Below, piece by piece: positions 1 to 38,005 of a DNA stretch of 38,005 nucleotides (positions within the stretch are counted from its first letter, which is position 1; every line of letters begins with the position of its first letter). The notes beneath the pieces are model-generated. The model had not been told where the DNA came from and searched no databases. It saw only the letters and a list, made by a program, of their open reading frames with translations. Source of the DNA: a virus; the IMG/VR virus record IMGVR_UViG_3300048554_000122, positions 1 through 38,005 of that record; one strand, 5' to 3'. Made by a program: the position numbers and the translations under genes.

Positions 1-158
1 TGCACAAGGAGTAATGAATGGGATTAGTGATCGACTATCTCAAGCTTTCCTACTTAACAGTGGTGTAGTCAGAGATGCAGAACGAGTAACAGCAGAGGAG
101 ATAAGAATGTTATCTCAAGAGTTGGAAGCTGCACTTGGTGGTCTGTATTCTTTATTGT
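1..158. repeat. Terminal overlap copy 1 (circular closure)
   Basis: This stretch is repeated at 37848-38005 with a single difference: C at 32 versus A at 37879. The difference changes a CGA Arg codon to AGA Arg. Both copies lie in the same reading frame of the portal gene, so joining them restores one continuous gene. This is what a circular or circularly permuted assembly looks like. It is not a biological terminal repeat cutting a structural gene. The mismatch suggests strain variation in the sampled population, or a read error. Confidence 0.93.
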
Positions 159-574
159 CACAAGAGTTTCAAATGCCTGTCGTTACTAGGTTAATGGCAA
201 GGATGAGTAAAGAAGGAAGACTTCCTAAGTTACCTAAAGACATTGTTAAACCTACTATCGTTACTGGTGTTGAAGCACTAGGACGAGGTAATGATTTACA
301 AAAGCTCGATCTGTTTCTTGCAGGAGCTAATCAAATCGTTGGTCCTCAAGCAGTTGCACAATATGTTAATGTATCTGACTACTTCAAAAGAAGAGCCACA
401 GCGTTAGGCATTGAGACTGAAGGACTGATTAAATCAGAAGAAGAAATTCAACAAGCTATGCAGCAAGCCCAACAACAAGAGATGATGATGAAGTTGGGTG
501 GACCTGCTGTAGCACCTGCTATCAATGCTGCACAAGAGCAGTACATGGCATCACAACAACCACAAGAAGAGTAA
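1..574 (+). CDS. Portal (head-tail connector) protein, C-terminal part
   Basis: This is the C-terminal portion of the T7 gp8-type portal, whose N-terminal part starts at 36865. Closing the circle gives 518 residues, close to the 536 of T7 gp8. The portal forms the dodecameric ring at one capsid vertex through which DNA is packaged and ejected, and to which the tail attaches. The reading frame is open from base 2; the ATG at 14 is internal, not the real start. The C-terminus is rich in Gln, Ala and Met (roughly 'QQAMQQAQQQEMMMK'), as is usual for the flexible tail of these portals. The scaffold gene follows 9 bases after the stop. The assignment rests on the N-terminal half and on gene order. 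Confidence 0.9.
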   Translation, partial: AQGVMNGISDRLSQAFLLNSGVVRDAERVTAEEIRMLSQELEAALGGLYSLLSQEFQMPVVTRLMARMSKEGRLPKLPKDIVKPTIVTGVEALGRGNDLQKLDLFLAGANQIVGPQAVAQYVNVSDYFKRRATALGIETEGLIKSEEEIQQAMQQAQQQEMMMKLGGPAVAPAINAAQEQYMASQQPQEE

Positions 575-583
575 AAGAGAGAT

Positions 584-1357
584 ATGGCAGAATTACACCG
601 AGTAGAGATAAATGAGAAAGCACCACAGGAGATTGACCCTGAGACAGAAGAAGCTGTTGATGCAATACCTGAAGAACAAACGCAAGAGGATAGACCTGAA
701 TGGTTACCTGAAAAGTTCAAGAGTCCTGAAGACATGGCTAATGCCTATAGTGAACTTGAAAAGAAAATGGGAGCAGGGGCTAAAGAACAAGAACAAGAAG
801 AAGGAGAGACAACCGATGAAGAAGAACAACCAGATGACAACACTAAGGAAGATACGAATACTAATGATGTTATTGTGGAAGCTAGTAAAGAGTTCTTTGA
901 GAATGACGGTGTTATATCTGAAGAGACCTATAAGAATCTTGCTGAGATTGGGTTACCGAAGGAGTTAGTAGACAGCTACGCTGCTGGTCAACAAGCACTA
1001 CAACAAAGTGAAGAAGGTAGTATAAAATCTGTTACTGAAGGTAACTGGGATCAAATGGCTGAATGGGCTGCTAATAATCTATCACCTGAAGAAGTAAATA
1101 CTTTTGATGAAATCGTACAGAACGGTACAGTTGAACAAGCTAAACTTGCTACCAAAGGATTATACGCACAATTTAAAGCAGAGAATGGAGTTAGTCCTAA
1201 GCTAGTACAAGGTGCTGTAAGTGGTTCATCTACAATGCCTTTTAAATCTAACCAAGAACTTGCACGAGCAATGTCTGATCCTAGATACAAGAGTGGTGAC
1301 AAAAGTTATCACGAAGAGATTGACAGACGCATCGCAGCAAGTCACAATTACCTATAA
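584..1357 (+). CDS. Capsid assembly scaffold protein (gp9-like)
   Basis: A 257-residue, strongly acidic, predominantly helical protein lying between portal and major capsid, exactly where T7 places gene 9. Scaffolds of this group direct procapsid assembly around the portal and leave before DNA fills the head. Residues 1-110 are dominated by Glu, Asp and Gln and contain the 'WLPEKFKSPEDMANAYSELE' segment (residues about 40-59). That WLPEKF plus LAxAYxELE-like pattern is characteristic of T7-type scaffolds. The C-terminal third is more basic ('DPRYKSGDKSYHEEIDRRI'), consistent with a capsid-binding tail. The start is preceded by a short AGAG purine run only. The family call rests on the motif and position. 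Confidence 0.88.
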   Translation: MAELHRVEINEKAPQEIDPETEEAVDAIPEEQTQEDRPEWLPEKFKSPEDMANAYSELEKKMGAGAKEQEQEEGETTDEEEQPDDNTKEDTNTNDVIVEASKEFFENDGVISEETYKNLAEIGLPKELVDSYAAGQQALQQSEEGSIKSVTEGNWDQMAEWAANNLSPEEVNTFDEIVQNGTVEQAKLATKGLYAQFKAENGVSPKLVQGAVSGSSTMPFKSNQELARAMSDPRYKSGDKSYHEEIDRRIAASHNYL

Positions 1358-1382
1358 TTTTTTATCAAGTTGGTTCATATAT

Positions 1383-1799
1383 ATGAAGCCTTGGACTCTA
1401 TCTTTTTTCTTGCCAGTGTTGGTTCTGGTTCTTTTAGGTGGATGTTCCAAGGCTTCTTTTTATCCGTTAGCAGGGAGTGTAGGTGGAGCTACTGTTGGTA
1501 GCCTTGGTGGTCCTGGTGCTGCTGCTGGTGGTGCTGCCCTCGGATGGGGAGTAGGAGAAGGAGCTAAGTTGATGGAGGAGAACAAAGGATTAGCTAGTAA
1601 AGTAAAAGCTTTATCTGAAGGAGATGTACAAAAACTTGTACAACAACAACTCAACGAAGAGATGGATAATGGATTCTTTGATTCTATGTTGGATGAGATA
1701 TATGGGTTCTTGAAACTCTGTCTTATCGGTGTTATTCTTTGGAATGTAGTACCGTTGATCTACACACGCTATGTTCACAATAAAGCACAAAACAAATGA
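1383..1799 (+). CDS. Lipoprotein with C-terminal membrane segment; u-spanin candidate
   Basis: I do not recognise a named family. The ATG at 1383 gives 138 residues. Residues 4-20 are a hydrophobic signal ending in a lipobox (LGGC, Cys21), so Cys21 should be lipidated. Residues 28-60 are Gly/Ala-rich with small-residue spacing like a glycine zipper. Residues about 63-100 are polar and probably coiled ('LVQQQLNEEM'). Residues about 112-130 form a second membrane segment followed by a basic tail. An outer-membrane lipid anchor at one end and an inner-membrane anchor at the other is the layout of unimolecular spanins such as T1 gp11 (131 residues). Spanins fuse the two membranes at lysis. The position between scaffold and capsid is unusual for a lysis gene. 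An alternative is a membrane-active exclusion or virion protein. The upstream in-frame ATG at 1221 lies inside the scaffold gene and is less plausible. Confidence 0.6.
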   Translation: MKPWTLSFFLPVLVLVLLGGCSKASFYPLAGSVGGATVGSLGGPGAAAGGAALGWGVGEGAKLMEENKGLASKVKALSEGDVQKLVQQQLNEEMDNGFFDSMLDEIYGFLKLCLIGVILWNVVPLIYTRYVHNKAQNK

Positions 1800-1900
1800 A
1801 TAAATTAATAAAATTATATAACTCACTTACAAAGAAGGAGAAAGCTATTGTCTTGACTGTTCTTTGTTTAGGTGGAATTATTATACTAAATACACTTTAA
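1796..1900 (+). CDS. Small single-span membrane protein
   Basis: A 34-residue product whose ATG overlaps the TGA of the preceding gene (ATGA at 1796-1799), implying translational coupling. Residues 1-16 are basic (Lys at 3, 6, 13, 14, 16). Residues 17-34 form one hydrophobic span ending at the C-terminus. The positive N-terminus predicts that it stays in the cytoplasm. Coupling to a putative spanin makes a small holin or holin regulator possible, but no family is recognisable. It is the last gene before the capsid promoter region. Confidence 0.55.
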   Translation: MNKLIKLYNSLTKKEKAIVLTVLCLGGIIILNTL

Positions 1901-1902
1901 CA

Positions 1903-1944
1903 GACAATTAGTATAACTAATGTCAAGACCCACTGCGGTGGACA
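1903..1944 (+). promoter_or_regulatory. Stem-loops upstream of the major capsid gene
   Basis: The 125-base gap before the capsid gene contains two inverted repeats. GACA(A)TTAGT at 1903-1912 pairs with ACTAATGTC at 1916-1924, with one bulged A. A second, CCAC-TGCG-GTGG, sits at 1930-1941. The TGTC at 1921-1924 can pair either with GACA at 1903-1906 or with GACA at 1941-1944, so the two folds compete. In T7 the equivalent gap holds a phage promoter and an RNase III site. No copy of the promoter-like motif seen at 19339 or 19457 was found here. Confidence 0.4.
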
Positions 1945-2025
1945 ATCTCGAACGAAGGTTACAACGAAAGTCGCAAAACAAATACATAAACATTAATAAC
2001 AAAATACATAAGGAGATAATATATC

Positions 2026-3084
2026 ATGGCTAATGGAGATACATCCCCCTCACGTGTAGGACAAGTTAATAGTGCTGGTGACGTAGATGCTTTGTTTCTT
2101 AAAAAGTTCAGCGGAGAAATCTTGCAGACCTTTGAGGAGTCCAACATCTTTAAACCACTACATACTGTTCGCACAATCGAAAACGGTAAATCAGCTCAGT
2201 TCCCTGTTACAGGCGTAGCTTCTGCTGACTATCACACACCTGGCGAAAACATCGCTGACGGTGGAAACTCATACTTGAGCGACATCAAGAAAGCAGAGAA
2301 AGTAATTACAATCGATAAGATGTTACTTGCTTCTACCTTCTTGGCTAACATCGACGACGTAAAGAATCACTACGACATCCGCAGCGTTTACGCTAACGAG
2401 TTGGGTAAAGCTCTTGCAGTTCGTTTTGATACTGCTATTGCTAAAGTATTCATCGCTTCTGCTCGTTCAGCTGCTGCTGTTACTGGTGGTAAAGTTGGAG
2501 GAATCCTCGATGTTTCTGCTAACGCAATGGGAACAGGTGCTGATTCTCTTGACGACGCTGACAACACTGATCCAACAGGAGCAGAACTTGTTGCTGCTTT
2601 ATTCACTGCTGCTCAGAAGCTAGACGAAAACGACGTTCCTAGTGATGGTCGTTTCTGCGTACTTCGCCCTCAAGAGTATTACAAGTTAATCACTGGCGGT
2701 GCTGGTGCGTTGGCTATCTCTACTTCAGCTGTCAATAAAGACGTTGGAGGAGTAGGAAGTATTGCTTCAGGATCAATTCCTCAAGTTGCAGGTATAACGA
2801 TCTACAAAAGTAATCACATCCCTTCGACTGATTTATCAGCTGTTACTGGTGGAGACGGTGCTGCAAGCAATGATCCGTTTGGTGCTGGTAACGGTTACAA
2901 TGCTAACTTTACCAATACTATTGGTGTCGTTGCTCACTCTGCTGCTGTCGGAACAGTTAAGCTTCTTGATCTTGCTACTGAAAGCGAGTATCAAATCGAG
3001 CGTCAAGGAACACTTTTTGTTGCTAAGTATGCTATGGGTCACGGAGTTCTCCGTCCTGAGTGTGCTATCGAGTTACAGAAATAA
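2026..3084 (+). CDS. Major capsid protein (gp10-like)
   Basis: A 352-residue protein, close to the 345 of T7 gp10A, located between scaffold and tail tubular A. It should adopt the HK97 fold and form the icosahedral shell. The N-terminus has the T7-capsid pattern of 'ALFLKKFSGEILQTFE' (about residues 23-38), followed by 'KSAQFPVTG' and 'DKMLLASTFLANIDD'. The C-terminus 'ERQGTLFVAKYAMGHGVLRP' is also typical. It has one of the clearest Shine-Dalgarno sites in the window (AAGGAG at 2010-2015, 10 bases before the ATG), and its codon choice includes more C-ending codons than its neighbours. Both fit high expression. A strong terminator follows. Confidence 0.96.
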   Translation: MANGDTSPSRVGQVNSAGDVDALFLKKFSGEILQTFEESNIFKPLHTVRTIENGKSAQFPVTGVASADYHTPGENIADGGNSYLSDIKKAEKVITIDKMLLASTFLANIDDVKNHYDIRSVYANELGKALAVRFDTAIAKVFIASARSAAAVTGGKVGGILDVSANAMGTGADSLDDADNTDPTGAELVAALFTAAQKLDENDVPSDGRFCVLRPQEYYKLITGGAGALAISTSAVNKDVGGVGSIASGSIPQVAGITIYKSNHIPSTDLSAVTGGDGAASNDPFGAGNGYNANFTNTIGVVAHSAAVGTVKLLDLATESEYQIERQGTLFVAKYAMGHGVLRPECAIELQK

Positions 3085-3095
3085 TTCTCTCTTCG

Positions 3096-3146
3096 GTGTT
3101 GGGGAGGTTTGGATTCGTTCCACTCCCCTTCACTGATATTTTTATT
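3096..3146 (+). terminator. T-phi-like terminator after the capsid gene
   Basis: GGGGAG at 3101-3106 pairs with CTCCCC at 3123-3128. The stem extends past a TT/TT mismatch by GTG (3096-3098) with CAC (3131-3133). A T-rich run ending in TTTTTATTTAT (about 3139-3148) follows. This is the same position as T-phi in T7, which lies between genes 10 and 11 and partly stops phage RNA polymerase so that capsid mRNA is made in excess over the tail genes. Confidence 0.75.
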
Positions 3147-3160
3147 TATAAAGAAAAGCG

Positions 3161-3739
3161 ATGGCACTGACTACTAAACTAGAAGCGGTAAACATAATGA
3201 TCTCTGTAATAGGAGAATCACCTGTTAATACTTTAAGTGGAACTAGTGTTCCTGTAACCGTTACACAGGCAGTCCATGCGTTAGACGAAACCAGCAAAGC
3301 TATCCAATCAGAAGGATGGCATTTTAATACAGAGTATGATTATCCATTAGTACCAGATTCTGTTACTAGTAAGATTACTCTTCCTGTTAACACTTTAAAA
3401 GTAGATTTAGACCCTGAGTTAAACACAGACACAGACGCTGTACAAAGAGGTCTTAAATTATACGACAGGAAAAACCACAGGGATACTTGGACCAAAGACT
3501 TAAAAGCTATTATTACTTTTGAGTTAGAGTTCGAGGAACTACCTGAACAATTTAGACATTACATATCTGTTAAATCAGCTCGCATCTTTGCTGCTAGGTT
3601 CTTAGGTAGTCGTGAGATAGAAGGGTTTGCTTTAAGAGATGAGATAGAAGCTAAAGCTAGGGCTATTGAAAGCGACTCAGAGAATGCTGACAGAACTATC
3701 TTTGATCACTATAGCGTAATGCGAGTAATTGACAGATAA
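3161..3739 (+). CDS. Tail tubular protein A (gp11-like)
   Basis: A 192-residue protein, similar in size to T7 gp11 (196). It forms the dodecameric adaptor ring between the portal and the tail nozzle. The N-terminus 'LEAVNIMISVIGESPVNTL' is the classic signature of this family (AVNxMLxxIGExPV). The central 'EGWHFNTEYDYPL' and the 'FRHYISVKSARIFAARFLGS' segment are also conserved in it. The stop overlaps the next start (TAATG at 3737-3741), so A and B are translationally coupled. Confidence 0.94.
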   Translation: MALTTKLEAVNIMISVIGESPVNTLSGTSVPVTVTQAVHALDETSKAIQSEGWHFNTEYDYPLVPDSVTSKITLPVNTLKVDLDPELNTDTDAVQRGLKLYDRKNHRDTWTKDLKAIITFELEFEELPEQFRHYISVKSARIFAARFLGSREIEGFALRDEIEAKARAIESDSENADRTIFDHYSVMRVIDR

Positions 3740-6700
3740 TGCCTTTGCTTAACACCAGCATTCCCAACCTTGCCCAAGGTGTATCACAACAGCCTGACAA
3801 TTTAAGATACCCTGGACAGTGTGATGAACAAGTAAACGCTTGGTCCACTGTGGTCGAGGGATTAGTAAAAAGACCTAATAGTAGGTTCTTATATGATACT
3901 GACTTAGGTGCTAATATTAACTCTAATTTATTTAGTCACTATGTAGATAGAGATGATCAGAATAAATATGTTATTACCTATGACTCTGTTAACGGGTTAA
4001 AAGCTTTTGATCTTACTGCTAACGTTAAGACTTCAATACATATTAACGCTCCTTCTGTTGCAGCTTCTAACTATCTAAGTGCAACTAATCCTTTACAAGA
4101 CCTAAGAGCTTTAACAATAGCAGACTCTACCTTTCTTGTTAATACACAGAAGACGGTAGGTACAACAACTCTTCCATTTAATGCTTTAGAAAAAGAAGCT
4201 TTAATATTTGTTAAGTTAGGAGACTACGAGAAAGCTTACAGCATTTACTTAGATGGACAGTTAGTTCCTTTAGCGAGTAGTTTACATGACCATCACGATT
4301 ATTCGTCAAGCAGTCACGGTAATACAGGGGTACAAGCTTCTACTTACGTAAGTGGACCAGCAGATGTAGAACCTAAAGGAAATCACGCTGACACAGAGTT
4401 TATAGCTAGAGACCTTACTACTTGTTTAGAAGAGAGGTTTCCTACTAGTGTGAATACCGTAACAGCTGTTACAGTGGCTAACGGAGGTTCAGGTTTCATT
4501 AAACACCCTTCTTACGGTGATGCTTTATATAAAGTAGAAGTTACTATAAAACAAAGTTCAGGTTTAGGAGGTAATCCAGCTGAAGTTGCAAAAGGGGAAG
4601 CTGTTATAGATTCAAGTGGTGTTATTACAGGTGTAAACTTGACGCACGGAGGTTCTAACTTTGCTGCTGCAGGTTCTATTTCAGGTAGTAGCTTTCAATT
4701 CGAGTTTAAAGAACTTGTTTATCCACTCGCATATAATATGTGGATGGGAGTCCATTCAACTTTAACGACTGCCGTTACACCCACTACTTCTGGATGGACT
4801 ATTACTGTAGCAGCTTCTAATGTTTATTCCGTTGAAAGACAAGGAAGCATAATAAAAATCAAGAACAAATTAGATAAAGACTTTCAAGTAAGAGTTACTG
4901 ATGGATTAGCTGATCAAGGTCTAGGTGTTATTTACAAAGAGGTAGATAGTATCACAGATTTACCTAAGAGTTGTTTTAATAATTTTAGAGTTAAGATAAT
5001 AGGAGACTCAGAGTTAGACCAAGATGACTACTATGTAAGCTTTAAAACAAAAGACGGAGAAGATTTCGGAGAAGGTTCTTGGGTAGAAACGATAGGTTGG
5101 CAACAAGATGGTTCTTCTACAGGTACTACTTCAAACATAGCAGCTGATTTAAACCGTACACTCATGCCTGTTAGATTAATCCCTTCACCAGCTACAGGTA
5201 AGATTACAAGTTTAACTTTACAAACAGTGGATTGGAAATCGAGGACAGCAGGTGATGACAACAGTAATCCACTTCCTTCTTTTGCTAATAACAGAATTAA
5301 CGATATCTTCTTCTTTAAGAACAGGTTAGGATTGTTAACAAATGACACAATAGTGTTTTCAGAAGCAGATGAATACTTTAATTTCTTTAGGACTACAACA
5401 CAAACCTTATTGGATTCTGCTCCTATAGATGTAGGAATATCTCACACTAAGATCAGTCTTCTTAAATACGCACAAGCGTTCCAAGAGAAACTGATGTTAT
5501 TCTCAGCTAAGACTCAATTTGTGCTTAGAGGTGGGGATTTGTTAACTCCTAAGACTGTTACTATATCTCCAGTTACTGAGTACGATGTATCAGACAGCAT
5601 TAGACCGTTAGCACTTAGTAGTCACATATACTTTAACTTTAAAAGAAATAACTTTGAAGGATTACTAGAGTACACTGTTGATAATAACACAGAGACCTAC
5701 GGAGCAGCTGAAATAACAGAACAAGTTAATAAGTACATCCCATCTAATATCGTAAGAATGGAAGGTAGTGCAGCAGAGAATATGATTATCGTACAATCAG
5801 ACTCTGACTTTAATAAGTTGTTTGTATATAAATACTTTTGGCAAGGCAGAGAGAAGATACAGAGTTCCTGGATGTCGTTCTCCTTTACTAGGAAAGTCAT
5901 AAGTTTTAAGTTTATCGAATCTACTTTGTATGTAATTACCACAGACAGTGACGGTACTTATCTAGAGGAGATACCAATGGAGAATGGATTGGTGGACACA
6001 GGTAAGAACTATTCTTTATTGTTAGACGGTAGAGTAGACGGTAATTCTTCTTATGTAGGTCTAGGTGGTTGGTATCCTATAGGAAGTGCTCCTTTAAGTA
6101 TTAACGGTACTAACGTTACTAATGTCAGTTTGATCGTAGGTGCTAATGGTTTTGAATTTCAAAGCGGTATGTCTTTCTATACTAAGAACGGAAACAAAAG
6201 GACATTGACTATAGATAACGCAGACCGTACTAGAGCAGCTGTGAGTGGTCTTATCGCTAGTTTTGTATCTTACGAAGGTGGTTTATATCTTTGTACAGTA
6301 GGACACACTTCATCGTCCTCTATCCTACCTACTAACACTGCTTATTGGAACAATGCTGCTGGGCTTATTGATTCTGCACCTGCTTGGAGTCCTAATGGTT
6401 ACGAATACATTAGTCAATATGACTTCTTTGTAGGCTTTGAATACGATATGTTATATAGGTTCTCTAAGCAGAACTTGAAACAACCTACAGAAAGAGGAGG
6501 ACGATCTGCATCTGATTATACTTATCAAACGATTCGTAACGGTAGTATTGAATACTCAGAGACAGGACACTTTAATGTGGAAGTCACACCTAAATTTAGA
6601 GACACCTACACTTACACCTACAACCCAAGTTTGTTAGCCTCTGTCAGTACCCTTAATAAATTCACACCTGAGACTGGATTCTTTAAGTTTGCTGTACAAG

Positions 6701-6816
6701 CTCAACCTAATGATGCCACTATCGAAATTAAATCTTCTAGTGCTTTACCAGTGAAGTTACTATCTGCTGAGTTTGAATCTACAATCATATCAAGGAGTAG
6801 ACGCTATGGAGGTTAA
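3739..6816 (+). CDS. Tail tubular protein B (gp12-like), enlarged
   Basis: This is the tail nozzle protein. The N-terminus, with 'SIPNLAQGVSQQPDNLRYPG' at residues 7-26, is diagnostic of T7 gp12-type tubular B proteins. At 1025 residues it is about 230 longer than T7 gp12 (794). Two visible inserted regions account for much of the excess. One spans about residues 245-320 and has repeated GGSGF (249) and GGSNF (304) turns around a beta-rich stretch. The other spans about 770-880 and includes a Y845-E-G-G-L-Y850-L-C852 pattern and a Tyr-Trp pair (Trp870), resembling chitin-binding-type (CBM5/12) modules. These could add glycan-binding surfaces to the nozzle. The stop overlaps the next gene by 11 bases. 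Confidence 0.94.
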   Translation: MPLLNTSIPNLAQGVSQQPDNLRYPGQCDEQVNAWSTVVEGLVKRPNSRFLYDTDLGANINSNLFSHYVDRDDQNKYVITYDSVNGLKAFDLTANVKTSIHINAPSVAASNYLSATNPLQDLRALTIADSTFLVNTQKTVGTTTLPFNALEKEALIFVKLGDYEKAYSIYLDGQLVPLASSLHDHHDYSSSSHGNTGVQASTYVSGPADVEPKGNHADTEFIARDLTTCLEERFPTSVNTVTAVTVANGGSGFIKHPSYGDALYKVEVTIKQSSGLGGNPAEVAKGEAVIDSSGVITGVNLTHGGSNFAAAGSISGSSFQFEFKELVYPLAYNMWMGVHSTLTTAVTPTTSGWTITVAASNVYSVERQGSIIKIKNKLDKDFQVRVTDGLADQGLGVIYKEVDSITDLPKSCFNNFRVKIIGDSELDQDDYYVSFKTKDGEDFGEGSWVETIGWQQDGSSTGTTSNIAADLNRTLMPVRLIPSPATGKITSLTLQTVDWKSRTAGDDNSNPLPSFANNRINDIFFFKNRLGLLTNDTIVFSEADEYFNFFRTTTQTLLDSAPIDVGISHTKISLLKYAQAFQEKLMLFSAKTQFVLRGGDLLTPKTVTISPVTEYDVSDSIRPLALSSHIYFNFKRNNFEGLLEYTVDNNTETYGAAEITEQVNKYIPSNIVRMEGSAAENMIIVQSDSDFNKLFVYKYFWQGREKIQSSWMSFSFTRKVISFKFIESTLYVITTDSDGTYLEEIPMENGLVDTGKNYSLLLDGRVDGNSSYVGLGGWYPIGSAPLSINGTNVTNVSLIVGANGFEFQSGMSFYTKNGNKRTLTIDNADRTRAAVSGLIASFVSYEGGLYLCTVGHTSSSSILPTNTAYWNNAAGLIDSAPAWSPNGYEYISQYDFFVGFEYDMLYRFSKQNLKQPTERGGRSASDYTYQTIRNGSIEYSETGHFNVEVTPKFRDTYTYTYNPSLLASVSTLNKFTPETGFFKFAVQAQPNDATIEIKSSSALPVKLLSAEFESTIISRSRRYGG

Positions 6817-7246
6817 GATAGAAAAAGCTTATGCAGTGGAAGACGCTCCTTTGTTATATGATGACTTACGGGAAGAAGATATGATGGAATGTATAGGTTT
6901 AATGCACCACCCTAGAGACGCTGTGTACGGATCATTTGAATCAAGTAGTAAATGCTATAGCGTCAAGACAGATCAAGACGGATTGTTAGCGAGCTTTGGA
7001 GTGAGTCCTAGAGGGAACATTGGAGTTTGTTGGTTGCTAGGTACAAGGAATTTTTATAAAGTAAAGAAGAAGTTTGTTAAAGAATCACAGATGTGGATAG
7101 ACGATTTAATGGATGGATTTGATTACTTAACAAACTATGTCATGGAAGCTAATACACTAAGCGTCAAGTGGTTGACTTGGTTAGGGGCTACTTTTCAGGA
7201 TTGCAATATCCCTGGTTATAAGGCATTTAAGATAGAGAGGAAGTAA
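6806..7246 (+). CDS. gp13-like core/virion assembly protein
   Basis: A 146-residue protein starting inside the end of tubular B, with a good Shine-Dalgarno site (AAGGAG at about 6792-6797). Size and position match T7 gp13 (138), an internal protein needed for virion morphogenesis. The fold looks like a GNAT acetyltransferase: 'LREEDMMECIGLMHHPRDAV' as an N-terminal helix region, then 'GNIGVCWLLGT' as the central strand and turn, and 'LSVKWLTWLGATFQD' near the end. Whether it has acyltransferase activity is unknown. An in-frame ATG at 6773 is upstream but lacks a ribosome site. Confidence 0.82.
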   Translation: MEVKIEKAYAVEDAPLLYDDLREEDMMECIGLMHHPRDAVYGSFESSSKCYSVKTDQDGLLASFGVSPRGNIGVCWLLGTRNFYKVKKKFVKESQMWIDDLMDGFDYLTNYVMEANTLSVKWLTWLGATFQDCNIPGYKAFKIERK

Positions 7247-7253
7247 CTTTATT

Positions 7254-7754
7254 ATGTGTGACCCGACAGTAATGGCAGGATTAACAATCGCTTCAGGCGG
7301 TGCTCAGTTTATGGCACAGCGTCAAGCTGCACAAGCACAAGCTGCCTATCAAGCACAAGCACAAGCTGTAGAGAGACAACGCTTTCAAAGAGAACAATCT
7401 GCTACTAGACTTAGAGAAGCACAAGACAAAGAAGCAGAAGCTAGGAAGATGGAACAGTTAGCCCTAGAACAAAAACAAAGAGTTTCTACAGGTGTTACAG
7501 CTATGGGAGAGGCAGGGGCTATATCAGAAGCACCTATTGATGATTTATACGCACAGTACGGTAGAGTTAAATCAGCACAAGCTAGACAACAAGAGTTTAA
7601 AGCTGTAGGTACTGAGTTAGCTTTAGAAGAACAAGGGTTTGGATTCCAACAAGAGATGATGAGGTTAAGTAGACCTGTGTCAAAACCTAGTTTATTACTG
7701 TCAGCTTTACAGACAGGAACACAAGCAGCACGATCTTACAAGGAGTTTTCATAA
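7254..7754 (+). CDS. Internal virion protein, gp14-like
   Basis: A 166-residue, Gln/Ala-rich helical protein, close to T7 gp14 (196). In T7, gp14 inserts into the outer membrane at infection as the first part of the ejection channel. The N-terminal 'MCDPTVMAGLTIASGGAQFM' has the small-residue hydrophobic stretch typical of this family. Residues 24-85 form an uninterrupted Gln/Ala/Glu helix. It sits 4 bases upstream of the gp15-like gene, as in T7. Confidence 0.88.
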   Translation: MCDPTVMAGLTIASGGAQFMAQRQAAQAQAAYQAQAQAVERQRFQREQSATRLREAQDKEAEARKMEQLALEQKQRVSTGVTAMGEAGAISEAPIDDLYAQYGRVKSAQARQQEFKAVGTELALEEQGFGFQQEMMRLSRPVSKPSLLLSALQTGTQAARSYKEFS

Positions 7755-7758
7755 TAAC

Positions 7759-9990
7759 ATGGCTGAGAAAAGACGAGTAGTAGTACAGGGATTAGGAGGA
7801 GCAGTTCCATCTTTACAAGCAGCTATACCAGGAAGTGTAGGGCAAACTAGAACACAACTTCAACAAGCTACTCCTTGGCAAGAATCTAAACTAGGTCAAC
7901 TGTCTCAAGCTTTAGGTGTGGCAGTACAAGGTGTCGGGGAGTTAAAGCAGATAGGTGAACAACAACTTGAACGAGACATAGAAGATTTAGCAAGTAAAAG
8001 CCCTGAAGAGATAGAGAAACTTAAAAAGAATGCAGAAGGAGAGTTTGATAAGTTAACTAGGAAAGGTGGACTTAGGTGGCTTGCTTCTCCTGTTAACCAA
8101 GAAAGAAGAGCTAAAGCAGCAGGTTCTTTAATGAGTCGTGATTTAATATCACAGATTACATTAAGGTTAGAAAACCCTGAACAAGGTGACTCTGATTTAG
8201 GTGCAGATAAAATAGTACAACAACTACGAGATTCCTACATAGAGGCAAATCCTGGTATTAGAGATTCAACTTTAGCTATTGATGGGTTGCAAGAGTCTCT
8301 CAATAGAATAACTCCTAGCTTGAAGGTTAACTTTGAGAGAAAGATGTCAGCCGAGAACAGGAGAGAACAAGCACTTGCTACTACTGCTGGTTTGTATGAT
8401 TTCATAGATAATTTAAAAGATACAAATACTCTTGTTACTGGTGGAATATCCGACGGGTTTTATACAGAAGATTTTAAAAAGATATGGGAAGGATCAAATG
8501 CTCATAACGCTACAGAACAAAGAGCAATCCTTAAAGGAGCGTTAGGTTCTTTAGCTCGTAATGGAATGCAAGATGAAGCGGAGGAGTTGAGAATATGGGC
8601 TGCTTCTAATTTAAAGTTTGGCACAGCTAAAATGACTGAGATGGAACAGGATGAATTAGACGATTTCATTGACGATGTAGCAGAACAAGCTGAAGATAGG
8701 AATGATAGGGAAGAGAAAGAAACAGTAGAGCAAAAAGGAGCAGAGGCTTATAATGCTTTATTAGGCATAAACAACCCCAATATAGGTTACGGTCGTTTTA
8801 ACGGTGAGGAATATAAGACAGTAAGAGAGTTAACAGAAGCTGTCGATAATTATAGAGGAGACATAGATAGTGGTTTTATTTCGCCCACTGCGATGAGAAA
8901 ATTAAGCCAATCTTTTAGGTCTGATAGAGATAGGTACAGAGACCCTTTAGATTATTTAACAAACGAAGTATTTAGTAACACACAAAGGAGTTATCAAGAT
9001 ACTTTCGCAAGCGTAGAAGAACTTATTAGGGGTACATACGATAAAGCTTTTTTACAAAATCCTGAACTTCTTTATGAGTTTGATAGAGAGTTACAACAAG
9101 AGATATATGACTATACCAAACAAGTTGTATCAGAAAGCGAAGATAACGAAGTATTTCCTATGTCTAATAAGGTTGAAGCTTTTATTCGAAAAAGAGGAAA
9201 TGATAAACTTCAAGAATTAGAAAAGAAATATAAAGAACTAAACACAGTACAAGAAGAAAAAATAAAGAAACTGCCTACCATCACTTCAGGAGTAGAACCA
9301 TCTGAGAAGAACTTTTTAATGCCTGAAACCCTTGAAGAAAAAGTAATCAAAGGTTCAAACGATATGTCTGTGTTTTTAAATAAAGAAGTAGACGGACAGA
9401 AAAGAGGTCAATCTTATAGAAACTTAGTACTGCAAAGTGAAGAAGAACTTTTAAACATAGCAACAGGCAAGAGTAAAAAAGAACCTTTAATTAATAGGTT
9501 TAGAATGCCTGTTAGTTTTCAAGATGTTATTCCAACAAAATATCGGAAAGCTTTTAGCAGGGAATTAGGAGTTACATCATTACTAACTGAAACTTTTGTA
9601 GCGAAACTTGCAGACCCTTTTTCTCAAGAAGAAAGAGACGAAGCAAGTAAGGTGTTGATGATGAAATTTAACTTGAGTGGAGGTTTTCTAAAAAAAGAAA
9701 ATATAAGTAGTGGACGGTTTCCTGAAGCTCAAGGAGGAGGGACTTTAGATTTTAGGACTCTATCACCAGCTGTGCACATTGTTTTAAGCAAGCAAGAAAT
9801 TGATAAAGTAAAAGACATGGATTTAAATGAGATTACAACAAGCACTGATCCTCTTGTTATTTCTGTAAGAGAAACAGCTGAACGCATGGGACAGACAAAT
9901 GATTTACTTGCTTTAATATCTAGTCAAAAAGCTTTACTAGAAGATTATTCTAAAATACAAGGTTATACTTATCCTATAAAAAGATTTTAA
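7759..9990 (+). CDS. Internal virion protein, gp15-like
   Basis: A 743-residue helical protein, similar to T7 gp15 (747). In T7 it joins gp16 to make the periplasmic tube that carries DNA across the cell wall. It is recognised by size, position between the gp14- and gp16-like genes, long charged helices and the N-terminal segment 'WQESKLGQLSQALGVAVQG'. No enzymatic motif is visible. The AAGGAG run lies about 13 bases before the start, further than usual. Confidence 0.83.
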   Translation: MAEKRRVVVQGLGGAVPSLQAAIPGSVGQTRTQLQQATPWQESKLGQLSQALGVAVQGVGELKQIGEQQLERDIEDLASKSPEEIEKLKKNAEGEFDKLTRKGGLRWLASPVNQERRAKAAGSLMSRDLISQITLRLENPEQGDSDLGADKIVQQLRDSYIEANPGIRDSTLAIDGLQESLNRITPSLKVNFERKMSAENRREQALATTAGLYDFIDNLKDTNTLVTGGISDGFYTEDFKKIWEGSNAHNATEQRAILKGALGSLARNGMQDEAEELRIWAASNLKFGTAKMTEMEQDELDDFIDDVAEQAEDRNDREEKETVEQKGAEAYNALLGINNPNIGYGRFNGEEYKTVRELTEAVDNYRGDIDSGFISPTAMRKLSQSFRSDRDRYRDPLDYLTNEVFSNTQRSYQDTFASVEELIRGTYDKAFLQNPELLYEFDRELQQEIYDYTKQVVSESEDNEVFPMSNKVEAFIRKRGNDKLQELEKKYKELNTVQEEKIKKLPTITSGVEPSEKNFLMPETLEEKVIKGSNDMSVFLNKEVDGQKRGQSYRNLVLQSEEELLNIATGKSKKEPLINRFRMPVSFQDVIPTKYRKAFSRELGVTSLLTETFVAKLADPFSQEERDEASKVLMMKFNLSGGFLKKENISSGRFPEAQGGGTLDFRTLSPAVHIVLSKQEIDKVKDMDLNEITTSTDPLVISVRETAERMGQTNDLLALISSQKALLEDYSKIQGYTYPIKRF

Positions 9991-9995
9991 TAGTT

Positions 9996-12900
9996 ATGGC
10001 ATTACCAGGAAAACAAAGAGAACAAGATTTAACAGCAAGTTTAACTCCGTCTGTACAAATACCACAAGAAGAACCTCAGATAGTAGAGGAAGATTTAAGT
10101 TTCTTGGAAACTGCTGGTGATGTTCTCATCGCTCCTTTTAGGGGTATAGAGGGAATGCTTAACGGTGCGTATAACTTAGCTGATATGGCTACTTTTGATG
10201 TATTACCTGACTGGGATACTCGATTCTTAGGTACTTCTAAAACTACAGCAGGTTCTTTAGTGGAGGGTATATCTCAATTTGCTTCAGGTTTTGTTCCTAT
10301 CTTTGGTGCAGCTGGTAAAATAGGTGCGTTAGCTAAAGCAGGTACTGTTACTAGAGGTGTAGCTGCTGGTGCTGTTACTGATTTTGTAGCGTTCAAAGGA
10401 CAAGAAGATAGACTGTCTAATCTTATACAACAATTTCCAGAGTTACAAAATCCAGTTACTGAGTTCTTAGCACACGATGCTAATGAGTCTGAAGTAGAAG
10501 GTAGGTTGAAAAATGTACTAGAAGGTTTAATACTAGAAGGTGCTATCGGAGGTACTGTTGCTTTGTTCATGAAGTCTCTTAGAGCTTTAAAAGCAGGTAA
10601 GAAAGTAAGAGATGTAGATGGTGGTAATGCTGATGAAGTTAATAAAGCTACTTCCGATTCATTAGAAGGTGGTAAAGCTTTTTCTGAAATACCTAGTTTT
10701 ATTGATGAATCAACAGCTATACAAAAAGAATTAGACCAAGACAAAACTAGGCTAGATGAGTTGTTAAAGAAGAAAGAAGAAGGTAAGGCTACTGGAGCTG
10801 ATGAGACTAGAATCTCTATGCTTGAAAACCGTATAGAAGGTAAAGAAGCTGATCTTCGTGTGTTAGGCGATGTTAGAACTGCCGATGTAAAGGATAGGGT
10901 AAGAGTAGCAGAAGAAAGAGAACTGCAAGAAAAGTTAGATTTAGTAGAAGACTCAGTCGATGATTTAGAAGAAGCAATAGAGTTAGTACCGTACAACACT
11001 TACGAAGATTTAGGTCGGATTGATCTTGCTCCTAGAGGAGCTGATAAGTTAAAAAACAGATTAATTAAAAAGTTCCCTTTGAAGGGAGCTGATTTAGAAG
11101 ATGCAGCAGAAGTAGAAAAATTTATTGATGTATTAGGTAAAAGATTTTTTGGGGATGTCCATTTATCAATTACCAATAAAATAGATTCAGCAGGTTTGTA
11201 TGAATGGGGAAGTAATATTGTCAAGATTCGTCAAGATGTTGTAGAGGGAGGCGGATTAAAACGAACAGCTATACACGAATTGTGGCACAGTCTTAGTCGT
11301 TATTTACCTGAAAAAGATGTAACAGCTTTTACTAAACAATTTGAAGCAGAGCGTAGGAAATATATAGAAAGCTTTGGTGTAACTTTAGATGAGGGTGTTG
11401 ATCCTTCTAGTTTATTAAAAAAGGAGATACCTAAAGAACTAAAACTATTTCTTGAAGGGAAGCGTTCAGGTTTTAACGAAAGAAACTACAGGTTTAAAAA
11501 TGTAGATGAATATTTTGCGGAGGAAATGACAGATGAATTTCTTCGCAGGTCATCGGCAGGAGAATTTGATAGAGCAGCTCTACGTACTCCCAAGACTGTT
11601 ATACAAGATATAGCTGTTATATTAAAAGATATTTTTGCATCTATTAAAGCTAAACTAGGAATAGATCAAAGAAGAAAAATATTTAATGACTTTCTAGCTG
11701 AAAGGAAACTTGTTAAAAAGCGTTCTCAATATTTTGAAGGTCCAATGAGACCTGATGGAAAACCAGGAGATGTAGCTGAACTACCTGACTTTAAACCTAA
11801 GATAAAGACAGACCCTGAGTGGCAGCAATGGACAAACGCTGTGTTAAAAGGAGAAAGTCCTACGCTACCTAGATTAGAAGTTGTAGGTGATATTGACTCA
11901 GCTCATAAGATACTAACAGAAAAGTATTCTAATAATCCTGAGTTATTAAAGAAGTTTGATGAAGCACCTGCTGATTTCTTAGATGAAGATTTAACAGCTT
12001 TGTTTGAAATGGGTGCTCAGTCTATTAAAGACCGTAGAAAGATTCGAGTAGAAAGCGAGATATTCAAAGACTTGTTAAAAGGTTCTAACGAACGCTTAAT
12101 GAAAGCTGTTAAAGAATTTGAAGATACAGAAAGCTTACAATCAGAAGCAGCATTGAGAAATCAGTTGAGCGAGTTTGTAGAGATATATGATTACTACAGG
12201 CAGATGGGTTCTGAGGATTCTAAGAATCTTGCGATGCGTAGACAGAAGAAACCTATATCTAGAAAGATAGGGTTAGAGAAAAGCGAGTTACAAAATACTG
12301 CTCTTGTAAGAGAATTTCTTAACAACCAAGCAGGTGGTATGTCTCCTAAGAAAGCTGTTGAACTAATTAAAGAGATGTACGATCCTAATAACCCTGAAGC
12401 TACTATAAGAAAAGTATTAGGGATAGCCAAAAAGGCACAAGGAAAAAGCTTGTTAGATATGACCACTGAATATTGGATTAACTCCATCCTTAGTGGACCT
12501 AGAACACAAGCTGTCAATGTACTCGGTAATATTTTAACTCAGGTATTAGGTGCAGCAGAGATGACAGCAGGTGCGGTGCTTAGTGGAAATATGCCGTTAG
12601 CTAAAGCTGCGTTAGCTCTTAGTTTTGATGTGAAGTTATATCTTGAGGCTTTTTCAGCTGCGGGTAAAACATTAATAACAGGAAGAGAAGTCTTGGATGT
12701 AGGCAGTAGAACAATGGAATCATCTAGACAAGCTATAGGTGAGTCGATTGATTTTGCTCCTTTCGGATTCGGTAGTAAAAATATAGACAGAAATGCTATA
12801 AACACATTAGGCACAGTAATTAATCTCCCTGCAAGAGGTTTGTTGACTGGGGATGAATTCTTTAAACAAGTAGCTTTTAGAAGAGCTGCTCGATTGAAGG

Positions 12901-14498
12901 CAGGTATGGAAGCTATTAATTCAGGAATGTCTGACTCTAAAGAAATAGCTAAATATGTTGAGGATAAACTAAATAAAGTAGTTACCGTAGGTGGACAAGT
13001 TATGTCTGAAGAAGCTTTAATAAGAGAAGCTACAAAACAAGCAGATAAGTTAGGTTTAGTAGGTCAAAAGTTTGCTAAGAAAAGAGCTGCTCACATTAAG
13101 AAGTATGTTGATGACAACTTTGATGAAGATGCTTCTAACCTTGCTGCTTATGCTTTAGAAGAAGCTAAATACTTCACACACACTAGAGAGTTAGAAGAAG
13201 GGACTTTAGGAAAAGGGATACAAAACCTAACTAAGAACTTTGCGTTTGCTAGATTTGTTTTACCTTTTGTCCGTACTCCTTCAAACCTTTTGAGTTTTGC
13301 TTTAGAAAGGTCTCCTTTAGGTTTTCCTTATAGGATTCCAGGAACAAATAAAAAATTAAATGTACCTGGGTTAAGATCAGAGGCTGAAGCTATGAGGGAG
13401 GGTTTAAAGTCTAGTGATCCTGTAATTCAAGCAGCAGCGAGAGGTAAGATTGTAACAGCGTTTGCAGGTGCAGGTTTGTTTTACGAGATGGTGTTTAATA
13501 ATAATAACACCTTACCTCTTATTACAGGAGGTGGACCTAAAGATGAAAAACAAAAGAAGATATTACAAGAGACTGGTTGGAGACCTTATAGTATAAAAAT
13601 AGGAGATACATATTACGATTACAAGAAGTTAGACCCTATAGCGACTATACTCGGCATCGTTGCTGATATGAGCGAGATGATGAAGGAAAATGAAGAAGCT
13701 AACGAAGAAGGAGTAGAGCAAGTCGGAATTGCGTTGGCAACAGCTTTATCTAGGAATGTAGCTAATAAATCTTACCTAGCAGGTGTTCAGTTGTGGGCAG
13801 AAGCTTTACAAGACCCTGACAGGTTTGGGGAAAGATTAGGTAGAAACTATGTTAGTTCTTTTGTTCCTAATGTACTATCTCAAATGCAAGACTATGATAA
13901 ACAATCCATGAGAGAAGTAAGGGATGTTGCGGATGCTATACTTAAAAAACTTCCTGGAGGTAGAGATATGCTTGATCCTAAAAGAAACATATTGGGAGAA
14001 GAGAAAATAATTGATTACGGCACAATTGGATTTATGAATCCTATCGGAGCGTCAAAAGAAAAAGACGATGCAATCTTACAGGAAATGGCAGATTTACAAT
14101 ATGCGTTCAGACAGCCTAGTCCTAAAATATCAGGAGGGAATGTAAACCTGTTAGATTTTGTTAACAACAGAGGAAGAACAGCTTACGATAGAAGTCTTGA
14201 TCTATTACAAACAGTAACAGTAGGAGGTCGGACTTTAAGGCAAACTTTGAAACGATTAATAAAATCTTCCCAATATCAACGGCTTCCTGGTTATTCTGCT
14301 GAAGTAGGAGTTGATAGTCCTAGAGTACAAGAGATAAATAAAGTATTAAAGCGTTTCAGAAAGATAGCTAAAAGAGAAATGTTAAAAGAATTTCCTGATG
14401 TAGCAACACAAATAAACAATGTAGATCGTGCCTTAAAACTTAACAGGCAAGGTGTCAACAGGCAAGAAGTGCTTGAACTTTTACAACAAACAAATTAA
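9996..14498 (+). CDS. Large internal virion (ejection) protein, gp16-like, with HExxH motif
   Basis: A 1500-residue protein, longer than T7 gp16 (1318), in the gp16 position. Residues about 36-200 contain several hydrophobic segments. Residues about 240-330 are a charged coiled coil. At residues 427-431 the sequence reads HELWH, an HExxH zinc-peptidase motif preceded by 'KRTAI'. About 75 residues later 'DEYFAEEM' (Glu505, Glu509, Glu510) could supply the third metal ligand of a gluzincin. I saw no clear lytic-transglycosylase domain of the kind found at the N-terminus of T7 gp16. The C-terminal third, including 'TGWRPYSIKIGDTYYDYKKL' (about residue 1189 on), resembles large ejection proteins of marine podoviruses. 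A virion-borne peptidase that cuts peptidoglycan bridges or envelope proteins during DNA entry is an inference. Confidence 0.85.
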   Translation: MALPGKQREQDLTASLTPSVQIPQEEPQIVEEDLSFLETAGDVLIAPFRGIEGMLNGAYNLADMATFDVLPDWDTRFLGTSKTTAGSLVEGISQFASGFVPIFGAAGKIGALAKAGTVTRGVAAGAVTDFVAFKGQEDRLSNLIQQFPELQNPVTEFLAHDANESEVEGRLKNVLEGLILEGAIGGTVALFMKSLRALKAGKKVRDVDGGNADEVNKATSDSLEGGKAFSEIPSFIDESTAIQKELDQDKTRLDELLKKKEEGKATGADETRISMLENRIEGKEADLRVLGDVRTADVKDRVRVAEERELQEKLDLVEDSVDDLEEAIELVPYNTYEDLGRIDLAPRGADKLKNRLIKKFPLKGADLEDAAEVEKFIDVLGKRFFGDVHLSITNKIDSAGLYEWGSNIVKIRQDVVEGGGLKRTAIHELWHSLSRYLPEKDVTAFTKQFEAERRKYIESFGVTLDEGVDPSSLLKKEIPKELKLFLEGKRSGFNERNYRFKNVDEYFAEEMTDEFLRRSSAGEFDRAALRTPKTVIQDIAVILKDIFASIKAKLGIDQRRKIFNDFLAERKLVKKRSQYFEGPMRPDGKPGDVAELPDFKPKIKTDPEWQQWTNAVLKGESPTLPRLEVVGDIDSAHKILTEKYSNNPELLKKFDEAPADFLDEDLTALFEMGAQSIKDRRKIRVESEIFKDLLKGSNERLMKAVKEFEDTESLQSEAALRNQLSEFVEIYDYYRQMGSEDSKNLAMRRQKKPISRKIGLEKSELQNTALVREFLNNQAGGMSPKKAVELIKEMYDPNNPEATIRKVLGIAKKAQGKSLLDMTTEYWINSILSGPRTQAVNVLGNILTQVLGAAEMTAGAVLSGNMPLAKAALALSFDVKLYLEAFSAAGKTLITGREVLDVGSRTMESSRQAIGESIDFAPFGFGSKNIDRNAINTLGTVINLPARGLLTGDEFFKQVAFRRAARLKAGMEAINSGMSDSKEIAKYVEDKLNKVVTVGGQVMSEEALIREATKQADKLGLVGQKFAKKRAAHIKKYVDDNFDEDASNLAAYALEEAKYFTHTRELEEGTLGKGIQNLTKNFAFARFVLPFVRTPSNLLSFALERSPLGFPYRIPGTNKKLNVPGLRSEAEAMREGLKSSDPVIQAAARGKIVTAFAGAGLFYEMVFNNNNTLPLITGGGPKDEKQKKILQETGWRPYSIKIGDTYYDYKKLDPIATILGIVADMSEMMKENEEANEEGVEQVGIALATALSRNVANKSYLAGVQLWAEALQDPDRFGERLGRNYVSSFVPNVLSQMQDYDKQSMREVRDVADAILKKLPGGRDMLDPKRNILGEEKIIDYGTIGFMNPIGASKEKDDAILQEMADLQYAFRQPSPKISGGNVNLLDFVNNRGRTAYDRSLDLLQTVTVGGRTLRQTLKRLIKSSQYQRLPGYSAEVGVDSPRVQEINKVLKRFRKIAKREMLKEFPDVATQINNVDRALKLNRQGVNRQEVLELLQQTN

Positions 14499-14510
14499 TA
14501 ATAGATTACC

Positions 14511-16331
14511 ATGGCTAATACATACGTAGACTACACAGTTGGAGCAGGTCAAACAGACTTTGCATTTTCTTTTCCTTATCTTGATGACACTCATGTAGTT
14601 GTACAATTAGACGATTCAACAGGCAGTTCTCCAGGAGGTAAGTTTTATACTGTCTCTACAGGAGATTACACTATTATAACATCTCCTTCTGCTCTTATCA
14701 GATTTACTACTGCTCCTGAGACTGGTGCTAGGATAAGAATTAAAAGAGACAGTGCATCTGATACTGCTCTAGTAGACTTTGAGAACGGTAGTGTACTTAC
14801 TGAAGTAGAACTAGACCGTGCTTACTTACACAACTTATATCTTAACGAAGAGATAGAAGAAGGTAGTGGTAAGAACACAATGACCAAAGACCCTGTTGAT
14901 GGGAACTACGACGCTGATTTAGCTAAGATTAAGAACCTTGCTGATCCTACAAACCCTCAAGATGCTGTAACTAAGAACTACGCAGATACTACTTTTGTTG
15001 ATGTTGCTGGTGATACGATGACTGGTAACTTGGACATGGGTGCTAATAAAGTCACTTCCTCTGCTGCTCCTAGTACAGGTAATGATCTTACTAACAAGAC
15101 TTATGTAGACGGACAAGACGCACTACAAGTTACTAAAGCTGGTGACAATATGACAGGTGACTTGGCTATGGGAGGTAACATGGTCAGTGGTCTAGGTGCT
15201 CCTATTAGTAGCGATCACTCTGCTCGTAAAGGTTATGTAGATCAACAAGATGCTTTACAAGTTAACAAGAGTGGAGATTCTATGTCAGGTAACTTGGATA
15301 TGCAGACAAATGATATTCAAAATGTTGATAAAGTTACAGGTTTAATTGCCCCTGCTAGTGGTAGTCACGCTACGAACAAGACTTATGTAGACGCTCAGAT
15401 AGCTACTACTCTAGCTACAGGTGTTGCAGGTGGTCCTATTAATACAGTTAACATTGCAGATGATGCTGTTACTGCTGATAAGCTTGCCAACACTGCTGTT
15501 ACTCCAGGGTCTTATACTGCGACTAATCTTACAGTAGATGCACAAGGAAGGATTACAGCTGCCGCTAATGGTAGTGCTTCTCCTACAGCTGCGGATGTTA
15601 AAACCTTATATGAAAGCAACGCTAACACTAATGAATTTGACGATGCAGAACAATCTAAACTTGCAGGTATTGCAGCAGGTGCAACGGTTAACTCTAGTGA
15701 TGCTACTTTATTAGCAAGAGCTAATCACACAGGCACTCAACTTGCTTCTACTATATCTGATTTTGACACAGCTGTTTCTAGTAATGCTGCTGTTGCAGCT
15801 AATACAGCTAAAGTTACTAATGCGACACACACTGGTGATGTTACAGGTTCTACTGCTCTTACGCTTTCAGACGGTGTTGTTACAGCTGCTAAGATAAGTT
15901 CTACAGACACAGAGTTAAACTATGTTAACGGTGGTGTAGGTATTGGCACTTTGAATGAAACAGGATACGATCTAACTGCACAAAAAGTAAGGTTAAAGGG
16001 AGAGTCACTTCAGCTCTATTTAAAAGATACAACAGCAGCAGAAAATCCATCCGAAATGGCTATATCTTTGAATGAACACGCATTGAGATTTGGATGGCAA
16101 GACGGTGAGGCAACACAAGCGTTTACTATTTTTGAAAGAAACCTTGCGATTGCTGGTGGTACTGTAGCACAAATGCCAACCGCAGTCGCTGATGGAGCTT
16201 TAGCTGGTAATATTGCTTATGTATCTAATGGGAACTCAGGTAACCCTTGTCTAGCGATGTACACAGGAACAGCAGGGGCAGGTGGTTCTTGGAAAGTATT
16301 AGCAGCACCAGGAGCAGCTATATCATCTTAA
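14511..16331 (+). CDS. Tail fibre protein (gp17-like N-terminus)
   Basis: A 606-residue fibre. Residues 1-125 match the T7 gp17 N-terminal domain that docks the fibre to the tail ('DFAFSFPYL', 'IRFTTAP', 'ELDRAYLHNLYL'). Residues about 165-300 contain three diverged repeats of the form GDxMxGxLDM followed by 'NKTYVD' or 'RKGYVD', a shaft repeat of phage fibres. Residues 300-480 are Ala/Thr/Asn-rich, and the C-terminal part (about 500-606) is a separate beta-rich tip that should contact the host receptor. No intramolecular chaperone motif was recognised. Confidence 0.92.
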   Translation: MANTYVDYTVGAGQTDFAFSFPYLDDTHVVVQLDDSTGSSPGGKFYTVSTGDYTIITSPSALIRFTTAPETGARIRIKRDSASDTALVDFENGSVLTEVELDRAYLHNLYLNEEIEEGSGKNTMTKDPVDGNYDADLAKIKNLADPTNPQDAVTKNYADTTFVDVAGDTMTGNLDMGANKVTSSAAPSTGNDLTNKTYVDGQDALQVTKAGDNMTGDLAMGGNMVSGLGAPISSDHSARKGYVDQQDALQVNKSGDSMSGNLDMQTNDIQNVDKVTGLIAPASGSHATNKTYVDAQIATTLATGVAGGPINTVNIADDAVTADKLANTAVTPGSYTATNLTVDAQGRITAAANGSASPTAADVKTLYESNANTNEFDDAEQSKLAGIAAGATVNSSDATLLARANHTGTQLASTISDFDTAVSSNAAVAANTAKVTNATHTGDVTGSTALTLSDGVVTAAKISSTDTELNYVNGGVGIGTLNETGYDLTAQKVRLKGESLQLYLKDTTAAENPSEMAISLNEHALRFGWQDGEATQAFTIFERNLAIAGGTVAQMPTAVADGALAGNIAYVSNGNSGNPCLAMYTGTAGAGGSWKVLAAPGAAISS

Positions 16332-16335
16332 TCTA

Positions 16336-16587
16336 ATGCCAGAAACAATATCACACTTTCTCGACACTGCTCTAGCTGTTATACTTGGAGTCATTGGTTG
16401 GATGATTAAAAAGCTTACAGATCGCTTGGAAAAAGATGAAGAGCGTCTAACTAAGATTGAAGTAGAACTAGCTACCCAAAGAGAACGAGACACTGCTGTG
16501 GAGAATAGAATGAGTGGTCTTGAAACTACGGTTAAAGAGATTAACGGTAAACTAGATAGAATGATGGAGATGTTAATGAAAAAATGA
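16336..16587 (+). CDS. Membrane-anchored coiled-coil protein; holin candidate by position
   Basis: An 83-residue protein with one membrane segment (about residues 8-25, 'DTALAVILGVIGWMIKKL') and then a long charged coiled coil. It directly follows the tail fibre, where T7 has the class II holin gp17.5. The single span and small size fit a holin or a pinholin-like protein. The long coil also resembles haemolysin-XhlA-type and phage membrane proteins of unknown role. Its stop overlaps the next start (ATGA). Confidence 0.55.
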   Translation: MPETISHFLDTALAVILGVIGWMIKKLTDRLEKDEERLTKIEVELATQRERDTAVENRMSGLETTVKEINGKLDRMMEMLMKK

Positions 16588-16706
16588 AAAAAGGACTATA
16601 CGCAAACATAAACAGAAGAAGAAAGCTAGGCATTAGTCGTAGCAAAAGCAAATCTACTATATCACCTCAGTCATACGCTAATATGAAGGGTGGGTTTAAA
16701 AAGTAA
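16584..16706 (+). CDS. Small basic conserved phage protein
   Basis: A 40-residue protein, translationally coupled to the previous gene by an ATGA overlap. It begins 'MKKGLYANINRRRK', followed by Ser/Lys repeats and 'SYANMKGGFKK'. The 'KKGLYANI' opening is shared with very small basic proteins in many phages of unknown function. The strong positive charge suggests nucleic-acid contact, either packaging-related or as a minor virion component. Confidence 0.7.
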   Translation: MKKGLYANINRRRKLGISRSKSKSTISPQSYANMKGGFKK

Positions 16707-16710
16707 CAGT

Positions 16711-16953
16711 ATGGCTAGAAGTGTATCACTATCTCTAGGTAGAGGTGAGAAGAGTCGTAAAGGAGGTCTCACTAAGAAAGGAAGGGATAAGTATAACAAG
16801 GCTACAGGTTCTAACTTAAAAGCCCCTCAACCTGGTGGTGGTCCTAGAAAGCGTAGCTTCTGTGCTCGTATGAGTGGTAACAAAGGACCAATGAAAGATA
16901 GTAAAGGTAGACCCACTAGAAAAGCTTTAGCTCTTAGAAGGTGGAAGTGTTAA
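16711..16953 (+). CDS. Conserved basic phage protein (DUF6321-like)
   Basis: An 80-residue protein with many Lys and Arg residues. Its pattern is 'RGEKSRKGGLTKKGRDKYN', then 'LKAPQPGGG', 'SFCARMSG' and a C-terminal 'KALALRRWKC'. This set recurs almost unchanged in many phages next to terminase or fibre genes. I believe it is catalogued as DUF6321. Its function is unknown. Two Cys (in SFCARM and at the last residue) are part of the conserved pattern. The start at 16711 is preferred over an upstream in-frame ATG because the family begins at 'MARS'. Confidence 0.8.
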   Translation: MARSVSLSLGRGEKSRKGGLTKKGRDKYNKATGSNLKAPQPGGGPRKRSFCARMSGNKGPMKDSKGRPTRKALALRRWKC

Positions 16954-16966
16954 AGAAGTCCATGAG

Positions 16967-17275
16967 ATGAAAGAGATAAACGCAAACGCATCCGCTAAAG
17001 TACAACTCGCTTTTGCTGCGAAGGTAATTGCCTTGGTCGGGACGTGTGTTTGGGGATATTCTGTAATTGTCAATCGACTAAATACTATTGAAATGGATAT
17101 AGCTAGGATTCAACATGAGCTTTCTTTAAATTCCGAATTCAGGATAAAATGGCCGCGTGGCGAGATCGGAGCTTTACCTGCTGACGCTACCCAAGATATG
17201 AACATTGAACACCTAAAGACTAGGGTGAATAAACTAGACGAGCACGTAGACAAGTTGCGTTACGGTGTTGAGTAG
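16967..17275 (+). CDS. Type II membrane protein with coiled coil
   Basis: A 102-residue protein. It has a cytoplasmic-type N-terminus, a membrane span at about residues 17-36 and a helical C-terminal part. The 'EFRIKWPRGEIGALPADA' segment (about 57-74) is a signature of a phage family found beside terminase genes, with no assigned role. The topology is compatible with an inner-membrane spanin subunit (Rz type), and T7 places Rz (18.5) between the two terminase genes. However, no embedded Rz1-like lipoprotein frame was seen here. Confidence 0.65.
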   Translation: MKEINANASAKVQLAFAAKVIALVGTCVWGYSVIVNRLNTIEMDIARIQHELSLNSEFRIKWPRGEIGALPADATQDMNIEHLKTRVNKLDEHVDKLRYGVE

Positions 17276-17290
17276 AGAAGAATAACAACT

Positions 17291-17530
17291 ATGAAAACAA
17301 GAGAAGAACTAGGTAACTTACACATCCTTCTAACAGATACTTTAAGTAAAGGTATTCAATTAATGCAAGCAACTGAAGAGTATAACCCTGCTTTACTTAA
17401 CTGTGCCAGGCAACATTTAAAAGATAACGATGTAATTCTTATGAGTGGTAAAGATACTCCACTTAATGACTTGCTAGGAGAAGTGTTACCTTTTGAAGAG
17501 AACCCTGAACTTAAAGAAAAGATTAAGTAA
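17291..17530 (+). CDS. Terminase small subunit (gp18-like)
   Basis: A 79-residue protein, close in size to T7 gp18 (89). It lies immediately upstream of the large terminase, as in T7. The helical sequence with 'YNPALLNCARQHLKDNDVIL' (about residues 35-54) fits the family pattern of an N-terminal oligomerising region and a short C-terminal tail. It would recognise concatemeric DNA and regulate the packaging motor. The assignment depends on position and this segment. Confidence 0.72.
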   Translation: MKTREELGNLHILLTDTLSKGIQLMQATEEYNPALLNCARQHLKDNDVILMSGKDTPLNDLLGEVLPFEENPELKEKIK

Positions 17531-17572
17531 TTACAGTTATAACACCGAAAGAGAGAGAGAGAGAGTTGAAGT

Positions 17573-19255
17573 ATGAGCATTGAAAAGCTTAAACAACTCA
17601 AGGACTTCCGTAACTTCTTATATGTAGTTTGGAAACACTTGAACCTACCTAATCCTACTGATCTACAGTACGACATAGCTGACTTCATGCAACACGGTCC
17701 TAAACGATCTGTTATCATGGCGTTCCGTGGTGTAGGTAAGTCCTGGATATGTTCTGCCTATGCTGTTCATCAACTACTCCTAGACCCTACTAAGAACATA
17801 CTTGTTGTATCTGCCTCTAAGAACCGTGCTGATGACTTCTCTACCTTTACTTTGAAAATCATACACGACATTCCTGTTCTTCAAGGACTAATACCTAAGA
17901 ACGATCAAAGGTTCTCTAAGATAGCTTTTGATGTAGGACCTGCTCCTGCTGCTCACGCACCCTCCGTTAAGTCACTAGGTATATCCTCCCAGTTAACAGG
18001 TAGCCGAGCTGACATTATCATTGCTGACGATATAGAAGTTCCTAACAACTCTGCTACCCAAGGTATGCGTGATAAGCTAGATGAACAAGTAAAAGAGTTT
18101 GAAGCTATTATAAAGCCCTTAGACACCTCTAGGATTCTCTTTCTAGGTACACCGCAGTGCGAAGACAGTATCTATAACAAACTGCGTGAGAGAGGCTACG
18201 ACGCTCGTATATGGACCTCTGAGTATCCCAGTGAGGATTTAGTGTTAAAAAACTACGATAACGATATAGCTCCTTTTATAACAAATCAGATAACAGAAGA
18301 GACAGTAGGACGCACTACAGAGCCTCTTAGGTTCTCAGATATGGACCTAGAAGAGCGTAAGCTGTCTTATGGGCGTACAGGGTATGCTTTACAGTTCATG
18401 CTTAATCCTAGGCTATCTGACGCTGATAGATACCCTTTAAAGATAAATGATCTGATTATAACAGATATTGATAACGACTTAGCTCCTGAGAAGATTATAT
18501 GGTCCAGTGATCCAGATAACGAAAATAAAGACCTTCCTAATGTAGGACTAGGTGGAGATAGATACCACAGACCTTCTAAGACTATAGGTGATATGGTAGA
18601 GTATACTGGTTCTGTTCTTTCTATTGACCCTAGTGGTAGAGGAAAAGATGAAACAGGGTTTGCTGTTGTTAAGATGCTTAACGGTCAACTCTTTGTTCCT
18701 GAAGCTGGTGGTCTAAAAGGTGGGTACGATGATCAAACACTTAAACAATTAGTACACATAGCCAAGAATAACAAGGTTAACAAGATTATCATAGAGTCTA
18801 ACTTTGGTGATGGTATGTTCATGGAACTACTTAAACCTTTACTTATGACTTCCTACCCTTGTTCCGTTGAAGAAGTAAGACACAGTAAACAAAAAGAACT
18901 TAGAATCATTGATGTCCTGGAACCTGTACTTAATCAACATAAACTTATCGTAGATCCTTCTGTTGTTCAACATGACTATAAAAGTGCTCAAGGATATCCT
19001 ATAGAACATCAAGCTAAGTATATGTTATTCTATCAACTTAGTCGTATAACAAAAGATAAAGGTAGTCTTAATCACGATGATAGATTAGATGCTTTAAGTA
19101 TTGCTGTTAACTACTGGGTAGAACAAATGAATCAAGATGTTGATAATAACATTAACTTTAGAAAACAAGAACTACTAGATAAAGAGTTAACAAAGTTTAC
19201 TGATAGCTTTTATAAAAGAAGTGTTAAAGGTCCTAGAGCTATGCTTTGGTCGTAA
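17573..19255 (+). CDS. Terminase large subunit (gp19-like)
   Basis: The packaging motor and headful or terminus-cutting nuclease, 560 residues (T7 gp19 has 586). The Walker A-type loop is 'AFRGVGKS' at residues 50-57. Walker B is 'IIIADDIE' at 148-155. The RNase H-like nuclease domain has 'SIDPSGRGKDE' with Asp352, then 'IIIESNFGDGMF' and 'NHDDRLDAL' near the C-terminus, giving the acidic metal site. A GA dinucleotide run precedes the start (about 17549-17565) and may serve as a weak ribosome site. This is the last late gene; a terminator lies about 100 bases downstream. Confidence 0.96.
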   Translation: MSIEKLKQLKDFRNFLYVVWKHLNLPNPTDLQYDIADFMQHGPKRSVIMAFRGVGKSWICSAYAVHQLLLDPTKNILVVSASKNRADDFSTFTLKIIHDIPVLQGLIPKNDQRFSKIAFDVGPAPAAHAPSVKSLGISSQLTGSRADIIIADDIEVPNNSATQGMRDKLDEQVKEFEAIIKPLDTSRILFLGTPQCEDSIYNKLRERGYDARIWTSEYPSEDLVLKNYDNDIAPFITNQITEETVGRTTEPLRFSDMDLEERKLSYGRTGYALQFMLNPRLSDADRYPLKINDLIITDIDNDLAPEKIIWSSDPDNENKDLPNVGLGGDRYHRPSKTIGDMVEYTGSVLSIDPSGRGKDETGFAVVKMLNGQLFVPEAGGLKGGYDDQTLKQLVHIAKNNKVNKIIIESNFGDGMFMELLKPLLMTSYPCSVEEVRHSKQKELRIIDVLEPVLNQHKLIVDPSVVQHDYKSAQGYPIEHQAKYMLFYQLSRITKDKGSLNHDDRLDALSIAVNYWVEQMNQDVDNNINFRKQELLDKELTKFTDSFYKRSVKGPRAMLWS

Positions 19256-19311
19256 CTAACGTTACTCCTTCTATTAACAAATCTTTACATCTTAGTGATT
19301 AATATAAGTGC

Positions 19312-19320
19312 TGTTATAGT
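19312..19320 (+). promoter_or_regulatory. Extended -10-like box, copy 1
   Basis: TGTTATAGT matches the extended -10 form (TG-N-TATAAT with one mismatch) of sigma70 promoters. The identical 9-mer recurs at 20101 and 20474. No good -35 was seen. The terminator at 19356 lies just downstream, so this copy could only give a short RNA unless it is read through. Confidence 0.3.
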
Positions 19321-19338
19321 TAGTTTAAATACATAATT

Positions 19339-19362
19339 ATAAAGTATCTATAAGAGAGGGTC
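19339..19362 (+). promoter_or_regulatory. Putative phage promoter motif, copy 1
   Basis: This 24-base segment matches 19457-19480 at 20 positions. Both begin ATAAAGTAT and end AGGGTC. A long AT-rich block ending in GGG resembles the build of single-subunit RNA polymerase promoters, which start transcription at a run of G. Its 3' end overlaps the left arm of the terminator hairpin, so it may instead be a shared structural element. Confidence 0.4.
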
Positions 19363-19390
19363 GTCCCTGACAAAGACCCTCCCTCCTTTT
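19356..19390 (+). terminator. Intrinsic terminator after terminase
   Basis: GAGGGTC (19356-19362) pairs perfectly with GACCCTC (19375-19381) across a 12-base loop. A pyrimidine stretch ending in TTTT (19387-19390) follows. This is the strongest terminator-like hairpin in the control region and would end late transcription. Confidence 0.72.
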
Positions 19391-19456
19391 AAAACTATCT
19401 ATAGATATATGTTATTGGTCTTTAGACACACCTATCCTTAAAAAGGTTTTGTTAAT

Positions 19457-19480
19457 ATAAAGTATTTAAAGGACAGGGTC
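19457..19480 (+). promoter_or_regulatory. Putative phage promoter motif, copy 2
   Basis: Second copy of the motif at 19339, 118 bases downstream, with the same ATAAAGTAT opening and AGGGTC ending. It is followed by a purine-rich leader (AAGAAGGAGAAGAACGAAG), and the small gene at 19648 is the next reading frame. Conservation of both ends across non-coding DNA argues for function. Confidence 0.42.
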
Positions 19481-19513
19481 TTCTTGTTGTTACAAGCTAA
19501 GAAGGAGAAGAAC

Positions 19514-19535
19514 GAAGTATCGACTTCTTTATTTT
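19514..19535 (+). terminator. Terminator-like hairpin
   Basis: GAAGT (19514-19518), loop ATCG, ACTTC (19523-19527), then TTTATTTT. The stem is short, but with a tight loop and T run it could terminate or stabilise an RNA starting at 19457-19480. Confidence 0.4.
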
Positions 19536-19647
19536 AAGTCGCTATTATTCTTGTAAGACCTTATTGTTTTAATAGGTACACCTTGAGGAGTCCCTAGATA
19601 AACATTATAAACGATTTTCAGATTTGTAAAGCCTTAAATTTAACATC

Positions 19648-19839
19648 ATGGATATAGATACTCAGACAGACTTGTTAACCAACGACTTATGCAATATAAT
19701 AAATCGCTATAAAGGGGAGTTCGATTTGAATGACCAAACAATCATAGGGGTTCTGGAGTTCGTTAAATATGACTTATTAGCTACCAGTGTTATAGAGTTT
19801 GATCCAGACTTTGACCTAGAAGAAGATGATGACGAGTAG
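19648..19839 (+). CDS. Small acidic protein of unknown function
   Basis: A 63-residue protein, isolated between two non-coding stretches. It has a helical core ('GVLEFVKYDLLATS', about residues 34-47) and an acidic tail with eight acidic residues among the last nine. It has no Shine-Dalgarno site (ATCATGG context). Strongly acidic small proteins at the start of T7-like early regions include DNA mimics such as Ocr. That comparison is only by charge and location, and I see no homology. It is the first gene downstream of the promoter-like motif. Confidence 0.6.
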   Translation: MDIDTQTDLLTNDLCNIINRYKGEFDLNDQTIIGVLEFVKYDLLATSVIEFDPDFDLEEDDDE

Positions 19840-19905
19840 TTCAATTGTATTAGATTTTCATTTTAGTTGAAAAAATTTGAGGGGGTTACGCTATATACGC
19901 GTGCG

Positions 19906-19959
19906 TTAAAATACCCCGTGCGTGCCTGCGTTTTTCTACTGGCGGTGGGGTATGTTTAA
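19906..19959. repeat. GC-rich hairpin
   Basis: TTAAAATACCCC (19906-19917) pairs with GGGGTAT-G-TTTAA (19947-19959), with one bulged G. The loop contains CGTGCGTGCCTGCG and a TTTTT run. A related GCGTGCGTT lies just upstream (19899-19907). GC-rich DNA here stands out against AT-rich surroundings. It could be a terminator, a packaging or cleavage signal, or an origin element. Confidence 0.55.
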
Positions 19960-20071
19960 CAAATCGACAATCAATGCTTTTCATAAATCGTTGGTATTCA
20001 ATAGAGTTATGGGATTAAATCGTACAATATGGATTATGTCTAATTGTTAATAATCAACGACTTAGGTTATT

Positions 20072-20127
20072 TTACACGAGTAAAGCAAGTATAACTCTTT
20101 TGTTATAGTATTACACAAGTAAAGCAA
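20072..20127. repeat. Tandem pair TTACACrAGTAAAGCAA
   Basis: Copies at 20072-20088 and 20111-20127 differ at one position in 17 and are 39 bases apart. The inverted repeat TATAAC-TCTTTT-GTTATA (20090-20107), which includes a TGTTATAGT box, sits between them. The arrangement looks like protein-binding sites flanking a promoter. Confidence 0.55.
20101..20109 (+). promoter_or_regulatory. Extended -10-like box, copy 2
   Basis: TGTTATAGT, identical to the boxes at 19312 and 20474, lies between the two tandem repeats. No convincing -35 hexamer at 16-18 bases. A host promoter for early transcription is plausible because T7 uses tandem host promoters at this location. Confidence 0.33.
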
Positions 20128-20139
20128 ATCGAACAAACA

Positions 20140-20155
20140 AGCTTATTGATAAGCT
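20140..20155. repeat. Perfect inverted repeat AGCTTAT-TG-ATAAGCT
   Basis: Seven-base arms with a two-base spacer, located between the tandem repeat pair and the iteron-like array. Such short-spacer palindromes are typical operator or protein dimer sites. The spacer is too short for an RNA loop without opening the top of the stem. Confidence 0.4.
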
Positions 20156-20194
20156 GTTATCACTTGTAAATTTTGTATTTCTTCTTCGTTTAAT

Positions 20195-20281
20195 TTTGAT
20201 TAGTCAAAGTCTCTAACAATCATTAGTCAAAGTCTCTATCTACTATCAATCAAACTCTTTACTTTGATTAGTCAAAGTCTT
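20195..20281. repeat. Iteron-like array of AGTCAAAGTCT repeats
   Basis: Four copies share the AGTCAAAGTCT core. Aligning the G of AGTC gives positions 20203, 20226, 20249 (degenerate, AATCAAACTCT) and 20271, so the spacing is 23, 23 and 22 bases. Copies 1 and 4 are extended to TTTGATTAGTCAAAGTCT, which contains the inverted repeat TTTGA-TTAG-TCAAA. Regular spacing near two helical turns places each site on about the same DNA face, as in replication iterons or operator arrays. Confidence 0.68.
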
Positions 20282-20473
20282 TTAAACACCGCTTAAACAC
20301 TACAAATTAAACCTCAATCTTTTCATAAAGTCCTGCCAGAGATAGCTTTGCAACAAATGTTTTCGCTTTAACTCTATAAAAAACACCTTGTTAAAACTTT
20401 TTTTAATCTTTTTTATCTCATTAAATATCAATAGTTTACCTACTGATTTTGTAAGCATAGCTATTGACTTGCA

Positions 20474-20482
20474 TGTTATAGT
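20474..20482 (+). promoter_or_regulatory. Extended -10-like box upstream of early genes
   Basis: TGTTATAGT lies 44 bases before the first early ATG at 20527, so a transcript starting about 7 bases later would have a leader of roughly 37 bases. TTGACT occurs at 20465-20470 but is too close to act as its -35. This is the best-placed candidate for an early host promoter. Confidence 0.4.
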
Positions 20483-20505
20483 AGAAATCGAACCAATTAT
20501 TAATT

Positions 20506-20542
20506 ACAAAATAGAAAATCAATATTATGAACCAAGAAAAAT
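20506..20542 (+). repeat. Duplicated translation-start leader, copy 1
   Basis: ACAAAATAGAAAAT (20506-20519), then 7 bases, then ATGAACCAAGA, matches 20747-20784 almost base for base. It covers the leader and first codons of the gene at 20527. A-rich and without a Shine-Dalgarno sequence. Confidence 0.65.
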
Positions 20543-20730
20543 CAAAAGTAGAATTATTAGCAAACGAATACACTGATTGGCTAGTGGAGAACATCGACAA
20601 AGAATATATAGAAAATCAATGTTGTAGTGCTGATTCCATCTTGTGGGATAGCGTTGAATTAAAACTCAATGAAGATCAAAAGCTGTGGCTCAAAAGATTT
20701 ATTACTCGTTGGGACAAAGCTTATCTTTAA
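20527..20730 (+). CDS. Early protein of unknown function
   Basis: A 67-residue soluble protein, acidic in the middle, with paired Cys (CCSAD, about residues 32-36) and several Trp residues ('WLKRFITRWDKAYL' at the end). It is the first gene of the dense early block. It shares its leader and first codons (MNQEK versus MNQDK) with the gene at 20768, although the rest is not obviously alike. No family recognised; a host-takeover role is inferred from position only. Confidence 0.6.
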   Translation: MNQEKSKVELLANEYTDWLVENIDKEYIENQCCSADSILWDSVELKLNEDQKLWLKRFITRWDKAYL

Positions 20731-20746
20731 TTTTAACCAACAACCA

Positions 20747-20784
20747 ACAAAATAGAAAATAAACAATATGAACCAAGATAAATT
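20747..20784 (+). repeat. Duplicated translation-start leader, copy 2
   Basis: Second copy of the element at 20506, 241 bases downstream, spanning ACAAAATAGAAAAT (20747-20760), 7 bases, and ATGAACCAAGA. It is preceded by AACCAACAACC, a motif that recurs before other early starts. Confidence 0.65.
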
Positions 20785-21115
20785 CAATTCACTAATAGAT
20801 TCACTTGTTGAGTCTGTTAAAGATTATAACCTCGATACATCATTCGATTATTACAACGCCATCATTGAGATATGTGCAAACTGCGATTATTCATTTGTTT
20901 ATTACAAAGCGTGGCAATTAGTCAATTTTGTAAGATTCGAGCATTTCAACGTTGAAGGCTTAGGCTTATTTTATGAGGTGGAAACGGAAGTCAAAGACAA
21001 TGACCATAACACCGATGATGTAAACTTAGATGATTATATGTTATCTTACGCTTTCAATATTCTAAAGGTTGCAACGCTTAAAAAGTATGAATCACAAGTA
21101 AAGGAATTAGCATAA
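20768..21115 (+). CDS. Early protein of unknown function
   Basis: A 115-residue, acidic, mainly helical protein. It is rich in Tyr and Phe in the middle ('CDYSFVYYKAWQLVNFVRFE') and has an Asp/Asn-rich stretch 'VKDNDHNTDDVNLDDY' (about residues 75-90). No family recognised. The stop is followed by one base and then the next ATG (TAATATG), suggesting termination-reinitiation. Confidence 0.62.
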   Translation: MNQDKFNSLIDSLVESVKDYNLDTSFDYYNAIIEICANCDYSFVYYKAWQLVNFVRFEHFNVEGLGLFYEVETEVKDNDHNTDDVNLDDYMLSYAFNILKVATLKKYESQVKELA

Positions 21116-21116
21116 T

Positions 21117-21314
21117 ATGAAAACTAAAATTAAACCTTGGAATATCAAGCAACTCTATAATGCCATGCTGGAAGATTTAAACTCATGCCATACTGACTTT
21201 GAAAGAATGATGTGCAAAACTATATGTAAAAAAGAAATAAGAGAGAAAGCAAAAGAGTTTGAAAAGATACGCAAGCTTACTCCAGTTGAACTCGCAATAT
21301 TGGAAAATATCTAA
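21117..21314 (+). CDS. Early protein of unknown function
   Basis: A 65-residue, basic, helical protein ('CKTICKKEIREKAKEFEKIR'), with three Cys residues. It is tightly packed: one base after the previous stop and two bases before the next start. No Shine-Dalgarno sequence is visible, so translation probably depends on its neighbours. Function unknown. Confidence 0.58.
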   Translation: MKTKIKPWNIKQLYNAMLEDLNSCHTDFERMMCKTICKKEIREKAKEFEKIRKLTPVELAILENI

Positions 21315-21316
21315 AT

Positions 21317-22021
21317 ATGAAACCCAACGGCTTTTTAATTCATGAAGGCAGTAAGAACGGCGAAAAGTTTGCCGTAATTGCCACCTTAAAAACAAGCAAT
21401 CGCAAAACAGGCAACATGATTCAATTGTGGATTCTGTTAGCTGATCATAGCCCAGTTGATGGCGTAAAAAGTGGATTGGATGCATCGACTATTTGTACTG
21501 GTTGCAAATTTGCGAGTGGGAATGGATGTTATGTAAATGTTGGACAAGCTCCCAATTCAATATGGAAGGCATACAAGGCAAATAAATATCCTAAATTGGA
21601 TCCTTTTCTTTACTCTAATGTTTTTAATGGTAGAAAGGTTCGTTTTGGAGCATATGGCAACCCTTCTTTAATACCTTTAAGTATTGTTAAAATGATTACA
21701 GAATCATGCGAGGGATGGACGGGATACTTTCACGACTGGCAAACTATGTCTAAGGAAAAGGCTACCGCTTACGGCAATTATTTCATGGCATCGACTGAGA
21801 CGAACGATTCAGTAAGACGAGCAAAGGAAAAGAATTTGCGTTATTTCCATGTATCACCAGAACAACCAAAGGGCACGATTGAATGCTTAGCAGATAGTAA
21901 AGGATTATCGTGCGATCAATGCCAGCTTTGCAAAGGTAATCGTATCGGAGCAAAGTCAATATGGATAAATCCTCATGGAAGCAAAAAGAAAAGAGCAATA
22001 GAACAAGCAATAAGTAATTAA
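21317..22021 (+). CDS. Cys-rich conserved protein (DUF7227-like)
   Basis: A 234-residue protein and the largest early gene before the RNA polymerase. It has 'RKTGNMIQLWIL' (about residues 36-47), 'CTGCKFASGNGCYVNVGQAP' (about 55-74), then 'RFGAYGNPSLIPL' (about 112-124) and 'CEGWTGYFHDWQ', and a C-terminal 'CDQCQLCKGN' knuckle. This pattern of two Cys clusters around a CYVNxGQAP core matches a family found on plasmids and phages of many bacteria. I believe it is DUF7227. Biochemical function is unknown. The Cys sets could bind zinc or an iron-sulphur cluster. It is an outlier in size and conservation among the small early genes. Confidence 0.75.
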   Translation: MKPNGFLIHEGSKNGEKFAVIATLKTSNRKTGNMIQLWILLADHSPVDGVKSGLDASTICTGCKFASGNGCYVNVGQAPNSIWKAYKANKYPKLDPFLYSNVFNGRKVRFGAYGNPSLIPLSIVKMITESCEGWTGYFHDWQTMSKEKATAYGNYFMASTETNDSVRRAKEKNLRYFHVSPEQPKGTIECLADSKGLSCDQCQLCKGNRIGAKSIWINPHGSKKKRAIEQAISN

Positions 22022-22040
22022 TACTAACTAATAAATATAC

Positions 22041-22178
22041 ATGAAAAAACCGACCGACATAGAAGAATTATTCACATCATTAAAAACAAGCAAAAGGGAA
22101 CAAGCTGTTATCTGGCTTCTATCGCCAGTAATAGTATTGACTTCATGGGCTGTCTTGATTTGGATTTGCTCGCAATAA
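22041..22178 (+). CDS. Small single-span membrane protein
   Basis: A 45-residue protein with a polar N-terminal half containing several Lys and one C-terminal membrane span (about residues 23-43, 'VIWLLSPVIVLTSWAVLIWI'). The start is preceded by the AT-rich leader CTAACTAATAAATATAC without a Shine-Dalgarno site. It would be a tail-anchored or N-in inner-membrane protein. Function unknown; it could be an early exclusion or host-membrane factor. Confidence 0.55.
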   Translation: MKKPTDIEELFTSLKTSKREQAVIWLLSPVIVLTSWAVLIWICSQ

Positions 22179-22200
22179 CCTACAAAGAAAATAAAATATT

Positions 22201-22461
22201 ATGAAAATAGAACTATATAAACCTTGTTATTTAGTCCAAGATGTTGATGAATATATACACGAAGACCTTTTCAATGTCCTTTATGGGAGTTGTTTAAATC
22301 GTGAGGATGAAATTTTAATGAGTTTACATCTTTTGAATGTTTGGATGGAGTCTAACTTTGAAAACGAAGCTAGTTATTTGGATGAATATACCTGTGAGTT
22401 TTTAAAAGATGTTTACTACAAAATAAACAAGCAGATAGGATATGTGATATTTAGACTATGA
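22201..22461 (+). CDS. Early acidic protein of unknown function
   Basis: An 86-residue acidic protein with many aromatic residues and three Cys. No family recognised. The leader ACAAAGAAAATAAAATATT resembles the duplicated leader of the genes at 20527 and 20768. It overlaps the next gene by four bases (ATGA), so the two are coupled. Confidence 0.6.
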   Translation: MKIELYKPCYLVQDVDEYIHEDLFNVLYGSCLNREDEILMSLHLLNVWMESNFENEASYLDEYTCEFLKDVYYKINKQIGYVIFRL

Positions 22462-22655
22462 GCGTAACCGAATACATTGACGACACCGCCTTTGTTTACC
22501 GCATTAAATCAGATTATAAAGAGGTCTATATCGAGTGGCACATGAAAGACTTACCACACTTGTTCACTGGGCGAGCGAGTAGCCATGAAGAAAAGATTGA
22601 ACAATACAAAAGCGTACTGAAAGAACTTAAGAAACTAAATAATAGAAAGAAATAA
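22458..22655 (+). CDS. Early protein of unknown function
   Basis: A 65-residue protein with alternating aromatic and charged residues in the first half ('AFVYRIKSDYKEVYIEWHMK', about 11-30), which looks like a small beta hairpin. A basic helical tail ends in 'KKLNNRKK'. It is coupled to the preceding gene through ATGA and followed by one base and the next ATG. Function unknown. Confidence 0.58.
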   Translation: MSVTEYIDDTAFVYRIKSDYKEVYIEWHMKDLPHLFTGRASSHEEKIEQYKSVLKELKKLNNRKK

Positions 22656-22656
22656 T

Positions 22657-22899
22657 ATGAAACATATAGTAATAACTCACACGCTCTCACAGGGCTACAT
22701 ACCAGCTTATCGAAACGAAGACGGCACACCTGTTGTATTTAAAGATGAATCAACAGCTACAGCAGAGATAACTGACGCTATGCATTCTTACAACCAAGCA
22801 CGATTAAACGAAGGGGAGTACGAAGATTTAATGTGCGAACCTGAAGACTGGGCAGTTAGCGTAGAAGAAGCTGAAAAAGAATACGGAATCAAACTATAA
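22657..22899 (+). CDS. Early acidic protein of unknown function
   Basis: An 80-residue acidic protein opening with a beta-type segment ('MKHIVITHTLSQGYIPAY') and 'TPVVFKDESTATAEITDAM', followed by a helical Glu-rich end. The layout (beta strands, then 'F.d...A'-like helix start) resembles small phage proteins that describe a value per residue or field, but no named family can be assigned. Confidence 0.6.
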   Translation: MKHIVITHTLSQGYIPAYRNEDGTPVVFKDESTATAEITDAMHSYNQARLNEGEYEDLMCEPEDWAVSVEEAEKEYGIKL

Positions 22900-22920
22900 A
22901 ACCAAACCAATAAAACCAAC

Positions 22921-23112
22921 ATGAGTAAACAATACGAAATAGAATTAAAGAGTACAACTTATCGTACCTTTTATGTACAGGCTGATTCAATGGATGATGC
23001 TATTAATAAAGCTGAAGACCAAGCTTGGGATGATGAAGAGATCAGTCGTGCTTGGTGCGATAATATGGAAGTCAATAAAGGATGGGAACAAGACAATGAA
23101 GAAGCCAATTAA
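22921..23112 (+). CDS. Small DpnD/PcfM-like protein
   Basis: A 63-residue acidic protein. 'YEIELKSTTYRTFYVQADSM' (about residues 4-23) followed by 'DDAINKAEDQAWD' has the pattern of two beta strands then an Ala-rich helix seen in DpnD/PcfM-like small proteins of phages and mobile elements. Their function is not established. The leader AACCAAACCAATAAAACCAAC is purine-poor in G and lacks a Shine-Dalgarno site. Confidence 0.5.
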   Translation: MSKQYEIELKSTTYRTFYVQADSMDDAINKAEDQAWDDEEISRAWCDNMEVNKGWEQDNEEAN

Positions 23113-23130
23113 AATGAATAGAAAGAAACC

Positions 23131-23331
23131 ATGAAAATAAGAAAGAAACATAGAAAGCCTTTAAAAAACTATCAGCTTTATGCTGACCATACCTTACCGA
23201 GTGGAATTGTTAAACAACGAGCCATTAGCGAGGTAGAAGCACGCAGTGTTGAAGAAGCAAGTAAGACAGGGTTTAGCCTTGCAAAGATGTTAGGCATGAC
23301 TTTCACGCACGCTAAAGAGGTGACGATATGA
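23131..23331 (+). CDS. Small basic early protein
   Basis: A 66-residue protein with a very basic N-terminus (MKIRKKHRKP). A strand-helix pattern follows ('RAISEVEARSVEEASKTGFS'), again like small phage proteins with an 'Ax(S/N)xEEA' helix start. It overlaps the tiny lipoprotein gene downstream by four bases (ATGA). Function unknown. Confidence 0.58.
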   Translation: MKIRKKHRKPLKNYQLYADHTLPSGIVKQRAISEVEARSVEEASKTGFSLAKMLGMTFTHAKEVTI

Positions 23332-23450
23332 AAACTAAACTTATACTTATCTTGTTACTCGTCTTATCGAGTTGCAAAAGTCCTCGACTAACCGACAGAT
23401 GTAGCGATAAAGCTCACGGCACTTGTCCAATCTGTTATTTTAAACACTAA
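23328..23450 (+). CDS. Tiny lipoprotein, 40 residues
   Basis: The ATG overlaps the upstream stop (ATGA). Residues 1-15 are a short signal sequence (MKTKLILILLLVLSS) followed by Cys16, giving the lipobox LSSC, with Lys at +2 after Cys. The mature peptide of 25 residues is basic and has three more Cys (RCSDKAHGTCPICYFKH). Rz1-type outer-membrane spanins are similarly tiny lipoproteins, but this one is in the early region and lacks proline richness. It could instead be an early envelope-acting protein, for example for superinfection exclusion. Confidence 0.6.
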   Translation: MKTKLILILLLVLSSCKSPRLTDRCSDKAHGTCPICYFKH

Positions 23451-23455
23451 TTCCT

Positions 23456-23530
23456 ATGAGCTTAGAAATGTTACTAATGTACGCTATCATCCTTATTCTT
23501 GGTCTTAGCTTACTATACAGAGAACCATGA
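23456..23530 (+). CDS. Tiny single-span membrane peptide, 24 residues
   Basis: This encodes an acidic Met-Ser-Leu-Glu start, one hydrophobic span and a 'YREP' end. Its stop overlaps the next start (ATGA at 23527-23530), and it lies five bases after the tiny lipoprotein gene. The ORF is very short, so the call depends on the clean span and the coupling. The basic end following the span predicts that the C-terminus is cytoplasmic. Confidence 0.42.
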   Translation: MSLEMLLMYAIILILGLSLLYREP

Positions 23531-23916
23531 AAACCTGTAGTAAATGTGGTCTAACCTTACGATGCAGTGACCAGGAGGGAGATATATGTTTGACTTGCCT
23601 TTCCTCTTTAACTCCTCATTGTAACTTTGACCAAGGATATAGTACCATCGAAGGATGTATCCGACAAACAACCAACAACCCAATAAAAAGAAACATGATA
23701 GAAGAAGTAAGAAAACCTACACCTTATTTTGTTGTATGGTGTAATGAAGAAAACAGCTATAAAAAATTTCAAGAGAATTGGGATTGCTTTTACAATTATG
23801 AAGACGCTAAGGAAAAATACGACAAACTATATAACAACTCTCTGGCAAACCTTAAATTAACTAAAGTTATTGAAGAGAAAGAAGTCGGAGTTGAACAACA
23901 AGAATACTACATATGA
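23527..23916 (+). CDS. Zinc-ribbon-like early protein
   Basis: A 129-residue protein. Residues 1-30 contain CSKCG and CLTC pairs (Cys4, Cys7, Cys21, Cys24), a zinc-ribbon arrangement. The second part, from Met58 ('MIEEVRKPTPYFVVWCNEEN'), is acidic. The DNA just before Met58 (AACAACCCAATAAAAAGAAAC) looks like the untranslated leaders of other early genes. The gene may therefore be a fusion, or may have a second start at 23698 producing a 72-residue protein. No family recognised. Confidence 0.55.
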   Translation: MKTCSKCGLTLRCSDQEGDICLTCLSSLTPHCNFDQGYSTIEGCIRQTTNNPIKRNMIEEVRKPTPYFVVWCNEENSYKKFQENWDCFYNYEDAKEKYDKLYNNSLANLKLTKVIEEKEVGVEQQEYYI

Positions 23917-23922
23917 AACATT

Positions 23923-24102
23923 ATGAGAACAGAGATAACACCAAAAGATTTCAAATATATTAACCAACCAAGAAACATGATCGAAGAAACTATGCACTAC
24001 ATAATGACCGAGCACTTTAAAGGTGTGCTTGATCCCAACCATAAATACTTTGACCTTTACCTGTCCTTACAACACTTACTGGAGGAGTATAACAATGATT
24101 GA
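23923..24102 (+). CDS. Small early protein of unknown function
   Basis: A 59-residue helical protein ('MIEETMHYIMTEHF', 'FDLYLSLQHLLEEYNND'). The stop lies eight bases inside the next gene (ATGATTGA at 24095-24102), and its last codons carry the GGAGGAG ribosome site of that gene. That makes it a real coupled reading frame rather than a spacer. Function unknown. Confidence 0.55.
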   Translation: MRTEITPKDFKYINQPRNMIEETMHYIMTEHFKGVLDPNHKYFDLYLSLQHLLEEYNND

Positions 24103-24556
24103 TATTACACAATATATAGATAGAGATAAATTACTTATCAATGCGATAAAAGATAGGTTACTAAACATTGGAGAGAGTGGTGCTCAGTGGGTATATGATA
24201 ATTGCTTTCCTATGGATCAAGATATAATTGAAAAGGACGGGAAAACATATGTTGAAGAACCAGATGAAGGAATAGATTCAATGAATTTAATGGAGGAAAT
24301 AGTAAATGTAGTTGATGAAGTTAAAGAACAAATAGATGGTCTGTTTAGTTTTTTAAATGAACTAGAATTAGATTCTTTTGATACTGATATCAATACTGAG
24401 TTAATATGGATGAATGATTATTGGTACAAAGAATTTAAAGAAGGTGAATGGGGAGAGCTAAAAAAGAAAACACAAGCAGACCCTGACTATAAGAACTGGC
24501 ACATGGAAAAGTTAGTTGAAAGAGAACTGAAGAAAGGAATGGAAGACAATGGATGA
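24095..24556 (+). CDS. Acidic early protein of unknown function
   Basis: A 153-residue, strongly acidic, Trp-rich protein. The start at 24095 is chosen over the in-frame ATG at 24023 because GGAGGAG stands seven bases upstream and the eight-base overlap fits its neighbours. No domain recognised. Residues 57-90 are nearly all Asp, Glu, Met, Leu and Val, suggesting a helical acidic surface. Acidic early phage proteins sometimes inhibit host nucleases or RNA polymerase; nothing here proves that. Confidence 0.62.
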   Translation: MIDITQYIDRDKLLINAIKDRLLNIGESGAQWVYDNCFPMDQDIIEKDGKTYVEEPDEGIDSMNLMEEIVNVVDEVKEQIDGLFSFLNELELDSFDTDINTELIWMNDYWYKEFKEGEWGELKKKTQADPDYKNWHMEKLVERELKKGMEDNG

Positions 24557-24707
24557 AGATAACGATATAGAAAGAGAAGAGACTCGATGGGAGTACAAGG
24601 AAGAGTTGAGAAGAGATATTAACCGACACAGAGGACTGATTGACTTTGATATAGACTACGACGAGGAAGAATTTATAAAACAAACGGAGGACTGGGGAGA
24701 TGAGTGA
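24549..24707 (+). CDS. Small acidic early protein
   Basis: A 52-residue protein, with acidic residues making up about 40 percent ('MDEDNDIEREETRWEYKEEL' and 'DFDIDYDEEEF'), flanking a basic centre 'RRDINRHRG'. Both ends overlap the neighbouring genes by eight bases. A GGAA run precedes the start. Function unknown. Confidence 0.52.
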   Translation: MDEDNDIEREETRWEYKEELRRDINRHRGLIDFDIDYDEEEFIKQTEDWGDE

Positions 24708-24831
24708 GTTCTTAGGTTTTCAATCTTATCCGTTACCTTTTTATTGTCCGTTTTGCAATGAGACATACGAAGAAGATGACGCAATTTACCACGCACATTG
24801 TTGCGAAGAAGAGGAAGAAGACCATGAGTAG
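24700..24831 (+). CDS. C2H2-type zinc-finger microprotein
   Basis: A 43-residue protein with Cys16-P-F-Cys19, then His31-A-His33-Cys34-Cys35 (spacing C-x2-C-x11-H-x-H-C), fitting a single zinc finger of C2H2 or C2HC type. A short acidic tail follows. Aromatic residues (F14, Y15, Y23, Y30) could build the finger core. It has a good Shine-Dalgarno site (GGGGAG). Single-finger peptides can bind DNA or a protein partner such as RNA polymerase. It immediately precedes the RNA polymerase cluster. Confidence 0.58.
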   Translation: MSEFLGFQSYPLPFYCPFCNETYEEDDAIYHAHCCEEEEEDHE

Positions 24832-25069
24832 GGACTGGGAAGACTTCGATAATAACATCCTGTTAGGCGTGGACTTTGCTGAACAAGTTACGCGAGCGTG
24901 TGATATGTTTTGGAGTAACAATAAATTAGGTTACGATAAAGACGGAAAGATAATTAGAACAGATGAGAAGCGTATTCGTCCGAGAGATTTCAGAGATATG
25001 ATAACGGCTGAAGTTTTAAATAAAAAAGCAGTGATCGAACACCATTTAAATAAAAATGAAAAATGTTAA
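24824..25069 (+). CDS. Early protein upstream of RNA polymerase
   Basis: An 81-residue protein with 'DWEDFDNNILLGVDFAEQVT' (about residues 4-23), then 'WSNNKLGYDKDGKIIRTDEK' and a basic helical end. The start at 24824 is preferred over the in-frame ATG at 24758 because it continues the eight-base overlap pattern and has GAGGAAG upstream. It overlaps the RNA polymerase start by 14 bases, so the two are likely coupled. Function unknown. Confidence 0.6.
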   Translation: MSRDWEDFDNNILLGVDFAEQVTRACDMFWSNNKLGYDKDGKIIRTDEKRIRPRDFRDMITAEVLNKKAVIEHHLNKNEKC

Positions 25070-27434
25070 AGAGTTAGATTACGATATGATCCAATGGGGA
25101 AAAGCTAGGTATAGAAAAGCCCAAGAGATTTACAAAGCCCAAGGATATAACAGCGAATTGCCAGCTTATAAGAAGTTAGGCAGAGAAGTACACGTCCCTA
25201 TCGAACACGCTGTAAATAAATTCTTTGAAGACAACGCTAGACCTAACGCACCTGTACCTGTTTGGTTGCCTTATATATGGGACTTAGAACCTAGCGTTGT
25301 AGCTTTTCTAGGAGTAAAGGTATTGTTTGACATCTTACCTGGTGAACCTTACATATCCGAGGCTTCCTTTTTAGTAGCTAAAGCTTTGGAAGATGAAGTA
25401 CGTGTCCGTTATTTTAAAGAGAATGTGACGGAGAGTGATTGGTTGTTATTAAAACGAGACCAAAAGGATGTACTTACAAGGAATAGATTTGTTAATAAGT
25501 TCTGGGATAAAGAAAGAAAGTATCACAAACAAGGAAGGTATCAAAGGTTTGAACTTTGGAGTAAGCGTAATAAGATCATGCTTGGTTCTTGGTTAATTGA
25601 ATTGATAAGGATGCAAACTAATTTATTCCACGTTAAAATCAAGTACACTTACACCACTGCCAAACGGAAAGTCATAGCTCCTAATAAAGACTTGTATGCG
25701 TGGGTAAATAAATACGATGAGAATTGTGAGGTCATTCGTCCGTTCTATTTAGCCACACCTAAACCACCTGTTGATTGGATAGATAACTACGGAGGAGGAT
25801 ACAATAGTGAAGGACTACCTACTCTTCCTATAATGAAGATCAAGAACAACGATGGTATAAAACACAGAGACCTTAGCCCAGCTTACGCACCACTTAACCG
25901 ACTGCAACGAGTAGCTTGGAAGATCAATCCGAAGATGTTAAATCTTATGACTTGGGCGTGGAGTAAGGACCTAACTATAGGAGGAATGGAGAAGAGTGAG
26001 TTGTTAAAACCACTTGATATTGTACCTAACCTAGCAGACACAGACCCAGTAGCTTTCACTGAATGGAAGCGTAAACAAAAAGAGATATACGAATATAATT
26101 TAAGGAGTAACGGACAGCGTATGAGATGCTTGAAGATACTTAATGTAGCAAAACGCTACGCTGAATTAGATGAGTTCTACTTTCCTTATCAGATGGACTA
26201 TAGAGGACGAGTGTATTCAATACCTAGTTATGTTAACCCACAATCCTGTGACTTTGGAAGGAGTGCTTTACAATTTGCTAAAGGAGTACCTATAAATAAC
26301 GATGAAGATAGTAGATGGTTAAGGATTCACGGAGCTAATGTCTTCGGAGTAAAAGGAAGTTATGAAGAACGATTAGCTTGGATAGATAAGAAGAAGGACT
26401 TGATACTTGAAAGTGCAAATGATCCTTGTGAGTGTAACTGGTGGCAAGAAGCGAGTGATCCGTGGGCTTTCATACACTTTTGTTTTGAATACGCTGAGTT
26501 TAAAAAGCACGGATGGGGATTTGAAACGAGGTTACCTTGTCACATGGACGCTAGTTGTAATGGCATACAGATTCTATCTTTGTTAACAAGAGATGAAGAG
26601 TCTGGACACCACGTTAACTTATTACCTTGCCAGAAACCACAGGATATATACCAGGAAGTAGCTGATCAAGTGTACGATAGGTTAATGAAAGACAAAAGTA
26701 AGAACAGCTTGGCTGGAGATTGGTTAAAGTTTGGAATAGATCGTAGCTTTACGAAGAAGATAGTGATGTGCAAACCGTTTGGAATGAATGGATACACAAG
26801 TAAAGATGCCTTGGAAGATGCTGTTGTTAAAAGACTTAAGGAAGGATTAGGTAGTCCGTTCAGCAAGGAAGATTTTAACGAGGCTATGATATACTTAGCT
26901 TCTTTAATCAACGACAAAGCCAACGCTTTAATCCAACCACATTTAGAATTGATGAAGTGGTTTAAAGGTATAGCTAGGACTGACAAACCTTTGAAGTGGA
27001 CTACACCTTTTGGATTGGAAATTGTACAAGCTTTATACGATCAAACAATAGTTAAAGTGAGCAGCATTCTTAATATGCAAAACACTATTCTTACATTTAA
27101 TAACAGACAGAAAGGTATATGTAGTAAACGAATGGCACGAGCAATTGTACCTAATTATATACATAGTCTTGACTCATCTGTTATGATGGAATTAGCTTGC
27201 AAAAGTGATTATTCTATAGCAAGTATACACGATAGCTTTGCAACTCAAAGCCCGAACGCACCGAAAATGCACCAACAACTAAGAGAGATTTACGAACAAC
27301 ACTTTAGCGACGATCTTGTCAACAAGTTCAAGGACGAGATTGAAGCACAAAGAGGATGTAAACTGGAAGACAGCCCTGAACTTGGCACACTAGATGTGTC
27401 GGCACTTAACGACTGTCAGTATATATTCTCATAA
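25056..27434 (+). CDS. DNA-directed RNA polymerase, single-subunit T7 type
   Basis: A 792-residue phage polymerase (T7 has 883). It reads the middle and late phage genes from phage promoters. The catalytic 'MDASCNGIQ' contains Asp498, equivalent to T7 Asp537. 'RSFTKKIVMCKPFGMNGY' begins at Arg563; Lys567 corresponds to T7 Lys631 and Phe575 corresponds to T7 Tyr639. 'IHDSFAT' has Asp726, equivalent to T7 Asp812. Phe at the Tyr639 position is notable because the T7 Y639F mutant loses ribose selectivity. The N-terminal domain is shorter than in T7. The A-rich start (AAATAAAAATG) has no Shine-Dalgarno site and overlaps the upstream gene, suggesting translational coupling. Confidence 0.96.
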   Translation: MKNVKELDYDMIQWGKARYRKAQEIYKAQGYNSELPAYKKLGREVHVPIEHAVNKFFEDNARPNAPVPVWLPYIWDLEPSVVAFLGVKVLFDILPGEPYISEASFLVAKALEDEVRVRYFKENVTESDWLLLKRDQKDVLTRNRFVNKFWDKERKYHKQGRYQRFELWSKRNKIMLGSWLIELIRMQTNLFHVKIKYTYTTAKRKVIAPNKDLYAWVNKYDENCEVIRPFYLATPKPPVDWIDNYGGGYNSEGLPTLPIMKIKNNDGIKHRDLSPAYAPLNRLQRVAWKINPKMLNLMTWAWSKDLTIGGMEKSELLKPLDIVPNLADTDPVAFTEWKRKQKEIYEYNLRSNGQRMRCLKILNVAKRYAELDEFYFPYQMDYRGRVYSIPSYVNPQSCDFGRSALQFAKGVPINNDEDSRWLRIHGANVFGVKGSYEERLAWIDKKKDLILESANDPCECNWWQEASDPWAFIHFCFEYAEFKKHGWGFETRLPCHMDASCNGIQILSLLTRDEESGHHVNLLPCQKPQDIYQEVADQVYDRLMKDKSKNSLAGDWLKFGIDRSFTKKIVMCKPFGMNGYTSKDALEDAVVKRLKEGLGSPFSKEDFNEAMIYLASLINDKANALIQPHLELMKWFKGIARTDKPLKWTTPFGLEIVQALYDQTIVKVSSILNMQNTILTFNNRQKGICSKRMARAIVPNYIHSLDSSVMMELACKSDYSIASIHDSFATQSPNAPKMHQQLREIYEQHFSDDLVNKFKDEIEAQRGCKLEDSPELGTLDVSALNDCQYIFS

Positions 27435-27460
27435 TAAACACAATAAAAGAAAGAGAGACA

Positions 27461-28093
27461 ATGGCGATTAAAGGAAGGCAAAAAGAAGAAGCAATAACAA
27501 CAGCTGTAGGTACTGCTCAGTATCCTTGGGTTAACACACCTAGTACAAAGTTTGTACCTGAAGGCGAGTATAGCTGTAATATAATACTAACAAAACAAGA
27601 AGGTGAAGTTATCTTTAAAAAGGTAGAAGCTCTTCTTGAAAAGAAACAAAAGGAACAAGCGGAAGAATCAGGTAAAGAGGTAAAGACATATCAGTTACCT
27701 ATTCAATTAGAAGGAGATACTTATGTATTAAAAGCTAAGTTGAAACCAGTGAACGGCAAGCGTAAGGACGGTAGTGAATACACTAGATCATTAGGTCTGT
27801 TTGATTCTAAAGGTAATCCTTGGGACAGAGAAGTGATCATTAGAGGTGGATCAAAGGTACGTTTAAGCGTACGCCCTAAACCTTGGTTCTCTTCTTTATT
27901 AGGAGCAGGTGTATCACTGGAGTTATTAGGTGTTCAAGTGATAGAGTTAGCAGACGGGGAACTATCCAGTCAAGCAGCAGAATCCTTTGGCTTCACTGAG
28001 GTTGAAGGAGGATATGTTAACGGAGGTGAAACCCTTGACCAAGCTCTTGATGCGGAAGAAGAAGAAGAGGACATTATCAAAGCAGACTTTTAG
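27461..28093 (+). CDS. Single-stranded DNA-binding protein (gp2.5-like)
   Basis: A 210-residue protein in the T7 gene 2.5 position, directly after the polymerase and before endonuclease I. It has an OB-fold type central sequence ('LQLPIQ'-like strands and 'GKRKDGSEYTRSLGLFDSKG'). The acidic C-terminus ends '..EEEEEDIIKADF'. A terminal Phe after an acidic tail is the hallmark of gp2.5, used to contact polymerase and helicase. The last 44 bases overlap the endonuclease gene. Confidence 0.88.
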   Translation: MAIKGRQKEEAITTAVGTAQYPWVNTPSTKFVPEGEYSCNIILTKQEGEVIFKKVEALLEKKQKEQAEESGKEVKTYQLPIQLEGDTYVLKAKLKPVNGKRKDGSEYTRSLGLFDSKGNPWDREVIIRGGSKVRLSVRPKPWFSSLLGAGVSLELLGVQVIELADGELSSQAAESFGFTEVEGGYVNGGETLDQALDAEEEEEDIIKADF

Positions 28094-28550
28094 GTCTGGA
28101 TTTGAAGAGAGAATAGCATCACAACTAAGACGATGTGGTATAAAGTATACTTACGAATCGTTAGTGATCGAGTACAAGCGTCTTAGTACCTACACTCCTG
28201 ACTTCATCCTCCCCAACGGAATCATTATTGAAACCAAGGGGAGGTGGGTCACGGAGGATAGGACTAAACATTTGTTAATCAAGGAACAACATCCTGACTT
28301 AGACATTAGGTTGTTATTTCAAAATGCTTACAACAAGATTCGTAAAGGAAGTAAGACTACCTATGCGATGTGGTGTGAGAAGAAAGGAATATTATATGCA
28401 CATAAACAAATACCAAAACAATGGCTTTCACTAGAACGCACCAGCAGTGTGCAAAGTGTGGATCGAGTGACGCTCTTGCAGTCAACGACGACGGAAGCAC
28501 AAAATGTTTCAGCTGTGATTCATACAGTCGAGGCAGACAACAAACTATGA
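28050..28550 (+). CDS. Endonuclease I (gp3-like Holliday junction resolvase)
   Basis: 166 residues from the ATG at 28050 (T7 gp3 has 149). It cuts branched DNA and helps degrade the host chromosome. The PD-(D/E)XK active site is clear: Glu19 in 'SGFEER', Asp51 in 'YTPDF', and Glu61 and Lys63 in 'IIIETKGRW'. They are followed by the conserved 'LLIKEQHPDLDIRLLFQNA'. The T7 homology ends near 'IPKQWL' (about residue 125). The remaining roughly 40 residues are a Ser/Thr/Val-rich extension encoded by DNA that is also the start of the primase-helicase gene. An upstream in-frame ATG at 27987 would lie deep inside the SSB gene and is unlikely. Confidence 0.93.
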   Translation: MRKKKKRTLSKQTFRSGFEERIASQLRRCGIKYTYESLVIEYKRLSTYTPDFILPNGIIIETKGRWVTEDRTKHLLIKEQHPDLDIRLLFQNAYNKIRKGSKTTYAMWCEKKGILYAHKQIPKQWLSLERTSSVQSVDRVTLLQSTTTEAQNVSAVIHTVEADNKL

Positions 28551-30019
28551 CACTACCAACAACCAACGATACCACATTTATCACAGGCAAACCACAAGAA
28601 GTAGCCAGAAGAAACTTAACTAAGGAAACTTGTCAGAAGTGGGGGTATCACATTGGAACTCACAACGGAGAACCAGTACACATTGCTAACTACAAGAGTA
28701 GAAACGGAGCACTTGTTGCACAGAAACTACGATTCGCTAACAAAACTTTCTCTATCAAAGGAGAGCTTTATGGCTTATACGGACAGCACCTTTGGAGTAG
28801 TGGTGGAAGAAGAGTAGTAGTATGTGAAGGAGAGATTGATGCGTTAAGTGTCAGTCAAGCTTTCGGAAACAAGTGGGCTGTGGTTAGTGTACCTAACGGA
28901 GCTGGAGGAGCGAAGAAGTATGTCAGTCAAGCAATTGATTGGTTGGAAAGCTTTGAGAAAGTAATCTTCTGCTTTGATAATGATGATCCAGGAAGAGATG
29001 GGGCTGCAAAATGTGCTGCTCTTTTAACTCCTGGTAAAGCATACATAGCTGAACTGCCACTAAAGGATGCTAATGATATGTTAGTGGCAAAGCGTAGTGA
29101 GGAGTTGGTGAATTGTCTATGGCAAGCGAGGGAATATAGACCTGATGGGATAGTGGGAGGAGAAGATATATGGCAAGCTGTTATAAAGGAGGATACTTCT
29201 GAGTCACAACCTTATCCATATGCTTCTTTGAATGGCATGACACACGGTATAAGACGAGGAGAGTTGGTGACACTTTGTGCTGGTTCAGGGATTGGAAAGT
29301 CCTTGTTCTGTCGTGAAGTTTGTCACCATCTCCTTGGACTTGGCGAGACCGTAGGTTATATAGCACTTGAAGAATCAGTAAGACGAACTGCACTTGGCAT
29401 CATGGGCATTCACCTTAACAAACCACTTCACCTTGAGAATGATTTAAAGGAGGAGGAGTTACGCAAAGCATTCGATGAGACGATGGGTAACAAGAACTTC
29501 TATACCTATGATCACTTCGGAAGTACGGAGAGTGATAACTTGTTAAGTAAGATACGCTACCTGTGCAAAGGACTAGGTTGTAAGTGGATATTCCTTGACC
29601 ATCTATCTATTGTAGTTAGTGGTATTCAAGGAGATGATGAACGACGGTTAATTGATAACACAATGACACAACTTAGAAGCTTAGTAGAAGAGACTGGATG
29701 TGGAATGGTGTTAGTATCTCACCTTAGAAGACCACCGAATGGTGGAGGACATGAAGAAGGAGGAGTCACTAGACTTGCAGACCTTAGAGGTAGTCATTCA
29801 ATACCACAACTTAGTGATATGGTCATAGGACTAGAGAGAAACCAACAAAAAGAAAACAACAACGAAACAAAAGTAAGAGTCTTAAAGAATAGATTCTCAG
29901 GAGAAACTGGACTAGCTACTACCTTGTTCTACGATCAAGACAGTGGTAGGTACACAGAAGATGAGAACCAATTCAAAGACAAAACAACAACAACCAACAG
30001 CGGACCAAGTCCGTTTTAA
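28421..30019 (+). CDS. Primase-helicase (gp4-like)
   Basis: A 532-residue bifunctional replicative enzyme (T7 gp4A has 566). The N-terminal zinc finger uses Cys10, Cys13, Cys29 and Cys32. The TOPRIM primase part has 'VVVCEGEIDALS' and 'IFCFDNDDPGRDGA'. The helicase Walker A is 'GSGIGKS' at residues 288-294, followed by 'ALEES' and 'FLDHLSIV'. It forms a ring on the lagging strand, unwinding DNA and making RNA primers. The first 130 bases overlap the endonuclease extension. Confidence 0.96.
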   Translation: MAFTRTHQQCAKCGSSDALAVNDDGSTKCFSCDSYSRGRQQTMTLPTTNDTTFITGKPQEVARRNLTKETCQKWGYHIGTHNGEPVHIANYKSRNGALVAQKLRFANKTFSIKGELYGLYGQHLWSSGGRRVVVCEGEIDALSVSQAFGNKWAVVSVPNGAGGAKKYVSQAIDWLESFEKVIFCFDNDDPGRDGAAKCAALLTPGKAYIAELPLKDANDMLVAKRSEELVNCLWQAREYRPDGIVGGEDIWQAVIKEDTSESQPYPYASLNGMTHGIRRGELVTLCAGSGIGKSLFCREVCHHLLGLGETVGYIALEESVRRTALGIMGIHLNKPLHLENDLKEEELRKAFDETMGNKNFYTYDHFGSTESDNLLSKIRYLCKGLGCKWIFLDHLSIVVSGIQGDDERRLIDNTMTQLRSLVEETGCGMVLVSHLRRPPNGGGHEEGGVTRLADLRGSHSIPQLSDMVIGLERNQQKENNNETKVRVLKNRFSGETGLATTLFYDQDSGRYTEDENQFKDKTTTTNSGPSPF

Positions 30020-30023
30020 TAAT

Positions 30024-31898
30024 ATGAAAATACTATTCTTTGATATAGAAACAAACGGCATCGAGGACTTCACTAATTTGAGTGACCTCAAGGTCTGCCA
30101 TTGCATATCCATCTACGATCCTGTAGCAGCTAAGATGATTACCTTTGAAGGTGACGGGATAAAGGAAGGACTTAATATGTTAAGCAAAGCAGACAAGATC
30201 ATAGGACATAATGTGATAGGGTTTGATCTACCTGCGTTAGCTAAGTTGTATAACTTCCATCCACCTTTGGTCCGAGTACAAGACTCGCTTGTTATGAGTA
30301 GATGTGTACATCCTGACCTTAGAGAAGATGACTTCAAGCGTAAGAACTTTGACCCTTCTATGATAGGTAGTCACAGTTTAAAAGCTTGGGGACACAGGAT
30401 GGGTGAGATGTTAAAGCTTACTTACGGAGAAGAGGAAGGTGCATTCGATCACTACAACGAAGAGATGAAGAAGTATTGTGAACGAGATGTGTTAGTAACT
30501 AAGACCTTGTATGAATACTTAACTAAGCTTGAACCTAGTAGGAAGATGTTAGCTATTGAACATTGGTTTGCTTACATCATCAGATTACAAGAGAGCCAAG
30601 GTTTTGCTTTTGATATAGATAAAGCTGAACAACTGGAGCAGAAGTTAAACGCAGTACGAGCAAAGCTACAAGATAAGTTACAAGAGATGTTTGAACCTAC
30701 TGTTGAGAAGATGAAGAGTGCTTCAGGGTGGAGCTTGGAAATAAAACACAACGACTTCATCGAAGTAATCAACGCACCTACTAAAGCAAAGTTAAAGGAG
30801 GAGTTAAAAACTAGAGGATTAAAACAGACTTTAGTTAAAGAAGCTGTATCGTTAGGTGCTCAAGAGAAGATCATACCTTTTAACCCTGGTAGTCGTAAAC
30901 AAATTAAAGAAAGACTTGAAGCTTTAGGTTTTGAAATACCTGTATCCAATGACGGAAAGACTGTGAAGATTGATGAGTCTACTTTAAAATCTATTAACCA
31001 TCCATCAGCGAAGCTTTTGCTGGAGTATTTGTTAGTAGTCAAGAGACTAGGGCAACTAGCTGAAGGCAAGAATGGATGGCTAAGATTAGTTAAGGATGGC
31101 AGAATCCACGGACGAGTCAACACAAACGGAGCAGTCACAGGCAGATGTACTCATAGCTTACCTAACCTAGCACAAGTACCAGCTACAAGAGCAGAGTACG
31201 GTGAGGAATGTCGTTCTTTATTTATAACTAAAAAGGGATACAAGTTAGTAGGTGTTGACGCTAGTGGTTTAGAACTTCGTATGCTTGCACACTACCTGTC
31301 TACTTGGGATGGAGGAGAGTACACTAAAGCTATCCTTGAAGGAGACATACACTCTGTTAATCAGAAAGCAGCAGGGTTAAAGACTAGAGACCAAGCTAAG
31401 ACATTCATCTATGGATTCCTTTACGGAGCAGGTGATGCAAAGATAGGAGAGATTGTAGAGGGTACAGCACAAGATGGTAGTAGATTAAAGAAGAAGTTCT
31501 TATCTAACTTACCTGCGTTGAAGATGCTCAAACAATTAATTCAACAGAAGGCTGAACAGAACGGATGTTTAACAGGACTAGACGGTAGGATTCTACCTAT
31601 AAGAAGTGAACACGCTGCACTCAATATGTTACTTCAATCTGCTGGTGCTGTCCTTATGAAGGTAGCTTTAATAAAACTAAACACCAAGCTTACTGACATT
31701 GGATGGCAACACGGAAGAGAGTATGCTTTTGTAGGTAATATACACGACGAGTTCCAAGCTGAAGTTAAACCTGAGTTAGCAGAGACATACGGAGAGTTAG
31801 CTATCAAAGCAATCAAAGCGGCAGGTAAAGAGTTGAACATGAAGTGTCCTATGGATGGTGAATATAAAGTAGGAGAGTCATGGGCAGAGACACACTAA
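30024..31898 (+). CDS. DNA polymerase, family A (gp5-like)
   Basis: 624 residues from the ATG at 30024, four bases after the helicase stop (T7 gp5 has 704). The N-terminal 3'-5' exonuclease has Asp7 and Glu9 in 'FFDIETNG'. Polymerase motif A is 'VDASGLELRMLAH' with Asp412. Motif B is 'RDQAKTFIYGFLYGAG' with Lys459 and Tyr463 (T7 Lys522 and Tyr526). Motif C is 'IHDEFQ' with Asp575. The Tyr at 463 is the T7-type dideoxy-sensitive residue. About 80 residues fewer than T7 leaves open whether the thioredoxin-binding thumb insertion is full-length. The in-frame ATG at 29943 lies inside the helicase gene and was not used. Confidence 0.96.
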   Translation: MKILFFDIETNGIEDFTNLSDLKVCHCISIYDPVAAKMITFEGDGIKEGLNMLSKADKIIGHNVIGFDLPALAKLYNFHPPLVRVQDSLVMSRCVHPDLREDDFKRKNFDPSMIGSHSLKAWGHRMGEMLKLTYGEEEGAFDHYNEEMKKYCERDVLVTKTLYEYLTKLEPSRKMLAIEHWFAYIIRLQESQGFAFDIDKAEQLEQKLNAVRAKLQDKLQEMFEPTVEKMKSASGWSLEIKHNDFIEVINAPTKAKLKEELKTRGLKQTLVKEAVSLGAQEKIIPFNPGSRKQIKERLEALGFEIPVSNDGKTVKIDESTLKSINHPSAKLLLEYLLVVKRLGQLAEGKNGWLRLVKDGRIHGRVNTNGAVTGRCTHSLPNLAQVPATRAEYGEECRSLFITKKGYKLVGVDASGLELRMLAHYLSTWDGGEYTKAILEGDIHSVNQKAAGLKTRDQAKTFIYGFLYGAGDAKIGEIVEGTAQDGSRLKKKFLSNLPALKMLKQLIQQKAEQNGCLTGLDGRILPIRSEHAALNMLLQSAGAVLMKVALIKLNTKLTDIGWQHGREYAFVGNIHDEFQAEVKPELAETYGELAIKAIKAAGKELNMKCPMDGEYKVGESWAETH

Positions 31899-32401
31899 AA
31901 CAAGAACCTGAATTTGATTACTACTTGTCCCTTGCAGAATTGTATGATACAACTGAATTAAATGTTCACTGGGATTGGAAGAATGAACAAACTTATAATA
32001 CTATGCCCTCATCAAAGACCCAACGAATCGGAGCAATAGCAGAGTCAAGGTTTACAACTGAATGTTTAGAGCGAGACTTTGAACCTCATGTGCCTACCAC
32101 ACCGATGCCTTGGGACTTCATTGTTACTTGTCCAGCAGGTACTTTAAAAGTACAGATCAAAGCTACTGGTAATAAATCATCAGCTAATACATATCATATA
32201 AACAGTGGATCAGGATGCACAGGAAAGTCTTCTATGTGTGATTCAATAGATGTGGTAGGATGTTATATCATATACGAGCAGATGTGGTGGTTAATACCAA
32301 GAGAAGAAATAAATGGAGTAACATTAAAGTTAAGTCTCCTACCTGATAGTAAATCAAAATATAAAAAATACCAAGAGAACTGGAGCATATTCTATGAGTA
32401 A
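31880..32401 (+). CDS. PD-(D/E)XK nuclease-like protein
   Basis: A 173-residue protein between DNA polymerase and exonuclease, overlapping both by a few bases. The core reads 'RIGAIAESRFT' with Glu55, 'MPWDFIV' with Asp79, and 'LKVQIKAT' with Gln92-Ile-Lys94. That E...D...QxK arrangement is the PDDEXK_5 type seen in group I intron-linked and resolvase-like nucleases. The substrate is unknown. T7 has no homologue at this position. An internal Met at 42 (32003) could be an alternative start. It could be a third phage nuclease working with endonuclease I and gp6, or a domesticated homing-type nuclease. Confidence 0.72.
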   Translation: MGRDTLKQEPEFDYYLSLAELYDTTELNVHWDWKNEQTYNTMPSSKTQRIGAIAESRFTTECLERDFEPHVPTTPMPWDFIVTCPAGTLKVQIKATGNKSSANTYHINSGSGCTGKSSMCDSIDVVGCYIIYEQMWWLIPREEINGVTLKLSLLPDSKSKYKKYQENWSIFYE

Positions 32402-33323
32402 AACAACCATACTAATTGACGCAGATGTATTAGCATTTGAATCGTCGATCATAGCACAAGAAAATATACAATGGGAAGAAGAGTTGTGGACTGTACACGC
32501 AGACATGGCAGTAGCAAAGGACCGAGTCATTGGAAGGATAGAACAATTCAAAGACTTACTCAAAGCAGATGAAGTAGTGTTAGCGTTGAGTGACCGAGCA
32601 AACTTCAGAAGGAAACTATTCCCTGAGTACAAGTCTAACAGAAGGAAGTCAGTGTTACCTATCATCTTAAAACCTATGAAGGAATGGATGATCAATGAAC
32701 TAGATGCACAACTGTGGGCTAACATAGAAGCTGATGATGTGTTAAGTATCTTAGCTACTGAAAGACCTAACAGACAAGACAAGCGTATCATCGTATCAAT
32801 AGACAAGGACTTCAAAAGTGTACCAGGAATATTCTATGATTATAACAGAGAAGAATACCACGAACCTACAGAAGAAGAAGCAGATCACTTCCACCTACTA
32901 CAAGCTTTGATGGGAGATTCAACAGATGGATTCAGCGGAGCAAAGGGAGTAGGAGCTGTGACTGCTAAGAGATGGTTGGATGATAACGGATACACTTGGG
33001 AATCTGTTGTTGCTTTGTACGAGAAGAAGGGACAAACAGAACAGGAAGCTTTGATGAATGCGTGGATGGCACGACTACTAAGAAAACAAGAATACAATAA
33101 AAAACAAAAACAAATAACAAAACTATGGACACCGAAGAACTACCAAACTCTGGAGAGAAAGAACATTATGCCACTGGTGCGGAGCGTGACAGGGCTACTG
33201 GACGGGGACGATTCAGCCTTATTCCTCCAATCGCCCTTCGATCCCTTGCCCGACGATTTGAAGAAGGAGGAAAACTCTACGGAGACAACAACTGGCACAA
33301 CGGATTCCCACTCAGTAGATTAA
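32394..33323 (+). CDS. 5'-3' exonuclease (gp6-like)
   Basis: A 309-residue FEN-type nuclease (T7 gp6 has 300). It removes RNA primers and degrades host DNA. Metal-site acids are visible in 'ILIDADVLAFE' (Asp9, Asp11), 'IEADDVLSI' (about 120) and 'VSIDKDFK' (about 140). The helix-three-turn-helix is 'GDSTDGFSGAKGVGAVTAKR' (about 172-191). Homology to gp6 runs to 'EYNKKQKQITKLWTPKNY'. The final ~65 residues are a low-complexity extension whose DNA also encodes the next gene. It overlaps the upstream gene by eight bases. Confidence 0.9.
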   Translation: MSKTTILIDADVLAFESSIIAQENIQWEEELWTVHADMAVAKDRVIGRIEQFKDLLKADEVVLALSDRANFRRKLFPEYKSNRRKSVLPIILKPMKEWMINELDAQLWANIEADDVLSILATERPNRQDKRIIVSIDKDFKSVPGIFYDYNREEYHEPTEEEADHFHLLQALMGDSTDGFSGAKGVGAVTAKRWLDDNGYTWESVVALYEKKGQTEQEALMNAWMARLLRKQEYNKKQKQITKLWTPKNYQTLERKNIMPLVRSVTGLLDGDDSALFLQSPFDPLPDDLKKEENSTETTTGTTDSHSVD

Positions 33324-33487
33324 TAGATAGCATGAGTAGACACTTGTTAGCACTTAGTGAAGGAGATGATAAAGAAGACCACGCAGGTGCTATACTTTGG
33401 AATGCCAGTGCTTTCTTGTGGACCGAGGATCAAATCAGAAAAGGCAGACTACCACAAGAACTAGAAGACAGGAGTTACAAAACATGA
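33125..33487 (+). CDS. MazZ/MazG-like dATP/dGTP pyrophosphohydrolase
   Basis: A 120-residue helical protein. 'TGAERDRATGRGRFSLIPPI' (residues 17-36), 'EEGGKLYGDNNWHNG' (about 46-60), 'RHLLALSEGDDKEDHAGAI' (about 73-91) and 'WNASAFLW' match the dATP/dGTP diphosphohydrolase N-terminal family (DUF5664, PF18909, typified by cyanophage S-2L MazZ). Members are MazG-like pyrophosphohydrolases that turn dNTPs to dNMPs. No PurZ or DatZ homologue was seen, so it does not imply 2-aminoadenine DNA. It starts 199 bases before the end of the exonuclease gene in another frame, which is a long overlap for two conserved genes. Confidence 0.75.
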   Translation: MDTEELPNSGEKEHYATGAERDRATGRGRFSLIPPIALRSLARRFEEGGKLYGDNNWHNGFPLSRLIDSMSRHLLALSEGDDKEDHAGAILWNASAFLWTEDQIRKGRLPQELEDRSYKT

Positions 33488-33500
33488 CACCACTATACAT

Positions 33501-33716
33501 ATGGACTGGAGACACGGAATAATGGAAGATGAACTAATGCCTCTTATAAGCGAGGCTATGATTAAACGATTAGAGCAATTATATCCTGACAAATGTCCTG
33601 ACTTGACGAACTCTGAAAAAGATGTTTGGTTTAAGAGTGGACAAGTGTCTGTAATTAGATTCCTTAGACAAACTTATAACGATCAACTACAACAAAACAT
33701 TTTAACAAAAGACTAA
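33501..33716 (+). CDS. Small conserved phage protein of unknown function
   Basis: 71 residues, or 64 if the ATG at 33522 is used (MEDELMPLISEA). Helical, with 'LYPDKCPDLTNSEKDVWFKSG' as its most characteristic part. Similar short sequences occur near replication genes of other phages, without known function. No Shine-Dalgarno site favours the first ATG. The downstream ATG, preceded by ACGGAATA, is equally weak. Confidence 0.6.
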   Translation: MDWRHGIMEDELMPLISEAMIKRLEQLYPDKCPDLTNSEKDVWFKSGQVSVIRFLRQTYNDQLQQNILTKD

Positions 33717-33718
33717 CT

Positions 33719-33925
33719 ATGTGTATGTCAGCACCAGATATTCCACCGCCTCCTCCACCTCCAGCACCTCCTCCACCACCGCCTCCTGTTGCTGCAGCAC
33801 CTAAGACTGTCAGACAAACACAGCCTAAGAAGAGAAGAAGAGGAGCACAAGCACAGTTAGCACGGTCTTCTAGACCTACACTTGGTGGTTCTGCTGGTGG
33901 TACTGGTGTCTATATGTCTTCTTAA
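33719..33925 (+). CDS. Proline-rich virion-type protein (gp7.3-like)
   Basis: A 68-residue protein with an N-terminal run of Pro and Ala (residues about 8-28), then 'KKRRRGAQAQLARSS' and a Gly-rich end. T7 gp7.3 (99 residues), a tail-associated protein just upstream of the portal, likewise ends in a Lys/Arg-rich part followed by 'ARSS' and Gly. This one lies upstream of the LamG cassettes and the portal, so a virion role fits. The poly-Pro start ('MCMSAPDIPPPPPPP') is common in small head-region proteins of marine podoviruses. Confidence 0.6.
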   Translation: MCMSAPDIPPPPPPPAPPPPPPPVAAAPKTVRQTQPKKRRRGAQAQLARSSRPTLGGSAGGTGVYMSS

Positions 33926-33947
33926 TAACAACATAACTAATAATATC

Positions 33948-34265
33948 ATGCTTCGCACACTCTCAAAAAAGACTTTGCTATCATCTGTCACAACGACAGG
34001 GGCTGGCAGTCCATTCTCAGTAGAGCGTTCTAAGGGTTGGACCTTTGTAATCGCTTCTTCATCAGTAACCACAGGAGGTACGGTAGACATAGAAGCCTAC
34101 ATCGGTGGTGCTTGGTATGTCATTCACTCTGAAGATGTTACAGCTAACGGTGCTATCATGGTCAGAGATGATCACGGACACTACGAACAAATCAGAGGTA
34201 ATGTATCAGCTAGAACAGATGGTACTTACAGTGTATTTGCTACTGGAACTACTGACTCTCTTTAA
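33948..34265 (+). CDS. Small beta-rich probable virion protein
   Basis: A 105-residue protein from the ATG at 33948; the earlier ATG at 33882 is inside the previous gene. Repeated short strands such as 'GWTFVIASSSVTTGGTVDIE', 'WYVIHSEDV' and 'GTYSVFATGT' suggest a single beta sandwich of the size of head decoration proteins. No family assigned. Its place between the gp7.3-like gene and the LamG protein supports a structural role. Confidence 0.58.
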   Translation: MLRTLSKKTLLSSVTTTGAGSPFSVERSKGWTFVIASSSVTTGGTVDIEAYIGGAWYVIHSEDVTANGAIMVRDDHGHYEQIRGNVSARTDGTYSVFATGTTDSL

Positions 34266-34269
34266 TTAG

Positions 34270-35583
34270 ATGTCTTTGATCTTTACAGAGCAACTCGATA
34301 AACCGAGTCAGCTAAGGTCTAAACCGTCTAATTTACTGCGTCCTATCTTTGGTGCTTTGTATGGTTTTGATGCTACTGCTGTAGCTCCTGCTAATACATT
34401 TACTACTTTAACAATAGCAGATACAGACACCAACGCTATAGGTGCAGATGATACAATAACCTTTACAGTTCAACCTTCAGTGGAAATAGCAGCTGGTGGT
34501 ACTTTGACTTTAACAGGAATGCAAGGAACTCAAACAGCTGACAATGCTTCGTTGACAGTAGGTGGAGCAGGAGCTGCAATCTTTGGGTCTAGTGGTTCGT
34601 GGACACAGTCAACAGGTACTTTAGTTTTAACAGTAGCAGGTGGACAGAGTCTACCCACAGGTTCTAATACTGTTATTACTTTCACTTTAACTAACTCAGC
34701 TTCAGTACAAAGTGGTAAGACAGTTAGTGTTAGTTCTAGTACATTTGCTACAGCTAACGCTACAGGTACTATTTTAAACACAGTAGCCACCTACAATGTA
34801 ACAACACGAGACACTGAAGCTAACATTCTAGCAAGTACACCAAGCAATCCTAGCGGAGAAGTTACTAATGCTTACGGCACGGACACGAACGATCTGTATG
34901 TTTATGATGGTAGTGCTTGGTATATTTATAACGATACACCTGCATTCGCAAACCAATACAGCGTAAGCTTCGATGGCACTGATGACTACGCTACTGCTAC
35001 TCTTGGGTCTCAAGTTTTTGATGGAGACTTTGCAATATCATTTTGGTTCAACGCAAGCACATCACCACAATATCTGACTTTGTTACAATTAGGCGATTCG
35101 GCTTCTTACACAGATGGTTGGCGGTTATACAGGAACTTCAATCAGTTACAGTTCTGGGACGGAGTGGGTGGATATAGTTTAATCTTACAAGGTGGTTCAA
35201 TATCCACAAGCTCATGGCATCATGTAGCGATAACTAGAAGTGGAACAAATTGTACATTATATTTAAATGGAAACTCAATCGTTACAGGTACAAGCTCGCA
35301 GGTTTTCACATCAACGGCATTTAAAATATCTTTTACATCTTTTCCTTTCAACGGGTTAATAGACGAGGTAGCTTTATGGGATTCTGCATTATCGGCATCT
35401 AATGTAACCTCTATCTACAACAGCGGAGTACCTAACGATATATCTGCTTTGAGTCCTGTAAATTGGTGGAGAATGGGTGATAATGACGGAGGTACAGGCA
35501 CTACTATTACGGATCAAGGGAGCGGAAGTAATGACGCTACACTCACTAACGGCCCAACCTTCTCAACAACAGTACCATCTTAA
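34270..35583 (+). CDS. LamG/concanavalin-like virion protein, cassette 1
   Basis: A 437-residue protein. Residues about 35-165 are a Thr/Ser/Gly beta-sandwich resembling immunoglobulin-like repeats ('DDTITFTVQPSVEIAAGGTL'). Residues about 175-225 are a linker with a 'YVYDGSAWYIY' tail-protein motif. Residues about 232-385 form a LamG-type jelly roll ('SVSFDGTDDYAT', 'ISFWFNAS', 'WHHVAITRSG', 'LYLNGN', 'GLIDEVALWDSALS', 'IYNSG'). The end has 'WWRMGDNDGG'. LamG folds bind glycans or proteins; in phages they decorate heads or form fibres. It is paired with the small gene at 35588 and duplicated by the pair at 35825 and 36634. Confidence 0.85.
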   Translation: MSLIFTEQLDKPSQLRSKPSNLLRPIFGALYGFDATAVAPANTFTTLTIADTDTNAIGADDTITFTVQPSVEIAAGGTLTLTGMQGTQTADNASLTVGGAGAAIFGSSGSWTQSTGTLVLTVAGGQSLPTGSNTVITFTLTNSASVQSGKTVSVSSSTFATANATGTILNTVATYNVTTRDTEANILASTPSNPSGEVTNAYGTDTNDLYVYDGSAWYIYNDTPAFANQYSVSFDGTDDYATATLGSQVFDGDFAISFWFNASTSPQYLTLLQLGDSASYTDGWRLYRNFNQLQFWDGVGGYSLILQGGSISTSSWHHVAITRSGTNCTLYLNGNSIVTGTSSQVFTSTAFKISFTSFPFNGLIDEVALWDSALSASNVTSIYNSGVPNDISALSPVNWWRMGDNDGGTGTTITDQGSGSNDATLTNGPTFSTTVPS

Positions 35584-35587
35584 AATT

Positions 35588-35821
35588 ATGAGCAGAACAT
35601 ATGTAATTATAAATGCGGACGAAGTAGACTCCGTTGATTTCAGTCAAGTCGATGAGACGAGTGCAGATACAATCCGTTACTCAGTCGATGGTAGTAAGAC
35701 TTTTGTTAAGTACGAAGGTGAGCAACCATCTTTTTTAAACGGAAAACAAGAATACACCCACTCAGAAATTATAACAATTCTAGCAACGGATGAGTGGACA
35801 GACCCAGACCAAACTATTTAA
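35588..35821 (+). CDS. Small cassette-1 partner protein
   Basis: A 77-residue protein opening 'MSRTYVIINADEVDSVDF'. Its central 'YSVDGSKTFVKYEGEQPSFL' and 'QEYTHSEIITILATDEWT' match the gene at 36634 at most positions, so the two are paralogues. Each follows a LamG gene. No domain is recognised. It could be a co-assembled virion subunit or a chaperone for the LamG protein. Confidence 0.72.
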   Translation: MSRTYVIINADEVDSVDFSQVDETSADTIRYSVDGSKTFVKYEGEQPSFLNGKQEYTHSEIITILATDEWTDPDQTI

Positions 35822-35824
35822 ATT

Positions 35825-36628
35825 ATGAGTACATTTAGCACTTGCACATCAAGCACACGCCCTGGTTCTCCAGCGGACGGGGATGTATTATTTGAAACAG
35901 ACACGAAGAGTGTCATCATCTGGGACGGTACGAATTGGAGAGGGTACGCTAATGATGGTGTGTTTATACCTTGGTCTAATAATACATATTCTCTAGATTT
36001 TGATGGTACGAACGATTACTTAGCTATAGGATCGACTTCAAAACTAGAGTTTACGGGTAGCTTTAGCTTATCCGCATGGATTAAGCCTGATCTTAATAAA
36101 ACACAGTATGTAATTGATACAAATTCTGACGGAGGAACTGGTAATGGTTATATGGTTAGATGTGAGAGCAACGGTACAGTTAAATTTTGGAGTTATAGTG
36201 CAAGTTATTCATTGACTTCAACAGCAACTGTTAGCACTTCTTCTTGGAATCATTTAGTAGCTGTAAAAGAAGGAAGTACATTAAGATTATACATTAATGC
36301 TGGTACACCAGTGACTAGAACTGATGGCGGTTTCGCTGCATCCGACACAACTAATTTAAGAATCGGTAACTCTAGTTTATTTGGCGGTTATTTTAATGGT
36401 TTAATAGATGAAGTATCTATGTATAATTACGCATTAACAAGTGCTAATGTAAGCAGTATTTACAATAGTGGTACTCCTAATGATTTAACTAGCTTTACAC
36501 CTATTGCTCATTGGAGAATGGGCGACAATGACGGTGGTACGGGTAGTCAAATTACAGATGTTTCTCCAAGCGGTGGTGCTATTGCCACTATAAATGGTGC
36601 AACCTTTTCAACCACAGTAGCTCCCTAA
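35825..36628 (+). CDS. LamG/concanavalin-like virion protein, cassette 2
   Basis: A 267-residue protein lacking the immunoglobulin-like N-terminal part of cassette 1. It starts with the 'TRPGSPADGDVLFETDTKSV' and 'WDGTNW' motifs of phage tail proteins, then a LamG fold ('YSLDFDGTNDYL', 'FSLSAWIKPD', 'SWNHLVAVKEG', 'LYINAG', 'GLIDEVSMYNYALT', 'IYNSG') and the shared 'HWRMGDNDGG' end. The clear residue-level match with cassette 1 but different flanks indicates duplication followed by divergence. Confidence 0.85.
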   Translation: MSTFSTCTSSTRPGSPADGDVLFETDTKSVIIWDGTNWRGYANDGVFIPWSNNTYSLDFDGTNDYLAIGSTSKLEFTGSFSLSAWIKPDLNKTQYVIDTNSDGGTGNGYMVRCESNGTVKFWSYSASYSLTSTATVSTSSWNHLVAVKEGSTLRLYINAGTPVTRTDGGFAASDTTNLRIGNSSLFGGYFNGLIDEVSMYNYALTSANVSSIYNSGTPNDLTSFTPIAHWRMGDNDGGTGSQITDVSPSGGAIATINGATFSTTVAP

Positions 36629-36633
36629 TTAAT

Positions 36634-36861
36634 ATGAGAACATATGTAATCGTTGATTCCGCAGAAGCCAATAGCTTTGATTTTAATCAGTTAGTAGACA
36701 TTGATGAGTCTTACAGCAGGAAGAGTTTGGACGGTAGTAAGATACTAGCACGCTTTAACGGAGACACTCCCAGCTTTCTAGAAGGCAAGACCCAATACAC
36801 ACACTCCGAAATATTAGCTATATTAGCAACTGACGAGTGGACATCTGACACACCTATCTAA
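36634..36861 (+). CDS. Small cassette-2 partner protein
   Basis: A 75-residue protein, paralogous to 35588 ('TYVIVDSAEANSFDF', 'KSLDGSKILARFNGDTPSFL', 'TQYTHSEILAILATDEWT'). It follows the second LamG gene and precedes the portal gene by three bases. Role unknown; conserved pairing with LamG suggests that they act together. Confidence 0.72.
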   Translation: MRTYVIVDSAEANSFDFNQLVDIDESYSRKSLDGSKILARFNGDTPSFLEGKTQYTHSEILAILATDEWTSDTPI

Positions 36862-36864
36862 CTT

Positions 36865-38005
36865 ATGCAAGAAACAGCACAAGGGCTATACCACTCCTTA
36901 GAGAACCAAAGGTGGTCTTTCTTGGATCGAGGTCGTACCTCATCTGAGTTGACTATACCTTACATAATGCCACCCGATGGACACAACTACGCTACTAAGT
37001 ATTACACACCTTATCAAGGAGTAGGAGCTAGAGGAGTAAACAACTTAGCTTCTAAATTACTATTAGCTTTGTTACCACCTAACGCTCCGTTCTTCCGTCT
37101 TGTTATAGACAGGTATGAATTAGATAAAGCAAAACAGGAGTTAGGACCAGAGGGAGGAGAGCAATTACGATCTGACTTAGAGAAAGCATTAGCAGATGTA
37201 GAACGAAGTGTATCTCAAGAAGTAGAAGTTGAAGCATTTCGAGTAGGAGTGTTTGAAGCGTTAAAGAATCTATTAGTGACAGGAAATACTTTGTTATACT
37301 TACCAGATGACGGTGGAATGAGAGTATTCAGACTTGATAGGTACTGTGTTAAGAGAGACCCAATGGGTAATGTAACACACATAGCTATCAAAGAAACTGT
37401 TGCTCCAATGATGTTACCTGAGTCTGTAAGAGAGGAAGTATATCGTCAAGAGAAAGAGAATAGCTGTGACTTGTACACCTCTGTAGTTAGAGAAGGTAAT
37501 GAATATGTAGTACAACAAGATGTAAAAGGAATTGTTATTGAAGAGTCAAAGGGTAGGTATCCTATTGAGAAGACTCCATTCCTACCTCTTCGTTATACAA
37601 GAATAGATGGTGAAGACTACGGACGAGGATTTGTTGAGGAGTACATTGGTGATCTTAAATCTTTAGAGTCGTTAACAAAAGCGATAGTCGAAGGTAGTGC
37701 AGCAGCAGCTAAGGTATTGTTCATGGTTAATCCTAACGGTACAACCAGGGCTAAGACTTTATCTGAATCTCCTAACGGTGCGATTGTACAAGGTAGTGAT
37801 GGAGATGTATCTGTCTTACAACTTAACAAGTTCAATGACTTCCGTACTGCACAAGGAGTAATGAATGGGATTAGTGATAGACTATCTCAAGCTTTCCTAC
37901 TTAACAGTGGTGTAGTCAGAGATGCAGAACGAGTAACAGCAGAGGAGATAAGAATGTTATCTCAAGAGTTGGAAGCTGCACTTGGTGGTCTGTATTCTTT
38001 ATTGT
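36865..38005 (+). CDS. Portal (head-tail connector) protein, N-terminal part
   Basis: The start and first 380 residues of the gp8-type portal, open to the end of the window and continued at 1-574. Residues about 45-75 read 'NYATKYYTPYQGVGARGVNN' and 'LASKLLLALLPP', the strongest signature of T7-type portals (TxYqxvGARGVNNLASKL). No stop occurs in this frame. The ATG is three bases after the preceding stop with no Shine-Dalgarno site. Confidence 0.95.
   Translation, partial: MQETAQGLYHSLENQRWSFLDRGRTSSELTIPYIMPPDGHNYATKYYTPYQGVGARGVNNLASKLLLALLPPNAPFFRLVIDRYELDKAKQELGPEGGEQLRSDLEKALADVERSVSQEVEVEAFRVGVFEALKNLLVTGNTLLYLPDDGGMRVFRLDRYCVKRDPMGNVTHIAIKETVAPMMLPESVREEVYRQEKENSCDLYTSVVREGNEYVVQQDVKGIVIEESKGRYPIEKTPFLPLRYTRIDGEDYGRGFVEEYIGDLKSLESLTKAIVEGSAAAAKVLFMVNPNGTTRAKTLSESPNGAIVQGSDGDVSVLQLNKFNDFRTAQGVMNGISDRLSQAFLLNSGVVRDAERVTAEEIRMLSQELEAALGGLYSLL
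37848..38005. repeat. Terminal overlap copy 2 (circular closure)
   Basis: A repeat of 1-158 in the same orientation with one synonymous mismatch at 37879. See the entry at 1-158. Removing one copy gives a circular length of about 37,847 bp and restores an intact portal gene. Confidence 0.93.

Follow-up and report, generated by a model that had tools for sequence, protein, structure and literature searches.

T7-like phages are usually thought to begin transcription from strong, constitutive host promoters. In T7 itself, an array of short CCTAAAG repeats (SRL/SRR; 175-355) spaced by ~13 bp occupies the left-end gap, after the terminal repeat and before the early promoters, and reading by the packaging machinery is suspected. 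Arrays at this place are therefore not foreign to T7-like phages, and the original prediction, which held that iterons are not a known feature of such phages, was not quite right in this respect. Operator and enhancer arrays are also already known as such elsewhere. In the operator/immunity regions of temperate (lambdoid) phages multiple phased dyads lie at early promoters and their specificity is exchanged by recombination, and enhancer sites upstream of a sigma54 promoter are the usual arrangement. The array described here is like that of T7 in being made of short repeats at regular spacing in what is presumably the left-end gap, ahead of candidate host-type early promoters, and differs from it in spacing, one-sidedness and exchange of specificity: its sites are dyad-derived and 22-23 bp apart (7-bp sites at ~13 bp in T7), it has no SRR-like counterpart, and it is swapped for unrelated arrays among near-identical phages. 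Within a narrow and partial coverage of open full-text papers, we met no account of operator arrays being exchanged at the left ends of T7-like genomes.

The window, that is the whole stretch of 38,005 bases analysed, is one virus record. Its ends (1-158 and 37848-38005) share a 158-base overlap that contains one mismatch, so that the record closes into a circular map of a T7-like genome of ~37.8 kb. Genes for a T7-type SSB, primase-helicase, DNA polymerase and exonuclease are located after the RNA polymerase gene (Table 1). No integrase or repressor was recognised among the proteins scanned, and the phage is thus apparently virulent. The array sits ~1 kb beyond the large terminase gene, in a gap flanked by a conserved 63-aa gene (19648-19839) on one side and by the first early gene (20527) on the other; by T7 gene order, this gap probably contains the left end with the terminal repeat. 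The contig ends of relatives, taken as markers of the terminal repeat, scatter in position and were of no help. The sequence GAAAAAATTTGAGGGGGTTACGCTATATACGCG at 19869-19901, which occurs once in the window and in near-identical form in those relatives that were inspected, is perhaps linked to the genome end. Further downstream, the early protein encoded at 21317-22021 (phrog_2554, 234 aa) has a homologue in Pseudoalteromonas phage KB12-38 that is annotated as antirestriction, a function that, if the annotation is applicable, would parallel T7 gene 0.3.

Table 1. Positions of the array copies, their flanking elements and the main genes referred to in the text
Feature	Position	Strand	Basis
Putative small terminase	17291-17530		named by position only
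Large terminase	17573-19255		homologues annotated terminase or DNA maturase B
Exchangeable cassette U1 upstream of the block, a pair of TTACACrAGTAAAGCAA repeats at a distance of 39 bp	20072-20134	+
Dyad TGATAAGCTGTTATCA directly upstream of the block	20147-20162	.	occurs in several upstream cassette kinds
Conserved promoter-like block GTAAATTTTGTATTTCTTCTTCGTTTA	20166-20192	+	TAHHTTTG in relatives, breakpoint, published -7 consensus
Array copy 1, full dyad TTTGATTAGTCAAAGTCT	20195-20212	+	motif and alignment of relatives' arrays
Array copy 2, right half retained, AATCATTAGTCAAAGTCT	20218-20235	+	motif and alignment of relatives' arrays
Array copy 3, right half retained, TACTATCAATCAAACTCT	20241-20258	+	motif and alignment of relatives' arrays
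Array copy 4, full dyad TTTGATTAGTCAAAGTCT within ACTTTGATTAGTCAAAGT	20263-20280	+	motif and alignment of relatives' arrays
Tail T1, holding TAGCTTTG (20343-20350), candidate -7 box of a second promoter	20300-20375	+	conserved in many relatives
First early gene downstream, 67 aa, no assigned function	20527-20730	+	family not tied to array type
T7-type RNA polymerase	25056-27434

The array is real. Four sites of the TTTGAyyArTCAAAGTCT type follow one another at 20195-20280 with spacings of 23, 23 and 22 bp, as originally predicted, and their four-site chain score of 33 is reached in 0/300 dinucleotide shuffles of the region 19840-20526 (mean 22.75, maximum 26). The sequence TTAGTCAAAGTCT has three exact occurrences in the window, every one inside the array, and copy 3 differs from it by three bases; elsewhere in the window the motif shows no excess over chance. 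The inverted left arm (TTTGA...TCAAA) is carried by copies 1 and 4, which bears out the prediction that two copies are extended by an inverted repeat, and copies 2 and 3 consist of the right half alone. The register given in the prediction for a G in each copy also holds, except that position 20249, in copy 3, is an A.

To find relatives, IMG/VR was scanned with the 18-base site, and a terminase search yielded 80 loci. One relative from the scan, L011, carries both full copies, likewise separated by 68 bp. The exact 23-23-22 arrangement is found in 12 distinct arrays, the window's and 11 from uncultured relatives, in which the spacer bases drift, and shorter arrays of 2-3 copies hold the 22-23 bp register. 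The original prediction had looked to close relatives with conserved flanks for the array and its spacing; these 11 arrays keep the spacing, while other relatives with conserved flanks have a different repeat array instead. Mean information is 1.78 bits in the cores versus 1.57 elsewhere, a modest difference. Two relatives have a broken left arm in copy 1, which leaves the right half, RTCAAASTCT, as the most constant portion of the motif. What is found is thus several helically phased sites of the same specificity, conserved against drifting spacers, as in a multi-site operator or enhancer. Copies about two helical turns apart would align protein units on one face of the DNA.

At the same position and after the same upstream flank, other relatives carry arrays unrelated to that of the window (type A). 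We distinguish type B (AGGTAAT...TTCCTA), type C (TTTCAA...TTGAAA), type D (ATGACATCATGACGTC), type E (dyad TGTATAAAnnCTATACA, spacings 20-22 and 32-33) and type F (dyad CCATATTTGG, 19 bp apart). In near-identical relatives the switch of array is sharp and comes directly after the conserved block containing TAAATTTG. For example, L076 (type A) and L077 (type D), whose terminase genes are 99.6% identical, are nearly identical up to the right end of the block, where the exchange starts, and then divergent through the array and first genes. When array type is placed on the terminase tree, 41 rows need 16 changes (shuffled mean 19.7); with near-clonal same-type pairs removed, 32 rows need 15 changes versus 15.7 with shuffled labels, so that no linkage between array type and terminase phylogeny is left. 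Modularity extends to the sequence upstream of the block (kinds U1-U6) and to the tail between the array and the first gene (T1-T3 plus a sigma54-like kind), and the combinations are mixed, type A being found with four upstream kinds and two tails. These comparisons show modular exchange of the array among relatives. The array would behave as a cassette, with recombination at the end of the conserved promoter-like block swapping in arrays of other specificity.

Array type is independent of the phage genes that we compared. RNA polymerase is 99-100% identical across relatives of type A (L095, L096), C (L118) and F (L097), the putative small terminase is 100% identical to that of the window in relatives of type A (L006, L018, L024) and type C (L019), and terminase genes are 98.5-99.6% identical among relatives with unrelated arrays. 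Across 45 contigs, the early gene families show no correspondence with array type, types A and C having families in common. When the genes of the window were compared with 22 contigs, many of them partial, none was common to all type A contigs and missing from the others, a result that is strong where the early region is concerned and weaker for the remaining genome. Because RNA polymerase, terminase and early genes show no change that follows array type, the protein reading the array is most likely host-encoded, by elimination over the phage genes compared in partly incomplete contigs. No binding protein for the array was found. A scan of 295 genomes belonging to one class, which was reached by way of a Bacteroidota MAG, turned up no full-dyad site; the terminase was not found in them either, which is uninformative as no positive control exists. 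The two-site pattern had 12 matches in an 84,980-species genome collection, all in chance-like or unrelated-repeat contexts.

The sequences flanking the array suggest where it might act. TAHHTTTG, the Bacteroidota -7 consensus (PMC6847099; PMC9723704), is present in 33 of the 36 distinct copies of the block. The window's own copy is interrupted, reading TAAATTTTG, with one extra T, where the -7 box of its relatives reads TAAATTTG, which weakens the case for a promoter in the window's genome. An exact TAATTTTG does occur in the window, at 20191-20198, its TTTG being the left arm of copy 1. A Shine-Dalgarno-like sequence precedes only 7 of 37 start codons and A stands at -3 in 27 of them; Shine-Dalgarno poverty and A at -3 have both been described for Bacteroidota (PMC6847099). 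Taken together with the -7 box in the blocks, these features make a Bacteroidota host likely, though not proven. Sigma70-type promoters near the array show no excess over shuffles.

The T1 tail (AAACACTACAAA...AATCTTTTCATAAAGTmCTGCCAGA.ATArCTTTACAACAAA) is strongly conserved and recurs in many type A, C, D and F relatives. Judging from its -7-like box, it is possibly a second promoter. The array would lie at about +17 to +102 relative to the first candidate promoter, i.e. downstream of it, and ~75-160 bp upstream of the second. The downstream position fits repression better than activation; at the first candidate promoter the array may act in repression or as a roadblock, and at the second in activation or repression.

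A transcriptional role for this position is also supported by the relatives with type B and E arrays. In 4/4 such loci examined (L098, L100, L045 and L107), the sequence TGGCAy-N5-nTGC, which matches the -24/-12 form of sigma54 promoters, lies 20-70 bp downstream of the array, an arrangement like that of sigma54 activator enhancers. The window's type A array differs in having no -24/-12 element downstream, and no sigma54-like element was found near the type A, C, D and F arrays; the support therefore concerns the position and not type A itself. The elements stand before early genes in L098/L029 (two copies), L100/L034, L045 and L107, and in L098 the second copy precedes the next gene. Sigma54 promoters and three predicted activators have been reported for Flavobacterium psychrophilum (PMC9723704). 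In L045, an open frame is also inserted between the terminase and the early region, ~350-760 bases past the terminase; to the eye it looks like the C-terminal part of a cytosine methyltransferase.

Taken together, we think it probable, by a modest degree, that the array is a multi-site element controlling early transcription by host RNA polymerase, read by the host and carried as an exchangeable cassette by a T7-like phage, probably of Bacteroidota. We infer that a sequence-specific DNA-binding protein, probably of the host, would occupy the array and control transcription by host RNA polymerase into the first early genes. The original prediction had offered an origin, an operator for an early regulator or a terminase site. 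Of these, the operator fits best, given the position of the array between a promoter-like block with a -7 box and the first early gene, its protein-site anatomy and its replacement by other dyad arrays, although a host reader is favoured here over the early regulator then named; the other two fared less well, as discussed below.

The regulator might instead be encoded by the phage, a small early protein or superinfection-immunity repressor that shuts the early promoter both in its own genome and in incoming same-type phages. Such an operator would have its phased dyads just 3' of the promoter-like block, as here, and the exchange of specificity resembles that of lambdoid immunity regions; in the L076/L077 pair the first genes also differ along with the array. 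However, no early gene family tracks array type, types A and C sharing families, no window gene sets the type A contigs, partial as many are, apart from the others, and Pfam and PHROGs recognised no repressor-like fold in the small early proteins. A further difference from lambdoid immunity regions is that no co-exchanged repressor gene was found in the incomplete contigs and that the phage looks virulent. We therefore regard a phage-encoded regulator as rather unlikely; its gene would have to lie outside the regions compared or be among those missing from the partial contigs. Titration of a host regulator or defence repressor by the array acting as a decoy, with no direct role at a promoter, would be in keeping with several sites of one specificity that are exchanged between phages; it is very unlikely, since there are only 2-4 sites per genome and since both the fixed position beside the promoter-like block and the sigma54-like promoters next to types B and E suit control in place.

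The place of the array in the gap between terminase and early genes, and the spaced CCTAAAG array of T7, would suit an element for packaging or concatemer processing beside the terminal repeat. Against the predicted terminase site, however, relatives whose terminase genes are 98.5-99.6% identical, in one case with a 100% identical putative small terminase, carry unrelated arrays, so by this indirect test the packaging reading suspected for T7 would not extend to this locus; neither is there a partner array across the presumed end in a motif search of the window, and a packaging role is improbable. Identical or near-identical terminase proteins under unrelated arrays likewise speak against a terminase/pac site. 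Even less probable is an iteron-type replication origin, in which the AT-rich tail following the array would serve as unwinding element. Direct repeats of 22-23 bp adjoining an AT-rich stretch do recall plasmid iterons, but the phage encodes T7-type replication genes (primase-helicase, polymerase and SSB), no iteron-type initiator gene was recognised, and the array is replaced by unrelated sequences while the replication genes stay unchanged; the prediction of an origin found no positive support. Least probable is that the repeats are RNA leader hairpins or promoters of the phage RNA polymerase. Copies 1 and 4 are able to form short stems and the array comes after the promoter-like block, yet the covariation term is unfavourable, with pairs broken, and there is no Rfam match; on these grounds RNA hairpins were set aside. 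Phage promoters are rejected because array types differ under 99-100% identical polymerases; the motif was also not found at late genes, and no repeated phage-promoter motif is evident in the window.

Our preferred reading, an array read by the host, may be extended to the group, if only tentatively: apparently virulent T7-like marine phages may carry interchangeable left-end cis-regulatory 'address' cassettes, with a different host transcription factor reading each one and sigma54 activators doing so for some types. If this is true, host identity or state would gate early phage gene expression, and specificity would be exchanged by recombination with the phage genes unchanged. Near-identical phages that differ in array type offer a ready natural experiment, and array type would give a sequence handle on the regulator consulted by each phage. 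With exchangeable operator arrays at the point where transcription starts, virulent phages would tune or gate the first step of infection through regulators.
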